In this document: piece by piece, positions 1-64,000 of the stretch | Position numbering within the stretch: position 1 is the first letter of the stretch | Layout of the letters: each line of letters starts with the position of its first letter | Assembly (NCBI RefSeq): GCF_003627795.1 | Contig: NZ_CP032684.1 | Location: 2,581,001-2,645,000, forward strand | Direction of reading: 5' to 3' | Source of the DNA: Rhizobium sp. CCGE531 | Lineage (GTDB): Bacteria; Pseudomonadota; Alphaproteobacteria; Rhizobiales; Rhizobiaceae | Length of the DNA: 64,000 bases | Program-made: the position numbers and the translations under genes | Notes under the pieces: model-generated | The model's database searches: none | What the model was told of the DNA's origin: nothing | The model's input: the letters and a program-made list of their open reading frames with translations, nothing else

Positions 1-580
1 AATCCCAAGGAACTCGGCCATCGACGAGCAACATGCTTTCTATGAGAATACGGCGCTCCAATTGGCTGTAAGCCCACTCCCTGTTGTAGGAAGCGTGATC
101 AATCAATCGCCACTCAGCCGAGGGATCATTCTTGAGGAGCCGGTCCACATCTGCCTCTGCGTAAAGAAATCGTCCCACACCACTCGCATGGGTCGGCTTA
201 ACGACCGCAGGCAAGGAAATTTCCGACCAATCCACGGAAGCCAGGTCCGTCCCAACCCAAAGAGTGGGAATGACATATTGACTGCCAACGCGTTCTGCAA
301 TCAGCGCCTTGGCGGCCGCCTTGTCCACGAAGCGTGGAAAGAGAGGGTTGCGATCGTATAGCTTCCGCGCCTGCACCTTGTCGGTAAAGGTTTGAGGTGA
401 TGTCAAATTGGGGAACTTGCCGCGGATGGTGCGATATTTCAGAGCACAATATGGCCTGTCCGGCAAAGGCGACATAAAGCGCCATAGGAGATTGTGCATC
501 CGCTTGCGCAACCCCTTTTGCAGATATCCCGGAATGAGAAATCCATCCCGTTCAGTGGCTCGATCTGTCATGGCAGCCAT
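1..580 (-). CDS. TupA-like ATP-grasp protein, partial (C-terminus beyond window)
   Basis: The reverse strand is open from an ATG at 580 to the window edge, giving about 193 residues. The reading LKYRTIRGKFPNL, then FTDKVQARKLYDRNP, VDKAAAK and VVKPTHASG follows the N-terminal half of the TupA-like ATP-grasp family. That family is found in polysaccharide and teichuronopeptide loci and is thought to ligate amino acids or modify surface glycans (family knowledge). A second in-frame ATG at 571 is an alternative start, and neither start has a clear ribosome site. The gene is divergent from the flippase at 638, and the glycosyltransferase that follows supports a role in surface polysaccharide. The catalytic C-terminal half is outside the window, so activity cannot be judged. 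Confidence 0.8.
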   Translation of the reverse strand, partial: MAAMTDRATERDGFLIPGYLQKGLRKRMHNLLWRFMSPLPDRPYCALKYRTIRGKFPNLTSPQTFTDKVQARKLYDRNPLFPRFVDKAAAKALIAERVGSQYVIPTLWVGTDLASVDWSEISLPAVVKPTHASGVGRFLYAEADVDRLLKNDPSAEWRLIDHASYNREWAYSQLERRILIESMLLVDGRVPWD

Positions 581-637
581 CTTGAGTTTCAACTAGAACG
601 CAAGTGAAAACTATCAGCCCGCCTTTAACACAAGGTT

Positions 638-2173
638 ATGCGTCAGCCTTCAAGATGGATGACCATGAGCACGTCTGCATCCAATCTTCTTAGAAGCTCG
701 CTGATCAGCCTGGCAGCAACATCCATTTCGCTGGCCGCGGGCTTCGCGAGCAGTGTCATCGCCGCCCGTCTGCTTGGTCCCGCCGGATCAGGCAAGGTCG
801 CTTATGCATTATGGGTTGCGACGTCAGCTGCAGCGCTGGCGGACATGGGCTTGCCTCAGACCTTGCTACGCAATGCAGGAAGCCTCTCGGGCAATGGCGA
901 CGCGTGGAAAACACTGGTCCGTACGGCGCTGCGCAGCTTTCTCATATCCGTCGGCATGATTACAGCGGCGATTCTGCTCTTTGCTTTAATCACTTATGTT
1001 CACCGCGATGCACGGCATGCCTGGTTCTGGCTGGTCACCGGGCTCCTGTTCCTGAGCTATGCGTTCTATGTGTTATCGACCGCCGTGGCACGCGGAAGAA
1101 ACCGCTTCGGTCAAACGGCCCGCATGACTTTACTGGGCGGAACGATGCAAGTTCCGCTTGTCTTCGCCGGAGCCTGGTTGCTAGGCCCGACGGGCGCTTT
1201 GATCGGCTATGTCGCCCGCTACCTGCCGCAAGCATTGAAATTGCGGAGTTATATCGATCCCACCTCAAAATATTCGCGGAACGCGCTGACACCGGAAATG
1301 TTGCGCTATGGCCGGTATATGTGGCTTAGCGATCTCATCGAGATCCTCGTCCTCTCGCGCATAGAGTTCCTTTTTCTCGGTATCTTTCTCTCTCCGACCA
1401 GCATTGGCTTCTTCGCTGCGGGCCTCGGCCTGGCCGGGCTCATTGAACAGGTCATGCTGCAGATATCGCCGGCATTGATCGTCAATTTCACCGAAGCACA
1501 TGCTCGAAATGACCAGCAGGCGCTTGATGCGGCATATGAGCGTGTGATCCGCGTCGTCGCCCTGGTCATGCTGCCGGTCAGCCTCGGCGGCGCAACCATC
1601 ATGCCCGAGCTTTTACCGCTGATCTTCGGCGAAGCCTTTGAGCCGGCCATTCCCGCAGCAGCCACCCTGCTGGCCTTTGTCTGGCTCGCCGGTATATCGG
1701 TGATACCGTGGGGTATAATCGGCGCTTCCGGGCGCAGCGCTGTTTTGCTGTGCATACAGATTGCGAGCGGCATATCGACGATATTGTTGCTGACTGTTCT
1801 CGTGCCTCTGCTTGGGCTCGAGGGCGCCGCCATTGCTCGGGCAATGATCGTCACATTGACGTTTACGTTGCTCGGCTGGATGGCTTGGAAATATGTCCGC
1901 GTTGCTGTCCCCATCACAGCCTTGGCAAAAACGATGCTCGCTACTCTTCTTTCCGCGAGCGCAGCAGGTCTCGGCGTTTACAGCCTCGACGGGCCTGCGG
2001 CGCTTGTGATCGCCATCCCCGCCGGGGCAATCGCCTATGTGCTGGCAATCCGCTTTTTGCGCTTGGTTACGCCCGAAGATATGCAGATTCTGATGGATAC
2101 GGCGGTCGCGAAGCTGCCGAGAGCATCACGTCCATTCGCCGATAAACTGCTCAATTTCCTCGCGCCGGGCTAA
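638..2173 (+). CDS. Wzx/MATE-like oligosaccharide flippase
   Basis: A 511-residue, very hydrophobic protein with about 12-14 predicted membrane segments from residue 20 to 490. The N-terminus (SLISLAATSISLAAGFASSV) and RLLGPAGSGKVAYALWV match the polysaccharide-biosynthesis/flippase superfamily (Wzx, PF01943/PF13440 type). Such proteins move lipid-linked oligosaccharide repeat units across the inner membrane. The start at 638 has an AAGG stretch just upstream; in-frame ATGs at 659 and 665 are possible. It is divergent from the TupA-like gene and convergent with the GumK-like transferase, whose stop is only 5 bp away, consistent with one surface-glycan locus. The transported glycan cannot be told from the sequence. 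Confidence 0.88.
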   Translation: MRQPSRWMTMSTSASNLLRSSLISLAATSISLAAGFASSVIAARLLGPAGSGKVAYALWVATSAAALADMGLPQTLLRNAGSLSGNGDAWKTLVRTALRSFLISVGMITAAILLFALITYVHRDARHAWFWLVTGLLFLSYAFYVLSTAVARGRNRFGQTARMTLLGGTMQVPLVFAGAWLLGPTGALIGYVARYLPQALKLRSYIDPTSKYSRNALTPEMLRYGRYMWLSDLIEILVLSRIEFLFLGIFLSPTSIGFFAAGLGLAGLIEQVMLQISPALIVNFTEAHARNDQQALDAAYERVIRVVALVMLPVSLGGATIMPELLPLIFGEAFEPAIPAAATLLAFVWLAGISVIPWGIIGASGRSAVLLCIQIASGISTILLLTVLVPLLGLEGAAIARAMIVTLTFTLLGWMAWKYVRVAVPITALAKTMLATLLSASAAGLGVYSLDGPAALVIAIPAGAIAYVLAIRFLRLVTPEDMQILMDTAVAKLPRASRPFADKLLNFLAPG

Positions 2174-2178
2174 ATAAA

Positions 2179-3339
2179 TCACTGCGTTTCGAAGGCGGTG
2201 GCCAAAGTCTGCCGCGCAACCTCGTCCCAGGTCATTATTCCATCGCGGAAAGCCGTCGAACGTCGCATCGCCAATGCCGCATCGACCTTCTCTCGCCAGG
2301 CAACCTCTCCGTTAAGACGATATGCAATGCCATTGGCACGGGTAAAGGGAACAAGATCAGGCAGCAGGATAGGCAAGCCGCAATAGCTGTATTGTGCGAG
2401 CTTAAGACTTGATTCCGCGAGATAAACCTCGTCTGCCGTGAGCCGATAAGGAGCAATGCCGAAATCCGCATGCTGCAGATAGGGAACGATGCTTTCGAAG
2501 TCCCGCTCGCCATAGATCGTGACATTTGGCTGAACCCAGCCGCTCCATGCAGCGCCAAAGACATGGAAATTCACATCGGGCGCAGCCGCTGCCATGGCGG
2601 CGACGGAAGCCTGGTCAAAGAGCATATTGCCGATGGAAATTGCATTGCGGCTGCCAGGTTCATATGGCGACGGCTGCTCGCGATCAAGGAGTGTGGTGTC
2701 AACACCTTGAGGAATGACACATACACGTCCCCCCGATGGCAGCATCGCCCCCAGCCTTTCCGAAGGAACGCAAACCGCGTCGAAGCATCCAATCTGAGAA
2801 GCCTGAATCTCTTCCAGCACTGGTGCTGTGCCTATGCTGCGCAGCAGGTCGCGGCAAAAATACAAGGTGCGTGCTTTCGAATTCAGCCTTTTGATCGTGC
2901 TAAAGAATGCGAGCGCGGAACCGCTTTCAATCACTACCAGATCCGCATCGGCGATTGCGCGCCGCGCAAAAGGCGGGAGATAGCGGCCATAGAGCCGAAA
3001 GAATCCCGCATTTGCTGCATTCAGAAAGCGGTTGCGGGAGCTGAAGGCATGTAATGGGGGAAGATAAGCACCTGCTCTCAAATTAGCGGCGATAACCTGA
3101 AATCGGTTCGCCTGGTCTTGGGACAGCGCGCGAAAGCGTGGACGATCCTTAAACAGGGTCAGCCAGCTATGTCCTATGGTAACAAAATCGACCTTATCTC
3201 CCTGCTCGGCCCAGCAGGACGCGATGAAGTGGATCGACGCCTTGCGGTAGCCGCGCAGAAACGCGTGCGACGTTAGGATAACGATCTTTCGTCGTTGCCC
3301 GGCCTCACTTATGGCCAGCTCTGCATCCTCATTTGCCAA
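2179..3339 (-). CDS. GumK-like glycosyltransferase (GT70 family)
   Basis: A 386-residue cytoplasmic or membrane-associated glycosyltransferase of GT-B fold. It aligns by eye with Xanthomonas GumK along its length: an N-terminal ILTSHAF...RKASIHFI block, VVIESGSALAF near residue 135, AISIGNMLFD near 235, and the C-terminal donor-site block FGIAPYRL...YLAESSLKLAQY near 295-320. GumK adds glucuronic acid to a lipid-linked xanthan precursor. By family this enzyme probably adds a uronic acid or related sugar to an exopolysaccharide unit, but the acceptor is unknown. It lies tail-to-tail with the flippase. Confidence 0.82.
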   Translation of the reverse strand: MANEDAELAISEAGQRRKIVILTSHAFLRGYRKASIHFIASCWAEQGDKVDFVTIGHSWLTLFKDRPRFRALSQDQANRFQVIAANLRAGAYLPPLHAFSSRNRFLNAANAGFFRLYGRYLPPFARRAIADADLVVIESGSALAFFSTIKRLNSKARTLYFCRDLLRSIGTAPVLEEIQASQIGCFDAVCVPSERLGAMLPSGGRVCVIPQGVDTTLLDREQPSPYEPGSRNAISIGNMLFDQASVAAMAAAAPDVNFHVFGAAWSGWVQPNVTIYGERDFESIVPYLQHADFGIAPYRLTADEVYLAESSLKLAQYSYCGLPILLPDLVPFTRANGIAYRLNGEVAWREKVDAALAMRRSTAFRDGIMTWDEVARQTLATAFETQ

Positions 3340-3674
3340 AGGCGGTCCCCAACAGCGACCCTTAGCCGGTTTATCTCATGACCGACATCAAAACGTCGTT
3401 GAAGTTGCGGCAGCGAACGATCATGTCCGGGGCGCTGATAGCCGCAACCAAAGCCCAATCCATGGGGATATGAACCGCAAAGCGTCTAACAGGCGGTTAA
3501 GGTGATACCGTCAATCATCACATTAATAGGTTGTAGTTCGCGTGGATTTGATTGGATTTGATTTCGCGAACCATCAATCTGGCCTTGAGGCCGCGCAAGC
3601 TCTCGCTTGCCTGCAAGAAGCGAACAGGTCATTGATAAAGCTGTATGAATGTCCCGCCAGAGGAATACTCCTGC
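3340..3674. other. Intergenic region without a convincing gene
   Basis: About 335 bp between the divergent GumK-like gene (minus) and the secreted lyase gene (plus). It should hold both promoters, but I see no clear consensus promoter and no strong hairpin. Short open frames here are overlapped by others, lack ribosome sites and do not resemble proteins. Confidence 0.5.
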
Positions 3675-4643
3675 ATGAATGCAAAATACGCACTGCCCGC
3701 CATCCTGGCCTGCACCTGCGCCGCAACGCCGACTCTGGCTGATAACTCGGCGCAGATGGTTCTGCATGACGGCTTCGACGGCACGGATTTCGCGCCGTCC
3801 GGCCATCTTTATTATCGCGATAACTTCGAACAAAAAGCGGGGGCGATTGAATTTCAATCAGAAGTCACGCGGACTGGCGCCGGCGCGCTAAAGCTGAGTG
3901 TCAAACCATTCTGCCCACCCGGTAAAGCGAATTGCAGCGAAAGAGCGGAGATCTGGGAGCGTACCAAGTATCGCGTGCCGTACGATCAGGGAGTTTGGTA
4001 CGGCTTTGCCGTGAAGTTCGCCGACCCCGTCCCGTCTGGCGATCATCGTTATCTCATTGCGCAATGGAAACGAGAAATCGGGCCGAAGGCGGAGGGAGAT
4101 TTCAGCCCCTTCCTGGCCCTGCGGCTCAACAACGGCAAGCTTTTCGCTACCGTGGAAACCAACTACGTTGCACCGGTCGAGAAGCGCAAGCTCAAGAGCG
4201 ATGGTGAAAGTTGCAATGACAGCGAAACGCCTGTTTGGTTCCGGCCGGACACCAATCAGATGCGTGCCTTGGTGGCGACGGATGATAATTGGAATGATGG
4301 TGACGGTGGAGAATTCACCAGTTGCACCAACGCAATCAAGGTAATAAATCGCGGCAACAAGCTACCGACGCCTTCTTCCGGATGGATTGACTTCGCCATC
4401 TACAGCAAACCCGGCCCGGACGGCTCAGGTCATATCGAAATATTCGCTAACAATAAATGGATTGTCTCGGTTACAGGCCATATTGGACATGCCGACCATG
4501 GGCTCGGAAAGAACCAATACTTTAAGTTTGGCCCGTATCGTGCCGCAGATACTACGGTTTGGACTCTCTATTATGATGATTTTCGTCGTTCACCGCATTG
4601 CGCTGATGTATTGTCGGACCCCAGTCTGTGTCCCATGAAGTGA
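3675..4643 (+). CDS. Secreted heparin-lyase-like polysaccharide lyase
   Basis: A 322-residue protein with a Sec signal peptide (NAKYALPAILACTCAATPTLA, cleavage probably after LADN). The mature part has a jelly-roll lyase pattern: SERAEIWE near mature residue 75, then WYGFAVKFADP, RYLIAQWKRE and FLALRLNNGKL, and C-terminal YFKFGPYRA...VWTLYYDDF. These are hallmarks of the polysaccharide lyase family PF14099 (heparin lyase I-like, PL13/PL20-type fold). I chose the ATG at 3675, which has AGAGGA about 10 bp upstream, over the ATG at 3645, which has no ribosome site and would put ten extra residues before the signal peptide. Cysteine pairs in the mature part suggest disulphides and periplasmic or extracellular action. 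It probably trims the polysaccharide made by the neighbouring genes; substrate not determinable. Confidence 0.8.
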   Translation: MNAKYALPAILACTCAATPTLADNSAQMVLHDGFDGTDFAPSGHLYYRDNFEQKAGAIEFQSEVTRTGAGALKLSVKPFCPPGKANCSERAEIWERTKYRVPYDQGVWYGFAVKFADPVPSGDHRYLIAQWKREIGPKAEGDFSPFLALRLNNGKLFATVETNYVAPVEKRKLKSDGESCNDSETPVWFRPDTNQMRALVATDDNWNDGDGGEFTSCTNAIKVINRGNKLPTPSSGWIDFAIYSKPGPDGSGHIEIFANNKWIVSVTGHIGHADHGLGKNQYFKFGPYRAADTTVWTLYYDDFRRSPHCADVLSDPSLCPMK

Positions 4644-4776
4644 GATGATAGATGGAGACACGCCGATCATTGATAAACATCACTAGGGAATGCTACAAAA
4701 ATCGCTTTTTTTAGCGATGCGGCCGAACTTTTTCTCCTTTCGCAAGTTATCTTCTTTCGTGAAGGAGGTGACCGAA

Positions 4777-5073
4777 ATGCTTACTACCCATCGCGATTGC
4801 AAACAGCACGTCAAGAGGAATGCAATACCATCCCTCGGTGAAATCGAAGGCAGGGTCGCGGTTCTGGAAATCGTTGCTCAATCTGCATTGACACACGTCT
4901 TCGACGAGGGAGTAGTCGATATTGACGCTGCATTGCTCGCGCAAATTCGCAGGGCCATGCATCACAAGTGCAAGGAACTGAAACTCGACGGAGAAGACAC
5001 GGCATCGGCACTTTCATATGCCGAAGAGTTGATCGAGGCCGCAGTCAGGGCGTCCTATCCAATTCACCAATGA
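4777..5073 (+). CDS. Small protein of unknown function
   Basis: A 98-residue soluble, mostly helical protein. The start at 4777 is fixed by a near-perfect Shine-Dalgarno (AAGGAGGTGA, 4762-4771); the frame is open further upstream but without a ribosome site. No domain is recognised. The middle (GEIEGRVAVLEIVAQSAL) and the regular spacing of hydrophobics suggest a short helical hairpin. Its stop overlaps the start of the next small gene (ATGA), so the two are probably translationally coupled. Confidence 0.65.
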   Translation: MLTTHRDCKQHVKRNAIPSLGEIEGRVAVLEIVAQSALTHVFDEGVVDIDAALLAQIRRAMHHKCKELKLDGEDTASALSYAEELIEAAVRASYPIHQ

Positions 5074-5219
5074 TGCCTTCCAGGCCGAAGCTCGCATTAT
5101 CCCTTCTAGTGGCGCTGGCGATTACGCTCGGCGTCCTTTTGTTTGTTGCGCCACACGACATAAAGGACAGGCTTACGCATCCAACAGCCCGGCCTGGCGA
5201 GCATCAAACTCTGCAGTGA
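5070..5219 (+). CDS. Small single-pass membrane protein
   Basis: A 49-residue open frame starting at the ATGA overlap with the previous gene. Residues 8-27 (LALSLLVALAITLGVLLFVA) form one membrane helix after a basic N-terminus, giving an N-in topology with a short hydrophilic tail. No family is recognised. Support comes from the coupling to the upstream gene and the clean membrane segment. Confidence 0.5.
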   Translation: MMPSRPKLALSLLVALAITLGVLLFVAPHDIKDRLTHPTARPGEHQTLQ

Positions 5220-5379
5220 TGTGCCGCAAAGAACCCTTGTTACATTAAGAGACACGCTGCCTGTTCCACATCAGGCAGGTGTTAACGTCGAGCAATGAAC
5301 GCGGTTGCAAATTTCCAAAACCAAAGCAGTGTTCGCGTCACCTACCTGGTACCAGCTCCAACAATGAATGGTGTAGCCA

Positions 5380-5586
5380 ATGTCTATGATGGTCCACGCG
5401 CCGCTTTATCCTGAAGACATTAATGTCCTCGCAGGCGCGCTCTTCGCCTGGTGCGCCGAGCGCAGCATAAGAATGCAAAGTCAGGAGGGTCTATCCGCTG
5501 CCAACGTGGCTATCGATCTCTACGATGCCGGTTATCAAACCCAGGACCAGCTTCTGGGCGCTCTGTACGACTACGAATTTCATTGA
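5380..5586 (+). CDS. Small conserved-looking protein of unknown function
   Basis: A 68-residue acidic protein. The composition is protein-like (PEDINVLAGALFAWCAERSI... and a C-terminal IDLYDAGYQTQDQLLGALYD). The ribosome site is weak; ATGs at 5380 and 5386 are both possible. No function can be given. Confidence 0.55.
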   Translation: MSMMVHAPLYPEDINVLAGALFAWCAERSIRMQSQEGLSAANVAIDLYDAGYQTQDQLLGALYDYEFH

Positions 5587-5668
5587 CGATCAGGCCCAAC
5601 ACCCCACCTCAAATTCGTAAGTAATATCAGGCCAATCTACCGCGTAGGGGGCTGCGGTTCCGTTTCAG

Positions 5669-6529
5669 TTACAGGGAACTCTGATCGGCCGCCTCATCTT
5701 TCAAAACATTGGCAATACAGTCCCGCTCTTCAAGGATGCCGGACCATTCGTCCCGATGGTACGTCGAATCATAGATTAGCGTAAAAGGGCCCTGATAACC
5801 GGCCGCAGCGGAAAGCTTTACGCAACGAATATAATCCTCGGCATCGAGGCCGGCTGCTGAATAATGCCCCTTTGCGTGGCAAAGCTCGGCGCGGCCCATG
5901 ATCCTCGCGAGATCATCGTATTTTCCGGCACGCGCCCAATTGCCGAAGTCCCCGTTGAGGCCGACTTTGCCGTCCAATGCATCGAGAAGTCGGTTGACCT
6001 CCGCTGGACTTGGTAAGAGATCAAACCAGTTTTCCACCACCAAACGCACCCCCGCCGCGGCGGAAAGATCAGCCAGCCGATGCAGATGATTTTCTGCGAG
6101 CGTCAAAGCTGTATCCGTCGGCTGAGCCTTTCCGGCTATCACACGCATGTTTTCCGCGCCGAGAGCCACGGCAATATCGATCCAAGTGGCCATCCAATCA
6201 GCATCGCGCTGCGCTGTTTCAGGATCGCTAAGGTCCCCTTCTTCAATCAGCAGGGTCTGAACCTTTACTCCAGCTTTTTCAGCAGCCTTGCGAAAATCGG
6301 CAAGATAATTCGGAAGGAGGCTCGGCAAATGGAATGAACAGATTTCAAGCCGAAAGACTCCATGACCAGCGCATTGTTGCGGTACATCGATCAGTTCCAT
6401 TCCCCCCTGCCCATAAGTCAATTGGCGGGCCGGAACTGCCCGATCGCTGGGCTTGTAAGGATAGATGGGACCGAGCGCGCGATGTAGAGACCACGTTGAA
6501 ACCGCAAAGCGATCCGAAAAATCAACCAT
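5669..6529 (-). CDS. Sugar phosphate isomerase/epimerase (TIM barrel)
   Basis: About 286 residues with the xylose-isomerase-like TIM-barrel pattern (PF01261). It starts with STWSLHRALG, and metal/substrate-site regions follow: RLEICSFHLPS near 60, LLIEEGDL, RVIAGKAQ, LVVENWFDLLPSP, LNGDFGNW, ELCHAKGHY and FTLIYDS. The conserved Glu (VENW), Asp/His (GDFGNW, CHAKGH) and terminal region are in the expected order for a divalent-metal sugar isomerase or epimerase. The sugar is unknown. The start is uncertain: ATG 6529 has GGGGGAG directly upstream, ATG 6541 has none, and the frame extends to a TTG at 6565. It is the last clearly host gene before the prophage. Confidence 0.78.
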   Translation of the reverse strand: MVDFSDRFAVSTWSLHRALGPIYPYKPSDRAVPARQLTYGQGGMELIDVPQQCAGHGVFRLEICSFHLPSLLPNYLADFRKAAEKAGVKVQTLLIEEGDLSDPETAQRDADWMATWIDIAVALGAENMRVIAGKAQPTDTALTLAENHLHRLADLSAAAGVRLVVENWFDLLPSPAEVNRLLDALDGKVGLNGDFGNWARAGKYDDLARIMGRAELCHAKGHYSAAGLDAEDYIRCVKLSAAAGYQGPFTLIYDSTYHRDEWSGILEERDCIANVLKDEAADQSSL

Positions 6530-6653
6530 ACGCTCCCCCATTTTGTCGATCGCTGACGGAACCAAGAAATAGGCTCGCCCAAGGGAATATCAATCGGAAA
6601 CACGCAATAGATTACCTGCATCAATCATTCGTCCGATGGAGGCAGTCGGACCA

Positions 6654-6983
6654 TTACCGCGTTTGGCGACCTCCTTTCACCCATCTGGAAACTGCGTCAA
6701 AGATCAGATCGGCAATCCACATTGCACACACACCGACGACGAAAGCGGTGGCATTCATGGCCGTGAGATCCTTCTGCGGCAGGGGCCAATTGATGGCCCT
6801 TAGGTAAAAAAGTGCAGGCTCCGTGAGATAAGCTGCCGCGAGCGCGCCACAGATCGGCGAGGCAATGATCTCTCGCGTCGTATATCGGCGCCTGGAAAGG
6901 CCGCGTAGAATGCCGCCGGATAAGCCAGCGACGACGACCCCGACTTTGATGCCCAAAGCATCCAGAAATTCGTGTATCGTCAT
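6654..6983 (-). CDS. Phage-associated membrane protein (possible holin/lysis accessory)
   Basis: A 109-residue protein with three or so hydrophobic segments (residues 12-27, 42-60, 78-98) and a basic C-terminus (RWVKGGRQTR). It is the last gene of the late operon, downstream of the endolysin and another holin-like gene. Size, topology and place fit a class I holin or a phage membrane accessory protein. No family could be assigned with certainty. Confidence 0.6.
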   Translation of the reverse strand: MTIHEFLDALGIKVGVVVAGLSGGILRGLSRRRYTTREIIASPICGALAAAYLTEPALFYLRAINWPLPQKDLTAMNATAFVVGVCAMWIADLIFDAVSRWVKGGRQTR

Positions 6984-7055
6984 CGCCGTTCTCGATTAAT
7001 TTTCGGAAATTGAATATTGCTGCTTATTTATTTGGCGGTGTAGTGGCTAAATGGT

Positions 7056-7307
7056 TCATTTGCCGACGGGCGGCTGCGGCTTTATCAATCCTGCAACACC
7101 ATCACGCATGATATTGACGACGATTTTCAGCGTGCTCAGCGCCGCGACAACAGCGGCGGTATAGCCTGGGCCGGCGAAGGATTGTGAGCATTCCAACGTG
7201 CCATCGGCAAGTTGGGTGCAGCCCGTTGATAGGAGAATCGCAACGATCAACGCCGACAGCGCAATCAAAACATTCAGCACATTATGCAATATATTGGTAT
7301 TGAACAT
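7056..7307 (-). CDS. Holin-like small membrane protein
   Basis: An 83-residue protein with two membrane segments (residues 10-29, LNVLIALSALIVAILLSTGC, and about 47-66) and a positively charged tail. Two cysteines (STGC, LECS) lie between the segments. It is placed immediately after the endolysin in the late operon. The two-helix topology fits a class II holin releasing the GH19 endolysin, but this is from topology and position, not from recognised homology. Confidence 0.62.
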   Translation of the reverse strand: MFNTNILHNVLNVLIALSALIVAILLSTGCTQLADGTLECSQSFAGPGYTAAVVAALSTLKIVVNIMRDGVAGLIKPQPPVGK

Positions 7308-7429
7308 CTATTTTCCTTTTCAGTTGATAGAGAATTCGTTCATCGACGCGATATAGCTGCGACTTTAAGCTGTGAATCTGGACGGCGCTGGATATCGGCA
7401 TAGTTCGTCACCGGCGACTTTGGATGAAC

Positions 7430-8062
7430 CTATCGGGCACACTCGATCGCAGCCGCGAACTTCTTGGCAAGCTTGGCGATATCGGCTGCTCGATCCTTAC
7501 CATTGATAATCCGACGCGCACCGATCCAATCGGAACTCGTAGCGCTGAAGTAATCGGCAAGCTTTTTTCCCGTGAAGCGGCCATTGATCATGCCATCGAA
7601 AAGAATTTCGACGGCTTTACGCGCATCAAGCGCCATATCCGGATCATCGGCGATGCCATATTTGGCGTAATTGTCCCGCCCGGTTATCTGCACGAGGCCG
7701 CGGCCACGGTAACGCCAGCCGTCGTCGCTGCCTTCGTCGCCATTTCCCATTCGGTTTGCATAGGCGCGGTTGGCAATCCGCCGCGGCTGGCGAGAGTAAG
7801 CAGCAGCCTGCTCGATGTTGAAATACTTCGGAAATGTTGCCTGCAACCCGCCTGCCGAGTAGTTCAAATTTTCAGAGATGGCACACATGGTATGATCCGT
7901 CTCGTGATAAGTCGTCGCCAGCATGTAAGCCAGCCAGCGAGGATCGACGGGCTGCGTCTCCAATGCGGCAAGGATTGCTTCCGTGCCATTGACCTGGTTC
8001 GTCGATAGCCGCCCACCAAACAATGACGAGCGCACCGTCGCGAAGAACTTCGCGTGGTTCAT
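7430..8062 (-). CDS. GH19 chitinase-like endolysin
   Basis: A 210-residue phage endolysin of the glycoside hydrolase 19 (lysozyme-like) fold. Visible family motifs: LATTYHETDHTM with the likely catalytic Glu near residue 53, then LNYSAGGLQATFPKYF, RMGNGDEGSDDGWRYRGRG and LVQITGRDNYAKYG (substrate groove), and a C-terminal ARRIINGKD. Such enzymes cut the peptidoglycan glycan chain at lysis. There is no signal peptide, so release needs a holin; two holin-like genes lie directly downstream. Confidence 0.9.
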   Translation of the reverse strand: MNHAKFFATVRSSLFGGRLSTNQVNGTEAILAALETQPVDPRWLAYMLATTYHETDHTMCAISENLNYSAGGLQATFPKYFNIEQAAAYSRQPRRIANRAYANRMGNGDEGSDDGWRYRGRGLVQITGRDNYAKYGIADDPDMALDARKAVEILFDGMINGRFTGKKLADYFSATSSDWIGARRIINGKDRAADIAKLAKKFAAAIECAR

Positions 8063-8226
8063 GAGCTTTATTCCGATTTCAAGAGATGGAGTTGCATTTC
8101 AGAGGATGCAGGTGACGCTTGTCGAAAACGTCTTCCGGTGGGTCCGGCCGCACATACAGCCGGACCCAATTCGACCTCCATGTGGATAGCCGTGTAAAAT
8201 CGAGAACGGTACCTGCGTTCCCTCCA

Positions 8227-8433
8227 TCAGACGGTCCCGCGCACCTCTTGCTCTGGCTCGCTGGCTCGAATTGTTTCCGACGTGTTGATCTCGGCTGGCG
8301 GCGCAATGGCAAGCGACTGAGCCTCTCTTTCGGCAAGTTGTGCGACAAGGCGGTCTAGCGCGTTGGCGTAGATCTCTATCTCGCTCTGCAACAGCTCAAT
8401 TTGCTTCTTCAGAGCGCTTGCATAAGCAGACAT
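8227..8433 (-). CDS. Small coiled-coil phage protein
   Basis: A 68-residue protein starting at ATG 8433, just after the stop of the DUF4376 gene. Residues 8-40 (ALKKQIELLQSEIEIYANA and on) form heptad-like coiled coil; the tail is acidic. No family is recognised. It could be a tail-fibre accessory or trimerisation partner, given its place between the fibre genes and the endolysin. The 165-bp gap to the endolysin holds nothing I can identify. Confidence 0.55.
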   Translation of the reverse strand: MSAYASALKKQIELLQSEIEIYANALDRLVAQLAEREAQSLAIAPPAEINTSETIRASEPEQEVRGTV

Positions 8434-8443
8434 TCCGAGGCCC

Positions 8444-9112
8444 TTAAATGTTAGGCGCCGTGGCAGCATTGGACGGCCACGCAAAACTGTCTATTTCCGC
8501 CTTTGTGGTGATCGCACCGGAAATGATCCGGCCGTTAACTTCGCCCTCGGCGGCAAAGCTCGCCTGCACATGCGCGCCGACCATATTGGCGATCACAGTC
8601 ATCTGTGACGCCGTCAGCTCCACAAAGCCGGCAGCCGTCTTGAACTTGACCCTTACGTCGGGGTTCGCCTGCACGTAGTTGTAGGCTCCGGTAATCAATG
8701 ATTGGCTTCCCCGGTCGGTCATGACGCGCATGTCGTTGATGACGATACCGCCTGTTTCGACGGCATAGCGCTTGGAGGCGGCATGGGCGTAAAGATCGAC
8801 CGGAGCCGGCTCTGGAGACCAGCCGGCGACGATGGCGACAAGGCTTACCGGTGTTTCTGGCCAATCAGCAGCCGAACCGACCAAGGCGGCTTCCTTGTTG
8901 CTCAATTGATCGAGAATGGCATCCTTGTCGACAGTATCCAGTCCGGAGGTGATCTTGGCGGCAAGCGTCTGCCAGTATTCCGGAACATTGTAGATCTGCT
9001 GTCGGCCGAGCCAGAAGGCGGCACATGCCATCCAGCGATCGGCCTTATTCTCCGATCGCGCCGCGAGCAGTGCCTCGACCATCGGTTCATACATGCTGTC
9101 TATGCGATACAT
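8444..9112 (-). CDS. DUF4376 tail-fibre-region protein
   Basis: A 222-residue protein. The C-terminal half shows the DUF4376 pattern: LYAHAASKRYAVETGGIVIN, then DRGSQSLITGAYNYVQANPD, FKTAAGFVELTASQM and ANMVGAHVQASFAAE. DUF4376 is common in phage tail-fibre and fibre-assembly proteins. The N-terminal 80 residues are a helical segment without a recognised domain. Its position downstream of the tail tip suggests a role in the distal tail or fibre. Confidence 0.75.
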   Translation of the reverse strand: MYRIDSMYEPMVEALLAARSENKADRWMACAAFWLGRQQIYNVPEYWQTLAAKITSGLDTVDKDAILDQLSNKEAALVGSAADWPETPVSLVAIVAGWSPEPAPVDLYAHAASKRYAVETGGIVINDMRVMTDRGSQSLITGAYNYVQANPDVRVKFKTAAGFVELTASQMTVIANMVGAHVQASFAAEGEVNGRIISGAITTKAEIDSFAWPSNAATAPNI

Positions 9113-9129
9113 CTGCAGTCCTTTCTACG

Positions 9130-9549
9130 TTAGAAGTGGGCATAGGCGCGCACGGCCTGCCAATCGATCTCGCAGGCGGCGCGGATTTCGGAAGCGGTTT
9201 TGGCGGCGGCAAGAGCGGCTTTTGCCGAGCGGCGAAGCGCTTCGATCATCTGCGAGCCGACTTTCCAATGCTGGTCTCGGGTCAGGATCTCGACGGCCTT
9301 CTCGAAACGGCTAACGCCGTTCTCGGTCGCTTCCACCGTAATATGCGGCGTCTCGCCTTCAGGCACGTTCGCACCTTGCTGCCGATCGGCCACGATCAGC
9401 TGCGCCTCGCGGCGCTTTTGCGCATAGACCGCCGCCTGACCGGGGGCGAGCGTAAGGAACAGCCCACGCGCGTCGCCGGTCTGCTTATCGATGTAAGCTT
9501 GCGCCTGAAGGCGCTCCAAGGTGAGATCTGCGGTCACCTTAAACAGCAT
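9130..9549 (-). CDS. Phage tail-region protein of unknown function
   Basis: A 139-residue, predominantly helical, Ala/Gln-rich protein (LTLERLQAQAYIDKQTGDA..., C-terminal RRSAKAALAAAKTASEIRAA). Its start overlaps the stop of the upstream gene by 11 bp, showing tight packing in the late operon. No family is recognised. Confidence 0.62.
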   Translation of the reverse strand: MLFKVTADLTLERLQAQAYIDKQTGDARGLFLTLAPGQAAVYAQKRREAQLIVADRQQGANVPEGETPHITVEATENGVSRFEKAVEILTRDQHWKVGSQMIEALRRSAKAALAAAKTASEIRAACEIDWQAVRAYAHF

Positions 9550-9970
9550 GGATAGTCACCTCGAAATGATGGAAGGCGGCGGGTGCAATAAAGGAAAACC
9601 GGTGGTTACCGAGAACGTCGGTCGTAAATTCGAAAGTGCCGTCCTCGATCGGGACGATATCGCCGTCATGAATGACCGAGGTACCGACCGGCACGACGAA
9701 GCGCACCCGGTCCACGCTATCGGCCTGCACGGTGTATTCGGTGATCTCAAGCGCAATGCTCTTGGGCGTGATGACGCCATCGAGCACGTAGGACGTCGCG
9801 TCGATATTGAAACGATATTGCTCGGCCGGGACTGCCATCACGGAATAGCCGTCACCGAAAAGCAAGTCGGTGCGGGTTAACTCACCCGCCTCACAACTTC
9901 CGCTTTGCCGGATACGGCCGCCAAGGCCATGGATGATGTAATGGATTGGTGGGTTCTCTAACGCGCTCAT
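9539..9970 (-). CDS. Phage tail-region beta-rich protein of unknown function
   Basis: A 143-residue beta-rich protein starting at ATG 9970, 4 bp after the stop of the tail tip gene, with AGAGGT upstream. The frame is open further upstream but there overlaps the tip gene, so I reject the longer start. The N-terminus MSALENPPIHYIIHGLGG and the alternating strand pattern suggest a small structural or adhesin-accessory protein. No family is recognised. Confidence 0.62.
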   Translation of the reverse strand: MSALENPPIHYIIHGLGGRIRQSGSCEAGELTRTDLLFGDGYSVMAVPAEQYRFNIDATSYVLDGVITPKSIALEITEYTVQADSVDRVRFVVPVGTSVIHDGDIVPIEDGTFEFTTDVLGNHRFSFIAPAAFHHFEVTIHAV

Positions 9971-9974
9971 AAGG

Positions 9975-12900
9975 TTACCTCTTGAATGCGGTCGCAACGA
10001 TGTTGCTCTCCCGCCAGCCGATTGTGTTGCTGGGGCAGTAAATCTGCAGGGTGTAGGTGTGATAGCCCGCACCGGGAGCGTCATAAAGAGCCGGGACGCC
10101 AACAAGTCCAGCGGTGTAGGTCACTTGGGAGGTGCCACCATTGCCGCCACCTTGGACCACCGTCTGAACGACGCCCAGGTAGTAGGTCTGACTGAAGATC
10201 GCGGTTCCGTCGCGGAAGATGTTGCAGCCGATCGGCTGCGAATTTTGGCTGCCGCCATTCTGATTAAACTGCCCCAGCGTCATGGCGTTGATCATGACAC
10301 GACTATCGCCCGCCACCGTAATCCCGACCGCAGCGAGGTTGACGGTTTGATTGGCCCCGATTGTCTGGGTATCCGCAACGCGGCCGGCATTCATCGCCGT
10401 GACGGCCCCCGCGCTGATGTTGGACGTACCCACCTGCAACGAACCAATGACGGCAGAGCTGATGTTGACCGCGCCGAGATTGGCGGTGATGGCGTCCAGG
10501 CTGTTGACCGCGATCTTGTTCGCCGTCACCGCACCATCGACAATCAGCTCGGCCGAGACGGCGCGGCGCATAACTGGCTTCGACCAGTAGCATGAGCTGC
10601 CGGCGCCGGCTGTCTTCTCGACCTGCAGGAGCATGGCAAGTTTGGCATAGCCGCTGGGAATCGTATATCGCCCTTGCAGTCGCACCCAGCCGTTCTTCGT
10701 GGCTGTGCTCGCGACAATCGGATATGCCAACGAGCCAGACGGGGTCGAAACCAGGGCATAGACATTCGCCGTCCCTGCATCGGTGTTGTAGGCCCAAACA
10801 TCGAAGGCATAGACCTCGCCTGCCGTGACCGCAATGAAGTTCGAGCGCGCGCAATCGCGGCCTAGTGACTGAAGCACCCAACCAGCCGCATCACCAGAGA
10901 CGGTGTCATTGTAGAAGGCCTGGACGTTCTGAGTGATCCATCCGTCCAAGACCCCGGCCTGCCAGCCGTTATCGGCCATGTTGCTGAAGTCCGTCAGGAC
11001 GAGTTGCTTTGCCGTGATCGCGCCTGCGGCGATCTGGTTGGCGCCGATCGTGTTGGCGGCGAGCTTGTCGCCCGTGATTGTGCCGGCCGCGATCGTGGTG
11101 GCGGTGACCGCACCAGCTGCGATCTTGCCTGCCGTCACCGCATTGGCCGCAATATCATCGGCCGTCACCGCGTTAGCGGCAATCTTGTCGGCCGTGATGG
11201 CATTGGCGACAATCCCGCCATTGGTGATCATCACTACCCCGCCGTCGCTCCATGGCGTTGGTTCCGTTGCACCGGCCGGAACACTGCAAAGCATCGGCTT
11301 GTGCAGGAACAAATAGCTGTCCGTCTGCCCGCCGTTGGTGTCGAGCTTTCGAATGTGGATCGCGACGGCAACTGCGCTTGCGGGTGCCGCGCCGGTCACG
11401 CGCAAACGCAGCCACAAATCAGGATTAGTCGAGCTGCCATTGATCGAGGCATTCGAGGCTGGAGCGCTATAGTCGACGTCTTTGCCATCAGAGCCCATCC
11501 AACGCAGCCGAAGTTCAATGGTGCAGCGGTGTGCTGACGTGTAGGCGCTCGCCTCGAACCATTCCCCCGGAGCGCAAGAGACAGACTGATTAAATCCAGC
11601 CGTCAATGTGTCACCGCCTGGACGTTTCCAACCCACATCTGCAAAAAAGCCGCTCGGTCCGCTTCCTTGATAAAGCATAAGGGTCGGAAAGCTTACGCCA
11701 GCCCACGACGTACCCGCAGGACGCATCGCAAGCGAAAGCCCCGGTATAGCGCCACTGGCATAAGTCAGCCGCCAGTTGTCGAGACCAGCTGCGAAATTAG
11801 CGCCCTGAAGCAAGTTCTGGCCGGAGCCGACCGCAAGCGCATCCGTCGTCACCGAATTGGATGCAAGCTTGTCGGCCGTGATGACACCGGCCGAGATCTG
11901 CGCTGCCGAGACCGCACCCGCCGCAATCGTCCCAGCCGTGACGGAGTTCGCGGCTATTGTACCCGCAGTAACAGCATTGGCAGCAATTTTGCCGGCGATC
12001 ACTGCGCCATCAACGATCAGGCTGGCTGATGCCTTTCGCAGCAAGCTAAGGCCGCCGATCGAGATGTTACCGTCCGTATAGTTCCTATGGATGTACATTT
12101 TGAGAACCGCACCACGTGCCGAGGCGGGTGGCATCATGGCGGCAGTAAATGTCTGCAGGCCATTGGCGGTGCCACCATCAGCGGTACCGTAGACAGTGAT
12201 ATTCGTCCACGTGTCCGGATTGAGAAGGTTGCCACGGGTGTCAAGCCAGTGAATGCGTGCCCACAAGCCGTACTTGGAGCCCGAAGTACGGATCACCTGT
12301 ATGGAGGCAAGATATTCTTGACCAGCGGCAACCGCGAAAGGCTGACTTTGTCCAATCTGCATGTAGCCGGCGCCCATGAAATAAGTGTAGTCGAACGATC
12401 CTTTCGACGTGAAAGCCTGGGCTGTTGAAGGGTTGACGACGGTATCATTGAGCGCAGACCACGCGTCCGGCGTCTGCAATTGGTTGTCGGGAATGAGATT
12501 TTCCCAATCTTGCAGAACGAGGCTTCTGGCGGTGATCGCATTTGCCGCGATCTTGTCGGCGGTGACGGCGTTAGCAGCAACCTTGGATGCCGTTACCGCA
12601 CCATCGACGATCAGCTCTGCGCTTGAAGCACGTCGCATATTGGGTTTGCCCCAATAGCAGAAGTTGCCGTTCGGTGCGCCTGCCGGCTTTGTTACACCCA
12701 TCGTCGGTTGGATGAAATAAACCCCTGCCGGAACGACGAAATTGCCCTGGAGCGGTGCCCAGGCCTTAGCCGAGCTGGTAGCAAGGGCGACGAAGCCGCC
12801 CACGCCATTGAGCGACTGATCCTTCAGGTAGAAGCCGATGAAGACGTCATAGTTTGGGTCGGTGTTAAAGGCCCAGGCGGAGAAATTATAGCTCTCGCCG

Positions 12901-15869
12901 GGAGAAACTTTGATGAGATTCGGGCCGATAAAAGCGTTGTCATGCTCATCGCACTTGAGAATCCAAGTGTTTTTCATAACGCTCGCACTGGTTTCAAGGT
13001 AGTAGCCGGATTGCCCCTTCGTTCCCCAGGCCGAGAGATCGCCCGCCGTGAAACCGAGGTCGATCATGTTGTCGAAGCTGCCGACCACAAGCTTGTCTAC
13101 CGTGATGGCCTTGGCAGCAATTTGTGTCGCCCCGATCGCGCCGGCTGCAATCTGGCCGGCCGTGATGCTGGTGGCGGCGATCTTGTCGGCCGTGACCGCG
13201 CCGGCTGCAAGAGTGTTGGCCGTCACGGAACCGGCCGTGAGCTTCGGTGTCGAAATCGCACCATCCGAGATCTGCGTTCCGACGATCTGGCCTGCGATAT
13301 CGCCGGCAGCCGTTGCCGCCGTCCAGGCGCTGCCGGTGTAGCGATAAAGCTTGTCGTCGGTCGTCAGATAGACGGTGCGGCCTTCTATATTGCCCGTCGT
13401 CGGCAAGGTGGGGACAATTTCCACCGGCCGGATGCCGGAAGCGAACTTGGTCGCATCCACCGCATTTGCGGCAAGCTTGTTGATCGTGATGGCGTTGTCG
13501 GCAATTTGAGCGCTGTTCAAAGTCCCGTTGACATCGCCGGCAGCAACCGCCGCCGTCCATGCGCCATCATGGTAGCGGTAAAGCTTGCCATCCGTCGTGA
13601 GATAAACCTGCCGGCCTTCGACATTGCCGGTCGTGGGCAGAACGGAGACGACCTCTACCGCCTTGATGCTGCTGGCAAGACTTGTCGCATCCACCGCGCC
13701 TTGGGCGAGCTTGGCGGCGGTCACCGCGCCATCGGCGAGCTTGGTCGAAATCACCGCGCTGCTGGCCAGCACATCGGCCGTGACGGCAGCGACCTGCAGC
13801 TTTGCCGTTGAAACGGCCTGATCGGCAAGCTTCAGATTGGTGACAGCTTCATTCATGATCTTGGCAGCCGATACCGCAGCATCGGCGATCTTGGTTTGGA
13901 TGATCGCGCCGTCGAGAACGTCGGCTGCCTGGATGAGGACGTTCGGCGTTTTTACAGTCAGCCAGGCGGACCAATCCGTTGCCCGGTTCGACTTCGGAAG
14001 ATAGCGGCCGCGAGTCTCATAGTCGGTATTGGCCAGTGTCCATTGACCGGAGATCACCCAGGAATAGGGAGAGGCATAGGGATTGCTGTCGCTGTCGAAA
14101 ACCACATCGCCGCTGGCCTTGACGCGAACCTGCACCCACACGCCCGTGACGTCGTCGAGATCCGGCGCACAGCTGATCTTGATCGCTGGGCGGCGCTCGA
14201 TGCCGCCGGCATCCTTGATCGCAAACGGCTCCACGGTCCAGCCGATCATCGGCTGCGACGGCGGCGTGATGGGGCCGAGCCAGCCGATCGCCGTCGGCAA
14301 TTGCAGACCGGGATGCCAGTCATAGTCAGCCGGATCGACTTCCTTCAGCGTGACCACGATCAGGAAATTCGGCTGCGGTTCGACTTTGACGACAAGAAAC
14401 TTCTTTTCGTCATAGCCGTTGCGAGCCGACGACCAGGAAACGACGTCGTTCGGCTCCAGGGGATAAGCGTCAGGCGGCAGCGACACCTGGTGCACGCGAA
14501 AACGTCGGTAATCCTGGATCATGGCCAGGCCGACGCGCTGCACCTGGTTGGCGAAGGGAACGGCGAGCAACTGAATTTGAGCCGGCAGCCGGCGATTGCC
14601 GTCCTGTGCCTCAAGATCGGTGTTGTAACGCCCGGGCGCGTCCTTCGTCGCCCATTTCTCCGCAGGCTCGGGATAGGTGGCCTCGATGGCGTTGTAAGTC
14701 GCGGACAGCGAAGGGAACGGCTGGAAATCCTGCTCCTCGGTGACGACGATATCGTCATCCGAGAAGGAATAGACTGCCGCACCAGGCGTACCCACCAGCA
14801 TCTTGAAGATGCCGCCGACCTCGGCGATGCGGCCGTTGCAGCCCTTCAGCAGTTCAGAAACGGCGTCGAGCGGCTCCTGGTCGCACTGCACGTCATAGCC
14901 GGCGCGGAAGGCAGGCTCGCTGCTGCCGCCATCGAGCTGAACTGAGGCATCACAAGCATTTGCCGCAGCCATCCAGTTCGTTGCCGGCAGGCAGAAGGCA
15001 CCAATGTTCTGGCCGCCATAAACCCATTCCGATCTGTAATAGACGCCACGAGCGAGGTTGTAGATCATGACGGCCGGATTGGCGCTGGGCTCCCAGGTCG
15101 ACGGATCCGTCCAGCGATGCCCACCATTGCCGCCAACCGAGGAATCCTTGCGAACATCATAAAGCGGTAGCGGATGCGGCTCGAAAAGGCCTGATGGCAC
15201 ACCGGAGAAGAGATCGGTGTTGTGGCGTGAAGTCAGGATGACGACCTGGCAGCCGCGGCCGATCATGGTCGGCTTCCAGGGCCGCTCGGCATGAGTGCCG
15301 AATTTGGCAGTCAGGAATGGATCGGGGCTTGTTTGCGTGCCGTCGAGGAACTTGATCCAGAGATAGTCCTTGCCCTTGACGCGGTATTGCAGCACGGGGA
15401 AGCCGCGCCCATCCGGATGTGGCTCCTCCCACAGCACGCCGACCTTCTGATCATCGATCCAGACGCTGGTCAGGCCGCGTTCGCCGGCGCGGTTGGGAAG
15501 GCTGCCGATCTCGATGACATCGGTGAAATAGGCATTCGGCGTCTTGCCGTCGTCTCCCCAGGTGCCCGCGTACTTGCGTTTACCTGCGGTCGCGTAGCTG
15601 CCGATAATGAAGGACATCGCATGATCGTCCCCCATGCTGATCTCGAGCTTGGTTCCGGCCGGCTGCGGTTGATCCTTCTTCGCCAGCGCCTTTTCGACCA
15701 GCGACAGGCCGATATTGATGGCCACGGTCAGCACTAGTTTGCCGATTATGCCGATCGAGCCGATGAACTGAGAAATCGCACCGATCGCTGCGACTAGAGG
15801 GGCAGCATGCGCTCCATCCGCCATCAGCCAGAAACCGAGGACGTTCAAAAGCAAAATCAAGTATTTCAT
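9975..15869 (-). CDS. Phage tail tip / host-specificity protein (gpJ-like) with modular repeat fibre
   Basis: A 1964-residue protein. It begins with a hydrophobic stretch (residues 3-22) and an Ala-rich membrane-like segment to about residue 60, followed by a tail-hub region (about 70-600) of the phage-tail/host-specificity type (gpJ, GTA gp15-like). From about residue 640 it becomes a fibre: runs of a roughly 9-10-residue unit (AVTADKIAAN-like) alternate with two tandem LYRY..WTA modules (about 740-860) and four 150-200-residue beta-rich modules (about 925-1085, 1115-1285, 1345-1545, 1620-1775) resembling carbohydrate-binding folds. A beta-rich C-terminal domain ends the protein. It should determine receptor recognition. 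It follows the DUF6950 gene in the usual siphovirus order. Confidence 0.85.
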   Translation of the reverse strand: MKYLILLLNVLGFWLMADGAHAAPLVAAIGAISQFIGSIGIIGKLVLTVAINIGLSLVEKALAKKDQPQPAGTKLEISMGDDHAMSFIIGSYATAGKRKYAGTWGDDGKTPNAYFTDVIEIGSLPNRAGERGLTSVWIDDQKVGVLWEEPHPDGRGFPVLQYRVKGKDYLWIKFLDGTQTSPDPFLTAKFGTHAERPWKPTMIGRGCQVVILTSRHNTDLFSGVPSGLFEPHPLPLYDVRKDSSVGGNGGHRWTDPSTWEPSANPAVMIYNLARGVYYRSEWVYGGQNIGAFCLPATNWMAAANACDASVQLDGGSSEPAFRAGYDVQCDQEPLDAVSELLKGCNGRIAEVGGIFKMLVGTPGAAVYSFSDDDIVVTEEQDFQPFPSLSATYNAIEATYPEPAEKWATKDAPGRYNTDLEAQDGNRRLPAQIQLLAVPFANQVQRVGLAMIQDYRRFRVHQVSLPPDAYPLEPNDVVSWSSARNGYDEKKFLVVKVEPQPNFLIVVTLKEVDPADYDWHPGLQLPTAIGWLGPITPPSQPMIGWTVEPFAIKDAGGIERRPAIKISCAPDLDDVTGVWVQVRVKASGDVVFDSDSNPYASPYSWVISGQWTLANTDYETRGRYLPKSNRATDWSAWLTVKTPNVLIQAADVLDGAIIQTKIADAAVSAAKIMNEAVTNLKLADQAVSTAKLQVAAVTADVLASSAVISTKLADGAVTAAKLAQGAVDATSLASSIKAVEVVSVLPTTGNVEGRQVYLTTDGKLYRYHDGAWTAAVAAGDVNGTLNSAQIADNAITINKLAANAVDATKFASGIRPVEIVPTLPTTGNIEGRTVYLTTDDKLYRYTGSAWTAATAAGDIAGQIVGTQISDGAISTPKLTAGSVTANTLAAGAVTADKIAATSITAGQIAAGAIGATQIAAKAITVDKLVVGSFDNMIDLGFTAGDLSAWGTKGQSGYYLETSASVMKNTWILKCDEHDNAFIGPNLIKVSPGESYNFSAWAFNTDPNYDVFIGFYLKDQSLNGVGGFVALATSSAKAWAPLQGNFVVPAGVYFIQPTMGVTKPAGAPNGNFCYWGKPNMRRASSAELIVDGAVTASKVAANAVTADKIAANAITARSLVLQDWENLIPDNQLQTPDAWSALNDTVVNPSTAQAFTSKGSFDYTYFMGAGYMQIGQSQPFAVAAGQEYLASIQVIRTSGSKYGLWARIHWLDTRGNLLNPDTWTNITVYGTADGGTANGLQTFTAAMMPPASARGAVLKMYIHRNYTDGNISIGGLSLLRKASASLIVDGAVIAGKIAANAVTAGTIAANSVTAGTIAAGAVSAAQISAGVITADKLASNSVTTDALAVGSGQNLLQGANFAAGLDNWRLTYASGAIPGLSLAMRPAGTSWAGVSFPTLMLYQGSGPSGFFADVGWKRPGGDTLTAGFNQSVSCAPGEWFEASAYTSAHRCTIELRLRWMGSDGKDVDYSAPASNASINGSSTNPDLWLRLRVTGAAPASAVAVAIHIRKLDTNGGQTDSYLFLHKPMLCSVPAGATEPTPWSDGGVVMITNGGIVANAITADKIAANAVTADDIAANAVTAGKIAAGAVTATTIAAGTITGDKLAANTIGANQIAAGAITAKQLVLTDFSNMADNGWQAGVLDGWITQNVQAFYNDTVSGDAAGWVLQSLGRDCARSNFIAVTAGEVYAFDVWAYNTDAGTANVYALVSTPSGSLAYPIVASTATKNGWVRLQGRYTIPSGYAKLAMLLQVEKTAGAGSSCYWSKPVMRRAVSAELIVDGAVTANKIAVNSLDAITANLGAVNISSAVIGSLQVGTSNISAGAVTAMNAGRVADTQTIGANQTVNLAAVGITVAGDSRVMINAMTLGQFNQNGGSQNSQPIGCNIFRDGTAIFSQTYYLGVVQTVVQGGGNGGTSQVTYTAGLVGVPALYDAPGAGYHTYTLQIYCPSNTIGWRESNIVATAFKR
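10490..13900 (-). repeat. Tandem short-unit repeat region encoding fibre linkers
   Basis: Within the tail tip gene, clusters of a degenerate 27-30-bp coding unit occur at about 10490-10540, 11010-11220, 11830-12020, 12530-12610, 13080-13270 and 13430-13890. They encode variants of GAVTADKIAAN / AITAGQIAAG. Each cluster separates larger beta-rich modules. The unit is conserved as protein more than as DNA, but several copies share long DNA matches, which could allow recombination between modules. Confidence 0.75.
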
Positions 15870-15974
15870 GGATCGGACGACCTCGATTGACGCAAGGAAA
15901 AGTGCCGTCGCAGCTAAAGCTGCGCCGACATGTCACCGGTCAGGGATAATGGAGATTGGCGGTGTAGCGCCCTG

Positions 15975-16403
15975 TCAGCCGACCCTGAAGGCTCGCTTGG
16001 CGTCGAGCAGGTCGACGGTGCCGAGCCCGCTCTCGCGCAGCACGAAGATGCGCTCGCCATTGACGACGCCGAGCGCGTAGCCGAAGGGGACTTCATGCGG
16101 GACGGCGGCGATGTCGCCGATGCCGGCTTCGCTCGGATGGATCTCCGGCAACATGCTGGCGACGAGATCGGCGAGATTGTCGAAGCCCGCCGCCTTCATC
16201 GTCTTCAGCGCGCCGGCGGCGGTCGAATATTCGCCGCGAAACTGGGCGGCGCAATCGACGCCGGTGATCGCCAGCACCAGATTGCCGGCAAGGCCCGGGC
16301 CGCAATCATGGCTGCCCCAGGCAAAGGGCGTGCGCTTCAGCCGATCGATCTCGGCAACGAAGCGGGCGCGCCAGTTCTTGACCCTGACGAGATCGCTGTT
16401 CAT
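15975..16403 (-). CDS. DUF6950 / NlpC-P60-like phage tail peptidase
   Basis: A 142-residue protein. It has the pattern W..RF...ID...TPFAWGSHDCGPGLAGNLV with a Cys-containing HDC motif near residue 30, TGVDCAAQFRGEY, a PSEAGIGDIAAVP segment and a GVVNGERIFVL...RAFRVG end, typical of DUF6950 proteins at the GTA gp14 (peptidase) position. Such tail-tip peptidases may help penetrate the cell wall. The start at 16403 overlaps the stop of the DUF2163 gene (ATGA), which I prefer to the ATG at 16427. Confidence 0.78.
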   Translation of the reverse strand: MNSDLVRVKNWRARFVAEIDRLKRTPFAWGSHDCGPGLAGNLVLAITGVDCAAQFRGEYSTAAGALKTMKAAGFDNLADLVASMLPEIHPSEAGIGDIAAVPHEVPFGYALGVVNGERIFVLRESGLGTVDLLDAKRAFRVG

Positions 16404-17020
16404 TTCTGCCCCCATGGGATCTGCCAATTGGCGACGGTGCTGGAATAGAGGCCGAATTCATCGCCGCTGCGGCGCTTCTGGCCTTCATAGGAGGATTTTG
16501 CCGGGTTGGTGCGCTCCAGCATGGCGATGGCGGCGGAGATGGCTGAAATCTCGATATCGCCATCCTGCCCAACCGCCGGCGTCTTCACCGGCGCGCCATC
16601 GGCAATGCCGAGAAAGGCGATTTCCGGCGCCGCACTCGGCAGGCGCGTGCCGGTATCGAACGACATGTCGTGGATTTCGATCGGCGCCAGCCGCAGATCA
16701 TAGCCGCGCACGAGCTGCTGCACGGCGGGCGCGATCTGGCCGATGGTGATGGTCACGGTTTGAATCGTCAGATCTGCGGTGCGCGGGATCGGGCTTACCT
16801 TCAGATTGAGGCCGCCATAATAGGTCCGCGCCTCCGGCAGACCGGTGACGCCTGAGGTAACGGTGATGTTGATGTCGTCATCGCCGGTCCACAGCCCGAT
16901 CGAGGCGGGCCCGCCGCTGGCGAGATCCTTGCAGGTGATCCAGACGAAACGACGGGGCACGAGCCCCTTGTCGCGCGCGCCGGTCAGCGTCGCGAAGAAG
17001 GCGGAGGTGATGTTCTTCAT
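16400..17020 (-). CDS. DUF2163 phage tail protein (BR0599 / GTA gp13-like)
   Basis: A 206-residue beta-rich protein. Features seen: an N-terminal MKNITSAFFATLTGARDKGL, RFVWITCKDL near 25, PRTADLTIQTVTITI near 80, and a C-terminal SSYEGQKRRSGDEFGLY. This fits the phage BR0599/DUF2163 family found between the distal tail protein and the tip peptidase in GTA-like siphovirus tails. It is translationally coupled to the next gene by an ATGA overlap. Confidence 0.82.
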   Translation of the reverse strand: MKNITSAFFATLTGARDKGLVPRRFVWITCKDLASGGPASIGLWTGDDDINITVTSGVTGLPEARTYYGGLNLKVSPIPRTADLTIQTVTITIGQIAPAVQQLVRGYDLRLAPIEIHDMSFDTGTRLPSAAPEIAFLGIADGAPVKTPAVGQDGDIEISAISAAIAMLERTNPAKSSYEGQKRRSGDEFGLYSSTVANWQIPWGQK

Positions 17021-17023
17021 CGT

Positions 17024-17668
17024 CTATTTCTTCTGGATGACCTTGAAGGTGGCGCCCGTGGTGATCGGCCCGCTCGCTGTGCCGGGATTGTGGCTGCCCG
17101 GCATGACCAGGCATTTGCAGGCTGGCAGCAGAAGGGTCACGCCGAGACCGGCGGCAAAACCGGCCGGCAAATGCGGGAAGACGCCGAAGACGGGCGTAAT
17201 CCCCTGCCCGCTGGCATCAACCGTTTCCGAGACTTCGAGAAAGGCGTAGCGACCGCCATAGCCGACCTGCATCTTGTCGCCGACGGTCAGCCGATAGCCG
17301 ACCGGCAGGCCCTTGAGGCTCAGCGAGGCATTGTCGTCACCGAGCGCCGCGACGCTGACGCTCACAGCCCCGAGCTTCGTCCCGTCGGGATCGGCCTGCG
17401 GATATTTCGACAGCGGATCATAAAGAAAAAGCGCCTCCTGGGCGCCGTGCAGTTTGCGGATGCGGGCGGCGATCTGTTTCGCCTCCGCATTGTACATGTC
17501 GGCCAGCGTCACCGTGCCGGTCCAGAGCGGCGGCGCCAGCTCCGCCTGCCAGACCCGGCCATCGCCGGAGCCGGAAAGCTCGTCATTACGTTGAATGTCC
17601 CAGACGACGCTGGAGATCTTCAGAAGATCGGCAAAGGCCGGCAGGCTGTAGGGATAGGAAACGGCCAT
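17024..17668 (-). CDS. Probable distal tail protein
   Basis: A 214-residue beta-rich protein (SVVWDIQRNDELSGSG near 19, AELAPPLWTGTVTLADM near 43, GYRLTVGDKMQVGYGG near 128). It sits between the tape measure gene and the DUF2163 gene, the place of the distal tail (Dit, GTA gp12-like) protein. I do not recognise the family from sequence alone, so the role is inferred from position. Its start overlaps the stop of the tape measure gene by one base. Confidence 0.65.
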   Translation of the reverse strand: MAVSYPYSLPAFADLLKISSVVWDIQRNDELSGSGDGRVWQAELAPPLWTGTVTLADMYNAEAKQIAARIRKLHGAQEALFLYDPLSKYPQADPDGTKLGAVSVSVAALGDDNASLSLKGLPVGYRLTVGDKMQVGYGGRYAFLEVSETVDASGQGITPVFGVFPHLPAGFAAGLGVTLLLPACKCLVMPGSHNPGTASGPITTGATFKVIQKK

Positions 17669-20088
17669 CAGCGCCTCCGGGGATTGCGGTTGATCTGCGC
17701 GACGCGATCGGGAAGCTGCTGATTGAAATCATTCAGCCCCTGCCGCGTTGAACTCTGCGCTTCCGATTGCGCGACATTCTTCACATAGGCCTTCAGATTG
17801 CCGTCCTCATCGACGGAAACGCCAACGGTGACATGCACGCCCGAAGCGGAGCCCGAGGCATCGTTCTGATTGTCGGCCCGGAGGCGACGGACGGGAACGG
17901 CAGCATCCGGCTGCGCCCGCAGCAATTGCGGCCCGCCCTCGCCGACCACGCCGCCATCGGCATAACCGCGCCGGCCAAGCCGCATCGCCTCGACAACGCC
18001 GACGCCGCCCGCCCGGGCAATATCCTTCTGGCTCCAGACGACCTCGCCGGCGTGAACGATGCCGGCAGGTTCATTCTTGCCGCCGGGGCCGGTATAGCCG
18101 CCATCGGCCCAAAGGCCGGGAATGCCACTTGCGACGGCCGCCGCCGCCTGCGGCGATCGCGCCAGAATGCCGAGATCCAGCCCACCGCCACCGCCGAAGA
18201 GCCCGCCAAGAATACCGCCGCCACCGAGCAGCCCACCGCCTGCGGCAGCACTATTGACCTTGAACAGGCTGTTGAGCACATCGTTCAGCAACCTGTCGGA
18301 AATCTTGGTAAGCACGGAAATCGCCGCCTTCCCCAGGGATTTCCAGAGGCCCTCGCCATTGCGCAAGCCGCTGACCAGCGTCGAGGCAAAATCGCCGGCA
18401 AGCTCGCGGGCATATTTCAGCTGTTCATTGTAGCGAATGATATTGGCAGAGGCCGAATTCATATCGACCGGCAGGCCATATTGCTTCTGTGTCGAGGCGA
18501 CTGTTTGATCGATGGTCGAGCGGCCCATTTGATCCTGCTGGAACTGGATATCGCCCGCGAGCTTCTGCAGCGTCTGCGCGTCGGCGACACGCCGATAGGC
18601 ATCGGCCTGATCGTTGGCCGCCTTGGTCAATTGCGGCATCTGCGCCAATTGCACGGCGCAGCTTTTCTGAAGCTCATCCTGACTTTGCTTCAGCGTGACG
18701 ACCTTCGACTTCACATTGTCCGTCGCGGCAGCGGATTGAGCGGAGCTCTGGGTGCCAAGTTTGGTTTGTTCGGTGTAAGTTCGTGAAGACTTCGTGAGGC
18801 CATCCATCGCGTCTTTCTGATCCTGTATAAGCTTCTTCGAACCGGCGGCCACGAGAGGCTTCGCGTTGCTGTCGCCGCCTGGCACAAAAGCTGCTGCAGT
18901 CGACCAATTCTGAAGGTCGCTCTGCGTTCTCGCTGCTTTGTTTTCCGTTGCGCTTTGTCCGATAACCGTCCCACTATCACTTAGCTGAATTGTATTTTTC
19001 TTGGATTCATCAGCGGGGGACGAATATTCCTCTACAATTTGGTGCCAAGCAGTGCGCGATTGCTCGCTTAATCGATTTATTGACGCCAGCTCATCGCCCA
19101 TTTTCGCGCCAGTGTCTGTAAACGAAGCATATAACTTCTCAAGACCAGACACATAGGGCGCATTCTCGGGCTTAGCGATTGCGTTTCTTAGATCAGCACT
19201 TACCCTATCGAGATCTTCTTGGGTTATAGTTCTATTTCTCAGGGCAACTTTCAATTCATCATATGAAGGGGAATTGGGACCCGGCAGCATATCAAACTGC
19301 GGATTTCTCTCCTGAAATGCCTTAAAGATATCATCTATTTTGGAAAATTTATTACTGATATCTATTCTCGGAGAGATTATCGTATCCACAATTCTTTTCG
19401 TTTCGCGAGCAACCGCGAGATCTCTGTCGTATTCCGGTATAGAACCTCCAGATTCTTCCTGTCTTTGCTTGGAGGTTTCATAAGATTTGTTGGCGTTATC
19501 CCGAATCTGCATTAGTTTATTATCATCCGTATTATTTGCCACCCACTGAAGAAAGTCGGAAATTACCCCAGCCCCACCACTCACTTCTTGGCGTGGCGAC
19601 AGAGGGGCGGCTTTTCCCAAGATCCAGCTAATTCCCCTCAATACTTTCTGCTTATCGCTCTCAACAAAGGGCTTGCCGGCATCCGGCGCATGACTTGTCA
19701 CGAAATCGAAATTCGAGCCTCCTCCCAGCCGATCAAAGTCAGCTCCGGCGCCGATAGCATCATCAGATATCTTTTGATCCGCGATTTGGATTGATTGCGG
19801 CTTCACTGTTGATTGTTCGTTTAACGCAACAAGAGACGTAGGCGCTTGAATGGTTCGGCCGCCTAGTCTGCCAAGGCTCGAGTCAAACTTCGAGACTTCG
19901 GACGTAGCCTTGCTAACAACTCCGCTAGTACCCCGAATATCTTGGTTTACCCCATTGATGGCTCGCGCGACTGCGCCCGTCGATTTTTCTGCACGAGATG
20001 CTTCTGCATTCCAGGCTTTGATATCGGCGGTTGCAACCCGCACACTGGAGCTGTCAACAGCGAGACTTAATGTTGCAACGTCTATCAC
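17668..20088 (-). CDS. Phage tail tape measure protein
   Basis: About 806 residues from a GTG at 20088 with AAGGAAAG six bases upstream. The frame also offers ATG 20136, but without a ribosome site and reaching toward an opposite-strand gene. The N-terminus (ATLSLAVDSSSVRVAT) is typical of tape measure proteins. A long helical region follows. The C-terminal third has YARELAGDFASTLVSGLRNG, a Gly-rich hydrophobic stretch (about 600-660) and WADGGYTGPGG...GIVHAGEVVWSQKDIARAGG, a common tape-measure C-terminus. It sets tail length and enters the target membrane. The first half (about 18750-20088) is visibly more A+T-rich than the rest of the operon, indicating mosaic origin. Confidence 0.88.
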   Translation of the reverse strand: MIDVATLSLAVDSSSVRVATADIKAWNAEASRAEKSTGAVARAINGVNQDIRGTSGVVSKATSEVSKFDSSLGRLGGRTIQAPTSLVALNEQSTVKPQSIQIADQKISDDAIGAGADFDRLGGGSNFDFVTSHAPDAGKPFVESDKQKVLRGISWILGKAAPLSPRQEVSGGAGVISDFLQWVANNTDDNKLMQIRDNANKSYETSKQRQEESGGSIPEYDRDLAVARETKRIVDTIISPRIDISNKFSKIDDIFKAFQERNPQFDMLPGPNSPSYDELKVALRNRTITQEDLDRVSADLRNAIAKPENAPYVSGLEKLYASFTDTGAKMGDELASINRLSEQSRTAWHQIVEEYSSPADESKKNTIQLSDSGTVIGQSATENKAARTQSDLQNWSTAAAFVPGGDSNAKPLVAAGSKKLIQDQKDAMDGLTKSSRTYTEQTKLGTQSSAQSAAATDNVKSKVVTLKQSQDELQKSCAVQLAQMPQLTKAANDQADAYRRVADAQTLQKLAGDIQFQQDQMGRSTIDQTVASTQKQYGLPVDMNSASANIIRYNEQLKYARELAGDFASTLVSGLRNGEGLWKSLGKAAISVLTKISDRLLNDVLNSLFKVNSAAAGGGLLGGGGILGGLFGGGGGLDLGILARSPQAAAAVASGIPGLWADGGYTGPGGKNEPAGIVHAGEVVWSQKDIARAGGVGVVEAMRLGRRGYADGGVVGEGGPQLLRAQPDAAVPVRRLRADNQNDASGSASGVHVTVGVSVDEDGNLKAYVKNVAQSEAQSSTRQGLNDFNQQLPDRVAQINRNPRRR

Positions 20089-20149
20089 AGGGCTTTCCTT
20101 TTCAAAGAAACTTGCAATATTGTCAGCGGGCATCAATCAGGGGGTGAAA

Positions 20150-20533
20150 ATGCGCCGGATACTCGCCACGGTTCTTCTTTGCATGGTCGCGGATGGCGCC
20201 ATTGCCGATGACGATCAAAAGATGGTGGATTCCATGGAGGCGTTTACCAGAGCTGGCTTTGATACTCTGAGCGCCGCGTATGTCTGCCGTAACGTGGTCA
20301 GTGCCGACAGATACCTAAAGCTCCGCAAAACTATTGAGATAGCATTCGTAGATACAATTAAAGATACCGATCTCGTTCGCAAAACAGTTGATAGCTGGGA
20401 AAAAGCAATTTCTAACAGTCCGATATACAAAAACCACCATCCGACAGCCGACCAATGTGCAGATTGGCTCCTCATGAAGCTCCAAAAGTTCAAAGCAGCG
20501 TCTGATGTGGTGCAAAGCTACGGTGTTCGTTGA
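20150..20533 (+). CDS. Small secreted protein, opposite-strand phage cargo
   Basis: A 127-residue protein from ATG 20150 with AGGGGGTGA upstream. It has a Sec signal peptide (RRILATVLLCMVADGAIADD, cleavage near ADGAIA-DD). The mature part is helical with two cysteines about 60 residues apart (AAYVCRN, ADQCADW), suggesting one disulphide in the periplasm. It lies on the plus strand between tail chaperone and tape measure genes of a minus-strand operon and is A+T-rich, which marks it as cargo (a moron). Function unknown; superinfection exclusion is one idea for exported morons. Confidence 0.65.
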   Translation: MRRILATVLLCMVADGAIADDDQKMVDSMEAFTRAGFDTLSAAYVCRNVVSADRYLKLRKTIEIAFVDTIKDTDLVRKTVDSWEKAISNSPIYKNHHPTADQCADWLLMKLQKFKAASDVVQSYGVR

Positions 20534-20562
20534 CGATTATTTAAGTGTATATGAAAACAGCA

Positions 20563-20583
20563 GAATTACGGTGACAGTGCACT
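20563..20583 (+). repeat. Left terminal inverted repeat of RAYT element
   Basis: 21 bp; core GGTGACAGTGCACT, perfect reverse complement of 21291-21311. It lies 31 bp before the transposase start. Confidence 0.8.
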
Positions 20584-20614
20584 CACTAGATTCCAGATCT
20601 GACCAACACGCCCA

Positions 20615-21292
20615 ATGGCCCGTCTCGCTCGTATCGTCGTTCCTGATATTCCACATCATGTTACCCAACGCGGCAACGGGCGGGCGCAAACCTTCTTTTG
20701 CGATGATGACTATGCGCTCTATCGCGATCTCCTGGCTCATCATTGTCGCGTCGCTGGCGTAGAGGTCTGGGGCTGGGTGTTGATGCCCAACCATGTTCAC
20801 CTCATCCTCGTTCCGGCGGATGCCGACGGTATTCGCCGCGCACTATCTCGCGTTCATCGCACCTATGCCGGCCATATCCATGCAAGGCTGCGCCGGACCG
20901 GCCATTTCTGGCAAGGCCGCTTCGGTTGTGTCGCCATGGATGAAGAACATCTGGCCGCAGCGCTCCGCTACGTCGCCCTCAATCCGGTGCGCGCACGCCT
21001 TGTCGAACGGGCTGCCGATTGGCGATGGTCGAGTGTCGCTGCCCAGCTTGGACTGATTGAGGATGACGGCGTCACGACCACAACACCGGTCCGCGCTCGC
21101 TTTCCCGATTTCGCCGCCCTCCTCACTGCCACAGAAGAAGAGATGGCGTTTGCCACGCTTCGCCGCGCCGAAAGCATCGGTCGCCCCATCGGCAATACCG
21201 ACTTTTTCGACCGGCTCGAAGACCTCACCAACACCACCCTCAAGCCGGCTCGTCGCGGCCGCAAAGCCAAGGCCGTCATTGGAGAGAATTAG
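20615..21292 (+). CDS. REP-associated tyrosine transposase (RAYT, Y1/IS200-like)
   Basis: A 225-residue Y1 transposase of the HUH superfamily. N-terminus: MARLARIVVPDIPHHVTQRG. The metal-binding HUH motif is PNHVHLILVP near residue 58; the active Tyr lies in LRYVALNPVRARLVE near residue 117; HFWQGRFGCVAMD is also typical. The C-terminal 80 residues are a basic extension, longer than canonical IS200 and usual for RAYTs. These enzymes cut single-stranded palindromic DNA and are usually single copy with REP repeats. No frame damage is seen, so it may be active. Its insertion among phage tail genes is unusual for a chromosomal RAYT. Confidence 0.88.
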   Translation: MARLARIVVPDIPHHVTQRGNGRAQTFFCDDDYALYRDLLAHHCRVAGVEVWGWVLMPNHVHLILVPADADGIRRALSRVHRTYAGHIHARLRRTGHFWQGRFGCVAMDEEHLAAALRYVALNPVRARLVERAADWRWSSVAAQLGLIEDDGVTTTTPVRARFPDFAALLTATEEEMAFATLRRAESIGRPIGNTDFFDRLEDLTNTTLKPARRGRKAKAVIGEN

Positions 21293-21311
21293 TGCACTGT
21301 CACCGTAATTC
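21291..21311 (+). repeat. Right terminal inverted repeat of RAYT element
   Basis: 21 bp, perfect reverse complement of 20563-20583. Its first two bases belong to the transposase stop codon. Confidence 0.8.
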
Positions 21312-21417
21312 CGTAATTCGTTAAGTGGCAGTTTGCGACCGGTTCGGTAATCAATATCGCAACATCTGCCACTGGTGTCCCTTTCAAAACCATGCGAAAT
21401 ACAACCCTGCGCTTTGA

Positions 21418-21870
21418 ATGGGGGATTTCGTGATTAGATTGTGGAGATTGGTCAGCGTGGCTTTTTTGCTATCGCTGTTGGCTAGCTGTGATCTCTTTGA
21501 CGCCAAGATCGTCACAGTATGTGAAAGTGTCCTCAAGGATAGGCTTCGGTCACCGTCCGAATACAAGCGGATCGAAATCACGCGGTCCGAGGAAGCCATT
21601 GGCCGCGCAGAGTACAAAGACCTTCTCGGCAGCATAGGTTCTGCTACACTTCAAGCGGTAATGATGGACGATTTTGACAGCGGCCTGATAAAGCCCATGC
21701 GGTATACTCTTCGGATAAGTTACGACGCGCCAAACGCCTACGGCACAGCAATTCGTGGCGTGTCCAGATGCGAATACGCAAGCCCATTTGGGAGTGATTC
21801 GACGGCTAATGAGTTCAGCGTTCGCATCGATGGCGATACCGACATGGAATGGCGGAAAAAGCTGCGGTAA
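21418..21870 (+). CDS. Lipoprotein, opposite-strand phage cargo
   Basis: A 150-residue protein with a signal peptide ending in a lipobox (SVAFLLSLLASC, Cys about residue 24), so probably a lipid-anchored envelope protein. The mature part holds VCESVLKDRLRSPSEYKRIEI near 35-55, resembling the 'LKxPSxYK' signature of small bacterial lipoproteins, and a second Cys (SRCEYA) near 130. Start: ATG 21418, or GTG 21430 with GGGGGA just upstream. It is on the plus strand inside the minus-strand tail operon and A+T-rich, therefore likely cargo. No specific function is known. Confidence 0.68.
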   Translation: MGDFVIRLWRLVSVAFLLSLLASCDLFDAKIVTVCESVLKDRLRSPSEYKRIEITRSEEAIGRAEYKDLLGSIGSATLQAVMMDDFDSGLIKPMRYTLRISYDAPNAYGTAIRGVSRCEYASPFGSDSTANEFSVRIDGDTDMEWRKKLR

Positions 21871-21992
21871 TGGCGACCTGCCCCTCAGAAAACCGCACCA
21901 AAAGTTGCAGCCATGGAAGCTGATGTATCTTTCGACCCGACGCATTGAATATCTGCAAATGGGCGGTGGGCCGAAGGATAACGATCGCCTGA

Positions 21993-22723
21993 CTACCCCG
22001 CCTCGCGCGCCCTGATCGCCTCCGTCTCCTCCTCCACCACCTGACAATAGCGCCCGTCCATCGCCTTCAGCACGGCGATGTCCTCGCGGCGCAGGAGATT
22101 GCCGGTCAGCTGCAGCCAGGCCAGCATTTCCTGGTGGGAGAACGGCGCCGGGCCAGAAAAGCCGGGGGCCTGCGCCGAGCGCAGATCCCAGAACCAGTCC
22201 CAGAGCGCATGGCCGGCCTCCGGCACCTCGGCCTCCGGGCTTAAAAGCTCGAAGGCCTCGTTGCGTTCGCGCCGGGTTTCGCCGTTTGCATCGCGCACGC
22301 AATCATAGCGCGCAACGATCCCTACGGCTTCTGAAAGCCCTTCGGCAAGCTCTTCATAAAATTTGCGCGGTCCTCCGAGGCGCCGGCCACCTGATCGTAG
22401 ATCCAGCCGGCTTCCTCGACGACTTCGCGGGCCTTCTCGAAGGAGAGTACAGGCTGCTCGCCTTTCCATTGCTGCTCGCCCCAGCTCCAGGAGGCGATGG
22501 CGGCGGCGGCCTTGTCGAGATATTCGGCCTCGACCTTGCTGGTGGTCAGCTTCTTCTTGCGGCTGGCGAGGAAGCGGTCGCTATGCTGGCGAACGATCTT
22601 CTTCACCTCGTTGCTCTCGGCCGAGCGGATCATGAAGGAGATGCCGAGCGGCTCCTCGGTGGCCGGATGCAGGAGCTGCAGCTCGAAGAGATCTTCGGAA
22701 TTGACGAGACTGGAGATATCCAA
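21993..22723 (-). CDS. Tail assembly chaperone, -1 frameshift product (GT-like)
   Basis: The frame at 22357-21993 has no sensible start of its own but is in the -1 frame relative to the upstream chaperone gene and overlaps its end. A perfect slippery heptamer lies in the overlap. Slippage after residue 122 (Phe) would add 121 residues and give about a 243-residue fusion. The added part is protein-like (HALWDWFWDLRSAQAPGF..., QEMLAWLQLTGNLLRREDIAVLKAMD), with the helical, Trp-rich style of T-type chaperone extensions. In lambda and many siphophages the G and GT proteins made this way guide tail tube assembly on the tape measure. Confidence 0.8.
22322..22723 (-). CDS. Phage tail assembly chaperone (short, G-like form)
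   Basis: A 133-residue protein (MDISSLVNSEDLFELQLLHP..., GISFMIRSAESNEVKKIVRQ) located after the tail tube gene, the standard place of the tail assembly chaperone. The middle (KKKLTTSKVEAEYLDKAAAA...SWSWGEQQW) is helical. It ends normally at 22322, and the -1 frame continues beyond (see the frameshift product). Confidence 0.82.
   Translation of the reverse strand: MDISSLVNSEDLFELQLLHPATEEPLGISFMIRSAESNEVKKIVRQHSDRFLASRKKKLTTSKVEAEYLDKAAAAIASWSWGEQQWKGEQPVLSFEKAREVVEEAGWIYDQVAGASEDRANFMKSLPKGFQKP
22358..22364 (-). promoter_or_regulatory. Programmed -1 ribosomal frameshift site
   Basis: Reads A AAT TTT on the coding strand in the chaperone reading frame (codons 121-122), an exact X XXY YYZ heptamer (AAATTTT). 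After slippage the codons become AAA TTT and continue TAT GAA in the downstream frame. It lies 12 codons before the chaperone stop. I did not model a downstream stimulatory structure. Confidence 0.82.
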
Positions 22724-22806
22724 GGAAACACCTTATCGGTTGGGACATATTCGAGTGGCCGCGCGCCGCAGGAGAGCGGCGCGCGCAAGGTTCCGTAAGA
22801 TCGCGC

Positions 22807-23292
22807 TTACGGCGTGGTGACGGGATCGACGCGGATCGGCAGCTGGTTGAGGCCGACCTTGAACTTCTCCAGATCGAAATCGTCGGAGCCGCCGCCGGGA
22901 TAGAGCGGGCCGGAAACGACGCCGCGCGAATAGAACACCGTGTTGGTCTTGCCCTGCGGCGCGTCGTTGCGCTCGACCTTGATCGCCATGTTGTTGATGT
23001 TGAGGGGATCGCCGAAAAGGCGCAGAATGTCCTGGCCGGGATCGTCGGCGATGGAGGCGACTTCGAGCTCCGGATCGCCGGCGTTGGAAACGCCCTTCTG
23101 CTTCTGCTGCACCGGCTCATCCAGTGTATTGTAGTTGTTGATGGTGGATTCCGAGCCGAAATCGCCGACCTTGCCCACCTTGCCCACCTGCACCCAGGTC
23201 ACCGCGGCATAGGCCGTGGCCGTCAGGTCGGTATTCTGGGGCGTCTCGCATACGTAGACTTTCGAGCCCTTCTTCGTGCTTTTGTTCGCCAT
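22807..23292 (-). CDS. Phage major tail tube protein
   Basis: A 161-residue beta-rich protein. It shows WVQVGKVGKVGDFGSESTIN near 33, LDEPVQQKQKGVSNAGDPEL (typical of siphovirus tube proteins: a GDPEL-like turn before a long strand), and VERNDAPQGKTNTVFYSRGV. It sits between the tail terminator and the chaperone. The monomers would stack as rings to form the tail tube. Confidence 0.8.
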   Translation of the reverse strand: MANKSTKKGSKVYVCETPQNTDLTATAYAAVTWVQVGKVGKVGDFGSESTINNYNTLDEPVQQKQKGVSNAGDPELEVASIADDPGQDILRLFGDPLNINNMAIKVERNDAPQGKTNTVFYSRGVVSGPLYPGGGSDDFDLEKFKVGLNQLPIRVDPVTTP

Positions 23293-23295
23293 GGA

Positions 23296-23727
23296 TCATG
23301 TCTCCGGTTCAAAGGCGGTGTAGGGAATGGTGACCGGTATCTGCACGCGGTCATCCTCTTGGATCGGGCCTGCGGCCCACGGCTCGCCACTGATCGTGAT
23401 CTTCACGCCAGAGGCAAACAGCGTCTTGTTGTTGAAATGGTCGATGACCTGGCCGGCGGCATCGAGTGGCTTGATCAGCCCGCCGCCGGCCTTCCAATAG
23501 ACGGAAACCTGCAAAAGCCCGAGCTTCTGCTGCGGATCATCGCCAAGCGTCACCTGCCGGGGGCGGTTGGGCAGGTAGCTGACGGCCAGGTAATTATCCG
23601 GCTTTTCTTGCCCCGCCGGCGGGAAGGCAATGCCCGGCTGCGCCACCGGCAATGGCGGCTGAAATTGGAGTGCTGCCAGATGATCCAGCAGCGCAGCCAG
23701 AATGAGAGCGTCCGTCGCCGTCGCCAT
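23296..23727 (-). CDS. Phage tail terminator (DUF4128-like)
   Basis: A 143-residue alpha/beta protein: N-terminal helix ATDALILAALLDHLAAL, FPPAGQEKPDNYLAVSYLPN, LGLLQVSVYWKAGGGL and DRVQIPVTIPYTAF. This fits the DUF4128/tail terminator family, which caps the finished tail tube and joins it to the head. Position directly upstream of the tail tube gene agrees. Confidence 0.78.
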   Translation of the reverse strand: MATATDALILAALLDHLAALQFQPPLPVAQPGIAFPPAGQEKPDNYLAVSYLPNRPRQVTLGDDPQQKLGLLQVSVYWKAGGGLIKPLDAAGQVIDHFNNKTLFASGVKITISGEPWAAGPIQEDDRVQIPVTIPYTAFEPET

Positions 23728-23763
23728 GCGTCACCTCGCTTAGATTGTTGAGATTTTGAAGGA

Positions 23764-24156
23764 TCAGTCCGTCGTGTCGCGCGCGGCGCGCTGGACGATA
23801 TCGGGCCATGCCCGCGCCGCGAGCCGCACCATGCCCTGCCCCGCCTGCCCATCCGTGCCATATTCGACTGCGGCGGCGTGCGGCGCGGTGAAACCCATAT
23901 GGATCATGCCGCCCAACGGCACGCCGAGACCGGCCAGATTGACCGGCTGGCCTTCATCAGATCCCTCAGCATCCCCGCTTTGCCGTGGCAGGGCGGAGAC
24001 TCGGAAGGAATTGACAAGTTCGCCCGATACCACCGGCGTCGCCTCGACGATCGCCTCGGCCAGCCGCTGCGTGGAGAGGTTCACCACCTCTTCCATGCGC
24101 TTCTTGGTCCGCTCGGCCCAGGCGGCGATATCGGCGGAGAAATTAGAGGAAGCCAT
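23764..24156 (-). CDS. HK97 gp10-like tail completion protein
   Basis: A 130-residue protein: an N-terminal helix region, EATPVVSGELVNSFRVS near 40, and PHAAAVEYGTDGQAGQGMVRLA near 90, the characteristic 'P..TG.L..S' and 'Y...VE.G' pattern of HK97 gp10/minor tail family proteins. These act in head-tail joining. Confidence 0.8.
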   Translation of the reverse strand: MASSNFSADIAAWAERTKKRMEEVVNLSTQRLAEAIVEATPVVSGELVNSFRVSALPRQSGDAEGSDEGQPVNLAGLGVPLGGMIHMGFTAPHAAAVEYGTDGQAGQGMVRLAARAWPDIVQRAARDTTD

Positions 24157-24176
24157 GTCGATTGCCCTTGATACGG

Positions 24177-24404
24177 TTATGCGTCCTCGGCGGCGTCGCC
24201 CGGTAAAGAGCTACGCCGCTCGAAATTCAAAAGGGTGAGATGGCCGTAACGGGCACGAACCGCAGGTCTGGTGGCTGGGGATTCGGCCTTGTCCCCGCCA
24301 CTCCTCTCAATCCCCGGCAATGGTGAAACCCGGTTGAGCAGCAGGATGACTCGCGACAACAGCCAAAGCGTCAGGATCGTCTTGAAACGCACGAGTGCCG
24401 TCAT
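24177..24404 (-). CDS. Small overlapping phage protein with a hydrophobic N-terminus
   Basis: A 75-residue open frame whose ATG (24404) overlaps the stop of the upstream connector gene (ATGA), with AGGTGCGG as ribosome site. Residues 8-24 (KTILTLWLLSRVILLLN) are strongly hydrophobic; the rest is basic and hydrophilic. No family is recognised. It fills an otherwise empty 240-bp gap in a tightly packed operon, which supports it being real. Confidence 0.5.
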   Translation of the reverse strand: MTALVRFKTILTLWLLSRVILLLNRVSPLPGIERSGGDKAESPATRPAVRARYGHLTLLNFERRSSLPGDAAEDA

Positions 24405-24760
24405 CGCCGCACCTGCATCTGCCAAAACACGACAGTCCCGCCCGGCGACAGCGGCTGGATATCGACGATCGCATGTTCGACGACGCCGATAAGCAGCCTG
24501 TCGGACAGCGTCGGCGTGATCAACAGCCCCTCGGTCGAGAGATAAACCATGCGATCGCCGCGCTGGATCAGCGTATCGGCAATATGCGCTTGGCTCTGAT
24601 CGAGATCGACAAACGAACACGGAAAATCCTCGCTCGCCTGCACAGGATCGTAGTCCGGACCCGAATTTGAGATGCGCCGCAGACTGCCCTTCTGGCCGAA
24701 TTTGGTAATCAACCGCTCAGCAGTCGCCCGCGTCCTGTCATAATCAAATGCAGCCATCAC
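24401..24760 (-). CDS. Phage head-tail connector/neck protein (putative)
   Basis: A 119-residue beta-rich protein (FDYDRTRATAERLITKFGQK, DFPCSFVDLDQSQ, VEHAIVDIQPLSPGGTVVF). Its place between the capsid/adaptor genes and the gp10-like gene suggests a head-completion or stopper role. It starts at an ATGA overlap with the adaptor gene and ends in another with the small hydrophobic protein. Family not firmly recognised. Confidence 0.65.
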   Translation of the reverse strand: MMAAFDYDRTRATAERLITKFGQKGSLRRISNSGPDYDPVQASEDFPCSFVDLDQSQAHIADTLIQRGDRMVYLSTEGLLITPTLSDRLLIGVVEHAIVDIQPLSPGGTVVFWQMQVRR

Positions 24761-25254
24761 ACCACCAGAATGCCCGGCAGCACCGGGCGCAGGAGTGGGT
24801 AGAGCAGCCCATCGAGCTTGGTCAGCACCGGCCTGGCCGCCGCGATCATGTCGTCGCTTGTATCGGCAACGGCATATTCCGTTTCCAACGGCCCCACCTT
24901 CTCGCGCTTTACCGTGCGAGCCGCGACGATAACAGGCGTCAGGCTGCCAGGTTCCGAAAGCTCGAGCGCCGCCGCCTCATAAGCCGCGTAAGTGACGGCC
25001 AGCGGCAATGCATCGTCGGCGATCACTTCACCGCTCACCGTCGTCGCCTCGCTGCGCGGCCAGGACAAGGCCTGATCGTAACCGCCGGTCCGCCGCCCGC
25101 TGAATTTGGGCTCGTAGAGGCCGTCGACGGCCTGGGATCCACGCATCAGCGCCGCCAGACGATCGCCGTCGCTCGCCACGGCCCAGCCGGCATTGGCACG
25201 ATCGGCGAAATAGGCATCGGCGGCAGCAAGCGTGCCGTAGAAGGATGCGGACAT
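24757..25254 (-). CDS. DnaT-like head-tail adaptor protein
   Basis: A 165-residue helical protein: SFYGTLAAADAYFADRANAGW near the N-terminus, LMRGSQAVDGL, YDQALSWPRSEAT and AVTYAAYEAAALEL. This is the pattern of phage proteins named DnaT-like ssDNA-binding (PF20557), which occur just after the capsid gene and are more probably head-tail adaptors than DNA-binding proteins. Confidence 0.72.
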   Translation of the reverse strand: MSASFYGTLAAADAYFADRANAGWAVASDGDRLAALMRGSQAVDGLYEPKFSGRRTGGYDQALSWPRSEATTVSGEVIADDALPLAVTYAAYEAAALELSEPGSLTPVIVAARTVKREKVGPLETEYAVADTSDDMIAAARPVLTKLDGLLYPLLRPVLPGILVV

Positions 25255-25326
25255 GAAAGCTCCGATGTCGATCGTTGGGAAGATGGAAGCCCTCTCCCCG
25301 CGCTGAGCGAAGAGAGGGGATCAGCG

Positions 25327-26298
25327 TCAGGCCGCAGCCGTGATCTCGTCGCCATAGGCCATGGCCGCCGGCAGGCGCACCTCGGTGCCGCCGGTGCGGG
25401 CGATGATGCCGGTCTCGAAGCTCATGATCGACTTCTGGCGCGGCTGCAGCACCCGGCGCGGCATCGGCAGATGGAAGCGCAGCACCTCCGGGTCGCGGCG
25501 ATAGACGACCATGCGGCCGCCGCCATCCTGCGACGCCGTTGCGAGTTCGCGCAGCGGCTGGATATCGAGCGGCTGGCCGGTCTCGGCCGTGTAGACGTTG
25601 CCGCGCCGCAGGAAGTCCAGCACCGTGATGTAGCCATCGCCATCGGCAAGCCGCTTGGTGGCGATCAGGCGGAAGGCTTCCGGCGGCAGGCGCAGGCTGT
25701 CAACCCATTCGACTTCGCCGGTCCGCTGCCGCACGCCACCGATAAGATCGTTGACATCGCGCAGGATCTGATCGGCCGTCTTGGCGGACCAGCGGGTCGA
25801 GCTGCCCGTGCCATCGGCGGCGACATCGACGCGCGACACCTTCGGATCGTTGACGAAACCGGTCCAACCCTTTTCCGTCGAGCCGGTCATGGCAACCGAA
25901 TTGAGCAGGCGCTCGATCTTATCGGCGGCGAAAATGGCATTGGAAGCGTTGAGATCGAGATTGTAGAGCGCGGCCTGGTTGACCTCCTCGAGATTCCATT
26001 CCCAGCCCGAGCCGACCATTGCGAAATCATGGCTGGCGCTGTCACGGGTGGACTGGTTGAAAGGCATGTCGGTACCGGCGGCTGAGAGGAACTTCGCCTC
26101 GCCGGCGCTGTCGACGGTGAAGAAGGTCGTACCGGAGGCCCATTCATTGCCTTCGGTCACGACCGGAACATGGAGACCATAATTGAGGGTGGGATAGCGG
26201 CGCTGGTAGATTCGGGTCTCGATATTGCGGCCTTGCGCGATAACGAAGGAATAGGCGGCCTGGGCGTCGGCAAACTGCTGTCGAACGAACTGGTTCAT
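25327..26298 (-). CDS. Major capsid protein (DUF2184 family)
   Basis: A 323-residue HK97-fold major capsid protein of the DUF2184 type. Visible: IETRIYQRRYPTLNYGLHVP near 27, GWEWNLEEVNQAALYNLDLN near 100, MTGSTEKGWTGFVNDPKV near 135, and PEVLRFHLPMPRRVLQPRQ with TGIIARTGGTEVRLPAAMAY at the C-terminus. It follows the protease/scaffold and cement genes in standard order. Confidence 0.85.
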   Translation of the reverse strand: MNQFVRQQFADAQAAYSFVIAQGRNIETRIYQRRYPTLNYGLHVPVVTEGNEWASGTTFFTVDSAGEAKFLSAAGTDMPFNQSTRDSASHDFAMVGSGWEWNLEEVNQAALYNLDLNASNAIFAADKIERLLNSVAMTGSTEKGWTGFVNDPKVSRVDVAADGTGSSTRWSAKTADQILRDVNDLIGGVRQRTGEVEWVDSLRLPPEAFRLIATKRLADGDGYITVLDFLRRGNVYTAETGQPLDIQPLRELATASQDGGGRMVVYRRDPEVLRFHLPMPRRVLQPRQKSIMSFETGIIARTGGTEVRLPAAMAYGDEITAAA

Positions 26299-26301
26299 GG
26301 A

Positions 26302-26772
26302 TTAGGCGCTCCTGTGCTTGAGCGAGATCTCGACGATGTCGCCGTTGCTGCCGCTCGTGTCGAAGAAACAATCGGGAATGGGGCCGACAATGCCGGTGCC
26401 GGCGGCGTTGACGTAAGCGTCCGTCGTCGGGTTGTAGTAGACGGCGTCGCCATCCGAGACGCCGCCGCCGGCCCGTACATACATCTGACCAGAGGTCAGG
26501 AATGCACCGGTGACGAACTGGGCATAGCCGCCAGCCGGCGCTACATCTGGCAGCACATTCGGCGTCAGCACGGCAATGCCGATGAACTTGCCGCCGGCGG
26601 CGAAAGGCGCCACACCATGATCGGCAAGGCCGCGCTGGACAGGCTGACCGAACTTGATGCCGGCAGGGGTTTCAACCGTGCGGCTGATCTTGTTGGCCTT
26701 TTCCTCAGAAGCGATCTGCCCGTGCAGGCCCTTCCGAGGAGCGTTTCCATAGGTGGTCTGATAAGTCGCCAT
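26302..26772 (-). CDS. Capsid cement/decoration protein
   Basis: A 156-residue beta-rich protein: SRTVETPAGIKFGQPVQRG near 30, FIGIAVLTPNV, MYVRAGGGVSDGDAVYYNPT and IVEISLKHR at the end. This matches the structural cement (gp24-like/DUF2190-type) family that stabilises expanded capsids. It lies between the scaffold and capsid genes. Confidence 0.75.
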   Translation of the reverse strand: MATYQTTYGNAPRKGLHGQIASEEKANKISRTVETPAGIKFGQPVQRGLADHGVAPFAAGGKFIGIAVLTPNVLPDVAPAGGYAQFVTGAFLTSGQMYVRAGGGVSDGDAVYYNPTTDAYVNAAGTGIVGPIPDCFFDTSGSNGDIVEISLKHRSA

Positions 26773-26799
26773 TGAAGCGTCTCCTTTTCGTTGACCTGG

Positions 26800-27315
26800 T
26801 TAAGTGGGATTGGCGGCCAGATGCGCGCTCTCAAGGTCGCGCACCATGGCGGCATAGGCGGCAGAGGCTAGGGATGTGGATGGCAGCGTCGGGTTGATGC
26901 CGTCTTTGATGGCATCCGCAAAGAGATCCGGCTTCTTGCGCAACCCTTCGGCCAGCATGTCGAAACGCGCGTCGATATAGGCGTCCGATCGGCCCTGGAC
27001 TGCTCCCTCGCCTGCCTTGGCGACAACGACGGCCTTTCGGATCGCTGCGTCGGAAAGACCGGATGTCTGGACGCTGCAGGCGATCGCCTTGGCAAGGCCG
27101 ATCAGGTCGGCGCGCGCCTCTGCGCGGCGCTCGAGCTCCGCCTCGTCGAGGAGAGCTGCCTTCAGCGCGTCGAGTTCGGCATCCCGGATAGCAATCGCCT
27201 TCTCATGGCCCGCCTCCGCGTCAGCAAGCCGCTGCCGCAATGTCGTGATGATCTCTTCGGCCTGATCGGAGACTTCGATTTCGACGCCATCGATCATGAT
27301 CGTCTTCGTGGGCAT
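26800..27315 (-). CDS. Nested scaffold protein (internal start)
   Basis: Two adjacent ATGs (27318 and 27315) inside the protease gene are preceded by AAGGAAGGA, a much stronger ribosome site than most genes here have, exactly at the border between protease and scaffold regions. Initiation at 27315 would give a 171-residue scaffold in the same frame (MPTKTIMIDGVEIEVSDQAE...). This mirrors lambda C/Nu3. Inferred from sequence, not proven. Confidence 0.65.
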   Translation of the reverse strand: MPTKTIMIDGVEIEVSDQAEEIITTLRQRLADAEAGHEKAIAIRDAELDALKAALLDEAELERRAEARADLIGLAKAIACSVQTSGLSDAAIRKAVVVAKAGEGAVQGRSDAYIDARFDMLAEGLRKKPDLFADAIKDGINPTLPSTSLASAAYAAMVRDLESAHLAANPT

Positions 27316-27915
27316 CATTCCTTCCTTGCTTTGCTGGTGATTGGAAAGAGGGCGTGGGGCTGCGAGAGGAGAGCAGCCCCACGGTGCGACGGCATCGCCG
27401 ATGCGGACCTTCGAGCCCGCACGGCCACGGCGCACAATGGCGATATGGTTGATGCGAATGTTTCGCTGAATGGCGTCGTAGGCTTCGCCGGCAGGCGTTA
27501 CACCGCCCGTGAAATCGACATCGCAGACATAGCCGGCCGACAGTTCCTGCTTGCCGCTTTCGATGTCCTGAATGGCCTCTTCGTCGCTGACCATCAGCGG
27601 CACGCGGAGGAAGATGCCTTCGCCCGCGATCTCGTCTCCGGTCTGGCCGACGGCGTATTTCTTCCAGTTTTCCGAGGTGACCATCTCAGGTGGATGCTCG
27701 TTTGTCACCGGACGGTGAGCGGCACTCTTGAGCGTGTCTTCGGAAAAAACCTCTCCCCCAGGACGATAGATGCGCACGATGGGCATTTCGGGCCTACCGA
27801 TTTCGGCGCCGGCATAGGTTTGAATGCCCGTGCGGGCGATCCGGGCATCGGCCACGAGATAGCCGTCCCCGGTCCGCCGCGTCCCCGCGACGGTGACAGT
27901 GTCTGTGAAATTCAT
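26800..27915 (-). CDS. DUF2213 prohead protease fused to scaffold
   Basis: A 371-residue protein from ATG 27915 (GGAGAAAT upstream; ATG 27942 is less likely). N-terminal protease domain (1-190) of the DUF2213 family: AHRPVTNEHPPEMVTSENW with the likely catalytic His, KQELSAGYVCDVDF with the likely Ser, and RINHIAIV with a second His. The C-terminal 170 residues are a charged helical scaffold region (LRQRLADAEAGHEKAIAIRD..., LRKKPDLFADAI). The protease should mature the prohead and destroy the scaffold. A second start inside the gene could make free scaffold (see the nested feature). Confidence 0.85.
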   Translation of the reverse strand: MNFTDTVTVAGTRRTGDGYLVADARIARTGIQTYAGAEIGRPEMPIVRIYRPGGEVFSEDTLKSAAHRPVTNEHPPEMVTSENWKKYAVGQTGDEIAGEGIFLRVPLMVSDEEAIQDIESGKQELSAGYVCDVDFTGGVTPAGEAYDAIQRNIRINHIAIVRRGRAGSKVRIGDAVAPWGCSPLAAPRPLSNHQQSKEGMMPTKTIMIDGVEIEVSDQAEEIITTLRQRLADAEAGHEKAIAIRDAELDALKAALLDEAELERRAEARADLIGLAKAIACSVQTSGLSDAAIRKAVVVAKAGEGAVQGRSDAYIDARFDMLAEGLRKKPDLFADAIKDGINPTLPSTSLASAAYAAMVRDLESAHLAANPT

Positions 27916-28017
27916 GTTGGGATTTCTCCTGGCCGAAGCCAATCTGGTTCGGGATGAAAGCTGCTCGCCGTGGTGAAGCGGATTCGTCAGCCGCGAAACG
28001 GTGACGGCATCGGATCA

Positions 28018-29358
28018 TTAAGTCACGTCGGGTTCCATTTTGGATTGCTCGACATCGTCCGGCTGGTTGGATGTCTTTGCCGCCGCCTCCAATCCCGGCA
28101 GTGATCCATCCTCGACAAAGGCATTCAGCAGCGCTTCCGAAAGCGCCTGGCGGGGAATGATCTCCTGCCCGGAAGCGGAGCCGAACAGAGCTCGCGCCGC
28201 CTCCGCCTTCGTCTTGAAGATATCGGCCCGCTCCTTCTCACTCATCTGCTCCAGGGGCGCCCAAGTCGAATAGATCGCGGGGTCGCGCGCGCCTGTGGCG
28301 GAGCGAATGAGGCATTCGTCGAGCCGGGACATCGCCGGCGTATAATCGAGCTCCTGGATCGCCTGGATTCGGTCGTGATAGTTCTTCATGTCGGCCGTGC
28401 CGGTCGCGTTCAAACCCGCGGGCGATTGGCCGAGCAATCGGGTAACGGGAATGTCGGCCGCGCCAGCAACGATCTGCAGGAAGGCCATCAGAATATCCGT
28501 GAGGCCGGAGAGCGGCGCGCTCTTGCTGTCATAGTCCTCTTCGGCATCGAGGATCAGAGTGCCGTTGACACCCTTGATCGTGTTCGCGAGCGAGTAACGA
28601 CGCAGCACGGCATCTTCATAGGCCTTGTTGCCGATATTGGCGGAGAACTGCGGGACCTTGATGATATCGATCTTCGCCTCGAAGACGAGGCTGGCAATAT
28701 TGGCCGCCGTACTGTCGGCGTTCTTGATCGCGTCGAATGTCGCGGCCAGCACGCTTTCACCCCAGGCATGATTACCCATCCCACCAAACTCTTCGTTTGG
28801 CGTCATCGCCCCTTTGAAGATGACGAGCCGCGATGGATGGATGGTCACCTGCATGCCATTGGCACCGGTCAGCGTGTAGAATTTCGGCGTTCCGTACCAT
28901 TCCGAGGCCGGATCGCTGTCGATGTCGCCAGCAGCCAACTGGCGGCGCGTCAGCACCGTCAGGTGTTTGAGGCCACCCGTCCCGACCCGCTCCATCTCCA
29001 ACGGCAGTGCCGGATCGGCGCCCCCGGACCCGATGAACAAGGCGGCGCCGCCGAAAAGGCGTGCCTTTGTCGACACTTCCAGCACCTTGCCGCGCAGATT
29101 GAGCCGGCGTTCCTCGGCATCGATCAATTCGATCTGATCGCCCGCTGCCTGCCAGTTTCGCCATTTCCGGCAGCTATCGAGCGCCGGGATATCGACGATC
29201 TTGCGCGGCAGCCAGGAGCCGCGATAGGCGGCAATGATCTGCTCGTCCGTCAGGATCGGCTGCGTGTAGAAAACGGATGCCGCCTTGTCGCGTTCGGTGC
29301 CCATGCGGGATGCAAGGCTCACCAATCCGTCGCGCACCATCGAGAATACCTGCCCCAT
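28018..29358 (-). CDS. Phage portal protein (DUF1073 family)
   Basis: A 446-residue protein with DUF1073/phage portal features: LTDEQIIAAYRGSWLPRKIV near 37, ARLFGGAALFIGSGG near 100, PSRLVIFKGAMTP, WGESVLAATFDAIKNADSTA, IVAGAADIPVTRLLGQSPAG near 310, and NYHDRIQAIQELDYTPAMSR. The portal forms the ring through which DNA enters the capsid. The family is now often named after Acb1 because some members carry an anti-CBASS phosphodiesterase domain; no paired H-x-T motif is visible here, so this one looks like portal only. Confidence 0.85.
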   Translation of the reverse strand: MGQVFSMVRDGLVSLASRMGTERDKAASVFYTQPILTDEQIIAAYRGSWLPRKIVDIPALDSCRKWRNWQAAGDQIELIDAEERRLNLRGKVLEVSTKARLFGGAALFIGSGGADPALPLEMERVGTGGLKHLTVLTRRQLAAGDIDSDPASEWYGTPKFYTLTGANGMQVTIHPSRLVIFKGAMTPNEEFGGMGNHAWGESVLAATFDAIKNADSTAANIASLVFEAKIDIIKVPQFSANIGNKAYEDAVLRRYSLANTIKGVNGTLILDAEEDYDSKSAPLSGLTDILMAFLQIVAGAADIPVTRLLGQSPAGLNATGTADMKNYHDRIQAIQELDYTPAMSRLDECLIRSATGARDPAIYSTWAPLEQMSEKERADIFKTKAEAARALFGSASGQEIIPRQALSEALLNAFVEDGSLPGLEAAAKTSNQPDDVEQSKMEPDVT

Positions 29359-29406
29359 GGATTATCCTTTGATGTCATGTGATGAAGAGGTTCGCGCTGG
29401 GCGAGC

Positions 29407-30957
29407 CTAGAAGTTGCTGAAGCTGAAGGAGGAACTCAGGGCGAGCTCATTCAATGCATCGGCGAAGGCATCGACCTGATCGTCGAACTGCCCGTTTGGA
29501 AAGGCGCAGATCTCATCGAGAAATGCCTCGTTCCAGGCCCCGCGCAAAAGCTTGACGTTCCCCGCTTCCGCCTGCGCCGAGGCCGGCTTGGCGCGCGTTG
29601 CCTTGTCGCCGGTTGGAGATATGACTTTCACCGGGAAGCCCGCGAGCAGCTTGACCTTCGTTTCCGCATCGGCCTTACCGGCTGCTCCCGGATCCTGCGG
29701 CATCCGGATCGTCGCCGTCGGCCCGTCCTGCGATGCGACGTTCTTGAGATTGCGTTCCACTTCGGCAGGCGACCAGCGTCCACGCGCGATGGTTTCGACA
29801 TAGAAAATGCCATTGACCCAAGCCATACGCAGGCCAACAGTCCAATCCGGCTGGCGGCCGGGGCGTGCTTTCGAAGCGGCGAAATCCCAGGCGCGACAAC
29901 GTTTTGCACCTGAAGGCAACGCCTCGACGATTTCGAAGTCGCCGCGCTGAAACAGACCACCGGAACGCGGCGCGGGCTGCTGCTGAAACTGGCCTGCCAC
30001 CGCATAAGAGCCAAGCGGTATCTTGTCCCGCTCGACCACCGCACGGGGAAAACGCTGCGGGAAAAGCAGCTCGCCCTCCTCCGTCCTCGGATCAATAAAT
30101 CCGATCGACGTCCGGCAGCGACGCTCAGGCTCGAATTCCATCGGCAGCATCAAGTGCTCGTAACCGAGCCCGAGCGCCAGGATCGTGCCTGATACATCCG
30201 CCTCGTGCAGTCGTTGCATCACGACGACGATCGCCGAGCGCTGGGGATCGTTGAGTCGCGTCGGCACGGATTCGCGAAATGTGCGAACCGTAGACAGGCG
30301 TTCAGCCTCCGATTCAGCCCCATCGACCGAATGCGGATCGTCGATGATGACGCGGTCGCCACGACCACCCGTCAACCTCGAGAACGGCACACCCTGGCGC
30401 GAGCCCGTGCGGGTGTTGGCGAAAGCCATCTCCCCGGTTCTCGTCAGCTTGACCCGATCACCCCAGAGCGCCTGATACCATTCCGACGCGACGAGGTCGC
30501 GCATGCGCCTGTTGTCGCGCTTGGCATAGTGTTCCGAATAGGAGGCACCGAGATAGCGCAGCTCTGGCCTGCCCTTCGGTCCCCATTCCCATGCCGGCCA
30601 GAAGACCCCGCATAGGAGCGACTTCATCGTGCCCGGCGGCACATTGATCAAGAGCCGTGTAATCTCACCCGAAGTCACTGCCTCGAGATGCCGGCAAATG
30701 GCGTCGATGTGCCAGCCATGGACATAGTCGACCGAAGGCTCGACAACGTGCCACGCCTCCCGAACGAACCCCGTCAGCGATTGGCAGTCGGCGCGAATTC
30801 TCTCCGCATCCGTTGCAATCCGGGCGGCGACCTCCCCTCGCTCGCGTTCAGCTCTCCGCTTCTCCTTCTCCTCCCGTATCGCCGCCATCATCGCCGCCGG
30901 ATCCGGCAAGCGGGCCGAAGAGGGATTCGAGTATTGCAAGCTGCTCATCCGTGGCAT
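29407..30957 (-). CDS. Terminase large subunit
   Basis: A 516-residue packaging ATPase/nuclease. ATPase domain: the adenine-site region before LLINVPPGTMKSLL (Walker A) near 105, RVIIDDPHSVDGAESE (Walker B) near 205, and VVVMQRLHEADVSGTIL (coupling motif) near 245. Nuclease domain: RAWDFAASKARPG near 360 (first Asp) and NGQFDDQVDAFADALNEL near 490 (last Asp pair). It cuts and pumps phage DNA. The start is uncertain: ATG 30957 overlaps terS by 110 bp with no ribosome site; ATGs at 30948, 30891 and 30888 are alternatives. Confidence 0.88.
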   Translation of the reverse strand: MPRMSSLQYSNPSSARLPDPAAMMAAIREEKEKRRAERERGEVAARIATDAERIRADCQSLTGFVREAWHVVEPSVDYVHGWHIDAICRHLEAVTSGEITRLLINVPPGTMKSLLCGVFWPAWEWGPKGRPELRYLGASYSEHYAKRDNRRMRDLVASEWYQALWGDRVKLTRTGEMAFANTRTGSRQGVPFSRLTGGRGDRVIIDDPHSVDGAESEAERLSTVRTFRESVPTRLNDPQRSAIVVVMQRLHEADVSGTILALGLGYEHLMLPMEFEPERRCRTSIGFIDPRTEEGELLFPQRFPRAVVERDKIPLGSYAVAGQFQQQPAPRSGGLFQRGDFEIVEALPSGAKRCRAWDFAASKARPGRQPDWTVGLRMAWVNGIFYVETIARGRWSPAEVERNLKNVASQDGPTATIRMPQDPGAAGKADAETKVKLLAGFPVKVISPTGDKATRAKPASAQAEAGNVKLLRGAWNEAFLDEICAFPNGQFDDQVDAFADALNELALSSSFSFSNF

Positions 30958-31195
30958 TGGTTAAGTCGATGGTGACGCCCCTGCCTCCTTTGGCCCCAGT
31001 GCCAGAGCGTTCGCTTGGCTTCTGGTGAACATAGGAGGCTGCGATCTTCGCCATTTCATCGCGTCGCTTCTGATCCGCCTCGTCGTCGCGCATCACTTTC
31101 AACATATAATCGAGCGGTGTGTCGTCGGCGGAAACGGCCTTGCGACGGCGCGCACGCGGCTTGCGCGGCGCGACCGGCTTGTCGGCATTGGTCAT
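30848..31195 (-). CDS. Terminase small subunit-like protein
   Basis: A 115-residue protein with a very basic N-terminus (APRKPRARRRKAV) for DNA contact, a helical middle (PLDYMLKVMRDDEADQKRRD, MAKIAASYVHQKP) and a flexible Gly/Glu-rich tail. The helical motif and the gene's position directly before terL fit a small terminase subunit, which selects phage DNA for packaging. Confidence 0.72.
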   Translation of the reverse strand: MTNADKPVAPRKPRARRRKAVSADDTPLDYMLKVMRDDEADQKRRDEMAKIAASYVHQKPSERSGTGAKGGRGVTIDLTNATDEQLAILESLFGPLAGSGGDDGGDTGGEGEAES

Positions 31196-31477
31196 GCTTC
31201 AGATTTCCGATGGAATTTTGAAAGAAAACAAGCGGTTCAAAACAACGCTTGCGGTCGACAGTGCGTCGCTGCAACTGTTCTCATCATGCCAAAATAGATA
31301 CCCCATTTCGGCGCAGTTGGCGACACCCTTGAAGGATGATCGCCGCGCAAGGAATACGAGCCTTGGCGAGGGCTTCAAATAACAACTTGAAATCACTCGT
31401 GAATATTGCACTCTGCAGTCCGACGATTTGAGATATATAATCCTCAATCCATACCTGCGGCTTCGAAAACATCCGAG

Positions 31478-32203
31478 ATGCACGATCGAATTCAGTCGAA
31501 GAAAACCCTCAAGCAGATCCGCACTACACTCCCGCGGCAACAGGAGCGCGGCGCGGGTGACGCCACGAGCCAAGATTGGATTCGGCAGTTTATCGCCGCC
31601 AATCTACCGGTCCTGCCCGTTCCCGGCATTCCGGATATTCGTCTGCATAAAGCAGGCCCGCAAAGCGGGTTGCGGCGCCTCGCAGAGCGGGATTCGCAAT
31701 TCGGGTCGCCTTACTGGGCGCATTATTGGGGAGGAGGACTGGTCCTGGCGCACTATCTTCTCGACAGGCCCGAAAGCGTGGCCGGCCGCCGCGTGCTGGA
31801 TCTTGGTGCCGGTTCGGGAATTGTCGGGATTGCGGCCGCAAAGGCGGGTGCGGCGACGGTCCATGCGGCCGACATCGATCCCTATGCCATTGCGGTCATT
31901 AAGCTCAATACGGCATTGAATGGAGTAACGGTCAACGCCATGATCGCCGATTTGACGGAGGGAGAATCGCCTGACGTCGATGTGATATGCGTCGGAGATC
32001 TTTTCTATGAAGCGGCGCTTGCTGAGAAAGTCACAGCATTTCTGGATCGCTGCCTGGCACAGGGAATTGTGATCTTGATCGGCGATCCATGGCGCGCGCA
32101 TCTGCCGACATCGCGACTTCGGCTTCTGGCGGAATATGCGGTCTCGGATTTCGGCGAGGATACTACAAGGACGCGCCTAGCCGGCGTCTTTGCATTCGAA
32201 TGA
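31478..32203 (+). CDS. SAM methyltransferase, ETF-beta lysine methyltransferase-like
   Basis: About 241 residues from ATG 31478 (the frame reaches back to 31406 without better support). Features: PVPGIPDIRLHKA, FGSPYWAHYWGGGLVLAHYLLD, SAM motif I VLDLGAGSGIVGIAAAKAGA, VHAADIDPYAIAVIKLN and the GDLFYE (DxxY) motif, typical of the group 16 protein lysine methyltransferases that include METTL20 and its alphaproteobacterial homologue acting on ETF-beta. It could also be described as PrmA-like. It lies on the plus strand between phage early and packaging genes that run the other way, so it is either phage cargo or an acquired gene. The 280 bp upstream (31196-31477) shows no gene I can support. Confidence 0.75.
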   Translation: MHDRIQSKKTLKQIRTTLPRQQERGAGDATSQDWIRQFIAANLPVLPVPGIPDIRLHKAGPQSGLRRLAERDSQFGSPYWAHYWGGGLVLAHYLLDRPESVAGRRVLDLGAGSGIVGIAAAKAGAATVHAADIDPYAIAVIKLNTALNGVTVNAMIADLTEGESPDVDVICVGDLFYEAALAEKVTAFLDRCLAQGIVILIGDPWRAHLPTSRLRLLAEYAVSDFGEDTTRTRLAGVFAFE

Positions 32204-32275
32204 ACAAAGTCACCGAGCGGAGAATTGGTACATCATAGCGATTATACGGGTTCGGACCGCAATCGTCGCTACGAT

Positions 32276-32944
32276 TCAGGCGTTCATCTTGGCGCGCCTG
32301 CGATTTCCGCGCTCCAGTCGTTTGGCCAGTTCGGCTAGTTCTGGACTTGCCGCATCGAAGACAGGCCGCGCATCATCCGGCAGCCAGTGGTTTTCATGCT
32401 TGGGCGCCCGTAGCTTTACCCGATCGAGCCTGTCGGGCACGTTCGGCATCATCGGGGATATGCGCGACCAATCCGGCTCCTGCAATATCGGCGTGCCGGC
32501 GAGGAGCACGCCAGCAAGATTCTGGAATTCGCTCTGAATGTGCCGCTCGGCCGTGCGGCGCACGCGTCGCGTTCGAGCGCAGAAATCCCGGAAGGAGCCG
32601 GCAACATAAGGTGCGGCGAGGCAAACGGACCACCGCGAAAGCAGGATGCGCCGTTCTCCGTCCTTGACATAAACCCGCAACCATTCCTGCAGGACCTCCT
32701 CCGCCCGGCTGATTGCCGCAGCACTTGGACGATAACGAATGCGGATATCCGCTTGCTCCATTGCCTCGGGCAAAACCTCCGGCCAAAGCGTCCGCATCCT
32801 GTCAGGCCGAACGCCGCGCACATCGAGATGAACCATCGTATCGGCGGCCTCGACGAAGCGGGCACGGACGATCAGGCTCAAATCGGCGATCTCCGCCGCG
32901 CGAAGGGATAGATCGTCAAACTGCAAGGCGGACTGGTACATCAA
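32276..32944 (-). CDS. DUF6362 family phage protein
   Basis: A 222-residue protein. Residues 27-160 fit DUF6362: ARFVEAADTMVHLDVRGVRP, MRTLWPEVLPEA, RYRPSAAAISRAEEVLQEWL, RRILLSRWSVC and RRVRRTAERHIQSEF (a helix-turn-helix-like end). The family is common next to terminase genes in alphaproteobacterial phages and looks DNA-binding; it might take part in packaging or late regulation. It overlaps the upstream gene by 29 bp. Confidence 0.72.
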   Translation of the reverse strand: MMYQSALQFDDLSLRAAEIADLSLIVRARFVEAADTMVHLDVRGVRPDRMRTLWPEVLPEAMEQADIRIRYRPSAAAISRAEEVLQEWLRVYVKDGERRILLSRWSVCLAAPYVAGSFRDFCARTRRVRRTAERHIQSEFQNLAGVLLAGTPILQEPDWSRISPMMPNVPDRLDRVKLRAPKHENHWLPDDARPVFDAASPELAELAKRLERGNRRRAKMNA

Positions 32945-33332
32945 GTCGTTTCTCCAATTCTCGATAGATCAGCGTGCGCAATGTCGCGCGAACCGGCCAA
33001 GGCCGCCGCGCCACGGCATCCGTGCGTAAGGAAGCGAGCGCGATATCATCGAAGGCGCCCAACAGATCGCCTGGACGCTGCAGGGCCCAATCCTGGCGCT
33101 GCGCGAGGACATCGGATACCGCACCGATCGTGTCCGACCAGAGTTCGTCCCGATTGCTCCCGGTCTGCCGGATGCACCGCAAAACGAAGACCAGATGGCC
33201 GTCGCCGAAACGGCCGCGGACTTCCTGCATCGTCCCGCGCGCATGGCTTTCTGCCGGGGCGCGTCGCCGATGGACCGGAACCAGCTTGATGCCGAGCCCA
33301 TCGAGAAGAAAATCCAGCCTGCCTTTGGTCAT
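32916..33332 (-). CDS. Phage protein of unknown function (DUF6362 partner)
   Basis: A 138-residue helical protein: GRFGDGHLVFVLRCIRQTG near 40, LWSDTIGAVSDVLAQRQDWA near 64, GAFDDIALASLRTDAVARRP, and a basic end RTLIYRELEKRL. Its stop region overlaps the start of the DUF6362 gene, suggesting joint action. No function is known to me. Confidence 0.62.
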   Translation of the reverse strand: MTKGRLDFLLDGLGIKLVPVHRRRAPAESHARGTMQEVRGRFGDGHLVFVLRCIRQTGSNRDELWSDTIGAVSDVLAQRQDWALQRPGDLLGAFDDIALASLRTDAVARRPWPVRATLRTLIYRELEKRLDVPVRLAV

Positions 33333-33389
33333 GACAGCTCAACTCCTTTCGTCACTGAATTTGATGCTTTTTCCATTCCAACAAACCGA

Positions 33390-33674
33390 TCAGGCAACGC
33401 CTTCGGCGCCGCGGGCGGAATTGGCAGGCTTCGGTTTGAAAAAGGCCTCCGCCTTCGAAATCGCCTCGACCCTCGCTCCATCACGCAGCATCGGCGTATT
33501 GAGATAGGCAACCATTGCCTCGCCGGCGGCAGCCTTCGCTGCATCCTGCGTCGCAAAGACGATCGGCTCGCCGCGCTTATCCCGGAGCAGCTCGTTTGTC
33601 GCCCGGTGCACCTTTCGGATCCAGCCGTTATGACCGCCGGCAACGGCTTCAGTTCCGATTTGAAATTCGTTCAT
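33390..33674 (-). CDS. Small phage protein of unknown function
   Basis: A 94-residue alpha/beta protein (MNEFQIGTEAVAGGHNGWIR, EPIVFATQDAAKAAAGEAMV, C-terminal AFFKPKPANSARG). Ribosome site GGAGG lies before ATG 33674. Part of the leftward early operon under the left operators. No family is recognised. Confidence 0.6.
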   Translation of the reverse strand: MNEFQIGTEAVAGGHNGWIRKVHRATNELLRDKRGEPIVFATQDAAKAAAGEAMVAYLNTPMLRDGARVEAISKAEAFFKPKPANSARGAEGVA

Positions 33675-33752
33675 AGCAACCTCCTCCAGCCGACGGGCCG
33701 GATCTATCTGTTGAGTGTCCTGTTGGGTTTCGATGGGGAGCGTCGGTGATCG

Positions 33753-33971
33753 TCAGCTCATTTCGGCGAAACGTGCCGACTTCTCGGCGCCAGCACTTTC
33801 GTCTTCAGCTAGCCGAAAGTGGATCTGATCCCCTTCCGGCGCGCCACAATCTTCATCTTCGCCATACAAGCATGACGATCTGCAAACGATCGATTTTGCC
33901 GCTATCAGCATGGTGCCGAGGAAGAGTGCTGCGCCCACGCAGGCCAGAAAGCCCTGAAGCAACTCGCTCAT
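33753..33971 (-). CDS. Small phage membrane protein
   Basis: A 72-residue protein with one N-terminal membrane helix (residues 5-27, LQGFLACVGAALFLGTMLIA) followed by a cysteine pair (CRSSC) and an acidic tail. It is coupled to the preceding Cys-rich protein gene by an ATGA overlap at 33968-33971. No function is assigned. Confidence 0.58.
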   Translation of the reverse strand: MSELLQGFLACVGAALFLGTMLIAAKSIVCRSSCLYGEDEDCGAPEGDQIHFRLAEDESAGAEKSARFAEMS

Positions 33972-34174
33972 GACAGTCTCTCCAGATCGGGCGTTTCATT
34001 GGCCGGCTCGCCAATGACTATTTCCAATGGCTCGATGGCGAGATCGCAGTCCTCGCAATGCAGTTCGATAATTTCCGCAATCGACAGGATGCGCCGGCAA
34101 CCGGGGCAGCCCCAGAAGCAGTCGAAATATCCCGCGCGAGACGATGTCTTCCTACTCCTTCTGTCTGTGGTCAT
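33968..34174 (-). CDS. Small zinc-ribbon-like phage protein, first gene of the leftward operon
   Basis: A 68-residue protein with a basic N-terminus (TTDRRSRKTSSRAG) and two CxxC pairs (WGCPGCRRIL, HCEDCDLAIE) spaced about 19 residues, the layout of a zinc ribbon. It is the first gene after the left operator/promoter cluster and therefore would be expressed early on induction. It could be a small regulator, but this is inference. Confidence 0.6.
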   Translation of the reverse strand: MTTDRRSRKTSSRAGYFDCFWGCPGCRRILSIAEIIELHCEDCDLAIEPLEIVIGEPANETPDLERLS

Positions 34175-34262
34175 GCCGTCACCTCTAAATACATTCTGTC
34201 CGAAGTCCGCAGATCAGTCCGCGTACCAGCTCGCTGCAGTTTACGCCGCAGCCCTCTTGATA

Positions 34263-34277
34263 AACACCAATTATGTT
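34263..34277. promoter_or_regulatory. Repressor operator O1 (one mismatch)
   Basis: AACAC-CAATT-ATGTT: an imperfect version of the AACAT-N5-ATGTT operator. It covers the -10 of the leftward promoter. Confidence 0.55.
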
Positions 34278-34297
34278 GATAATAAAGATGATGTCAA
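34270..34297 (-). promoter_or_regulatory. Leftward early promoter
   Basis: On the reverse strand: -35 TTGACA (34297-34292), 16-bp spacer, -10 CATAAT (34275-34270). The -35 is perfect and the -10 has 5 of 6 consensus bases. It overlaps operators at 34263-34277 and 34296-34310, so repressor binding would block it. It would transcribe 34174 and the rest of the leftward operon. Confidence 0.72.
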
Positions 34298-34310
34298 CAT
34301 TATTTATGTT
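34296..34310. promoter_or_regulatory. Repressor operator O2
   Basis: AACAT-TATTT-ATGTT, perfect dyad half-sites with a 5-bp spacer. It forms part of a 20-bp sequence (34291-34310, ATGTCAACATTATTTATGTT) that recurs inverted at 35172-35191 on the far side of the repressor gene. It touches the -35 of the leftward promoter and lies just upstream of the repressor ribosome site, so autoregulation is likely; a weak rightward promoter (TTGATA 34276, TTATTT 34300) overlaps it. Confidence 0.75.
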
Positions 34311-34333
34311 GTGAATTTTGCAAGGGTCGAAAA

Positions 34334-35122
34334 ATGCAAAAATCCATGGGCGAACGACTGAAGGCGGCCCGCGAAGCCGCAAATTATCCATCAGCCACAA
34401 AGGCAGCGGAAGCGCTCGGCGTGAGCCTGTCCACCTATCGCGCGCACGAGAATGGGCAGAACGAGTTCAATGCCGAAATCGCCAATCGCTACGCCAAGAA
34501 ATTCGGCACCTCGGCCGGCTATCTCCTAACAGGAGAAGGACCGCGCACGGTGGCGCGCGTGGCGCCGACCATCGTCACCTCCTTCGATCCCGATGTGCAG
34601 GATCAAGACGGATTTGCCGAAGATGGCGAAGAGCACAGCTATAGCCGCGAGCATTGGACGCCGCAGATCGCAGGCGCAATGCCGGAGGTCGATGTCAAAT
34701 TGGGGGCCGGTAGCGGCATTATCGGCGAAGTGATCAACCTTCCCGTCGGCTCCGGGAACGTTGCCGGGCATAAAATCGTCGCGGAATGGCTTATTCCCAC
34801 AGGCTATTTGCGGAACGAGGCAAAGGCTTCGCCGAACCATACCATCATCATGGAAGTTGTCGGCGATTCCATGCAGCCGACCTACATGCCGGGTGATCGC
34901 GTCATCGTCGACCTCTCCCAGAACCAAATGACGACGGACACCGTCTACGCCATCAGCGACGGCTATTCCGAACCGCAGATCAAGCGCCTTCAGCGCGTGC
35001 CCTTCACGCAACCCAGCCAGGTGAAGATCATTTCGGACAATCCTGCCCTTGAGACGTTCACCGTCGAGCTTGAGCGACTGACGATCATCGGCCGTATTTG
35101 CGGACACATTGCCCGCAAATAG
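34334..35122 (+). CDS. Phage repressor, XRE helix-turn-helix plus S24/LexA-like peptidase
   Basis: A 262-residue CI-like repressor. N-terminal HTH (residues 5-65): GERLKAAREAANYPSATKAA, LGVSLSTYRAHENGQNEF. Linker of about 90 residues. C-terminal S24 domain: VVGDSMQPTYMPGDRVIVD with the catalytic Ser in GDSM near 178 and the general-base Lys in EPQIKRLQRV near 218. Such repressors self-cleave with RecA*, so SOS induction is expected; the cleavage site may be near LGAGSG. Ribosome site AAGGG lies 7 bp before ATG 34334. Matching operators flank the gene on both sides. Confidence 0.9.
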   Translation: MQKSMGERLKAAREAANYPSATKAAEALGVSLSTYRAHENGQNEFNAEIANRYAKKFGTSAGYLLTGEGPRTVARVAPTIVTSFDPDVQDQDGFAEDGEEHSYSREHWTPQIAGAMPEVDVKLGAGSGIIGEVINLPVGSGNVAGHKIVAEWLIPTGYLRNEAKASPNHTIIMEVVGDSMQPTYMPGDRVIVDLSQNQMTTDTVYAISDGYSEPQIKRLQRVPFTQPSQVKIISDNPALETFTVELERLTIIGRICGHIARK

Positions 35123-35162
35123 GCGATCCAGATCCATGTCAGACACCTCCAGTGTTTTGTCG

Positions 35163-35345
35163 ATGCGAATAAACATAAATAATGTTGACATTAATTATGT
35201 CGAATGGCAGTATTCCTATCGGGAGCGATTGGCCACTGAAGGAATAAGCCCACGCAGGGCTGAAAAGCTTGCGCGAAGTCAGCGAAACCGGACGGCCGCC
35301 GCTCCCGATGTTCGATCTGGAAGAATGCCGAAGGAGAGCCGTTAA
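35163..35345 (+). CDS. Possible small basic protein overlapping the right operators
   Basis: An open frame from ATG 35163 (60 residues) with a basic C-terminal half (SPRRAEKLARSQRNRTAA). The 5' part runs through O3/O4 and would lie upstream of the proposed promoter, so a shorter protein from TTG 35229 (GGGAG nearby) or no protein is equally possible. A Cro-like role is conceivable from position only. Confidence 0.35.
   Translation: MRININNVDINYVEWQYSYRERLATEGISPRRAEKLARSQRNRTAAAPDVRSGRMPKESR
35172..35186. promoter_or_regulatory. Repressor operator O3
   Basis: AACAT-AAATA-ATGTT. Inverted copy of O2 (20-bp identity 35172-35191 versus 34291-34310). Abuts O4 without a gap. Confidence 0.75.
35185..35213 (+). 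promoter_or_regulatory. Possible rightward early promoter
   Basis: A perfect -35 TTGACA (35185-35190) straddles O3 and O4; a 17-bp spacer leads to a poor -10 CAGTAT (35208-35213). It would serve the short rightward operon at 35345-35841. The -10 is weak, so this is tentative. Confidence 0.45.
35187..35201. promoter_or_regulatory. Repressor operator O4
   Basis: GACAT-TAATT-ATGTC, a perfect dyad with one base changed per half-site relative to O3. O3 and O4 lie head-to-tail, so two dimers could bind side by side. Confidence 0.7.
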
Positions 35346-35455
35346 TGCTCAAAACGCCGACTAATATGATGCCGATTTTAGTGAACACGTCGGGAATCAC
35401 GAGCCTTGAAGCCGCCAGCGCATCCTCCGGATCAGCGATCAAAGCGGGAGCTTAA
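35345..35455 (+). CDS. Very small phage peptide (36 residues)
   Basis: ATG 35345 overlaps the preceding stop (TAATG) and has a good ribosome site AAGGAGAG six bases upstream; it ends 2 bp before the next gene. The peptide is MLKTPTNMMPILVNTSG... with a Ser/Ala-rich end. No family is recognised. The tight spacing and ribosome site argue for translation or for coupling of the next gene. Confidence 0.45.
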   Translation: MLKTPTNMMPILVNTSGITSLEAASASSGSAIKAGA

Positions 35456-35457
35456 CG

Positions 35458-35841
35458 ATGCAGACCAACGCCGCTTTCTCTTGCGAGTACTCGTTCGACG
35501 AGCTCAGCATTCGCCTCTGCGACCGCTGGGAAACGGGGCTGCTACTATATGGACGAGCCGAATTGACATCGGCCGGCGACGACTATGACGACGAGTTTTA
35601 CGTCTCGGCAATCCGCCTGGATGGCGGGGCAAGATTGGCCAGGCCCAGCCTTTTGAATGGCACCGGCAATTTCGAGACCGAATTATTTCGGCGCATAGCC
35701 GCAGTCATCGAGGACGATAAGACACATATCGGTCGTGACGCCGCCGAGATCTTTGCCAGTGAACTGGAGCAATGCAGGCAAGTCGATCATGATCAGGCCC
35801 ACAAGATTGGACGGGAACGGACTCTGGAACCGCTGATGTGA
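35458..35841 (+). CDS. Phage protein of unknown function, rightward operon
   Basis: A 127-residue acidic alpha/beta protein (CEYSFDELSIRLCDRWETG, DDYDDEFYVSAIRLDGG, ETELFRRIAAVIEDDKTHIG, C-terminal ASELEQCRQVDHDQ). Ribosome site GCGGGAG lies before ATG 35458. Last clear phage gene at the right end, downstream of operators O3/O4. No domain is recognised. Confidence 0.62.
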   Translation: MQTNAAFSCEYSFDELSIRLCDRWETGLLLYGRAELTSAGDDYDDEFYVSAIRLDGGARLARPSLLNGTGNFETELFRRIAAVIEDDKTHIGRDAAEIFASELEQCRQVDHDQAHKIGRERTLEPLM

Positions 35842-35894
35842 TACATCCTGGATCCGAGAACGGATGATGATCGCAAGCGGGCCGAACGGAGATC

Positions 35895-36299
35895 ATGGTC
35901 AGGATGGAAGCGCCACAAAGGGAATTTGAGGAAGTTCGTTTGCTTGAGGAGAAGCTGCATCGTCCTGAAATCCGGCAATCTGCAGGCACGCTGGCAAGCC
36001 TCCTCGCGGAAGGGTTTGTCGAATTCGGAAGTTCGGGAACGATCTACGACGACAGGGACGATCTCATCACGCGCCTGGCGGCGGAGAGGACGGAAGTCCC
36101 GTCATCACTGATCGTGGCTCGCGACTACGCCTTCCGCTCGATTTCAGCGGACGCTGTTCTCGTTACATATCGGAGCATTCGGCAGGCAGAAGAAGATAGG
36201 CCAGCACGGCATGTCCTGCGAAGTTCGATCTGGCAGCGCATCGATGGTCGATGGCAAATGATATTTCATCAGGGCACGCCGACCGCACCTGACAGCTGA
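35895..36299 (+). CDS. NTF2-like / DUF4440 protein
   Basis: A 134-residue protein of the SnoaL/NTF2-like fold: EEVRLLEEKLHRPEIRQSAG, LLAEGFVEFGSSGTIYDDRD near 42, VARDYAFRSISADAVLVTYR near 75, and VLRSSIWQRIDGRWQMIFHQGTP at the end (the typical W-x-x-x-x-G-x-W-x-x-x-x-H-Q finish of DUF4440). The function of such small cone-fold proteins varies. Probably the first host gene right of the prophage. Confidence 0.8.
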   Translation: MVRMEAPQREFEEVRLLEEKLHRPEIRQSAGTLASLLAEGFVEFGSSGTIYDDRDDLITRLAAERTEVPSSLIVARDYAFRSISADAVLVTYRSIRQAEEDRPARHVLRSSIWQRIDGRWQMIFHQGTPTAPDS

Positions 36300-36843
36300 C
36301 GCGTGAGGCGCTGCCTAGAGCTGTCCATTGGTGTGTTGATCTGTTGGTTTCGTCATCCTTCGCATCAGGTTGCGGAGGCATGGCCGTGCTGTCACAACCG
36401 CTGACGAGGATCAATCAGGCGATGGTGCATCATCATTATACGAAAGTATAAGCGCCGAGATCCCGCCGGTCACCGGCTCCACAGCTGCGATAAAAACCAT
36501 GCCCTGAAAGGAGTTAGCCGATTTTGCGTTGCCGGCGTGGCGGACCGCGGCAACGAGTGACCAGCAGCGGTCGACGTGCCTGCCCCACGCTGCAGCCATG
36601 AAAATGAAGCTCACATCAAATCGGAAATTTTCATCCCCCGACGCTCCACCATTGAAACCGAGTTTTTCTGCAACAATAGCTTTCAAAAAAGAGAGCAAAG
36701 AATAGTTTAGTTGCAAATATTCATGCCTTGCCGCAGAAATGACTGATCGATTCCACTATCATTTCGGCGTTTACCTGCCTCGTGATCGCCGAAACGCCGA
36801 AAGATGGCAGTCATTACGTATCCAAGGCAGTGTAGAAGGCGTG
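36300..36843. other. Intergenic region without a convincing gene
   Basis: About 540 bp. A 101-codon open frame lies on the reverse strand (36411-36716), but it has no ribosome site and unremarkable composition, so I do not call it. The stretch 36640-36740 is A+T-rich and probably holds the promoter of the TPR regulator. Confidence 0.45.
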
Positions 36844-38736
36844 ATGGAGTTTTCACTCAGAACATTTGGAGAAATCGTTCTTCTGGATGGGCAGGAACGC
36901 CAAATAGCATTCCCGAAGAAGGCGTTGCTGATACTTGCCTATCTGCTTGCGAGCAAAAGCAAATCCGCGAGCAGGACGAGCATGGCGCGATTTCTTTGGG
37001 GTGAAGGCGACCAGGCAAACTCGTTGACGAATCTGCGCAAACTCGTTTCCCGCATCAAGGGCCGGCAGTCGGACATCAATGCCGAATTTCTAACCTTTGA
37101 CGATACGGATATTCGCCTTGTGCAAGGCTCGATAACCAGCGACATTATCCCCGCGCATGGCGACGCACCGAGGAGCCCGCTGGATAGCCTCGCCCTCCTG
37201 GCAAAGGGGCTGCAATCCAAATTTCTCGAGAGGGCGAACTGTCAGAGCAGGGTCTTCATCGACTGGCGGGAGAGCGAAAGGAAACGCCATCGCGCGATGT
37301 TGAAAGAGGCGCTTGAGACCGCGGTAAAGCTCCCAGTGGCGGCCGGTGATGTTGCTCTCGTCAAGGAGGTCGCCCTCCTTGTCTTCGAAGCCGAACCTCA
37401 GGACGAAAATACGCATCGCATATTGCTGAGGGCGTTTGACGTCGAAGGCGGCCTTGAACAGCTCAGGCGCATATTCTCAACATCGCCGGCATCGTCACGT
37501 TCGTCAGCGCCGGCCATCGCTTCGCATTCAGCAATCGGTGGCGCGCCGGAACAGGATGCCGCAACACGGACCATCCTGCGAATACCGCGACTTGCCTTGC
37601 TGCCACCCGGCAACGACGGTCCCGATATAGGCGCAACCCTGGTCGCGTCCTCGCTGATCGAGGATATCACACTCGGCTTTTGCGCCTTGCACAGCCTACG
37701 CGTGATTGCCCCCTATTCCGCCGCCCAGATCAGTCGCCAAAGCGACAAGCAACTCGCGCGTTTCGAGCACTACGACATCAATTACGTCCTGGAGACCCGA
37801 TTAAGCAGACCGAGTGGCGATCTCTCGCTATTTGCACAGCTCATCTCTTTGCCGAGCAACGAAGTCATCTGGGCTGAGCGCTTCAACTTCGGCAAACTGG
37901 ATCTGGTTCGCAATAAGGGCACTATCTCCCGGCAGATCGTTCTCGCCGCTGCCGCGGAAGTAGAGCGGCATGAAATGACCCGCGCCTATTTCGAGCAGAA
38001 CCCGGCCGCCTATCACCAATACCTTGTCGGGCAGCAATATCTCCATCGCTTGACCCTGCCGGATATGCGTCGCGCCCGTAAGGAGTTGAAGGCGGCCCTT
38101 CATCAAAGCGCCGATTTTGTGCCAGCGCTCAGCGCCATCGCCCGCACCTATACCAACGAATGGCTGCTGACCGCGCGCGGCGACAATGAATTGTTGAAAT
38201 CGGCGGAGGACTTCGCGACGCGCGCCATTTCAATCCGCAATGACCTGTCCGATGGCTATCGCGAGCTTGGCGTGGCCAAGCTCTTCCAGGGTTCTATCGA
38301 TGAGAGCGTGGAAGCGCTGGAAACGGCGGAAACGCTGAGCCCGCATCACGCCGATGTCATTGCAGATCATGCAGACACGCTGGTCCATTTTTCCCAACCA
38401 GGCCCGGCACTTGAGAAAATCCATCATGCAATGGAGCTCAATCCCATCAACCCGGACCTTTATCTTTGGACGGCCGCCGGCGCGAACTATACTCTCAGCC
38501 GGTTCCAGACTGCGCTCGACTACATCAACCAGATGGCCGACCCCAGCCTCGCAGACCGGCTTGCGGCAGCGAGCTGGGCAATGCTGGGCCATCAGGACGA
38601 AGCGCGCATGCTGGTACGCCGCGTCCGCGAAACCAATCCCGACTTCGATGTCGACAGATGGCTGTCACTTATCCCAACCAAGGAGCAATGGCACAAGGAT
38701 CTCTATCGCGAGGGCTTGAAAAAGGCGGGGTTCTGA
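36844..38736 (+). CDS. BTAD/SARP-like regulator with TolB-N and TPR domains
   Basis: About 630 residues from ATG 36844 (GAAGG upstream; the frame extends to 36739). N-terminus: a winged-helix DNA-binding domain of SARP/OmpR type (FSLRTFGEIVLLDGQERQIA, KKALLILAYLLASKS, ARFLWGEGDQANSLTNLRKL). Then a BTAD-like helical region (about 120-225), a TolB-N/adenylate-cyclase-associated segment (RLALLPPGNDG...GATLVASSLIEDITLGF near 255) and C-terminal TPRs (about 390-600, such as DNELLKSAEDFATRAISI). Such fusions are frequent in rhizobia as signal-responsive regulators; the target is unknown. Confidence 0.75.
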   Translation: MEFSLRTFGEIVLLDGQERQIAFPKKALLILAYLLASKSKSASRTSMARFLWGEGDQANSLTNLRKLVSRIKGRQSDINAEFLTFDDTDIRLVQGSITSDIIPAHGDAPRSPLDSLALLAKGLQSKFLERANCQSRVFIDWRESERKRHRAMLKEALETAVKLPVAAGDVALVKEVALLVFEAEPQDENTHRILLRAFDVEGGLEQLRRIFSTSPASSRSSAPAIASHSAIGGAPEQDAATRTILRIPRLALLPPGNDGPDIGATLVASSLIEDITLGFCALHSLRVIAPYSAAQISRQSDKQLARFEHYDINYVLETRLSRPSGDLSLFAQLISLPSNEVIWAERFNFGKLDLVRNKGTISRQIVLAAAAEVERHEMTRAYFEQNPAAYHQYLVGQQYLHRLTLPDMRRARKELKAALHQSADFVPALSAIARTYTNEWLLTARGDNELLKSAEDFATRAISIRNDLSDGYRELGVAKLFQGSIDESVEALETAETLSPHHADVIADHADTLVHFSQPGPALEKIHHAMELNPINPDLYLWTAAGANYTLSRFQTALDYINQMADPSLADRLAAASWAMLGHQDEARMLVRRVRETNPDFDVDRWLSLIPTKEQWHKDLYREGLKKAGF

Positions 38737-38930
38737 ATATCGCCGCAGACCTCACCTGCCGGCGATCTCTACCGAAGGCGATCGGCCAGGGTAACAATGC
38801 TTCTGCGCTGGCTGGCCATTGCCGCTCGGCGCCACGATGCGCACGGGCACGTCCTCCGTACTCCATTCGAGACGCGCCATTGTGCTAGAGAATATGCAAT
38901 CCAAATCCATCAACATGGAAGACCCTATCG

Positions 38931-39431
38931 TTGACCGAATTACGCGCAGAAAAGCCAGAGGATATTGACGCCATCCGCGAAGTCACCAGCGCCGCCTTCG
39001 AGCATGCAGAACATAGTTCCGGCACGGAGGCCGCAATCGTGGATGCATTACGAAACGCGGGAGCGCTGACCGTTTCGCTCGTCGCCGTGGAGAATGACCA
39101 GATCGTCGGCCATGTGGCCTTCTCACCCGTCATTATCGAATCCGGAGCGGAGGAATGGTACGGCCTCGGCCCGGTCTCCGTCCGGCCCGACCGGCAAGGC
39201 TACGGCATTGGAAAGGCGCTGATAAAGACGGGACTAACCCGCCTGAGAGAGCACGGCGCCAATGGCTGCGTCGTCCTCGGCGATCCCCGCTACTACGCCC
39301 GCTTCGGCTTCACGAGCGACCCCGCCCTGCGCTACGCCGACGTACCCGCCGAATATTTTCAGCGCCTCGTGTTCGAGGGAGCTGCGCCAACCGGCGCAGT
39401 TGCATATCACGCCGGATTCGATGCGACTTGA
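38931..39431 (+). CDS. GNAT N-acetyltransferase (YhbS-like)
   Basis: A 166-residue acetyltransferase from a TTG at 38931 with GGAAG upstream. Typical: LRAEKPEDIDAIREVTSAAF at the N-terminus, VGHVAFSPVIIESG, LGPVSVRPDRQGYGIGKALI (acetyl-CoA loop Q/RxxGxG/A) near 85-105, and VVLGDPRYYARFGF near 120. The YhbS-type pattern (LGPVSV...GDPxYYxRFGF) is clear. Substrate unknown. Confidence 0.85.
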   Translation: MTELRAEKPEDIDAIREVTSAAFEHAEHSSGTEAAIVDALRNAGALTVSLVAVENDQIVGHVAFSPVIIESGAEEWYGLGPVSVRPDRQGYGIGKALIKTGLTRLREHGANGCVVLGDPRYYARFGFTSDPALRYADVPAEYFQRLVFEGAAPTGAVAYHAGFDAT

Positions 39432-39442
39432 TAAGGAGAAAA

Positions 39443-39518
39443 TGGTGGGCCCGGAGGGACTCGAACCCCCAACCAAGCGGTTATGAGCCGCCGGCTCTAA
39501 CCATTGAGCTACAGGCCC
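39443..39518 (-). tRNA. tRNA-Ile with CAU anticodon (lysidine type)
   Basis: 76 nt on the reverse strand including an encoded CCA. Acceptor GGGCCTG pairs with CGGGCCC (one G-U); D arm GCTCAATGGTTAGAGC; anticodon loop CTCATAA with CAT; T loop GTTCGAGTC. A CAT anticodon can be Met, but the GGGCCTGTAGCTC body is that of alphaproteobacterial tRNA-Ile2, in which C34 is changed to lysidine by TilS to read AUA. Confidence 0.9.
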
Positions 39519-39679
39519 GGCGCGAGAAAAACTTCGCGCTTGCGACTCCGGAGCAATGGTTCTCCGCAGCCGACTTGGCTCTAACCCAATTTCTCTTTTC
39601 CGACAAGGGACTGCCGTAATACCTTCACAATCAATCCGCAAAAGCAAATCCCGAGGAATTAACAACCAAGGAACGAACC

Positions 39680-40423
39680 ATGCCTGTGAAGAAAACCAGA
39701 GATTTTGCTCTTGCCGCTCTTGTCAGTGCCACTTTCTTCGTGCCTGCGGCCGCCGCCTTTGCCGAAGACGCCAAGCCGCGGGAAGCCGTCATCACCGTCT
39801 CCGGCGAGGGACATGCGGCCATTGCGCCGGATATGGCCGTGGTAACGCTGTCGGTCGTCCAGCAGGCGAAAGCAGCCCAGGATGCGCTCGATCAGAACAA
39901 CAAGGCCATGGGCGCTGTGCTGGCGACGCTGAAGGAGAGCGGCATTGCCGAGCGCGATCTGCAGACCTCGGGCTTTTCGATCCAGCCGCAATATACCTAT
40001 CCGAATGACAAGGACGGCCGTGGCCAGCCGCCGGTCCTGAACGGCTATCAGGTGACGAACGGCCTGACCGTTCGCGTGCGTGATCTCTCCAAGCTCGGCG
40101 GTCTGCTCGACCAGGCAGTCAAGCTCGGCATCAACCAGGGCGGCGATATTCAATTCACCAACGACAAGCCGGATGCGGTCCTTGAAGAAGCCCGCAAGAA
40201 GGCGGTCGCCGATGCCGCCGCCAAGGCGAAGACCCTGACGGACGCCGCCGGCGTCAAGCTCGGCCACGTCATCGCGATCCATGAGGGTGGTGTCGCGGCT
40301 CCGCCGCAGCCCTACATGCGCAGCATGGCCGCCGCAGCACCGATGGACAAGGCCGTTCCCGTCGCAACCGGCGAAAACGAGTACAACGCCTCGGTGAGCA
40401 TCACCTACGCGATCCAGCAATAG
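39680..40423 (+). CDS. SIMPL-domain (DUF541/YggE-like) periplasmic protein
   Basis: A 247-residue exported protein. Signal peptide DFALAALVSATFFVPAAAAFA, cleavage near AFAED. The mature protein begins REAVITVSGEGHAAIAPDMA, the hallmark of the SIMPL family, followed by LKESGIAERDLQTSGFSIQP, YQVTNGLTVRVRDLSKLGG, EEARKKAVADAAAKAKTL and ENEYNASVSITYAIQ. Related proteins (YggE, BP26) form ring-like oligomers in the periplasm and are linked with oxidative stress and, in Brucella, antigenicity. Confidence 0.9.
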   Translation: MPVKKTRDFALAALVSATFFVPAAAAFAEDAKPREAVITVSGEGHAAIAPDMAVVTLSVVQQAKAAQDALDQNNKAMGAVLATLKESGIAERDLQTSGFSIQPQYTYPNDKDGRGQPPVLNGYQVTNGLTVRVRDLSKLGGLLDQAVKLGINQGGDIQFTNDKPDAVLEEARKKAVADAAAKAKTLTDAAGVKLGHVIAIHEGGVAAPPQPYMRSMAAAAPMDKAVPVATGENEYNASVSITYAIQQ

Positions 40424-40754
40424 AGCAATACCAGGAAAAGTGCTGAGCGGTTTTCCGTGCGGAATTGCTACTGCATAATTCCTTAAATCGGAATCGATTT
40501 AAGGATAAAATTATGCAGCAAATTTAAAGCGCTACAGCGACCTTTTGCGCGTCATATATGACGCGCGGCGCTGTAGACAACAATGAGATAGAGCGGTTTA
40601 GAGATTCCGTGAAAAGCTGAACCGCTCCAACCAAAACAAAACCGCCCTTCGCTCAAATCCATCCGGATCGAGCAAAGAGCGGTTCCGCGGCCCCCGCCTA
40701 AAAGGCGAAAAGGTCAGCATATAGAGCGGGCGCGTTGAGCGCCCGCAATGCTTA
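40424..40754. repeat. Intergenic hairpin cluster (rhizobial palindromic repeats)
   Basis: 331 bp without a gene but with four dyads: 40471-40518 (CTGCATAATT outer arm, CCTTAAATCG-GAAT-CGATTTAAGG core), 40532-40576 (CTACAGCG outer arm; the palindrome GCGCGTCATATATGACGCGC inside), 40591-40627 (GAGCGGTT ... AACCGCTC) and 40640-40684 (AACCGC ... GCGGTT with inner pairing). GAGCGGTT-type motifs occur repeatedly. The appearance fits mosaic intergenic repeats common in Rhizobium; one may end transcription of the SIMPL gene. Confidence 0.7.
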
Positions 40755-41093
40755 TCAGCGGCCTAGCATTGGGCAACCGCGAACATTGGCAAACATCATC
40801 GTATCGGGACCGCGGCGGCCGAAGCCATCGACGATGACACGGCGCGGCGTGACATCCACGACGCGAGCGCGACGCAGGCCATAGCTGTGGGCGACATCGA
40901 TAGCCTGACGCGGGTCGCAGCCGCGACGGTCGAAGCGCGGCGGCGGCCGATCATAGTCCGGCGGTGGCGGACGATGCCGGCCCGGACCGACATAGATATC
41001 CACGCCCTGTGCGGCGGCAAAATCCGCAGTGCCTGACAGCGCCGTCACTGCGACGGCAACGGCGACCCCCAACTTTGCCAGCATTTGTTTCAT
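40755..41093 (-). CDS. Small secreted protein, paralogue of 41338-41643
   Basis: A 112-residue exported protein from ATG 41093 (GGAGAACATA upstream). Signal peptide QMLAKLGVAVAVAVTALSG, then a Pro/Arg-rich stretch (RHRPPPPDYDRPPPRFDRRG) and a conserved C-terminal core: CDPRQAIDVAHSYGLRRARV, TPRRVIVDGFGRRGPD and FANVRGCP with two cysteines. The core recurs in the neighbouring gene. Function unknown; the Cys pair suggests a folded periplasmic domain. Confidence 0.72.
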   Translation of the reverse strand: MKQMLAKLGVAVAVAVTALSGTADFAAAQGVDIYVGPGRHRPPPPDYDRPPPRFDRRGCDPRQAIDVAHSYGLRRARVVDVTPRRVIVDGFGRRGPDTMMFANVRGCPMLGR

Positions 41094-41337
41094 TATGTTC
41101 TCCGTGAAGCAAAAACGCCCCTCATATCCGCAGAATTTATCGAGCGAACGGGCAAGAGGTAATGGCACGATACTGAACGAGCTCAGAATCAGCCATTCAT
41201 CCAATATTCAGCTACAATGAACGCTAAAGTGACACCAGATGGCCAATAATAACACAGCGTAAAAAATAAAGCCGCCTCCCTTTCAGAGGCGGCTTCGAAT
41301 CCATCGAATAGATGTGGAAAACTTCGGTGCGCTGCGA

Positions 41338-41643
41338 TCAGCGGCGGATCAGCGGGCAACCGCGCACGTTGGCGAAGAAGACGCGATCCGGCCCGCGGCG
41401 GCCAAACCCTTCGACCACGACGCGGCGCGGCGTGATGTTGTCGATGCGGGCGCGGCGCAGGCCCATGTCGCGTGCCTTCTGAACGGCAAGTCCAGGCGAG
41501 CAGCTGCGGCCGCGATAGTGGTCATAGCGTGCCTGCTGGATACCCGGGTGGAAATCGTTGGCAGATGCGGTGACGACCGTCGCAGAAATAGCGCCGAGCG
41601 CGATGAGAGCTGCAATGCCTGCCTTGGCGAAAAGATTGGTCAT
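41338..41643 (-). CDS. Small secreted protein, paralogue of 40755-41093
   Basis: A 101-residue exported protein from ATG 41643 with AAGGAGAACA upstream. Signal peptide FAKAGIAALIALGAISATVV, cleavage near TASA. The core CSPGLAVQKARDMGLRRARI, TPRRVVVEGFGRRGPD, FFANVRGCPLI repeats that of the previous protein, pointing to a tandem duplication. About 245 bp separate the two genes. Family common in rhizobia; no known function. Confidence 0.72.
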   Translation of the reverse strand: MTNLFAKAGIAALIALGAISATVVTASANDFHPGIQQARYDHYRGRSCSPGLAVQKARDMGLRRARIDNITPRRVVVEGFGRRGPDRVFFANVRGCPLIRR

Positions 41644-41824
41644 GTTGTTCTCCTTCAAATCCTTGCTGCGTATCGTTGCAATCCCGTTATCGGCCCCGTT
41701 GATAGCCGACACCTTTGGGATTGAGGGCAACGTTAGGTCAGCCAAGCTGAACCGAACGCGAATTGTCCGTTCAGATTGTATTCATGACGATTGACAACCG
41801 ATTGACGCGAGAACGTAAAAGGGC

Positions 41825-42250
41825 TCAGGCGGAAAGATGCAGCACGATTTCCCGCCGATGCGGCCGGTCGCGATGCTCGAAAAGATAGATCCCTTGCCAA
41901 GTGCCGAGCGCCAGCCGGCCACCCATCACCGGAATGCCGATCGAAACCTGGGTCAGCGCCGCCTTGATATGCGCCGGCATATCGTCCGGCCCCTCCAGCG
42001 TATGCACGATCCAACGCATCGAAGGATCGGAGGATGGCGGCACGAGCCGGCTGAAGAAAGCCTTGAGATCCGTCTTCACATCGGGATCGGCATTCTCCTG
42101 GATCAGCAAGGAACAGGAAGTATGGCGCACGAAGACGGTCAAAAGCCCCTCGCCGCCGGCCGCCGCCGTCCGGACGAATTCTACCGCCTCGTCGGTAAAT
42201 TCGTAGAGCCCCTGCCCGTGAGTGGAGAGCGTGACAACGGTCTGCGGCAT
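41825..42250 (-). CDS. yjbQ: YjbQ-family protein (UPF0047, secondary thiamine-phosphate synthase)
   Basis: A 141-residue protein from ATG 42250 (MPQTVVTLSTHGQGLYEFTD). Family signature: GLLTVFVRHTSCSLLIQENAD near 43, WIVHTLEGPDDMPAHIKAAL near 88, GIPVMGGRLALGTWQGIYLF near 110, and a His-rich end EHRDRPHRREIVLHL. YjbQ proteins have weak thiamine-phosphate synthase activity; the physiological role is unclear. Confidence 0.88.
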   Translation of the reverse strand: MPQTVVTLSTHGQGLYEFTDEAVEFVRTAAAGGEGLLTVFVRHTSCSLLIQENADPDVKTDLKAFFSRLVPPSSDPSMRWIVHTLEGPDDMPAHIKAALTQVSIGIPVMGGRLALGTWQGIYLFEHRDRPHRREIVLHLSA

Positions 42251-42333
42251 GGCATTTCCCCGGCGTGGCGATAGCAATCCGCATCAGGTCGGGCGCAGTG
42301 GCCGGAATGTCAAGTCCGGCCACTGCTTACCGC

Positions 42334-42687
42334 CTATAGTGCAATGGCGATTTTGAAGCCGCCATAGATCAAGCGCTTGCCGTCGAAGGGCATGTTTTCC
42401 ATTTGATCCTTCAAACGCGGATCGGCCATGACCTTCGCCAGGATCGCATCGCGGCTCTCCCGCGATTCATAGGTGATCCACGAAAACACCACGACCTCGT
42501 CTTCTGTCGCCTGCACTGCCCGCGGGAAGGAGGTGAGTTCGCCATAGGGCACGTCATCCCCTATGGCCTCGACATAGCTGAGCGCGCCATATTCGCGCCA
42601 GACCTCGCCGGCTTTGCGCGCCATTACCTTATAGGCCTCGATCTTGTCTTTCGGCACGGCAACAATGAAACCATCGACATAGGACAT
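42334..42687 (-). CDS. DUF1428 domain protein
   Basis: A 117-residue protein: MSYVDGFIVAVPKDKIEAYK, AGEVWREYGALSYVEAIGDD, VVVFSWITYESRESRDAILA and MPFDGKRLIYGGFKIAI, nearly the consensus of DUF1428 (dimeric alpha/beta barrel). Function unknown; related folds bind small molecules or act as monooxygenases. Confidence 0.88.
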   Translation of the reverse strand: MSYVDGFIVAVPKDKIEAYKVMARKAGEVWREYGALSYVEAIGDDVPYGELTSFPRAVQATEDEVVVFSWITYESRESRDAILAKVMADPRLKDQMENMPFDGKRLIYGGFKIAIAL

Positions 42688-42828
42688 TTCTGCCTCCTTT
42701 GTTCTATGCTCACCTTTGAATGACGATCGGCGATGACCGGATCCGACATGGGTCCGGTACTTTTTTCTGCTTCGGCCTGACCAGATGGACTAGAAGGAAT
42801 TGCGCAGCGCCCACCCGGAGGAACGCCA

Positions 42829-43221
42829 ATGGAGATAGAATACAGCGACAATCCGAATCTCGGAAATGAAGCGCTCAATGCCCTGTGGGCCTCCGCATGG
42901 GGCGCATCCTCCGCGCGGGATTTCCAACCGGTCCTTTCCAGAAACCTCGCCCATGTCGGCGCATTCGCCGACGCAAGGCTGGTCGGCTTCGTCAATGTCG
43001 CTTGGGATGGCGGCATTCACGCTTTCATTCTCGATACCTGCGTCGATCCGGCATTTCGCCGGAGAGGCATCGCAAGCACCTTGGTCGAGCGAGCGACAAT
43101 CCTGGCTCGCGATGGCGGCGCGGAATGGCTGCATGTCGATTTCGAGCCGCATCTTGCCGGCTTTTATCGAAAACTTGGTTTTTCACCCACGGAAGCCGGA
43201 TTGATAAAGCTCCGTGGCTGA
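42829..43221 (+). CDS. GNAT N-acetyltransferase
   Basis: A 130-residue acetyltransferase with GGAGG eight bases before ATG 42829. Pattern: VGAFADARLVGFVNVAWDGG, AFILDTCVDPAFRRRGIAST (acetyl-CoA loop RRxGxA) and FEPHLAGFYRKLGFSPT. Substrate unknown. Convergent with the LysR gene. Confidence 0.85.
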   Translation: MEIEYSDNPNLGNEALNALWASAWGASSARDFQPVLSRNLAHVGAFADARLVGFVNVAWDGGIHAFILDTCVDPAFRRRGIASTLVERATILARDGGAEWLHVDFEPHLAGFYRKLGFSPTEAGLIKLRG

Positions 43222-43240
43222 TGGGCTGCGCGATATCCTC

Positions 43241-44164
43241 TCAGGGCGAACGGGCTTGCGATAGGAGCCAGTTGCGGAACAATGCCGCGGACGGGTTCTG
43301 CAAGGCATTTGGCGGATAAAGAAGATTGTAGCTGACAGCCGCGGGCTGCACCTCGACAAAACATCGCACCAATTTCTTCTCGGCAATATCGCGCGCGACG
43401 AGCGAGCTGCGCACGAGGGCGAAGCCGGCACCCTCCCGGCAGGCATGCAACATATCGATAAAGGAGCCGAACAACGGCCCCTCCTCCACCGCGCGAGCGA
43501 TATCGAAATGCGGATCGGCCTCCTCTCCGTTCTCCCCGGCAGTCTGCTCATACCAGCGCTGCCAATCTAGTATCGTATGCCGCATGCCCGCATAGCGCAG
43601 CAACGGCGCCGCTTTTATGGCCCAGCGCGGCGGCAGTCGCCCCGAAAGCGCCGGTGAACTGACCACGAACTCCTCGTCCGTCAGCAATTCCTCCTGCGTG
43701 AGACCGGCTTCGGCGCGGCCAAGCCAGATCGCCAGATCCGCGCCGCCGGGTTGAAAATCCGGGCGCTGGTAACCGACGGCCATTTTCACTTCGATTTCCG
43801 GATGACGCTGGCAGAAGTCCGGCAGGCGCGTCGCCAGCCACTGGCTCGAAAACTCCGGGGTGACCGAGACGGCGACGCCGCGAACCGAAACGCTCGCGCG
43901 CGCCTGGTAAAGCGCCGTTTCCAGTTCGAAAATCGTGCCGGCGATTGCCGGATGCAGGCGCGCACCCAGTGGCGTCAGTCTCGCGCCGTTCCGGCCTCGG
44001 TCGAATAACCGCCCTCCGATCCATTCTTCCAGCTGGGCAAGCTGATGACTGACGGCCGTCGGCGTCTGCCCGATCCGCTCCGCTGCGCGACCGAAACCGC
44101 CGGTTTCGGCAATCGCGCAGAATGTCTGCAGCACGGACAGCGATGGAAGCGGTCTCTTTCCCAT
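43241..44164 (-). CDS. LysR-family regulator (GcvA-like)
   Basis: About 307 residues from ATG 44164 (the frame extends to a GTG at 44206). N-terminal wHTH: PSLSVLQTFCAIAETGGFGR, TPTAVSHQLAQLEEWIGGRL, LFDRG...LTPLG. The effector domain begins VSVTPEFSSQWLATRLPDF and contains GGADLAIWLGR. The GcvA-like group acts on metabolic and resistance genes. It is divergent from a DUF1127-like gene at 44261, a possible target. Confidence 0.85.
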   Translation of the reverse strand: MGKRPLPSLSVLQTFCAIAETGGFGRAAERIGQTPTAVSHQLAQLEEWIGGRLFDRGRNGARLTPLGARLHPAIAGTIFELETALYQARASVSVRGVAVSVTPEFSSQWLATRLPDFCQRHPEIEVKMAVGYQRPDFQPGGADLAIWLGRAEAGLTQEELLTDEEFVVSSPALSGRLPPRWAIKAAPLLRYAGMRHTILDWQRWYEQTAGENGEEADPHFDIARAVEEGPLFGSFIDMLHACREGAGFALVRSSLVARDIAEKKLVRCFVEVQPAAVSYNLLYPPNALQNPSAALFRNWLLSQARSP

Positions 44165-44260
44165 GAAAATCTCGCATGTCTTCGAGCGCAAGGCTTCATT
44201 ATACACCGCATCATTTCAGGCGCATCTGTCTATTCTCGAAAGCTTTGAGGTCGAGATCAG

Positions 44261-44455
44261 ATGAATATCTTTCATGCTTGTCGCTGGAAACCCTGGATCG
44301 CGTGGCTCTTGCTCCGACAAAGCATCGGTGAAAAGCAGCCGCATGCGAGAGGTAATCGCAAGCGGGAGGCTTTGCCTCCGGCAAATGGATATCTGCTGCG
44401 AGATGTAGGGCTGGAGAGCCTTGCGCAAGTGCGCCGAGGCGACAAAAGCCGTTAG
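44261..44455 (+). CDS. Small protein, DUF1127-like C-terminus
   Basis: A 64-residue basic protein. The segment NGYLLRDVGLESLAQVRRGD resembles the 'L-x-D-I/V-G-L' box of DUF1127 (YjiS-like) proteins, small RNA-binding and regulatory proteins involved in phosphate and carbon physiology in alphaproteobacteria. Ribosome site GAGATC is moderate. It is divergent from the LysR gene and overlaps the end of the MFS gene by 4 bp. The assignment is tentative. Confidence 0.45.
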   Translation: MNIFHACRWKPWIAWLLLRQSIGEKQPHARGNRKREALPPANGYLLRDVGLESLAQVRRGDKSR

Positions 44456-45681
44456 CCTCTGAGCGTCTTCACCCTGGTCAGATCCGGAAAAAGCCGCATC
44501 CAGAGCAGCACCACGAGGATGGTGCCGAGGCCACCGACAATGCCGGTCGATACCGGCCCAAGCACGCTCGCCAGCATGCCGGACTCGAATTCGCCAAGCT
44601 GGTTGGACGTGCCGATGAAAAGCGAATTCACGGCATTGACGCGGCCGCGCATCGCATCCGGCGTGAGAAGCTGCACGAGCGAACTGCGCACGACGACGCT
44701 AACGGTATCGGATGCACCGACGACGAAGAGCGCGGCGACGGATAGCAGGATATTGCTCGACAGCGCGAAGACGACGGTGGCAACCCCGAAAATCAGCACC
44801 GCGAACAGCATCTTCTTGCCGACATCCGTCTGCAGCGGCCGTCGCGCCAGCCAGATCGACATGACCAGCGCCCCGATCGCCGGCGCGGCGCGCAAGAGGC
44901 CAAGCCCCCACGGGCCGGCATGCAGGATATCGCGCGCAAACATCGGCAGCAGCGCCGTTGCACCGCCAAGCAGAACGGCGAAGAGATCGAGCGAAATCGT
45001 GCCCAGCATGACCGGTCGGCTTTTGATGAAGGAGACGCCAGCAAAAACAGAGTTCAGCGTCATTGGTTCACGAGACGGAGCCTGTCTTTGCTCCAGGCGG
45101 ATCGAGATGACATTGATGCTGGCGACGACATAAAGCGCCGCCGAAGCGGCAAAGGGCGCGACAGGGCTGACGCCGTAAAGCAGGCCGCCGAGCGACGGGC
45201 CGATGATGAAGGCGGTCTGCATCATCGAGGTGGAGGTGGCGATGGCCACCTGCAGCAGCGAGGACGGCACGATGTTTGGTAGCAGCGCCGCCATTGTGGG
45301 ACGCTCGAAGGCCGTTGCCCCGCCCATAACGGCGACGGCTGCAAGGATCCCGGCGGGACCTATCCAGCGCTGCCAGACGGCCACGGCCAATACCAATGCT
45401 GTCAGCGCCTCGATCAACTGGCAGGCAAGACCGATGCGTCGCCGATCGAACCGATCGGCGACATGGCCGACGACGAAGGTCAAGATGACCATCGGCAGGA
45501 ATTGGCAGAAGCCGACGAGCCCAAGGAAAAAGGCGCTGTGGGTCTGGTCATAGATCATCCAGCCCATGGCGACGGTCACGGACTGAAAGCCTATCGAGGA
45601 AAAAACGCGCGATGCCGCAAAGGAACGGTAGCCAGAGTGCCCGAGCACGCTCGGCCGGTCTTGAGTCTGCAGGGTATCCAT
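44452..45681 (-). CDS. MFS transporter (enterobactin-exporter-like, MFS_3)
   Basis: 409 residues from ATG 45681, with about 12 membrane segments. Motif A: VVGHVADRFDRRRIGLACQL near 75. Other features: GFQSVTVAMGWMIYDQTHSA near 35, IIGPSLGGLLYGVSP near 160, RGRVNAVNSLFIGTSNQLGE near 340. This is the MFS_3 group that exports siderophores or drugs. Substrate unknown. An in-frame ATG at 45729 is possible but less likely. Confidence 0.85.
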   Translation of the reverse strand: MDTLQTQDRPSVLGHSGYRSFAASRVFSSIGFQSVTVAMGWMIYDQTHSAFFLGLVGFCQFLPMVILTFVVGHVADRFDRRRIGLACQLIEALTALVLAVAVWQRWIGPAGILAAVAVMGGATAFERPTMAALLPNIVPSSLLQVAIATSTSMMQTAFIIGPSLGGLLYGVSPVAPFAASAALYVVASINVISIRLEQRQAPSREPMTLNSVFAGVSFIKSRPVMLGTISLDLFAVLLGGATALLPMFARDILHAGPWGLGLLRAAPAIGALVMSIWLARRPLQTDVGKKMLFAVLIFGVATVVFALSSNILLSVAALFVVGASDTVSVVVRSSLVQLLTPDAMRGRVNAVNSLFIGTSNQLGEFESGMLASVLGPVSTGIVGGLGTILVVLLWMRLFPDLTRVKTLRG

Positions 45682-45778
45682 GGGCCTTCTTGGTCCGCCT
45701 GCGCGGGTGCGCGGAGACTCGCTTTTCAATCGTTCGAAATTCTATCGAAGCCCCTGCTCTGCCTGAACCCGCGGCTTG

Positions 45779-46510
45779 TCAACCGCGTTTTTGCTGTCGT
45801 TGCGAATTCGTTGCAGATGACAGATCAAATCGCGGTGAAGACGGGCTGAGAAGCCCCTGCGTGGCAGTGATCGACCAGACGGCGGCCAGCTCCGCCGCAA
45901 TTGCACCGACCAGCCTCGGAACGTCGCTGCGCGCCTCATCGTGCATCGCCTCCGCGACGATCAGCACGGAACGTGTGTCGTCGCGCACCGCAGATAGGCC
46001 GCTCTGCCGATTGGTCCAGCGCCGGGCATGCGCCTGTCCGGCCTTATCGGCAAAAATCACCTCTCGCGGTTCCGGATGCTCCGTCTCGCCGGAAAAAGTC
46101 AGGTAACTTTCACTGCCGTCGGCATGCCGCACTTCGAGATCACCGGATATTTTCGCGAGATCGAGAACGGCGACGGGAATGGCGAAGGCGATCGAAATGG
46201 CATTGCAGAGATCGACGAGCGAATGCAGCCGCGGCAACGATCCTTCCTGGCGAAACCGGCGAAGCAGCGCCTCGGACGCACAGCGATATTGCGTCGGCTT
46301 CAATCCCATCTTCGAAAACGTCCGCCGCCAGGCCTGTATTTCTGGCATTTCACTTTCGCTGCCCTGTGCCAGCCGCTCAGCGGCGATTGCATGATATCCG
46401 GCGATACGATCCGCGACGTCGACCTTGGAACCGATCCCCTCGGCGAACAGCACGCCGGGAACCAGCTCGGGAAACTCGCTCCACATCTCGTTCGAATGGC
46501 GGAAAAACAT
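45779..46510 (-). CDS. B3/4 (tRNA-binding-like) domain protein
   Basis: 243 residues from ATG 46510 (AAGGAG seven bases upstream). It is the stand-alone B3/B4 domain found in phenylalanyl-tRNA synthetase beta chains: FPELVPGVLFAEGI at the start, AWRRTFSKMGLKPTQYRCAS near 75, LPRLHSLVDLCNAISIAFAI near 105, PREVIFADKAGQAHARRWTN near 165, and SVLIVAEAMHDEARSDV. Possible roles are tRNA editing or amino-acid recognition; unproven. It is next to an AraC regulator on the same strand. Confidence 0.82.
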   Translation of the reverse strand: MFFRHSNEMWSEFPELVPGVLFAEGIGSKVDVADRIAGYHAIAAERLAQGSESEMPEIQAWRRTFSKMGLKPTQYRCASEALLRRFRQEGSLPRLHSLVDLCNAISIAFAIPVAVLDLAKISGDLEVRHADGSESYLTFSGETEHPEPREVIFADKAGQAHARRWTNRQSGLSAVRDDTRSVLIVAEAMHDEARSDVPRLVGAIAAELAAVWSITATQGLLSPSSPRFDLSSATNSQRQQKRG

Positions 46511-46594
46511 GGGCATCTCCTTCTGCATCGTTTTGCTTGTCGCCGCAGAAAACCCCGTCATCATCGTCCGGTCTTGAATAAAATTGCGGACGGC

Positions 46595-47401
46595 TCAACC
46601 GATGGCCGCGGCGTAGGCGCCTGGAGAAAGGCCGAAGTTGCGGACGAAAAGGCGCGTCATGTGGCTCTGATCGGCAAAGCCGCTGGCAAAGGCCGCTTCC
46701 GCCAGGGATGTGCCCGTGGCAATCAATCGTCGGGCTTCCTGAATCCGACGTTGCAGGAGATAGGCGTGAGGTGTGAGCCCCGTCGCCTTGGTGAAGGCTC
46801 GGAGGAACTGGAAATGGCTCAGCCCGCATAAATCAGCGAGTTCGGCGAGGGTCAAAGGAGCGGCTGGGTCGTCATCGATCAGATCTCGCGCCCGGCTGAT
46901 GGCTGCGGGAACTGCGATGTCACGCAAGCTGCCTGCCCCCTCGCGCATTAAGGCAGCCACAAGCGACAGCAGCAAACCGTCCCGCAAGAGCGCATCCTGC
47001 GATGCGCTGCTTATTACAAGCGGAAACAAGGTTTTGAAGCACACAGCCATCTCGTCGTCGCGGACGACAGGCGATGGGAATTCCGCCGCTCCAAACCTGC
47101 CCTCCCCGAGATCGCGCAGCAGATCGCCGATCAGCCGAGGATCGAAATAGAGCATGGACCATGCGCGGCTCTCGCCGACGGGCATGCCGTCATGCACCTC
47201 GTTCGGGTTGACGCTGATCACGTCCCCGGCCTCGGCCTGCACCATCCCTCGTCCGCTGAGCGAAGCCTGCGCGCCGGCCTCGATAATGCCGATGCCGAAC
47301 TGATCATGCGTGTGCTTGGGAAAACTATGGCCCGTCTCGGCGCTGACCGCTTCGATGCCAGCGACGTGGGAACGGTATATCCTGAACTGACCGGATCTCA
47401 T
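46595..47401 (-). CDS. AraC-family regulator
   Basis: 268 residues from ATG 47401. N-terminal cupin-like ligand domain: HSFPKHTHDQFGIGIIEAGA, AGDVISVNPNEVHDG. C-terminal double HTH: LTLAELADLCGLSHFQFLRA, FTKATGLTPHAYLLQRRIQE, AEAAFASGFADQSHMTRLFV. The extended frame to 47503 has no support. It may control the EamA transporter (same strand, upstream) or the B3/4 gene. Confidence 0.87.
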   Translation of the reverse strand: MRSGQFRIYRSHVAGIEAVSAETGHSFPKHTHDQFGIGIIEAGAQASLSGRGMVQAEAGDVISVNPNEVHDGMPVGESRAWSMLYFDPRLIGDLLRDLGEGRFGAAEFPSPVVRDDEMAVCFKTLFPLVISSASQDALLRDGLLLSLVAALMREGAGSLRDIAVPAAISRARDLIDDDPAAPLTLAELADLCGLSHFQFLRAFTKATGLTPHAYLLQRRIQEARRLIATGTSLAEAAFASGFADQSHMTRLFVRNFGLSPGAYAAAIG

Positions 47402-47506
47402 CCGCACCGTCTTCCTATGCTGCCAATATCGCTGCAGCGATGGCAATGACGCATGCCATCGCCTTTGGAAGGCAATGATTGCGCGCCCGCAATCAGGAAG
47501 CAAGGC

Positions 47507-48484
47507 TCAACTGCCGCCGGCCGCTTTGTCGTCCTCCGCCGTCGCCAGTGCTGCTTCAGTGTTGCCGGCGACAGCGGCCGGCAGCGGCGTGCCGCGCTTG
47601 CGCTCCCGCGCCAGCGTCAGCAGGCCGGAGAAGATGATGAAGACGATACCGATGGCCATCGGCATGTCGATGCTGTCGTTGAACAACAGATAGCCGAAGG
47701 CAATCGCCCAGAGCATCTGGCTATATTGCGGCGGCGCGACCAGATTGGCGGGCGCCATTCGCGCGGCATTCAACAGCAAGACGCTGCCGAAGGCGCCAAG
47801 CAGGCCGTAGCTTGCGAGGAATATCCACTGTGTCGGCGTGGGCATCGTGACTTCGGAGAGCATGAGAAAGCCGCTGACGATGAGCGTTCCGAAGAGGCCG
47901 GCTCCGTAAAGCGAAATGCGCTTCTCCTTCGAGCCCAGCGCGCGGTTGATGACAATGGAGATCGCAGCCGCAAGGCCGCCGATCGCCGCGCAGAGATGAC
48001 CGACCGAAAGCTCACGAAATCCGGGACGCAGGACGATCAACACCCCGACGAAACCGAGAATGACGGCCGTCCAGCGCTGCCAGCGCACATCTTCCTTGAG
48101 AAAGATCACCGAGAGAATGGTCACGAAGGACGGCAGCAGGAACAGCAGCGCAAACGCCTCCGCCATTGGCAGCATGGTGAAGGCGATGACGGAGCTGATG
48201 GCGCCGGCCGCGCCGCAAACGAAGCGCAGCAGCCACAAGGGACGGTTCGACGTCCTGACCATATCGAGCCAGCCATCCTCCCGCTTCTTCAGAAACGGCA
48301 CGGCGGCAAAGCCGAACAGCGCGCCGATGAAGGCAACCTGATAGGAGGGAACCGCCCCATGCAGGATTTTGATCGAGGCATCGCTGAAGGCGAAGACGGC
48401 ATAGGACGCGAAGGCCACAAGGACGCCACGCAGGGTGGAGCGGCCAACGGCCGCGGAGCTGGAATCGGCTGTAATCGAGGACAT
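47507..48484 (-). CDS. EamA/DMT-family transporter
   Basis: A 325-residue membrane protein with ten predicted helices in two EamA repeats: LVAFASYAVFAFSDASIKIL to VIFLKEDVRWQRWTAVILGF, and again LYGAGLFGTLIVSGFLML to IAFGYLLFNDSIDMPMAIGI. Members export amino acids, metabolites or riboflavin-like compounds; the substrate cannot be inferred. The C-terminus is hydrophilic. Confidence 0.85.
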   Translation of the reverse strand: MSSITADSSSAAVGRSTLRGVLVAFASYAVFAFSDASIKILHGAVPSYQVAFIGALFGFAAVPFLKKREDGWLDMVRTSNRPLWLLRFVCGAAGAISSVIAFTMLPMAEAFALLFLLPSFVTILSVIFLKEDVRWQRWTAVILGFVGVLIVLRPGFRELSVGHLCAAIGGLAAAISIVINRALGSKEKRISLYGAGLFGTLIVSGFLMLSEVTMPTPTQWIFLASYGLLGAFGSVLLLNAARMAPANLVAPPQYSQMLWAIAFGYLLFNDSIDMPMAIGIVFIIFSGLLTLARERKRGTPLPAAVAGNTEAALATAEDDKAAGGS

Positions 48485-48622
48485 AGGAATCGTTGGAAAG
48501 TGCGATGGGAGGACACTGAATCAGATAGATACAGGCAATTGTATGATGAAATAGGCCGAATTTCGATTGGGGCCGGCAATAAACTATTGTTTCAACCGGA
48601 CGCCCGAAGCGACTGCACAAGG

Positions 48623-50056
48623 TCAGTTTCCGAGAAAGCCTAATTTATCCAGCTGGCTCGGAGAAATACGTCCCCTGACCGTGTAGGAAAAGGCAGTAAC
48701 CTTCAGGGCATCGCCATCCACTTCGCAGGTGAATGCCACTCTCTGCCAATCATTGGGAGTCTGCACGGCAACCCCATCTCCAAACAGGCTGGCATCGGAA
48801 ACCATCGCCTGCGACAGCGCGGAATTTGCATAGCCAACAGCCTGCAGATCGTGGCGATATTGAAGCTTTTCCTCCGAATTGCAGAGGTAGGCAACGCGCT
48901 GTCGCCGCGGCAACTTCTTCCAGGCGTCGTATTCGCTTTTCGACAGACGTGCCATCTCGGCACCCGAATAAAGCTTCTTGGCCTGGATAGCCCTCTTCGG
49001 TGCAACCGATTTGGGAGCTTGCGATTCGGTGACCAATGCTGTGCCCCCAGTCGGATCGCCTTGGCTGCTCGAAGCGAGCTGATTGTCAGCACTCTGCTGC
49101 GCCGGAGATGGCCTGACCGCTGGAACGACGATCTGCGGTGGGTCCTTCGCCTCGTCCTTGGCCTGCTCGACCGGAGACTGCTGCTGTGGGTCGGATGATG
49201 ACGCTTGGGCTGCAGCTTGTGCCTGCGGATCATTTTGATCGGCCATTGGTGCCTGCGGCTGCTGCACCTGCGAATCGGAAGGCTCGTTGGTTGCCAGGAC
49301 ATCGGGTGCGGCGGAAGAGGCTTGGGCGGTCGACCCGCCTGCCGGCAGCTGGGCCGCATTTGCCTGCTGATCCTTGGCCTCAGCCTGCTGCTTGGCTTCC
49401 TGAGCCTGTAGCGCCGCCTGCGCTTGGGCTTGGGCAGCGGCCTCCGCCTGTTGCGCAGCTGCTTTATCATTCGCCGGAGGTGTATCGCTCGGCTGCTCCG
49501 ATGCTTCTGCCTCCTGCGTGGTGGTCGGGTCCTTCTGATCGCCCTTCATGTCCGGAAGGGGCGTTTCCGTAGCAGAAGGCTGCTGCTCGGCCTTCTCGAC
49601 GGGCTTGTTAACGCCCGGATCGTCAGGTTTGGGTGCGGGCTTTTCCGTCTGCTCTTCGGGCTTATCGGCCTTGGCCTCATCAGGTTTGGCGGGAGGCTTC
49701 TCCGCCGGCTCCTTGCCCTGAGGGTCGGATTGCTTTGGCGGTTGGTCGTCCGACTTTTTTCCCTGAGGCTGCTGCGGCTCCTCTTGGGCTTCGGCCGTTT
49801 GCTGCGCCGGCTTCTCGTCAGGTTTTGTCGTCGGCTTCGGAGGCTGGTCGGGCTTCTCGTTCGCCTTCGTCGCAAGCTCCTGCTTTTCCTCCTGCTGCGG
49901 CACCAGCTCGACATTGACGCTCTGCTCGGGCTTTGCCTGCGGCGGTGCCGGCAGCAGCGGCAATAGAAAAATCGCGACAAACAGGACATGCAGAAGGATC
50001 GACAGGGCAAAGCCCGGCCTCATCTCCTTTTCCCGTTTTTCCGCAAGCTTTTCCAT
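48623..50056 (-). CDS. TonB/TolA-like protein with C-terminal DUF930
   Basis: A 477-residue protein. An N-terminal membrane anchor (residues 14-34, GFALSILLHVLFVAIFLLPL) is followed by about 320 residues of low-complexity Pro/Gln/Lys/Glu/Ala sequence, an extended periplasm-spanning segment as in TonB/TolA. The C-terminal 110 residues (KKLYSGAEMARLSKSEYDAW, RVAYLCNSEEKLQYRHDL, GDALKVTAFSYTVRGRISP) match DUF930, a rhizobial domain with conserved Cys. It probably links inner membrane and envelope; function unknown. Confidence 0.78.
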   Translation of the reverse strand: MEKLAEKREKEMRPGFALSILLHVLFVAIFLLPLLPAPPQAKPEQSVNVELVPQQEEKQELATKANEKPDQPPKPTTKPDEKPAQQTAEAQEEPQQPQGKKSDDQPPKQSDPQGKEPAEKPPAKPDEAKADKPEEQTEKPAPKPDDPGVNKPVEKAEQQPSATETPLPDMKGDQKDPTTTQEAEASEQPSDTPPANDKAAAQQAEAAAQAQAQAALQAQEAKQQAEAKDQQANAAQLPAGGSTAQASSAAPDVLATNEPSDSQVQQPQAPMADQNDPQAQAAAQASSSDPQQQSPVEQAKDEAKDPPQIVVPAVRPSPAQQSADNQLASSSQGDPTGGTALVTESQAPKSVAPKRAIQAKKLYSGAEMARLSKSEYDAWKKLPRRQRVAYLCNSEEKLQYRHDLQAVGYANSALSQAMVSDASLFGDGVAVQTPNDWQRVAFTCEVDGDALKVTAFSYTVRGRISPSQLDKLGFLGN

Positions 50057-50289
50057 CGTTCAGCGGACGGCTCGCGAGGAGAAAGCAATCAAGAGGAAAT
50101 TGCGCATTGATTCATTCGATCCTTGCCGGCAAACAGATCAGAAGAGGTTCAAGCCGCATATGGTATCCGACAACACGCCGCGAAAGAGGCATCTGTCGAA
50201 ATCGAACTTGTCAGGCCGCCGCGCGATCCGCAATGGTGCAAAAACAAACCTGCGTGATCATATCTGGCGAAAACCGGCCGATCCACCGT

Positions 50290-50535
50290 TTGAAGAATTC
50301 GTCCAACAGTCGATAGTAAGCCATTTTTCCGCCTGTGGTTCGAAATTTCCATAAGCCTTCAAAAACTTGGAAACCGATCCCTCTCCAAAGTTGCGCTCGA
50401 TGCTGCCGCAGGCAAGCGCGATATCCTGATGGCGATCGGCGACACCGAGGCGGCCGCAATCGATATAGCCGCTCAACTTGTCGCCATATGCCATGAAATT
50501 CGGAAGGCAGGCATCGACATTTCCATGAATTGCGG
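50290..50535 (-). pseudogene. Remnant of aminoglycoside 3'-phosphotransferase (APH(3')-like)
   Basis: The reverse frame reads [34 protein letters not shown], then continues in another frame as [12 protein letters not shown]. These are the C-terminal kinase motifs (HxDxxxxN-type loop, IDCGRxGVAD with the metal Asp, YRLLDEFF end) of APH(3') enzymes. The two parts are joined by one missing base in a T5 run at 50324-50328, and the N-terminal two thirds are absent. It is therefore a dead fragment between rpoD and the DUF930 gene. Confidence 0.72.
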
Positions 50536-50577
50536 CTTGCCACGATCCGATTCCTGAGCCGATAGCGTCAATGAAAA

Positions 50578-50603
50578 GCCCGGCTCGCTTTCGCGAACCG
50601 GGC
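50578..50603 (-). terminator. Rho-independent terminator of rpoD
   Basis: Reverse strand hairpin GCCCGGTTCGC-GAAA-GCGAGCCGGGC followed by TTTTC, 28 bp after the rpoD stop. One internal mismatch only. Confidence 0.85.
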
Positions 50604-50630
50604 CTGATTTCATAGAGCTGCCGATGCAAC

Positions 50631-52691
<2,061 letters not shown>

Positions 52692-53141
52692 CTCTATATC
52701 GTCGCTTTCCCTGACGCTGCAAACTTACACGCGGTGAAACATTCACTCTGACTGGCGCGCCCTGCACCAGCCGCGACTCACCGACGAACACCTAACGGAA
52801 TGACCTTTAATGCCCGATTAACCACGATCACCGCTACCGGAGTGCAAAGCTGGATTGCGTTTGGATTTCCGGCCATGATATTAGGTGATCCGCTTGCTCC
52901 AGTTTACCGTTCTTTCCGAAGTTAAACGGTGATTCCCAGAATTTTAGTTCTCGTCAAGCTTTTCCAGCAAAAAAACCCGTTTAATGCGCGAAAAAGCCTT
53001 TTCCACAGGCTTTGGCGCGCCGCATTCAATTGTTTCCCGTATTTAGGAAGTCCCCGTACGATGACAAGAGCATACTAAGCAAAGGCTCACATTTCCGGCA
53101 TCGGCAGGTATTGCCGACACCAAAAGTGTGTCCGAATGGCA
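52692..53141. other. Intergenic region upstream of rpoD
   Basis: 450 bp between rpoD (minus) and the 3' end of tdh (minus). It should hold the rpoD promoter and the tdh terminator. No gene is supported. Several A+T-rich spots (52920-52990) could contain promoters, but no convincing consensus is seen. Confidence 0.5.
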
Positions 53142-54185
53142 TCAATTCCAGTCCATTACGACCTTGCCGGAATTACCTGAGCGCATGGCTTCGAAGCCAT
53201 CACGAAAATCATCGATGCCTATACGATGCGTGATGACGGGCGATACATCGAGACCACCCTGCACGAAGGCGATCATCTTGTACCAGGTCTCGAACATCTC
53301 GCGACCGTAGATGCCCTTCAGGTTCAACATCTTGAAGATGACCTTGTTCCAATCGATCTCGAAACCGGCCGGCGCGATGCCGAGAATGGCGATCTTGCCG
53401 CCATTGTTCATCTTGTCGATCATGTCGCGGAAGGCCGGAGCCGCGCCGGACATTTCCAGGCCGACGTCGAAGCCCTCGGTCATGCCGATGGATTTCATCA
53501 CATCGGCGAGGTTCTCCTTCGAAGCGTCGACGACGTGATCGATGCCGACCTTGCGGGCAAGCGCCAGCCGGGTGGGATTGATATCGGTGATGACGACCTT
53601 GCGCGCGCCGGAACGCTTGGCGACCATCGCCCCCATGATGCCAATCGGCCCGGCGCCGGTGACGAGCACGTCTTCGCCAACCAGATCGAAGGAGAGCGCG
53701 GTATGCACCGCATTGCCGAACGCGTCGAAGATCGCGGCGATTTCATCCGGGATGTCGTCGGGGATCGGCACGACGTTGGATTCGGGAATGCAGACGAATT
53801 CGCCGAAGGAGCCGGGGCGATTGACGCCGACGCCGAGCGTGTTGCGGCAGAGATGGCCCCTGCCCGCGCGGCAGTTGCGACATTTGCCGCAGACGATATG
53901 CCCCTCGCCGGAGACGCGCTCGCCGACATGGTATTTCGTGACCGCCGAGCCGATTTCGGCAATCTCCCCGCAAAATTCGTGGCCGACGACCATCGGCACG
54001 GGGATGGTCTTCTGCGCCCATTGGTCCCAGTTCCAAATGTGGACATCCGTGCCGCAGATCGCCGATTTTTTGACTCGAATGAGGACATCGTTCGGCCCGA
54101 CCTCGGGAACCGGAACATGCTCCATCCACAAGCCGACTTCCGGCTTGGATTTGACCAACGCTTTCATCATGTTCGACATTTGCAT
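53142..54185 (-). CDS. tdh: L-threonine 3-dehydrogenase
   Basis: 347 residues, zinc-dependent medium-chain dehydrogenase. Catalytic zinc: [17 protein letters not shown] (Cys near 44) and [14 protein letters not shown]; structural zinc: [18 protein letters not shown] site: [21 protein letters not shown]-terminus: [14 protein letters not shown] and [20 protein letters not shown]. It oxidises threonine to 2-amino-3-ketobutyrate, which Kbl cleaves to glycine and acetyl-CoA. It is downstream of kbl on the same strand (68 bp), consistent with a kbl-tdh operon. Confidence 0.97.
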
Positions 54186-54217
54186 TTTCCCTTTTGGCTA
54201 TCACCGAGGCCAACCTT

Positions 54218-54244
54218 CCTCTTCTCCCCGGCGGGGAGAAGAGG
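54218..54244. repeat. Perfect hairpin between kbl and tdh
   Basis: CCTCTTCTCCCC-GGC-GGGGAGAAGAGG: a 12-bp perfect stem with a 3-base loop in the kbl-tdh gap. It looks like a rhizobial palindromic unit; in the mRNA it may adjust the relative yield of the two enzymes. No T-tract, so not a typical terminator. Confidence 0.75.
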
Positions 54245-54252
54245 AGACTATG

Positions 54253-55440
54253 TTAAATGACCCCTAGCTCCCTGCCCGCTTCCGCGAAGGCCGCGATCGC
54301 CCTTTCGACATCCGCTCTCGAATGAGCGGCCGACATCTGCGTGCGGATGCGCGCCTGGCCCTTGGGCACGACGGGGAAGGAAAAGCCGATGACATAGACG
54401 CCCTTCTTCAACATCAGCGCCGCCATGTCCTGCGCGAGCTTCGCATCGCCGAGCATGACGGGGATGATCGCATGATCGGCGCCGGCGAGCGTGAAGCCGA
54501 GCTTCGTCATTTCGCTGCGGAAAAGTTCGGCATTGCCCTGAAGCCGCGCCCGCAACTCGCCGCCGTTCTCGATCAGATCGAAGACCTTCAGCGAGGCTGC
54601 GGCGATGACCGGGGCCAAGGTGTTGGAGAACAGATAGGGGCGCGAGCGCTGCCGCAGCCACTCGACGATCTCGCCTCTGGCGGAAGTATAACCGCCGGAA
54701 GCGCCGCCAAGCGCCTTGCCGAGCGTGCCGGTGATGATATCGATGCGGCCCTCGACGCCGCAGTATTCGGCTGATCCGCGGCCGTGAGCGCCGACGAAGC
54801 CGACCGCATGGCTGTCATCGACCATGACCATCGCGCCATATTTCTCCGCCAGGTCGCAGACGCCGCCGAGATTGGCGATGATGCCGTCCATGGAGAACAC
54901 GCCGTCGGTCGCGATCAGCTTGAAACGGCTCCCCTCGGCCTTCTTCAGCTCCTCCTCGAGCGCTGCCATGTCATTATTGGCATAACGGAAACGCTTGGCC
55001 TTGGAGAGCCGAACGCCGTCGATGATCGAGGCATGATTGAGCGCATCCGAGATGATGGCATCATCCTCCGACAATAGCGTCTCGAACAGCCCGCCATTGG
55101 CATCGAAGCAGGAGGAATAGAGGATCGTCGCCTCCATGCCGAGGAAAGCCGAAATCCGTGCTTCGAGCTGCTTGTGCTCTTCCTGCGTACCGCAAATGAA
55201 CCGCACGGAAGCCATGCCGTATCCATAGCGGTCGAGCGCCTGCTTTGCGGCCTCGGCAAGCTCCTCATTGTCGGCAAGGCCGAGGTAGTTATTGGCGCAG
55301 AAATTGAGGACGCGCGCACCGCCGAGGACAGCGATTTCACCGCCTTGCTTGGAGGTGATGACGCGCTCGGCCTTGTAGAGACCGGCTTCTTTCAAGCAAA
55401 GAAGCTCGTTGCGCAGGTGCGATAGGAATTCTGAGGTCAT
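54253..55440 (-). CDS. kbl: Glycine C-acetyltransferase (2-amino-3-ketobutyrate CoA ligase)
   Basis: 395 residues from ATG 55440, the usual length; the longer frame to 55524 adds an unlikely 28 residues. PLP-dependent alpha-oxoamine synthase: [16 protein letters not shown] near 48, [48 protein letters not shown] with the cofactor Asp/His, and [20 protein letters not shown] with the PLP Lys near 242. It works with Tdh, encoded directly downstream. Confidence 0.97.
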
Positions 55441-55697
55441 TGTCGCATTCCGATGCTGGTCATGGCGAAAACAGGCCGAGAAATACCATAGGATTAGCAC
55501 AGCTGCCGCATTCACCAGCGGCAAAAATGCATGGAGCCATGACGCAGGCGCGATATGGCGGCTTGCGGCTTGGATGCTGTCGCCAAAATGCGCCTAAGCG
55601 AACCATTTTGGAGACTTCACCTTTGTAGCTATTGCCAAAATTACTTGACTGAGTCCATTATCTCTATGAGCACGGCTGAAGCCTGAATGAGGATGTC

Positions 55698-56468
55698 ATG
55701 AGCATATTACAGAGATTTTCGCTGAAAGGACGCGTGGCACTCGTCACCGGCGGCGGACGCGGCCTCGGATTTGAGATGGCGCGGGGACTTGCCGATGCCG
55801 GCGCCCACGTCATCATCAACGGCCGGACTGCAGCCACCTTGAATATGGCCGTCGACACCATCCGGGCAAGGGACGGCTCCGCCGAAGCCGCTGCTTTCGA
55901 CATCGGCGACCGCGAAGCGCAACGCGCGGCGATAAGCGACATCGAGAAAGATCACGGGCGGCTCGACATATTGATCAACAATGTCGGCGCCCGCGACAGA
56001 CGTTCCCTGGCCGACTTCGACGACGAGGCGATCCTCGCTCTGCTCAACACGGACCTGGCCGCCTCGATCATGCTTTCGCGCGATGCCGCCCGCCTGATGA
56101 AGCGAAACAATCATGGCCGGCTGATCTCGGTCACCTCGATCAGCGGGCAGGTCGTCATGCCCGGCGACTGTGTCTATCCCGCTGCCAAGCAAGGACTGAC
56201 CGGCCTCATGCGTGGCATGGCCGTGGAGTTTGGCCCGCATGGCATCACCAGCAATGCCATCGCTCCGGGCTGGTTCGCTACGGAAACCAATGCTGCGATG
56301 GCGGCGAATGAAGAGTTGACCCCCTTCGTGCGCCAGCGCATCCCCGTTCAGCGCTGGGGACGGCCGGACGAGATCGCGGGCGCTGCGCTGTTCCTCGCCA
56401 GCGACGCCGCCTCCTTCGTCAACGGCCATGTCTTGACCGTCGATGGCGGGATGACCGTGCGCATGTAG
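55698..56468 (+). CDS. SDR oxidoreductase (gluconate 5-dehydrogenase-like)
   Basis: 256 residues, classical SDR. NAD(P) site [20 protein letters not shown] near 13, [13 protein letters not shown] near 90, catalytic Ser in [14 protein letters not shown] near 145, [14 protein letters not shown] (YxxxK) near 160, C-terminal DGGMTVRM. Closest by style to gluconate 5-dehydrogenase/3-oxoacyl reductase-like SDRs; substrate unknown. Divergent from kbl and convergent with recQ (39 bp). Confidence 0.85.
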
Positions 56469-56507
56469 CGGCAAGACCGCGACGATTTCATGGGCAACAG
56501 AACAGCA

Positions 56508-58388
56508 TCACCGCCCAGAGACATCCGCGATGACAGCGAGGAACGCATCCCCATAGCGCTCCAGCTTCGACTGCCCGACGCCCGATATCCCCAGCAGATC
56601 CTTCCGGTTTTTCGGCCGCTCGGTCGCAAAGGCGATCAGGGTCGTATCCGGAAAGACGACATAGGGCGGCACGCCCAATTCCTTGGCAATCCTGGTACGT
56701 TCGGCGCGCAAAGCATCGAACAGGACCTGCGCCTCGCCCGCAAGCCCATGTGCTTGTCTCTCCTGTCGCCCTGCCTTCTTGTTGCGACGGCCCGGTTCGG
56801 GCCGATCCTTGCGGAAGAAAACTTGCCGCTCGCGCTTGAAAACCGCCCTCGCCTGCTCCTCGAGCTTCATGGCGCCGAAGGCAGTGTGATCGATGCTGAT
56901 GAAGCCGCTCGCCAATAATTGCCGGAAAATCGATTGCCAGGTGCGGGAGGGGATATCCTTTCCGGCGCCGAAGACCGGCATGTCGACATGACCGAAACGT
57001 TCGGTCTTCTCATTGACCGTACCCATCAGCACGTCGATGACATGGCCGGTGCCGAAACGCTCTCCGGTGCGATAGATAGCGGCGAGCGCCTTGATCGCCG
57101 CTTCCGTGCCGTCCCAGGTCTCCACGGGCTTGAGGCAGGTGTCGCAATTGCCGCAACCGCCGCCATGGGCCTCGCCGAAATGCGCGAGGATGGACTGCCG
57201 CCGGCAGCCGGCCGTTTCGCAAATGGCGAGCAGCGCATTGAGCTTCGCCCGCTCGACACGCTTGATCTCCTCGGATGCGGCGCCCTCATCGATCATTCGC
57301 CGCCGCTGGATAGCATCGGCCATGCCGTAGGCCATCCAGACATTCGAGGGCAAGCCATCACGCCCAGCGCGGCCCGTCTCCTGATAATAGGCCTCCACCG
57401 AGCCCGGCAGATCGAGATGGGCGACATAGCGCACATTCGGCTTGTCGATGCCCATGCCGAAGGCGACCGTCGCCACCAGGCAAAGATCTTCTTCCTTGAG
57501 GAACGCATCCTGGTTGGCGTCGCGAAGCGACCGGTCCATGCCGGCATGGTAGGGAAGCGCCCGGATGCCCTGCCCGTTCAGCCATTCGGCCGTGTCCTCG
57601 ACCTTGGCGCGCGAGAGGCAATAGACGATGCCGCTGTCGCCGCGATAGCCGTCGAGAAAGCGCAGCAATTGCTGGCGCGGCTGATCGCGCTCGACAATCT
57701 CGTAGGCGATGTTCGGGCGGTCGAAGCTGGTGGTGAAGACCTTGGCATTGTCGAGAGCCAGGCGCTCTATGATGTCGTCGCGGGTATGAGGATCGGCCGT
57801 GGCCGTCAGCGCGATGCGCGGCACGCCGGGAAAGAGCTCGGCAAGCCTGCCGAGATCCCGATATTCCGGCCTGAAGTCATGCCCCCATTGAGAGACGCAA
57901 TGCGCCTCGTCGATCGCGAAAAGCGCGATCCTGGCTTTGCCGAGCATCTGGCGGAAACCCTCCGTCGCGATGCGTTCCGGCGTTACGTAAAGCAGATCGA
58001 GCTTGCCTGCGGAAATAGCGCGATAGACTTCGCTCGCCTCCTCGCGCGATAGCGACGAATTCAAGGCGGCGGCGCGAATGCCGAGCTGCTTCATCGCTTC
58101 CACCTGATCCCGCATCAGAGCGATCAAAGGCGAAACGACGATGCCGACACCATCGCGACAAAGGGACGGAATCTGGAAACACAGCGATTTGCCGGCCCCG
58201 GTCGGAAACAGCACGACCGCATCGCCGCCGGAGACGACATGCTCGACGACCTGTTGCTGCTTGCCGCGAAAGGCGGAATAACCGTAGACGCGCTTCAGGA
58301 CATCGAGCGGCGCGGGCGCGTCGATGCGGTCGCCGAACAATACGTCGTCTGCGGAAAATCGCGGCTCTTGTCTTTCAGGCTGTGGCAT
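56508..58388 (-). CDS. recQ: ATP-dependent DNA helicase RecQ
   Basis: 626 residues. Helicase: [17 protein letters not shown] (Walker A) near 55, [20 protein letters not shown] (DEAH plus aromatic loop) near 150, [51 protein letters not shown] zinc site: [13 protein letters not shown]...[12 protein letters not shown] domain: [37 protein letters not shown]. It unwinds DNA in recombination and fork repair. It ends 39 bp from the SDR gene and starts 7 bp after dnaG, with which it may be cotranscribed. Confidence 0.96.
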
Positions 58389-58395
58389 CTATTCC

Positions 58396-60384
58396 CTATT
58401 TTCCAGCGGCACCTTTGACGCGGCCGGAAAGCACGCCGAAGCCATCGATGATCGCCTCCTGATTTTCCAGCCTTATCGCTTCGAGCTGAACTTCCTGCAA
58501 GGCGCGCATCAGCTGCTCGATCAGCTCGCCGTCGCCGTCTTCCGTTGCCTCGGCAATTGCGCCCTGCAATTCGATCTTGTGCCAGCGAAGCGCCTTGGAA
58601 CGCTTGTGAAGCGCGAGCGCCTGGCGGTAGCCTTCGCGCGCGTCTTCCATGGCGGCCTCCTCGGTCGCCGTCCACAGCCGGGCATTGCGGACCTGCTGGT
58701 CGAGGCCCTTCAGCAGGGCACCGAAGCCCTGCTCCTCCAATTGCTCGACCAATCGCTCGCGGATGAATTGCGGCCCGACCATGGCCGCGGCGACCCCGAG
58801 AACCGCCGACCACAGGCGCTGCAATTCACGGCTCTCGTAATCGATCGCGGCAATCTCGTCATATTCGTCCTGCAACAGCGGCGGATGATTGACGATGGTC
58901 AAAGCCAGGACGCTTTCGCGAAGGCTCGGAATATCCTGATGTCCCTTGATCATGGCCGAGCGCTGTAACCGATCGGATGCCGTTGTCGGCACGGGAGGAG
59001 CGCCGCGCGCCTGCCCGCCGCGGCCGCCGAAAGCGCGGCCATTGCCGTCACGGGCAAAATTGCGCGCCTGCTGGCCACCGTTTCGCTGGAACTGCGGCTG
59101 AAAAAGCCCGCTCAGCCGCTCTCGCATGTTCTGTTGATAGTGACGGCGGACATCCTCATCCGCGATGACGGAGACGATGCGCCGCAGCCGCGCTTCCAGC
59201 TCCGCCCGCGCTTCCGGCGTTTCGAACGTGCCGCTACCGGCTTCCCTCGCCCATATCAGATCGGCCAGCGGCTTTGCCTGCGCCAGCACTTTGTCGAAGG
59301 GCGCTCGCCCGTCATGCCGGACGAGATCGTCGGGATCCTTGCCGTCGGGCAGCAACGCAAAACGCACGGTGCGGCTCGGCTTGATATGAGGAAGCGCCAG
59401 ATCGGCGGCACGATTGGCGGCGCGAATACCGGCGCCATCGCCGTCGAAGCAGAGGACCGGCTCCGGCGTCATCTTCCAGAGGAGATCGAGCTGGCTCTCC
59501 GTCAGCGCAGTGCCCAGCGGCGCAACCGCATTCTCGACGCCGGCCTGATGCAGCGCGATGACATCCATGTAGCCTTCGACGGCAATGATGGTGCCGGCGC
59601 CGTCGGCGCCTTGCGCAGCACGACGCGCGCGCGTGAAATTGTAGAGCACATTGCCCTTGTGAAAGAGCTCGGTCTCGTTGGAGTTCAGGTATTTTGCCGG
59701 CGCATCCGACGACATGGCGCGGCCGCCGAAGGCAATCACCTTTTCTCTGGAAGAGAGAATCGGAAACATGATGCGGTCGCGAAACCGGTCGTAGGAGACC
59801 GGAACGTTCTCGTGCACGACGAGGCCGCAAGCCTCCATCTGCTCCTTGAGCACGCCCTTGCCGGCGAGATGTTCTTTCAACGCGTTGCGGCTATCGGGCG
59901 AGTATCCGAGGCGGAAGGTCTCGATGGTCCGGCCGCTGAGGCCGCGATCGCGCAGGTAGGCCCGCGCCCGTGCGCCATTGGCTGTCTGCAGTTGATCTTG
60001 GAAAAACTGGGTCGCCATCTCCAGGACGTCGAGCAGCGATGTGCGCTCCTTCTCGCGCTTCGCCTCCATCGGATCGGCAACCGGCATGGGAACGCCGGCC
60101 ATATCGGCAATCTGCTGCACTGCCTCCGGAAAACTCAAACCTTCCAGCTCAGTGAGAAAACGGAAATGGTCGCCCGTTACACCACAGCCGAAGCAGTGAT
60201 AGCGCCCCTTGCGATCCTCGCAGTGGAAGCTCGGCGATTTCTCGCCGTGGAAGGGGCAGCACGCCCAATAGTCCCCGCGCGGCACATTGGTCTTGCGCCG
60301 ATCCCACGTCACACGACGACCGATCACGTCCGAAATCGGAACGCGGTCGCGAATCTCATCGAGAAACGTATTGGAAAATCGCAT
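58396..60384 (-). CDS. dnaG: DNA primase
   Basis: 662 residues. CHC2 zinc finger: CPFHGEKSPSFHCEDRKGR then YHCFGCG near 42-68. TOPRIM core: GTIIAVEGYMDVIALHQAGV near 255 (catalytic Glu), PVLCFDGDGAGIRAANRAAD near 300 (DxD), LLPDGKDPDDLVRHDG. The C-terminal helicase-binding region follows a Gly/Arg-rich linker (about 440-465). Synthesises RNA primers at the replication fork. Confidence 0.97.
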   Translation of the reverse strand: MRFSNTFLDEIRDRVPISDVIGRRVTWDRRKTNVPRGDYWACCPFHGEKSPSFHCEDRKGRYHCFGCGVTGDHFRFLTELEGLSFPEAVQQIADMAGVPMPVADPMEAKREKERTSLLDVLEMATQFFQDQLQTANGARARAYLRDRGLSGRTIETFRLGYSPDSRNALKEHLAGKGVLKEQMEACGLVVHENVPVSYDRFRDRIMFPILSSREKVIAFGGRAMSSDAPAKYLNSNETELFHKGNVLYNFTRARRAAQGADGAGTIIAVEGYMDVIALHQAGVENAVAPLGTALTESQLDLLWKMTPEPVLCFDGDGAGIRAANRAADLALPHIKPSRTVRFALLPDGKDPDDLVRHDGRAPFDKVLAQAKPLADLIWAREAGSGTFETPEARAELEARLRRIVSVIADEDVRRHYQQNMRERLSGLFQPQFQRNGGQQARNFARDGNGRAFGGRGGQARGAPPVPTTASDRLQRSAMIKGHQDIPSLRESVLALTIVNHPPLLQDEYDEIAAIDYESRELQRLWSAVLGVAAAMVGPQFIRERLVEQLEEQGFGALLKGLDQQVRNARLWTATEEAAMEDAREGYRQALALHKRSKALRWHKIELQGAIAEATEDGDGELIEQLMRALQEVQLEAIRLENQEAIIDGFGVLSGRVKGAAGK

Positions 60385-60953
60385 GGCTACCTCTGGCTTG
60401 TCCCATATAAACAGGAATGAGGGGCATTGCCACGCCGCTTGGATATCCTCCCACGGTATTCACAGGCCTTTGCCGGCGATTGTCTTGCCGCCCTCGCAAT
60501 CACAACTCCGTGAACTGCCGTCCGGTTTCGCCTTGTCTTCCGCAACCCTAAACGCCGCATTCGGCCTGTGGAAGGCAACGTAAATGCTCCCTTTGCAGGA
60601 AGGAAGCGACCTCTCCGGGACTAATTAAGTAACTGGTTGGTGTACGAAAATCCGCAAAAAAGCAAGGACTTGCACAGCCTGAAGTCGATAGGCGCCGCCA
60701 AAACCCACGCCATGGACAATCAATGGCTGCAAAGAAGCCGCGCATAGGCGACACTCTCCGGCGCCGCATTTGCGGCATTGTTCGTAAGCCAAACATTATT
60801 TTTTTGTAATTTGATTGTTGATGTGGGGCGCAATAGCGTCCTTCTCACGGGGCGAGACAAGCCGGCGAAGAAACTGCTTCGCGACGCGACATGCCGAGAC
60901 GCCCCGACGAACGGGAAGCCACCAGGTACAGGGCTTTCAGTTTAGGAGAGAAA
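60385..60953. other. Intergenic region without a gene
   Basis: About 570 bp between dnaG (minus) and a small secreted protein gene (plus). It should contain both promoters. No convincing gene; an A+T-rich segment near 60795-60825 is the most promoter-like part. Confidence 0.5.
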
Positions 60954-61187
60954 ATGCGCGTTCTGATCGTACCCTTGGCAGCCGCAGCCATCTTCGCCAC
61001 AGCTACCTATAGCTCGGCGACGATGACCGGCGGCGCTCACGAGAAGAATGTGCTCTACGCCGGTGCGGGATATCAGCTGCCGGCGGACATGAAGGTCCCT
61101 GCTCTCACGGCAGGCGTAAAGATTCAAATGTCCGGACTGCCGTCGCAGGCATTGGCCTTGCCCCAGGAAGTCAGGATCCTCAGATAA
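60954..61187 (+). CDS. Small secreted protein of unknown function
   Basis: 77 residues from ATG 60954 with TAGGAGAG upstream. Signal peptide MRVLIVPLAAAAIFATATYS; the mature part (GGAHEKNVLYAGAGYQLPAD, SQALALPQEVRI) is short and has no recognised domain. A longer frame exists upstream but lacks a ribosome site. Followed by a strong hairpin. Confidence 0.62.
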   Translation: MRVLIVPLAAAAIFATATYSSATMTGGAHEKNVLYAGAGYQLPADMKVPALTAGVKIQMSGLPSQALALPQEVRILR

Positions 61188-61198
61188 GTTCACCAGAT

Positions 61199-61245
61199 AC
61201 TCAGGTGGGGCACCATCCCTACCCCCGGCGCCGCCCCACCTGAGT
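61199..61245 (+). terminator. Strong hairpin after the small secreted gene
   Basis: Perfect 13-bp arms ACTCAGGTGGGGC / GCCCCACCTGAGT around a 21-base C-rich loop, 12 bp after the stop. No clear T-run follows, so terminator or repeat. Confidence 0.65.
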
Positions 61246-61310
61246 GCCTTTGCAAAAGACGTTTGATTTTTGGGCCCCACCCTGCGTCATCAAACGCCTG
61301 CAAAGCGCAA

Positions 61311-61341
61311 GAAGGCAGGAGCTCCCCCAGCTCCTGCCTTC
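61311..61341. terminator. Hairpin between convergent genes
   Basis: Perfect 13-bp stem GAAGGCAGGAGCT-CCCCC-AGCTCCTGCCTTC. The weak T-rich CTCTAATTT on the plus side makes it a possible plus-strand terminator. Confidence 0.65.
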
Positions 61342-61409
61342 TCTAATTTCGGGCCATTGCAATTATCAGGCGGGAAAATTCGCCATCATGGACGCCGCCT
61401 GGCAAAACA

Positions 61410-61442
61410 CCATCGGCCTGCGGCGGATCCCCAGGCCGATGG
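61410..61442 (-). terminator. Terminator of the GatB/YqeY gene
   Basis: Reverse strand: CCATCGGCCTG, 11-base loop, CAGGCCGATGG, then TGTTTTG; 12 bp after the stop of the YqeY gene. Perfect 11-bp stem. Confidence 0.72.
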
Positions 61443-61454
61443 CGAAACAGAATT

Positions 61455-61907
61455 TTACTTCAGCAGTTCCTTCAAGATAGCCGAGGCCTTCGCGAAATCC
61501 ATCTGGCCGGCGTAGCGCTCGCGTAGGGCGGCCACGCATTTGCCCATGTCCTTCAGGCCCTGCGCGCCGAGTTCCGCAACGATCGCGACGCAGATCTCGC
61601 GCACCTTTTCTTCGGAAAGCTGCTCGGGCATGAAACCCTGGATGACGGCGATTTCCTCGCGTTCCTTGTCGGCCAACTCCGGACGGCCGCCCTCGATATA
61701 GATCTTCACCGATTCCTCGCGCTGTTTGATCATCTTGGCGAGCAGCTGCAGTATCTCATCCTCGCTCGCCGGCTCCTTGCCGAGACCGCGATTGGCGATG
61801 TCCTTGTCCTTGATGGCCGCAAGGATGAGACGGACGGTCGAAAGCCTCGCCGTATCCCTTGCCTTCATGGCGTCCTTCTGGGCGTTGGAAAGGGTTTCGC
61901 GGATCAT
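61455..61907 (-). CDS. GatB/YqeY domain protein
   Basis: 150 residues, the normal length for YqeY. Pattern: ALSTVRLILAAIKDKDI-like N-terminus, LLAKMIKQREESVKIYIEGG near 55, EREEIAVIQGFMPEQLSEEK near 80, MGKCVAALRERYAGQMDFAK near 120. The domain binds tRNA in GatB; stand-alone versions are often near dnaG/rpoD and carA, as here. Divergent from carA. Confidence 0.92.
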   Translation of the reverse strand: MIRETLSNAQKDAMKARDTARLSTVRLILAAIKDKDIANRGLGKEPASEDEILQLLAKMIKQREESVKIYIEGGRPELADKEREEIAVIQGFMPEQLSEEKVREICVAIVAELGAQGLKDMGKCVAALRERYAGQMDFAKASAILKELLK

Positions 61908-62200
61908 GTCTTTTAACTCCTTGAAGCAGGCCGGCGAGGATCGATCCGGCCACTTATGTCATGCTGTTGTCTCTTAGACCAACAGTGTCGATCAATGCAA
62001 TTGCGCCCGAGAGCCCGAATTCCTTGATGGGAAAGCAAAAGCGCGCATTGACCGGCTCGCCTTGTTTAGCTATGTCCATCACCTGCACATTAGATCGATA
62101 GGAAGATCTCAAGCCGTGACGCACGTCGCCGGCTGTACCTTGCTACAAACATGGCGGAACCGCCGGTCTCTTCAAGGCCGCGCTCGACGCCGGAAACGGG

Positions 62201-63415
62201 ATGACTATGACCGCCACAGCCCCATGGACCACTGAAAAGCCGACTGCTCTTCTCGTTCTCGCCGATGGTACCGTGATCGAAGGCAAGGGCATCGGCGCGA
62301 CTGGCAAGGTCCAGGCCGAAGTCTGCTTCAACACCGCGCTGACGGGTTACGAAGAGATCCTGACCGACCCCTCCTATCTCGGCCAGATCGTCACCTTCAC
62401 CTTCCCGCATATCGGCAATGTCGGCACGAACGACGAAGATATCGAAGACCTGACGCCCGCTGCCCGACACGGTGCCGTCGGCGTCATTTTCAAGGCCGAT
62501 ATCACCGATCCGTCGAACTATCGCGCCGGCAAGCACCTCGACCAATGGCTGAAAGCGCGCGGCGTCATCGGCCTCTGCGGTATCGATACCCGCGCGCTAA
62601 CCGCCTGGATCCGCGAGAACGGCATGCCGAACGGCGTGATCGCCCACGATCCGAACGGTGTCTTCGATATCGAACAGCTGAAGGCTGACGCCAAGGCCTG
62701 GAGCGGCCTCGAGGGTCTCGATCTCGCCAAGGTCGCCTCTTCCGGCCAGTCGTCGCAATGGTCGCAGACGCCCTGGGTCTGGAATGAAGGCTACGGTGAA
62801 CTCGGCGCGGCTGACGCAAAATATCACGTCGTCTGCCTCGACTACGGCGTCAAGCGCAACATCCTTCGCCTGTTTGCCGGCCTCGATTGCAAGGTCACCG
62901 TCCTGCCGGCGACGGCCTCGACGGATGACGTCCTCGGCCTCAACCCGGACGGCATCTTCCTCTCCAACGGCCCCGGCGATCCGGCCGCGACCGGTGAATA
63001 CGCCGTTCCAGTCATCAAGGATCTGCTGAAGACGGAGATTCCGCTCTTCGGCATCTGCCTCGGCCACCAGATGCTTGGCCTCGCGCTTGGCGCGAAGACC
63101 GCGAAGATGCATCAGGGCCATCACGGCGCCAATCATCCGGTCAAGGACCACACGACGGGCAAGGTCGAGATCGTCTCGATGAATCACGGCTTCGCGGTCG
63201 ACTCGAAGTCGCTGCCGGAAGGCATTGAGGAGACTCACATTTCGCTCTTCGATGGCAGCAATTGCGGCCTGCGCGTGTCAGGCAAGCCGGTCTTCTCGGT
63301 GCAGCATCACCCGGAAGCCTCTCCCGGTCCGCAGGACAGCCATTACCTTTTCCGCCGCTTCGTCAATCTGGTGCGTGAAAAGAAGGGCGAACCCGCTTTG
63401 GCGGAGCGCGCCTGA
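62201..63415 (+). CDS. carA: Carbamoyl-phosphate synthase small subunit
   Basis: 404 residues. N-terminal domain: LVLADGTVIEGKGIGATGKV, FNTALTGYEEILTDPSYLGQ, GLCGIDTRALTAWIRENG. Class I glutaminase domain: LSNGPGDPAATGEY, FGICLGHQMLGLALGAKTAK with the catalytic Cys, and SVQHHPEASPGPQDSHYLFR with His and Glu. It hydrolyses glutamine and passes ammonia to CarB for arginine and pyrimidine synthesis; carB is not in the window. A terminator follows. Confidence 0.97.
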   Translation: MTMTATAPWTTEKPTALLVLADGTVIEGKGIGATGKVQAEVCFNTALTGYEEILTDPSYLGQIVTFTFPHIGNVGTNDEDIEDLTPAARHGAVGVIFKADITDPSNYRAGKHLDQWLKARGVIGLCGIDTRALTAWIRENGMPNGVIAHDPNGVFDIEQLKADAKAWSGLEGLDLAKVASSGQSSQWSQTPWVWNEGYGELGAADAKYHVVCLDYGVKRNILRLFAGLDCKVTVLPATASTDDVLGLNPDGIFLSNGPGDPAATGEYAVPVIKDLLKTEIPLFGICLGHQMLGLALGAKTAKMHQGHHGANHPVKDHTTGKVEIVSMNHGFAVDSKSLPEGIEETHISLFDGSNCGLRVSGKPVFSVQHHPEASPGPQDSHYLFRRFVNLVREKKGEPALAERA

Positions 63416-63435
63416 TAGGGTCGACCATCCAATCA

Positions 63436-63484
63436 CAAAGAGAAAAGTCCCGGATTGATAATCAATCCGGGGCTTTTCTCTTTG
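63436..63484 (+). terminator. Terminator downstream of carA
   Basis: A long near-perfect hairpin (CAAAGAGAAAAGTCCCGGATTGA ... with complementary arm, one mismatch and a TAA loop) whose 3' arm contains CTTTTCTCTTT as T-rich tail. It begins 20 bp after the carA stop, and the A-rich 5' arm suggests it works on both strands. Confidence 0.82.
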
Positions 63485-63535
63485 TGCGTCAAGCTGGGAG
63501 GTCTTTTCGTCACATCGATTCGGGCTTGCTGAAAC

Positions 63536-64000
63536 TCATGCCTGCAGACGGCGCTGCTTGACCACTTCAAGCTCGCTCATCAGGATTTCCTCGAGAAACT
63601 CAAAGTCGGATTGTTCGAACTCAACGAGGCCGAATCTCAGTTTGTAGCCCCAATTCTTGTCCTGGGTAAAATCAAGCCAGCCCAGGAGGGGACGAAGCGG
63701 TTGTTCGGGCGCGTCCAGCCAGTCCACATCCTTGCGATAGGCCTTTCCGCAGCCCATCTCGCCGAGGTAAGGCTCGCCCTCGCGGACAAAGCCGATGGCG
63801 GTAAAGCTCTGAAAGCCGTCCTTCTCGCCCATTTTGACTGAAGGTGAGTAGTAGACGATGCCGTCACCCGGCTTGATGCGCATCAAGGGAGCTCGCTTGC
63901 CGTGGTTCACCTGCATGAAGCCATGCTTGCGCCCAATGCGTACGTGCTCTGCACTGGCCACCGCAAGCCAATAGGATTTCCGCGCAGGCTCGGGTCGCCG
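63536..64000 (-). CDS. EVE-domain protein, partial (N-terminus beyond window)
   Basis: A GTG at 63961 is possible, but the frame continues to the window edge, and the residues just upstream ([13 protein letters not shown]) are the conserved EVE beginning (YW..V.S..HV), so the true start is probably outside. Other features: [45 protein letters not shown] and [26 protein letters not shown]-like domains bind modified bases in DNA or RNA; stand-alone function unknown. Tail-to-tail with carA. Confidence 0.82.

Follow-up and report, generated by a model that had tools for sequence, protein, structure and literature searches.

Does the tail assembly chaperone gene of a phage element in Rhizobium sp. 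CCGE531 encode a single protein or, through a programmed change of reading frame, two? The question arises from two overlapping frames on the reverse strand of the stretch of DNA analyzed here (the window: 64,000 nt, positions 2,581,001–2,645,000 of NZ_CP032684.1). Comparison of related sequences indicates that this siphovirus-type gene very probably yields two proteins through a programmed -1 ribosomal frameshift of the lambda G/GT type. The features at issue are the following.

22322..22723, reverse strand: G-like tail assembly chaperone in the 0 frame, 133 residues, TTG start (phrog_313, E 2e-12)
22358..22364, reverse strand: slippery heptamer A AAT TTT (codons GCA AAT TTT), in exact X XXY YYZ phase in the G frame
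22322..22324, reverse strand: 0-frame stop TAG, after 11 sense codons past the heptamer
21993..22358, reverse strand: T-like segment of 121 codons and a stop, read in the -1 frame and predicted to be entered by the slip (PF23812; phrog_20700, E 3e-54; AlphaFold2)
21993..22469, reverse strand: 158-codon open reading frame of the mechanical list, with an ATG start missing from many relatives

The reverse strand reads GAC CGC GCA AAT TTT ATG AAG across the slip site, its TTT being codon 122 of G, and direct reading of the sequence verified the position (22364–22358) and exact phase that the original prediction had given for the heptamer. Past the slip, the -1 frame (AAA TTT TAT GAA) is open for 121 codons and ends in a TAG at 21995–21993, giving a predicted fusion of 122 + 121 = 243 residues with the junction peptide ...DRANFYEELAEG...; this size and the 133 residues of the short product are those first proposed. 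G begins with a TTG that has AAGG (22734–22731) 7 nt 5' of it; among 54 distinct sequences, chosen for the heptamer, 32 have TTG and 22 have ATG at this position. Automatic annotation had been expected to list a wrongly started frame of 158 codons; exactly such a frame is present in the mechanical list and is likely a misannotation.

By itself, the presence of the heptamer is weak evidence and could be due to chance: when any X XXY YYZ sequence was counted (Y being A or T, and Z any base other than G), 21% of 20,000 codon-usage shuffles contained one in the 256-nt overlap. Given Ala-Asn-Phe, the codons GCA AAT TTT have a p value of 0.019, and across ten prophage genes such heptamers occupy 4 of the 4832 positions that are in phase. 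It is the conservation across loci that we regard as decisive for the putative slip site.

For this comparison, 159 loci with a T domain were assembled from genome searches (with at most 11 candidates scored per genome in the order and class searches), IMG/VR scans, GTDB contigs and phage records. An upstream G-like frame was recognized at a profile E of ≤1e-3 in 144 of them, by a profile that was built from 42 heptamer-bearing loci and may favor such loci; the 15 loci with no recognized G were dropped (L020, L024–L026, L028–L031, L087, L089, L094, L095, L112, L156, L157). The set contains repeats, the window's own locus occurring four times (L001, L002, L032 and L079). Two genome searches, of 199 genomes each, found no loci beyond those already in the set. 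T lies at -1 relative to G in 139 of the 144 loci, isolated phages included, and 130 of the 144 have a perfect in-phase heptamer: A AAT TTT (A3T4) in 94, T TTT TTN (T6N) in 33, G GGA AAC in two and A AAT TTC in one. With identical copies removed, 102 of 114 loci retain a perfect heptamer, as do 59 of 69 clusters formed at 90% nucleotide identity. A comparison of the heptamer among relatives, proposed at the outset as a check, came out in favor of the site: A AAT TTT is kept in all 56 distinct loci, the window's sequence among them, whose T domain is at least 55% identical to that of the window.

Beyond the perfect heptamers, 107 of 110 distinct -1 loci have an in-phase T TTT among the final 20 codons of G, as against 3, 2, 0 and 1 of the 110 in four control windows further upstream. 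Since T TTT is nearly constant at the end of G, the constant core of the site is the UUU (Phe) codon of the A site with a U before it, and the P-site codon varies. Outside the site, the G genes of 45 A3T4 loci use AAT for 35 of 88 Asn codons, TTT for 41 of 148 Phe codons and GCA for 74 of 584 Ala codons. Several individual loci are of separate interest. The -1 frame of L015 has a TGA that abuts the heptamer; in L094 and L095, T overlaps an upstream frame not recognized as G, and the overlap contains A AAA AAC; and L020 holds a truncated G and T in a single frame of 193 codons, probably the result of a deletion. Four loci (L153–L155 and L158) are from uncultured Bartonella metagenome-assembled genomes with a G/T pair, A AAT TTT being in phase in three of them and the frame of L158 apparently broken.

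The pattern named beforehand as speaking against a frameshift was a broken heptamer with T kept and given a normal start. Of its two halves, the first is seen in the 14 of 144 loci that lack a perfect heptamer, namely nine -1 loci with imperfect sites (L011/L118, L076, L077, L082, L085, L086, L109 and L111) and five in which T is at +1 or -2 (L009/L150, L108, L083 and L158). The second half is absent from nine of these 14, which have no start codon for T in the stretch searched, and is conceivable in the other five (L009, L150, L108, L083 and L111), which have two candidate starts each.

Starts for T are also the point at which a different explanation has to be weighed, that T is a separate gene, overlap-coupled to G and translated from its own start, either the ATG of the 158-codon frame or an internal GTG or TTG. 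The window does offer a T-frame ATG and GTG, 145 nt before and 26 nt after the first base of the G stop, respectively; the database record of Rhizobium phage RHph_X2_24 has T starting behind the G stop, that of phage vB_RglS_P106B shows a 43-codon stub, and L009/L150 and L108 have a GTG in common 19 nt past the G stop. Against this, in 71 of 144 loci (the window not being one of them) the T frame contains none of the codons ATG, GTG and TTG as far as 30 nt past the first base of the G stop, the window's ATG is absent from many close relatives, and no Shine–Dalgarno (SD)-like sequence was evident by eye before the candidate start codons inspected. The claim that the second frame has no conserved start of its own is thereby upheld. 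T-like genes with candidate own starts, found solely at loci with no recognized G, do exist (L024–L026, L028–L031, L089 and L112), but these represent another arrangement.

The distribution of substitutions bears on the same issue. In all seven comparisons of the window with relatives, changes fall mostly at third positions of G codons before the heptamer and at third positions of T codons after it, so that coding constraint in the T frame is absent 5' of the slip site and begins behind it, which speaks against the 158-codon ATG frame. Among 24 non-redundant relatives, GCA AAT TTT is identical in all while the codons just before it vary; these loci were chosen for A AAT TTT, which makes the score of the slip codons partly circular, and only constraint outside the three slip codons is therefore independent evidence. 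In the same 24-sequence scan, synonymous constraint in G remains high in the codons past the heptamer. The second residue of T, F2, is invariant in 33 aligned members. With these data, we consider a separately initiated T very unlikely, and frameshifting within the pair remains the preferred reading.

Comparative data also count against the view that the two frames are the remains of a decayed gene, or of a single gene that was mis-sequenced. Prophages may decay, an apparent deletion has brought the domains of L020 into one frame, and L158 seems broken; but the -1 position of T recurs in 139 of 144 loci, those of isolated phages among them, and dN/dS is below 0.3 for both the G and T parts in the seven genomes compared, and we attach almost no probability to this view. 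Slippage of the RNA polymerase at the A/T run, instead of the ribosome, could be imagined for relatives with T TTT TTT, where seven consecutive T occur. The A3T4 run of 94 of the 144 loci is too short for polymerase slippage, however, and the strict X XXY YYZ codon phase is what would be expected for a ribosome, making a transcriptional origin of the frame change extremely unlikely.

Family, fold and gene order point to the same ribosomal frameshift. The T segment matches PF23812 (Phage_TAC_18, 'Phage tail assembly chaperone') at E 3.8e-9 and 37 bits, with a curated cut-off of 27 bits, and this family is matched by 32 of 33 aligned T proteins at E ≤ 0.01. For G, the family matched is phrog_313, 'Tail assembly chaperone', as it is for 30 of 32 members of the G alignment (A4). 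The -1 segment had been described as Trp-rich and helical: it contains four Trp (W55, W57, W59 and W83), and AlphaFold2 predicts it to be mainly helical, at a mean pLDDT of 94, with the first helix starting at residue 2, the slip-site Phe. The model of G is moderate (pLDDT 71), with values under 50 at residues 1–9 and 125–133, the latter lying past the slip. Fold matches of T in BFVD are fused chaperones of 232–268 residues (from CcrColossus, Seurat, Loki and one unnamed source), two of them at E ≤ 0.001; among solved structures, there was no convincing match by sequence, and the best E values for fold, 0.26 and 0.69, fell short of the 0.001 threshold.

The G/T pair sits between the genes for the major tail protein and the tape measure protein, as the lambda G/GT type requires, in a tail operon that also holds terminase, portal, capsid and connector genes:

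22807..23292, reverse strand: major tail (tube) protein, upstream neighbor of G (phrog_158, E 1e-23; PF08813 below its cut-off)
17668..20136, reverse strand: tape measure protein, downstream in the tail operon (phrog_24, E 5.5e-21)

Between T and the tape measure gene, on the opposite strand, lies a gene for an IS200-like (Y1) transposase (20615–21292, forward strand; PF01797), which is full-length in genome G1165, partial in G1171 and unmatched in the stretches fetched from the remaining five genomes.

Site conservation, the switch of codon periodicity between frames, family and fold matches, and operon position together support a frameshift of the lambda G/GT type, as originally put forward, as by far the best reading. 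Most ribosomes would stay in the 0 frame and stop 11 codons past the heptamer, releasing G. In a minority, tRNA-Asn on AAU in the P site and tRNA-Phe on UUU in the A site would move back by one base to pair with AAA UUU, after which these ribosomes would continue in the -1 frame to yield the 243-residue GT. On the lambda model, G would form a coat on the tape measure protein and GT would draw in the tail tube protein through its helical T part; neither G nor GT would stay in the particle. The ribosome shift, the ratio of G to GT and the chaperone roles are what we infer from this comparison.

Elements that might stimulate the shift are less distinct. Upstream of the heptamer lies

22371..22376, reverse strand: GGAGGA, SD-like, 6 nt 5' of the heptamer, a possible stimulator (its GAG codon is shared by 22 of 24 close relatives)

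and downstream structure is weak or missing; a stimulated -1 site of the dnaX-like kind would combine an upstream SD with a downstream stem-loop. SD-like sequences upstream of the heptamer are common among the loci, though not universal. Their mean interaction energy is -7.2 versus -4.4 kcal/mol in synonymous shuffles for 35 A3T4 loci, and -5.3 versus -4.2 kcal/mol for 21 T6N loci. Per-locus p values range from 0.045 to 1 (0.195 for the window); because of this wide range and the kinship of the loci, no claim is made for an SD-like stimulator. On the 3' side, folding of 60 nt starting 6 nt past the heptamer gave a mean z of -1.18 for the 35 A3T4 loci, where another folding window was lower (-1.42), and a z of -0.5 for the site of the window itself; folding against shuffles gave no clear 3' stem-loop in the A3T4 loci. 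A longer stretch of the window's DNA reached a z of -1.8, with 10 of 200 shuffles as good. For the 21 T6N loci, the mean z of -1.38 was the lowest of seven folding windows, and a downstream RNA structure is possible there.

A departure from the -1 relation is seen in L009/L150 and L108, whose T domains are 90% identical. Their G ends in GCC GCC TTT TTT CGC GGA GAT CAA/G TGA, and T follows in +1 (or -2). Between L009/L150 and L108, 26 synonymous and 3 non-synonymous codon differences separate the G parts before the slip, 24 and 14 separate the T parts after it, and the T frame read upstream of the slip has 1 synonymous versus 18 non-synonymous differences. To judge from this pattern, in a lineage of two distinct sequences, both frames are evidently under purifying selection. 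If tRNA-Phe slipped by +1, from UUU to UUC, the product would be collinear with those of the -1 relatives. Separate initiation of T from the shared GTG is conceivable in this lineage, although conserved T residues precede that GTG. L083 has a similar site, ACG TTT CTC, and a scan of viral contigs with L083 as query returned no relative. Passages of PMC5009743 report a +1 shift at UUU in a rhizobial integrative and conjugative element and, for a haloarchaeal virus, regard one as very likely in the corresponding gene; given the precedents in those passages, the +1 relation is not new in itself. The chaperone family constitutes a natural experiment, in which a single pair of domains, meeting at one Phe codon, is combined with many slip sites and with a changed frame relation.

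Set beside known systems, the locus shares with lambda gpG/gpGT two overlapping frames between the tail tube and tape measure genes and a short and a fused chaperone. It differs in its slip site, which is A AAT TTT here and GGGAAAG in lambda, and the comparison with lambda is one of arrangement. The chaperones of Seurat, Loki and CcrColossus (262–268 residues) are alike to T in fold, but come from phages of other host groups and have 14–21% sequence identity to T. The records of Seurat and Loki give a short and a two-piece product; that of Seurat annotates ribosomal slippage at position 10236, in the sequence AAT TTT TTC TAA (T TTT TTC). Closer to hand, the Rhizobium phages P106B (L075) and RHph_X2_24 (L074) have G and T domains with a heptamer of another type in the same place as the A AAT TTT of the window, T TTT TTT and T TTT TTC, respectively. 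In the two records examined, the frames appear as separate hypothetical proteins with no fusion annotated, the stub of P106B belonging to 3618–4384 and the late-starting hypothetical protein of RHph_X2_24 to 3639–4387. The present finding corrects the reading of the tail gene in a group of rhizobial prophages.

The rhizobial prophage site is clearly a new example of an already known frameshift mechanism. Passages of PMC5009743 give a G:GT ratio of 30:1 for lambda and describe low-level G–T frameshifting as widely conserved in long-tailed phages except T4. Also phage-derived is the HK97-like chaperone cluster of Antonov et al. 2013 (PMC3711429), defined by similarity to HK97, for which the passages available list 41 genes with frame transitions, two of them assayed at 6 and 7%. 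Among the literature matches listed in open-licence searches (for example, the best 15 of 613), no title or beginning of an abstract describes the rhizobial chaperone site.

What, then, has kept the frameshift in place? The G/T pair belongs to a larger unit:

6654–36299, borders estimated: phage element of ~28 kb (holin, endolysin, tail, head, terminase, CI-like repressor)

flanked by an AP_endonuc_2-type gene on the left (5669–6565) and a SIMPL gene (39680–40423). In a search of 16 genomes, which stand behind chosen loci of the 41 from GTDB contigs, TerL was at least 88% identical in 13, and in 11 of these 13 the left gene, TerL and SIMPL lie on one contig in the same order; the two exceptions are G1172, split between contigs, and G1170, where the left gene was not found. 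TerL is elsewhere in G1177 and G1179. The TerL of G1178 (N. vignae) is 55% identical and lies ~20 kb from that genome's SIMPL gene, and its position near the same gene makes an insertion hotspot possible. Across the 148 genomes of the genus, TerL at 88% identity or more is present in 34, the next matches being at 85% (partial) and 76%. The order of structural genes is common to the seven genomes fetched. The pattern suggests that the element is old and at least partly inherited vertically; its occurrence in one place perhaps reflects a domesticated phage or else an insertion hotspot. In either case, the retained frameshift marks tail assembly as still under selection in a phage-like element found at the same place in related species.

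No match to the PF00589 tyrosine integrase or the PF00239 serine recombinase was found inside the element at E ≤ 1e-5 in 8 of 8 genomes, and an exact search of the window with 15–40 nt from the 3' end of tRNA-Met (39443–39518), as a candidate attachment site, returned no second copy. Every computable comparison of element genes gave a dN/dS of ≤0.29. Set against the features of gene transfer agents (vertical inheritance, no self-integration, selection on structural genes), the observations point both ways: the shared location in 11 of 13 close genomes, the lack of such recombinase matches and the low dN/dS on one side, and on the other the TerL of G1178, whose position fits a hotspot. A tentative proposal, which as a whole we think rather unlikely, the more so in view of G1178, is that the Rhizobium tropici group has in the element a domesticated particle-making device (gene-transfer-agent-like or PBSX-like), which would be why the frameshift has been retained, and that within the chaperone family the slip site can move on a constant U UUU core (A AAU UUU, U UUU UUN or imperfect) and has flipped to +1 (or -2) at UUU UUU C in one Phyllobacterium-type lineage. 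The idea of a domesticated device draws on the head, tail and lysis genes and CI-like repressor, the missing tyrosine and serine recombinases, the single place, the divergence of TerL and repressor along with the host flank, and selection on G and GT. Among rhizobial elements, passages of PMC10811719 describe rhizoviticin as a prophage-derived, F-type tailocin of Allorhizobium vitis, found in one genomic region in its strains; it is likewise rhizobial and prophage-derived, but is there described as being without head genes and as keeping replication genes and an integrase remnant, whereas the present element has head genes.

The genes of the element do not all follow the host flank to the same degree. 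In 28 non-independent pairs, the Spearman correlation of distances with those of the left host gene is highest for CI (0.76), holin (0.73), TerL (0.70) and DUF2213 (0.67), lower for portal (0.42), MTP (0.39), MCP (0.38) and endolysin (0.36), and lowest for T (0.22), G (0.16), and TrP and DIT (both 0.13). Relative to seven genomes, dS is 0.09–0.48 for MTP, TrP, G, T and DIT (17024–23727), 0.26–0.60 for MCP and 0.67–1.39 for TerL and CI. The tail module may have been exchanged by recombination, or may be more constrained or under strong codon selection.
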